Source: Clostridia bacterium (GTDB taxonomy: Bacteria > Bacillota_A > Clostridia > Oscillospirales > CAG-382). From it: 6,936 bases of DNA. Shown here piece by piece: positions 1 through 6,936 of the stretch. The DNA lies in NCBI GenBank assembly GCA_017517985.1, contig JAFWWX010000011.1:1-6936 (forward strand). Reading direction: 5' to 3'. The first letter of the stretch is position 1; the number at the start of each line of letters is the position of its first letter. Both the position numbers and the translations under genes were made by a program. The notes below the pieces were generated by a model that worked only from the letters and a program-made list of their open reading frames with translations, did no database searches and had not been told where the DNA came from.

Positions 1-1
1 A

Positions 2-33
2 AAGGGCAGTCAAAAGGCTGCCCTTAACTTTTT
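2..33 (+). terminator. Hairpin plus T-run, likely terminator or attenuator
   Basis: A perfect 8-bp inverted repeat, AAGGGCAG (2-9) and CTGCCCTT (18-25), encloses an 8-nt loop and is followed by five T residues (29-33). This is the layout of a rho-independent terminator, probably for a gene left of the window. The ribosome binding site of the next gene (GGAGG, 34-38) follows directly, with no room for a promoter between them. Either the operon is transcribed by read-through, so that the hairpin works as a leaky attenuator, or the hairpin has another role in the 5' region. The stem is seen directly; its function is inferred. Confidence 0.6.
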
Positions 34-49
34 GGAGGTAAATATATAA

Positions 50-370
50 ATGGTATGTAATTACAGTAACACTATTGCAATAAAGCACGGTATCAATTCC
101 GCACTTATTGCAGGCTTTATCAACTACCGTTTAACGCATACAGACACCAAGTTTGAGGGCAGACCTTTTGTACGCATAACACAAAAATCTTTGACAGCCA
201 CATTCCCCTTTATGGGTGAAAAGGCTGTGCGAAATGCGATTAAACGGCTCGTGAAAGCAAATGTTATTTCGGTCAAGCAGTTCAGAAAATCAAAGTTTGA
301 CCATGCAAATTTCTATGCTCTCACGCAGTACGGCAAAACACTCATGGAAGGAGTTGAAGATATTGAGTGA
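50..370 (+). CDS. Small winged-helix DNA-binding protein
   Basis: This 106-residue protein looks like a single winged helix-turn-helix domain. Residues 5-28 form a first helical segment (YSNTIAIKHGINSALIAGF) of the type that opens many Firmicute replication or regulatory wHTH proteins. Residues 44-71 give the helix-turn-helix (TQKSLTATFPFMGEKAVRNA, then a basic IKRLVK segment). Residues 72-92 form the wing, with basic KQFRKSKFDH. The start ATG has GGAGG at 34-38, 11 nt upstream, which is slightly long but acceptable. The end overlaps the next gene by 8 nt, suggesting coupling. It is far shorter than full replication initiators, which carry a second domain, so it is more likely an accessory replication, transfer or regulatory DNA-binding protein. 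The fold is fairly secure; its target and role are unknown. Confidence 0.8.
   Translation: MVCNYSNTIAIKHGINSALIAGFINYRLTHTDTKFEGRPFVRITQKSLTATFPFMGEKAVRNAIKRLVKANVISVKQFRKSKFDHANFYALTQYGKTLMEGVEDIE
348..353 (+). promoter_or_regulatory. RBS that sets a TTG start at 363
   Basis: AAGGAG lies 9 nt upstream of TTG 363, inside the last codons of the wHTH gene. The alternative in-frame ATG at 378 has no comparable Shine-Dalgarno sequence, so the TTG is the preferred start of the next gene. Confidence 0.65.
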
Positions 371-962
371 AAAACGAATGGTTGAGGGTTATGAAATAAC
401 CCAAGCCTTTGAAATCGGTAAAACCGAAATTATACTCGGCGAAAATCCCAATGCACCTGACAATATGATTTATCTGGTTGCCAGTTGCGAAAACAACGGC
501 ATTTTCACAAGATATAACGATGTTCTTATAGGTGATGACTTTGCCGAACTTGCGAAGATCTTTGCAGAAAGAATTGCATCCGAAGCAGACAGAGTTATGG
601 AGGAAAATTCAAAAATATCTATTGATAAAACTCCGCTTACTGCCGAGAATTGCGATTCTGTAAGCTACAATGATTCAATCAAAGACAATGTTGTAGTTAT
701 AAAAGCAGAAATCTTCAAACCCGAATACAGAATGTCCGTAAATCAGATTTGTCTTTGCACGGGCGGTTTTGGCTCGTCTGCAAACTCAAGAGGTACAGCG
801 TGTTTCTGTACTAATCTTTACACGGGAGAATCCGTGCAGTTCAAACGTCAGGATGTTCTCGGTACTATTGAAAAAGACAAACTCCCCGATTGGGCAAAGG
901 AAGGTCTTGAAAAGGTACTGAAAGAACGTGCCGACAGAAGAAAGGAAAGGGATGCAAGATGA
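363..962 (+). CDS. Conserved element-borne protein of unknown function with two CxC pairs
   Basis: This is a 199-residue protein if it starts at TTG 363 (MSEKRMVEGYEITQ), or 194 residues from ATG 378. TTG is preferred because AAGGAG is well placed and the gene then overlaps the upstream stop. I recognise its general type from Clostridia mobile elements (an N-terminal MVEGYEIT segment and a C-terminal ACFCTNLYTGE segment) but know no demonstrated function. Residues 55-80 (GDDFAELAKIFAERIASEAD region) look helical. C130xC132 and C147xC149 flank a Gly/Ser-rich stretch (TGGFGSSANSRG) and could bind a metal or form a redox centre, which is speculation. The tail (about 165-199) is a charged helix rich in K, R and E. 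There is no signal peptide or membrane segment, so it is cytoplasmic. It is joined to the next gene by a 4-nt ATGA overlap, so the two products are probably made in step. Confidence 0.75.
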   Translation: MSEKRMVEGYEITQAFEIGKTEIILGENPNAPDNMIYLVASCENNGIFTRYNDVLIGDDFAELAKIFAERIASEADRVMEENSKISIDKTPLTAENCDSVSYNDSIKDNVVVIKAEIFKPEYRMSVNQICLCTGGFGSSANSRGTACFCTNLYTGESVQFKRQDVLGTIEKDKLPDWAKEGLEKVLKERADRRKERDAR

Positions 963-1912
963 CAGATTTGTATGTAACTCCTACAACTACCAACCTTGAA
1001 AAATACACATTCAAACAGAGTCAGCAGTTATATCAGCAGACAGGCTGTATAGGTTATCTTCGTGCGGATATGGGATATAACGGACAAGAGTTCAATTCCA
1101 CTTGGAATGACGTCTGTACTTTTTTCAAGACAGATGAGTTCAAAAAGGAATTTGACGATGTTATCAATGCACTCCGCCTTGATGATACCTATGGCAGACT
1201 GCTCAATGACAGAACAAGGCTCAGCCGTTATTGTCACGAACACGCAAAGCAGTACAGCGGTGCGGATAATCAGTATTACGGCGTAAGAGTTGATACGGAT
1301 AATCACACTTATCTTTTAAGGCTCAATCCGAGGCAGGGCGAATACAACCTTTACTGCTACTGCTTTGTAAAGCAGTATTTTGAAACACATCTTGTTCAGG
1401 CAAGTAAGGGAATCCGCTTTATTACTCCCTCATACAGACCTGTTTTCACCATTCCCGATGGCGATAAAATCAGAATTCTTCGCCTTGACGGTGAAAAGGT
1501 CGATAAGTCTTGCAGATATATTGATGATTACCACACCGAGGTCGGTGACAGGCTTTATCACATCTGCGAATTTGCCGAGATAATAGAAAGAAACGGCAGT
1601 AAGGTCATTCCTTTGCGTTCATCACTTCCCGAAAGATGTTATTCTGTTTCACCCTCAAACGGTCATCTCATTATTATCACAAAGGGTGAAAACGAACATT
1701 CAGATGTAAATGACAGCAACAACTCACCCGAAAGGAACAGAGAACTTGCTGACGGTCATAACAGCGAAATGGGAGTAACAAAAGCACAGGAAGCGGCAAT
1801 GCTCGCAGGCTCTTTAAAAGGTTGGAACACACCCGAAGCAGACCCACAAAACTATGATGACAACGGCACACCCGTCAAGACAAAACATAAAGACCGAGGT
1901 GATGCACGATGA
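959..1912 (+). CDS. Conserved element-borne protein of unknown function (317 aa)
   Basis: The 317-residue protein starts at an ATG in an ATGA overlap with the upstream stop, with AAAGG-type purines about 8-15 nt before it. Three blocks resemble a protein family I associate with Firmicute conjugative elements, though I cannot name a function. They are residues 29-80 (IGYLRADMGYNG, then KTDEFKKEFDDVINALRLDD), residues 118-155 (YLLRLNPRQGEYNLYCYCF and KGIRFITPSY), and residues 185-210 (CRYIDDYHTEVGDRLYHICE). A polar linker at about 240-268, rich in N, D, S and E, leads to a conserved C-terminal block at 272-305 (GVTKAQEAAMLAGSLKGWNT). The protein is soluble, with no membrane segment. The layout suggests a folded body with a short C-terminal interaction motif. 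Its last codons (DAR, stop) and the stop/start junction closely copy the end of the upstream gene. Confidence 0.8.
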   Translation: MTDLYVTPTTTNLEKYTFKQSQQLYQQTGCIGYLRADMGYNGQEFNSTWNDVCTFFKTDEFKKEFDDVINALRLDDTYGRLLNDRTRLSRYCHEHAKQYSGADNQYYGVRVDTDNHTYLLRLNPRQGEYNLYCYCFVKQYFETHLVQASKGIRFITPSYRPVFTIPDGDKIRILRLDGEKVDKSCRYIDDYHTEVGDRLYHICEFAEIIERNGSKVIPLRSSLPERCYSVSPSNGHLIIITKGENEHSDVNDSNNSPERNRELADGHNSEMGVTKAQEAAMLAGSLKGWNTPEADPQNYDDNGTPVKTKHKDRGDAR

Positions 1913-1944
1913 CAAGAAAAGTTATCGGACACCATGAAGGTTAA
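1909..1944 (+). CDS. 11-codon mini-ORF in an ATGA overlap, possible relay or remnant
   Basis: ATG 1909 overlaps the TGA stop of the 317-residue gene in the same ATGA arrangement as the preceding junction, and encodes MTRKVIGHHEG before TAA. It ends 1 nt before the ATG of the zinc-ribbon-like ORF (1946), and that ORF's GAAGG ribosome binding site lies inside it. It may be a short re-initiation relay that passes ribosomes from one gene to the next, the stub of a gene lost by deletion, or chance. The peptide has no recognisable domain. Confidence 0.3.
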   Translation: MTRKVIGHHEG

Positions 1945-1945
1945 T

Positions 1946-2098
1946 ATGAATAAACTCGGTTGCAGAAAATGCAGATACCACAACGAAAATGTTTGCAATA
2001 TCTGTTGGAAACGGGTTTATAAAGATTTTGAAGAAAGGAAGGTAAAGAAGAATGGCGAAAATACCAAACGAAGTAACCAAAAGGTTGAAACTTCTTGA
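1946..2098 (+). CDS. Small four-cysteine zinc-ribbon-like protein
   Basis: A 50-residue ORF encodes an N-terminal CRKCRYHNENVCNICW unit, i.e. two CxxC pairs (C6, C9 and C17, C20) about seven residues apart, followed by a strongly basic tail rich in K, R and N. Such spacing is typical of a small zinc ribbon that could bind DNA, RNA or protein. ATG 1946 is chosen because GAAGG (1936-1940) sits 5 nt upstream; ATG 1934 would add four residues without a clear RBS. The ORF lies in the same frame as the 317-residue gene, separated from it only by that gene's TGA. It overlaps the next gene by 47 nt, so the basic tail may have arisen by read-through into that gene's start. It is reported because of the cysteine pattern and RBS; no function can be assigned. 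Confidence 0.5.
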   Translation: MNKLGCRKCRYHNENVCNICWKRVYKDFEERKVKKNGENTKRSNQKVETS

Positions 2099-2273
2099 AA
2101 AACTCATTTCTCTCGGATATTCCACAGAGGAAGATATTAAGAAGCTCACTCCCAAGGATATTGCCGTAATTGATGATATATCCTTTACGGATATTATTGA
2201 AATTCAGCAGTTGCAGGAAAGCGTTAAGTCGAACAAGTTATTCTCTTATCTTGCTAAAACCAATGAAAAGTGA
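2052..2273 (+). CDS. Small helical conserved element protein (73 aa)
   Basis: This 73-residue protein starts at ATG 2052 with AGGAAGG (2036-2042) 9 nt upstream. It is almost entirely helical: residues 4-22 (IPNEVTKRLKLLEKLISLGY), a T/D-rich middle with short repeated helix starts (STEEDIKKLTPKDIAVIDDI), then a helix and a conserved-looking end (ESVKSNKLFSYLAK). I recognise small proteins of this pattern placed just before the large helicase/methylase gene of Firmicute conjugative elements, but no function is known to me. The short helix-turn-helix pairs look like a small DNA- or protein-binding module; this is inference. Its stop codon overlaps the ribosome binding site of the giant gene, so the two are probably translationally coupled. 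Confidence 0.75.
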   Translation: MAKIPNEVTKRLKLLEKLISLGYSTEEDIKKLTPKDIAVIDDISFTDIIEIQQLQESVKSNKLFSYLAKTNEK

Positions 2274-2278
2274 GGTGG
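2272..2278 (+). promoter_or_regulatory. RBS that sets the TTG start of the giant gene
   Basis: GAGGTGG lies 5 nt before TTG 2284 and overlaps the stop codon of the 73-residue gene. An in-frame TAA at 2281-2283 rules out any start further upstream. The next in-frame ATG is at 2722, inside conserved coding sequence, so TTG 2284 is the start. Confidence 0.8.
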
Positions 2279-2283
2279 TTTAA

Positions 2284-5200
2284 TTGGCAAGTAAACTGCA
2301 AATTGTAACTGCCATATTCAATGACGAGGTTAATAAGGCTACGGAAAGTCAGCAGAATTGGACTTCATTTTTGAGAACGGCAGCAAATAACTTTAAATAC
2401 AGTTTCCCTGACCAAATCCTTATCTATGCTCAAAAACCCGAAGCTACGGCTTGTGCGGAAATCAGTTTTTGGAATGAAAAGTTCCACCGCTGGGTAAACC
2501 GAGGTGCGACTGGTATTGCTCTGTTAAACTTTACGGGTAATAATCCTAAACTTCGTTATGTTTTCGATGTGTCGGATACCAATTCAAGACAGAACATTGA
2601 CATCCCTTCTTGGCAGGTCGAAGAACGATACGAAGCCGAGATTATCGAAGCTCTTGAAAATGCTTTCGGCGAAATTGGTAGAGGCTCACTTGCTTCAATC
2701 ATTGATGATACCGCACAGAATATGGTTGACGATAATATCCTTGATTATCTTTACAACTTGGATGAAGCCAAGTACGGCAGTTTCCTTGAAGATTTTGATG
2801 AGGATAATTTAAGGTCAGTGTTGAGAAATACTCTTGTCAGCAGTATCGGATATATGATGATGACGAGGTGCGGAATAAATGCTGATGATTTCTATGACCC
2901 CGAGGATTTCAAAGACCTCTATAATTTTAACACTCACGAAACAATAATCGCATTAGGCTCTGCTACAAGTGAAATAGCCGAAATGGGACTTCGTGAAATT
3001 GAAACAACAGTAAAAGCTCTTCAAAAAGAAGAAAAAAATAAAAATCGCACATTTGTCAGTTCATATGATTTCGGATATGATGAGGGTGCAAAGAAAAAAA
3101 CAGACACCGAAAGGAGAAATGAAGATGTCACAGATAACTTACAGACAGGTCGGAGATTACAGAATCCCGAACATCACTCTGTCAGCGGAGGAGAAGAACG
3201 CTACACTTGGCAAGTACGGATTGATGAGGAAGAATTACCTGATGAATCACCGGAAAGTGAAGTTCAACACACTTCTGATGACGGGCGAACTGATGAAACA
3301 CCTGCTTCAGACGGAACAGGAAGCACAGCAGATGTTGGAACAGATAACCGAACAGATGATGAAATCCGAAGGAGTGACGGAAACCCTGAAAGAGACCGAC
3401 CAGATGAGGTGGGTGCAGATGATGAACAACATCAGAGCATCAGCCGAGGAAACGGTACTGAAGGAACTGATCTACAGCTAAGCAATCACGACTTCGATGC
3501 ACGTTGGAACGGTATCGAATATTTCCACCAAGATAAAGAAAAAAACGAGCTGATTAAAACATTTTTGGCTCCGCATACAGAAGAAATCGCTATGTTCTAT
3601 GAAAGTCATCCCGACAAAAAAGAACGTAGCGATTTTATTATGTCTTTCTTTAATTCTGCACCGTATGAAATCACTCTCTCCAATGGTGTAAAAGCAGGAT
3701 TTGAAGCCTATTCCGATGCCATAAGATTATGGCGTAATGACGGAACTGAACTTCGTGAAGCGTGGCAAAAATGGTTTCAGATTGAACGAAGCGTTTTCGG
3801 ACTTATGCTTATGGAGGAATGGACAGAGCCGCAGGCTTTGCTTTTGCCGGGTGTTGAAAAACAGATGGAACTTATCGGCACGAAAGTAAATAACGAGGCA
3901 CCTTTGTTTCTTCCTCAATCTGCTGTCGATTATGTGCTTTGTGGCGGTAGTGATTTCAGCGAAGGCAAAATGCGTATTTACAGGCAATTTACAGAAAGTC
4001 TTTCTCAAGAAGAAAATATTAAATTTCTTAAAAACGAATACGGAACAGGCGGTCATTCAAATGCTCTCCCCGGAAGTGGATTTTGGGAAGGTCACGACTC
4101 AAAAGGTATTGAAATATCTGACCATTACAGTGTTCCTCCAAGACGAGTTTTGTTGAAGTGGAATTATGTTGAAAGCCGTCTTTCGGCACTTATAAAGTCT
4201 GACAGATACTTAAACCCAAAAGAAAAGGAAATGTATCCGCAATGGCTTGAAAACCGACTGATAATCGAAGAAGAATGGCGGATTGAAAATGAAGTCCGTC
4301 AGTTACTCAGAAATGCCCCTGAAGAAAAGGAACAACCTAAAGAATACAGGTACGAATACAATCTCGGAGATACGGTTTATATCGGTGCAGATGAATATAC
4401 AATTATTTCACTTGAAGACCCCGTTATACTCAGCAACATCCAATATCCTCTTTTCACGGAAGAATTTTCAAAAGCAGTATTTGAGAAAAGAGTAAGAGAA
4501 AATCCTGCAAATAATCATTTGAGAGTAGAAGTTGATGTTGAAAGACCTGCTGTGAATGATGAAGCTGAAACAGAAATTGACGAAAGCAATAAACCCGATT
4601 TCTTGCTTAAATATGAGCAGGTGCAAAAGGAAAATCCCGATAGTGTAGTTCTTCTGCACACAGGAGGATTTTATAACGCATTCGGCAAGGATGCCGAAAT
4701 TCTTTCAATGCATACTCACTATACAGCACCCAGAAAGAACCTTTACGGTAATGTTTTTACACCTTGCTGTCAGATTCTTGACTTTAATCTGAGTTATTGT
4801 GTTAAGGAACTCAATGCACAAAACATTGATATTGTAGTAATGTCATTGGATAAAGGTGTAATTGACAGATATTCCGCTACTCCTATATTGGATGAAGTCG
4901 AGATTCCCGAAATCACAGAAAGTAACCGTAATAATTTCTTGGATGAATACAATGAGATAAAAGCTGACAATCCCGATTCAGTTGTTTTATATCAGGTCGG
5001 AGATTTCTTTGAAGCATTCAATGATGATGCAAAAACTCTGGCAAGTTCGCTTCAACTTGTTCTTACCTCAAGAGCTGTAAACGATAATGAAAGGGTACCA
5101 ATGGTTGGTTTCCCTGTTCATAGACTTGAAGCATATCTTGAAAATATCCGAAAAGAAAGCAGAGTAGTCATTTCGGCAATTCCCGATGGTGAAACTGCAA

Positions 5201-6936
5201 GAAAAACATTTCGGATGCCTCAAATTGGTGAAAACAGTGAACTTGAACCTATTGAAAAAGCAAAAAAACTGATAGATAAATTCTGTATTAAAGAATACGG
5301 TAAAGGTGCAGATTTTAGCGATATGAAAAATATTGAAATCGCTTACACCACCTTTACTGATGCAGAAATTCCCGTTCAGGTTTCTGTAAATCTTGTGGAT
5401 TACAGAATTGACAGATTCATAGACAATAACCATTATGACAGCCGAAGCTATAACAATCTTGAATCATTGATTGAATATGAACTTTATGGCTTGGATTTTG
5501 ATGATTTAGTCTATATTCCCGATGAAGTTTTTGAATCAAAGACATATACGAACACAGGATTGGATTCTGAAGTTACCGGCAAAGAAGTAACGAATGAAAG
5601 AACACTTGCTGAAAGACTTGTTGCTTTTTACAGAGATTTTGATTTCTACGGTTTCAGAGATACCCTTGAAATCGGCGAGTCAGAAAAAGATGCCGCAAGT
5701 AAACTTGCTGCTGACCTGCAGAATCCGAAATCAATAGACTCGGTTATTGCTCAACTGAAAAGCATAGTTGAAGAATCAGAAACAGATGATAAAAATATTG
5801 CTGAACAGTTAATAAAGGAATTAGAGAGAGAAAAGGAAAAACTTTCTGTTATTCCTGATTCAGAACTCATCGGCAAAGAGGTAATAATTGACGGTACGAA
5901 ATTCGTTATTGAAAAAATCGACCCAGTATTCGGTGATGTTTCAATGCGTGACACCTCTGTTCTGTACCCTATAAATAGAGTTGAGAAAATAGGTCGTATC
6001 CGTGAGCTGATAAAACAGCAGACAGCACCAACCTATTCAACAGAAAAAGTTGCGGAAATACCCACCGAAGAAAGCGGACTTCCCTTTGATGTTGTTTTAC
6101 AGACAATACGCACGGAAGAACCTGCTCTTACTCCGACAGTATGGGAAGAAAAAAAAGAAAAGGTCACAACACTTCATCCCACTGTTCCCGACAGTGAAAA
6201 ACACAATTTCAGAATAACCGATGATAACCTCGGTGTCGGCGGTGCAAAAGAAAAATTCCGTAACAATATGGCTGCTATCAATCTTCTGCACGAACTTGAA
6301 TTTGAAAACCGTCTTGCAACACCCGAAGAACAGGAAATACTCTCAAAGTATGTTGGCTTCGGCGGTCTTTCAGATGCCTTTGACGAAACAAAAGAGAATT
6401 GGGCAAATGAATATAAAGAACTTATTGTTACGCTCTCTCCCGAAGAATATGCCGCTGCAAGAGAAAGTACACTTACCGCTTTTTATACTCCTCCTGTTGT
6501 TATCCGTGCTATGTATGAAGCACTCGGCAATATGGGATTTGAAAACGGTAACATCCTCGAGCCTTCGTGCGGTACGGGTAATTTCATAGGTATGCTCCCC
6601 GACAAGATGAGTGAAAGCAAATTCTACGGTGTTGAACTTGACAGCTTAACGGGCAGAATTGCACAGCAGCTTTATCAGAAATCGGGTATTACAGTACAGG
6701 GTTATGAAGAAGCAGCATTACCCGACAGCTTTTTTGATGTTGCGGTAGGTAACGTTCCCTTCGGGCAGTTTAAGGTTATCGACAAAAAGTACGACAAACA
6801 CAACTGGCTCATACACGATTACTTTTTCGGCAAGACCCTTGATAAAGTACGCCCCGGCGGTGTAATAGCTTTTGTTACTTCATCGGGTACTATGGACAAG
6901 AAAAATCCTGCTGTAAGAAAGTATATCGCACAAAGG
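2284..6936 (+). CDS. Giant polyvalent protein: ArdC-like, MutS-I-like and N6-adenine methyltransferase-type domains (3' end outside window)
   Basis: The frame stays open for 1551 codons to the window edge. Residues 20-113 resemble the ArdC N-terminal ssDNA-binding/antirestriction domain (FLRTAANNFKYSFPDQILIY, then W.NRGATGIALL). Residues 260-399 are an acidic, low-complexity linker that overlaps tnpV. Residues 403-520 and 580-660 (FLKNEYGTGGHSNALPGSGF) are modules known to me from this class but without function. Residues 773-859 and 885-969 are two MutS domain-I-like units. Residues 1000-1079 (IEIAYTTFTDAEIPVQVSVN) and 1195-1240 are further accessory modules. The methyltransferase region starts near 1310, with FYTPP at 1400, SAM-binding EPSCGTGNF at 1426-1434, the acidic GVEL at 1449-1452 and a catalytic-position NVPF at 1490-1493. 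In relatives a SNF2-type helicase follows. The protein is cytoplasmic and probably protects transferred DNA from host defences. Domain calls are by eye; the role is inferred from the family. Confidence 0.92.
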   Translation, partial: MASKLQIVTAIFNDEVNKATESQQNWTSFLRTAANNFKYSFPDQILIYAQKPEATACAEISFWNEKFHRWVNRGATGIALLNFTGNNPKLRYVFDVSDTNSRQNIDIPSWQVEERYEAEIIEALENAFGEIGRGSLASIIDDTAQNMVDDNILDYLYNLDEAKYGSFLEDFDEDNLRSVLRNTLVSSIGYMMMTRCGINADDFYDPEDFKDLYNFNTHETIIALGSATSEIAEMGLREIETTVKALQKEEKNKNRTFVSSYDFGYDEGAKKKTDTERRNEDVTDNLQTGRRLQNPEHHSVSGGEERYTWQVRIDEEELPDESPESEVQHTSDDGRTDETPASDGTGSTADVGTDNRTDDEIRRSDGNPERDRPDEVGADDEQHQSISRGNGTEGTDLQLSNHDFDARWNGIEYFHQDKEKNELIKTFLAPHTEEIAMFYESHPDKKERSDFIMSFFNSAPYEITLSNGVKAGFEAYSDAIRLWRNDGTELREAWQKWFQIERSVFGLMLMEEWTEPQALLLPGVEKQMELIGTKVNNEAPLFLPQSAVDYVLCGGSDFSEGKMRIYRQFTESLSQEENIKFLKNEYGTGGHSNALPGSGFWEGHDSKGIEISDHYSVPPRRVLLKWNYVESRLSALIKSDRYLNPKEKEMYPQWLENRLIIEEEWRIENEVRQLLRNAPEEKEQPKEYRYEYNLGDTVYIGADEYTIISLEDPVILSNIQYPLFTEEFSKAVFEKRVRENPANNHLRVEVDVERPAVNDEAETEIDESNKPDFLLKYEQVQKENPDSVVLLHTGGFYNAFGKDAEILSMHTHYTAPRKNLYGNVFTPCCQILDFNLSYCVKELNAQNIDIVVMSLDKGVIDRYSATPILDEVEIPEITESNRNNFLDEYNEIKADNPDSVVLYQVGDFFEAFNDDAKTLASSLQLVLTSRAVNDNERVPMVGFPVHRLEAYLENIRKESRVVISAIPDGETARKTFRMPQIGENSELEPIEKAKKLIDKFCIKEYGKGADFSDMKNIEIAYTTFTDAEIPVQVSVNLVDYRIDRFIDNNHYDSRSYNNLESLIEYELYGLDFDDLVYIPDEVFESKTYTNTGLDSEVTGKEVTNERTLAERLVAFYRDFDFYGFRDTLEIGESEKDAASKLAADLQNPKSIDSVIAQLKSIVEESETDDKNIAEQLIKELEREKEKLSVIPDSELIGKEVIIDGTKFVIEKIDPVFGDVSMRDTSVLYPINRVEKIGRIRELIKQQTAPTYSTEKVAEIPTEESGLPFDVVLQTIRTEEPALTPTVWEEKKEKVTTLHPTVPDSEKHNFRITDDNLGVGGAKEKFRNNMAAINLLHELEFENRLATPEEQEILSKYVGFGGLSDAFDETKENWANEYKELIVTLSPEEYAAARESTLTAFYTPPVVIRAMYEALGNMGFENGNILEPSCGTGNFIGMLPDKMSESKFYGVELDSLTGRIAQQLYQKSGITVQGYEEAALPDSFFDVAVGNVPFGQFKVIDKKYDKHNWLIHDYFFGKTLDKVRPGGVIAFVTSSGTMDKKNPAVRKYIAQR
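3111..3116 (+). promoter_or_regulatory. RBS of the nested tnpV gene
   Basis: AAGGAG lies 8 nt before ATG 3125 and only 2 nt before ATG 3119, so 3125 is the likely start. It sits inside the giant ORF, where it is read as part of Glu-Arg-Arg codons. A strong, well-spaced site here argues that the nested frame is translated independently. Confidence 0.75.
3125..3481 (+). CDS. tnpV: TnpV-family transposon-encoded protein, nested in the giant ORF (+1 frame)
   Basis: This 118-residue protein matches my knowledge of the TnpV family along its full length. It has an N-terminal YRQVGDYRIPNITLS segment, LGKYGLMRKNYLMNHR at 28-43, an amphipathic middle helix, then EGVTETLKETDQMRWVQ (82-98), MNNIR (100-104), AEE (107-109) and the family's C-terminal LKELIYS. 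The usual TnpV length is about 110-130 residues, so it appears complete. TnpV was named from Tn4451-type clostridial transposons; its biochemical role is not established to my knowledge, although a small DNA-binding or excision-accessory role is plausible. The start at 3125 follows AAGGAG at the best spacing; 3119 would add two residues, and a TTG at 3053 is less likely. The gene lies wholly within the giant ORF one frame over, and the giant frame is open throughout. G/C-ending codons are frequent, as expected because its third positions are the giant frame's first positions. Confidence 0.88.
   Translation: MSQITYRQVGDYRIPNITLSAEEKNATLGKYGLMRKNYLMNHRKVKFNTLLMTGELMKHLLQTEQEAQQMLEQITEQMMKSEGVTETLKETDQMRWVQMMNNIRASAEETVLKELIYS
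4600..5190 (+). repeat. Tandem degenerate repeat: two MutS domain-I-like units in the giant protein
   Basis: Unit 1 (4600-4860, residues 773-859) and unit 2 (4936-5190, residues 885-969) both begin F-L-x-(K/E)-Y-(E/N)-x-(V/I), followed by x-NPDSVVL. Then come TGGFYNAFGKDAEIL in unit 1 and VGDFFEAFNDDAKTL in unit 2. Unit 2 continues with LTSR and VPMVGFPVHRLEAYL, which is strikingly like the mismatch-binding domain I of MutS. Unit 1 keeps the opening but has diverged afterwards. The DNA of the two units is well diverged, so this is an old protein-level duplication, not a recent DNA repeat. Confidence 0.75.

Follow-up and report, generated by a model that had tools for sequence, protein, structure and literature searches.

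A tnpV gene nested in the linker of a giant open reading frame in a Clostridia bacterium and its relatives

Here, we report a locus of a Clostridia bacterium in which one stretch of DNA appears to be used twice on the same strand, as the linker of a giant protein and as a complete gene for a TnpV protein. The window is the whole stretch analyzed, 6,936 nucleotides of contig JAFWWX010000011.1. Almost every relative examined shows the overlap as well, which suggests that both frames matter. The best explanation, which we put at a probability of about 0.88, is an old, conserved, nested same-strand dual-coding locus that specifies the giant linker and, from an internal start, a complete TnpV. A first-pass annotation of the window had proposed such an overlap and had suggested checking it by a profile search, by a survey of stops and ribosome-binding sites in the linkers of relatives, and by a test for purifying selection on the +1 frame; the proposal came through all three. 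Earlier publications, in the portions available to us, describe TnpV, SNF2/COG4646-type giants in the Tn5252 and Tn1549 families, and TnpV-carrying elements inserted into snf2 genes (PMC9815147, PMC7168690). No published report of a tnpV nested in a giant was found in the open-access text available to us.

Layout of the locus

The features discussed are as follows (positions in the window).

2284..6936, + strand: giant open reading frame (ORF) with a TTG start; it ends at 10986, read from the fetched continuation of the sequence, and encodes 2,900 amino acids (aa)
2284..3051, + strand: giant residues 1 to 256, a conserved, folded N-terminal domain, used as the query to find relatives
3052..3573, + strand: giant residues 257 to 430, predicted to be disordered (pLDDT <50 throughout) and spanning the whole overlap
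3109..3116, + strand: GAAAGGAG, putative tnpV ribosome-binding site, recognized from the sequence; also giant codons GAA AGG AG. (Glu-Arg)
3125..3481, + strand: tnpV, nested in the +1 frame, 118 aa, PF14198, opposite giant residues 281 to 399; recognized by Pfam match and conservation
6221..6589, + strand: chance +1 ORF of 122 aa in the same giant, used as negative control; not conserved

Both plus-strand frames are open over positions 3125 to 3481, as first annotated, and the giant frame is open from its TTG at 2284. The 118-aa product is a TnpV, matching PF14198 over model positions 1 to 111 of 111 (E = 6.1e-43; 145.8 bits, against a cut-off of 27), which bears out the claim of a full-length family member. 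The AAGGAG motif noted with it occupies 3111 to 3116, 8 nt before the ATG at 3125; a second in-frame ATG, at 3119, follows the motif by just 2 nt, which makes 3125 the more plausible start.

The giant combines the folded N-terminal domain and the disordered linker with two MutS-I-like stretches, SNF2/helicase domains, and weak matches to methyltransferases. SNF2-rel_dom (2.3e-9), ResIII (2.2e-9), and Helicase_C (4e-6) all match above the Pfam cut-offs in this one ORF; both methyltransferase matches (Eco57I, 7.6e-4; Methyltransf_25, 9.7e-3) fall under the curated cut-off. MutS domain I is matched twice, at residues 885 to 963 and in another stretch (Pfam, E = 3e-26). Residues 1 to 256 have no Pfam match, to ArdC or otherwise, at an E value of 0.01; ArdC-like is the name that annotators have given to some Listeria plasmid relatives.

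Within 7 kb 3′ of the giant lie genes for a DUF3991/Toprim protein and a MobA/VirD2-like relaxase (PF03432), and roughly 10 to 15 kb 5′ of it are those for a T2SSE-type ATPase, a type IV leader peptidase, and an RcpC-like protein. With these neighbors, the locus looks like part of a conjugative or mobilizable element. In its domains, the giant resembles the SNF2/COG4646-type giants of Tn5252- and Tn1549-family ICEs, with which it shares SNF2 and helicase C-terminal domains as well as a place next to relaxase and conjugation-type genes, its methylase matches being weak; a nested tnpV is not mentioned in the part of that source available to us (PMC7168690).

Recurrence of the overlap in relatives

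Searches with the giant N terminus gave 254 distinct hits, 60 of which were excluded (hit ending before model position 225, or fewer than 700 nt beyond it). The remaining 194 distinct relatives come from the higher-scoring portion of longer or capped lists. In 187 of them, a TnpV gene occupies the +1 frame and lies entirely within an open giant ORF: 68/71 from the source genome and its family, 42/45 from the class, 63/63 from named genomes (drawn from the best 80 of at least 538 relatives), 9/10 from viral contigs, and 5/5 from plasmids. These relatives are related by descent, so the counts are not independent, and since the fetched loci are the better-scoring ones, divergent giants are under-sampled. 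Within this range, the overlap is conserved and not accidental, as proposed, and the +1 frame of the linkers is open with TnpV rather than broken by stops. The seven exceptions are two loci with a giant stop before or inside tnpV (L021 and L154), one with a frameshifted giant (L045), two whose giant terminates soon after the N-terminal hit (L075 and L273), and two open giants without a nested copy (L167 and L174). Two loci that are not part of the 194, L074 and L077, likewise carry tnpV in a different frame relative to the giant N-terminal hit.

The tnpV detector was derived from TnpV sequences found in this analysis; the Pfam TnpV model scored over its cut-off in 10 of the 10 more divergent nested copies tested. 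Among these 10 were the plasmid copies of Listeria seeligeri p60 (6.4e-17), Enterococcus faecalis pKUB3006-2 (8e-14), and Ruminococcus albus pRUMAL02 (1.7e-7), and the same frame relation is present on plasmids of Virgibacillus (Bacilli), Selenomonas (Negativicutes), and Anaerococcus (Tissierellia). The extra plasmid copies extend nested tnpV to Listeria, Enterococcus, Selenomonas, and Anaerococcus. TnpV itself is patchy, with a match in 23/348 genomes drawn from the phylum and 0/14 control genomes; in the loci taken after the phylum scan and two recombinase searches, 12/26 TnpV were nested.

Since the same giant contains a chance ORF of 122 aa, length by itself proves little for positions 3125 to 3481. 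This control ORF has no Pfam match at an E value of 0.1, and the region has at least one stop in its frame in 62/62 relatives (found among the 80 named loci). Elsewhere in the giants of 64 relatives, +1 stops are absent from 4/459 tiles of 119 codons. Judged on the sequences, homology and conservation set the nested ORF apart from chance.

The internal start recurs as well, with GAAAGGAG 8 nt ahead of the tnpV ATG in relatives. A Shine-Dalgarno (SD) sequence lies 5 to 12 nt before the start codon in 163/187 nested genes, and in 127 the spacing is exactly 8 nt. GARAGGAG occurs near the tnpV start in 51/71 loci, in giant phase 0 every time. AGG is the Arg codon in 50/53 Glu-Arg pairs near the tnpV start (counting those with AG, TC, or AA next) versus 82/701 Arg codons elsewhere; in a larger set, its share of Arg codons is 52% over the 45 nt preceding tnpV, compared with 13% farther upstream.

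None of eight annotated plasmid records lists both genes intact. The gene table of that plasmid collection is incomplete, so these counts describe the table. The expectation that pipelines would miss the nested gene holds for five records, which list the giant alone (Listeria, E. faecalis, R. albus, Virgibacillus, and Anaerococcus), but the other three err the opposite way, listing TnpV with the giant missing (Cohnella) or starting only after TnpV (Monoglobus and Selenomonas). On the Cohnella herbarum plasmid, an opposite-strand hypothetical protein is annotated at 9289 to 9852, over the N-terminal part of the unannotated giant; this call is perhaps spurious and a consequence of dropping the giant.

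Selection on the two frames

In 59 aligned loci, diversity by giant codon position was.449/.369/.608 upstream and.543/.488/.649 downstream of the overlap, and diversity inside the overlap, by TnpV codon position, was.369/.308/.482. Within the overlap, the giant is therefore least diverse at its third codon position (.308) and most diverse at its first (.482), a pattern opposite to that of the flanks. Substitutions were also classed in 70 disjoint pairs (mean identity,.867) as rates per possible change. Changes silent in TnpV and altering the giant occurred at.112 (1,469/13,100), those altering TnpV and silent in the giant at.027 (439.5/16,060), those altering both at.031, and those silent in both at.131 (82/628, few changes). 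The 4-fold depletion of TnpV-changing substitutions (.027 versus.112) is the purifying selection that had been looked for on the +1 frame, and it argues that TnpV is strongly constrained and the linker mostly in its stops and composition.

That only the giant is real, with the TnpV frame a fossil or a by-product of a constrained linker, is accordingly hard to credit. The giant is annotated alone in five of the eight plasmid records, and no SD sequence was recognized 5 to 12 nt upstream in 24/187 nested genes, which would fit such a reading; the reversal of codon-position rates in effect refutes it, and the depletion of TnpV-nonsynonymous changes, the recurring SD sequence and ATG, and the upstream tnpV of the two giants without a nested copy (described below) all speak against it.

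The giant frame carries a different mark. Over the 71 nested genes defined by an in-frame giant N terminus upstream, it has no stop in any, whereas 38 of 39 other TnpV genes have between 1 and 14; the sole stop-free gene among the 39 belongs to L045, whose giant is frameshifted. The giant frame acquires a stop where T is the last base of a TnpV codon and AA, AG, or GA follows. In such contexts, T stands at 1/6,629 sites over 193 nested genes versus 376/1,727 in 52 standalone genes, and the single nested T belongs to L154, a broken giant. (A count of 0/6,819 used a nested set chosen for openness; 1/6,629 is the unfiltered count.) TnpV-silent changes that create a giant stop had a rate of.010 in nested pairs versus.212 in 8 standalone pairs. 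Synonymous recoding of nested TnpV gave a mean of 5.9 giant-frame stops per gene with giant codon usage (13/12,400 recodings stop-free), 7.2 with standalone usage (1/12,400), and 2.7 with the nested genes' own usage (695/12,400).

Composition is biased too. Relative to standalone genes translated in the corresponding phase, the linker is depleted of Cys (0.0% versus 3.5%), Tyr (0.8 versus 4.4), and Lys (1.1 versus 4.7) and rich in Asp plus Glu (19.8% versus 7.0%). Its mean net charge is −12.2, where the three recodings lead one to expect +1.1 or +4.2, or −8.4 with the nested genes' own usage; since that last value is already acidic, part of the bias goes with codon usage. The description of the main frame as an acidic linker was thus accurate. 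The linker motif RPDEVGADDEQHQ does recur, as the first-pass annotation had supposed, but we read it as mostly the shadow of a conserved TnpV stretch, DQM.WV..MNN. Stop avoidance and compositional bias indicate that the giant frame is under selection; apart from these, the amino acids of the linker appear weakly constrained.

The converse reading, in which only tnpV and separate flanking proteins are made and the openness of the giant across tnpV is accidental, is about as improbable as a TnpV fossil. It could draw on the three plasmid records with a missing or truncated giant, yet it must face stop-free giant frames in 71/71 nested genes against stops in 38/39 others, the near absence of T from 6,629 contexts, and the depletion of Cys, Tyr, and Lys, and it is refuted unless some unknown force bars T before AA, AG, or GA solely in nested genes. 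The substitution and composition data together indicate that both frames are under selection.

Predicted structures differ accordingly between the frames. The AlphaFold2 model of TnpV (58-row alignment) has an N-terminal hairpin followed by helices, with a mean pLDDT of 88.4 and blocks at 93 to 98 after residue 30. In the model of giant residues 1 to 430, 10-residue blocks reach 77 to 97 up to residue 250, the chain is folded to about residue 255, and the stretch of the linker in the overlap falls to 31 to 41. One stretch of DNA is thus predicted to yield a disordered acidic linker in the giant frame and an ordered helical protein in the TnpV frame. No clear relative of the TnpV fold was among the fold matches, which says nothing on whether the fold is new.

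Standalone copies, origin, and function

Two intact giants, L167 and L174, lack a nested tnpV and have one upstream on the same strand (loci L370 and L371). The L167 genome has a sole PF14198 match, approximately 110 to 150 nt before the giant N-terminal match; in the L174 genome, one of five matches lies about 1.4 kb before the giant. These upstream genes score 93 and 83 bits (Pfam) and have 5 to 13 stops in their other two phases. In both genomes, tnpV appears to have moved rather than been lost, and an upstream copy where the nest is empty is, in our view, the strongest sign that TnpV and the giant are associated, as a linkage seen in two cases.

Standalone genes are common (52 of the 253 distinct TnpV in the analyzed set), each with 1 to 14 stops in the giant phase, and in some TnpV-bearing genomes the search found no giant match. 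The source genome has 10 TnpV matches, one of them nested; seven others, L002 to L008, have 6 to 14 stops in the giant phase. When 10 flanking proteins were scanned with each library, the flanks of several standalone genes (L002, L004, L005, L086, L099, and L105) were found to adjoin defense-type genes: TIR plus an Mrr-like nuclease, AbiEi, an AriA-like ATPase, PDC-S01, and a type II methyltransferase. Two standalone genes, L119 (G106:C8) and L358 (G964:C21), have no giant N terminus in the locus, yet they have high GC3 as in nested copies and retain the nested codon signature, with T at 1/30 and 1/27 giant-stop contexts, respectively; they are possible recent escapes from the nest. By eye, not by profile, L358 adjoins a relaxase-like ORF and L119 lies a few kilobases from a serine-recombinase-like ORF.

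As to which frame is older, we lean somewhat toward tnpV having come first, the giant linker being overprinted on it, for example when neighboring genes fused through tnpV. This order is suggested by the contrast between TnpV, which is ordered and strongly conserved, and the linker, which is disordered and conserved weakly; divergent standalone TnpV also exist (L349 and L351). Against it, a single fork among the nested genes (support, 84/95) takes in 28/32 standalone genes. The opposite course, in which TnpV arose inside the giant linker and later escaped as the tnpV of mobile elements, seems to us the less probable of the two. Nested diversity looks deeper than standalone diversity in the TnpV tree (137 rows, 114 columns; midpoint root only, with no outgroup root), L119 groups with nested genes (fork support, 89/90), both L119 and L358 keep the nested signature, and both intact giants without a nested TnpV show tnpV outside. 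However, branches are long, the bootstrap is not settled, the root is a midpoint, and with 52 genes tested, one or two low T counts may be chance. An ordered fold would also be unusual here, as newly overprinted frames seldom encode one. A wider picture, which we offer tentatively, is of an ancient, phylum-wide pair in which nearly every giant of the family nests a tnpV, the two being partners in transfer, and some or all free-standing tnpV of mobilizable transposons and defense islands are escapees.

For the locus itself, we infer that both frames are translated. The giant message would probably be read twice, from its own start to give the giant and from the internal SD sequence to give TnpV by internal initiation. 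The disordered linker may be the cheap frame that makes the overlap affordable; the data fit a linker of low cost, since a wide range of hydrophilic, stop-free strings would do. We favor a role for TnpV in conjugative transfer, either as a partner accessory to the giant or as its regulator, as their linkage suggests.

An unlikely alternative role is that of an excisionase-like factor kept in a transfer gene, which would couple excision to transfer. Excisionases of the lambda Xis kind have a winged-helix fold; none was among the fold matches of TnpV, which leaves room for a shared fold. A role of Tn4451 TnpV in excision was postulated from homology with lambda Xis, according to the part of the source available to us (PMC3158075), and TnpV-carrying cargoes are described as inserted in snf2 genes, 10/17 of them with integrase and relaxase genes (PMC9815147, likewise available in part). 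Nested copies are found, however, on plasmid records (Cohnella, Listeria, E. faecalis, Selenomonas, and Anaerococcus), where excision need not be required, and the 149-kb contig of the window, which may be incomplete, has no PF07508 or PF00589 match. With these two observations, the balance leans to a transfer role, although the element is perhaps incomplete.

The window copy is like the TnpV of Tn4451/Tn6104-type mobilizable transposons in its full-length family match and in having its own SD sequence and ATG, as standalone genes do; it differs in being nested in the +1 frame of a giant, a phase in which the 52 standalone genes have stops. The embedding of one protein gene fully within another has a counterpart in nog1/citC of enterohemorrhagic Escherichia coli, which is antisense and reported, in the part of the source available to us, as recent and confined to closely related genera (PMC4683798), whereas the tnpV overlap is sense, spans several Bacillota classes, and involves a named Pfam family.

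The overlap recurs across Bacillota classes, and its many natural copies, with standalone genes for control, allow the cost of dual coding to be measured. Some public annotation lacks the giant or shortens it, and the overlap may be the reason. The little-understood TnpV family is thereby linked to transfer genes of conjugative elements through the overlap, and which of the two frames is older becomes a testable question.
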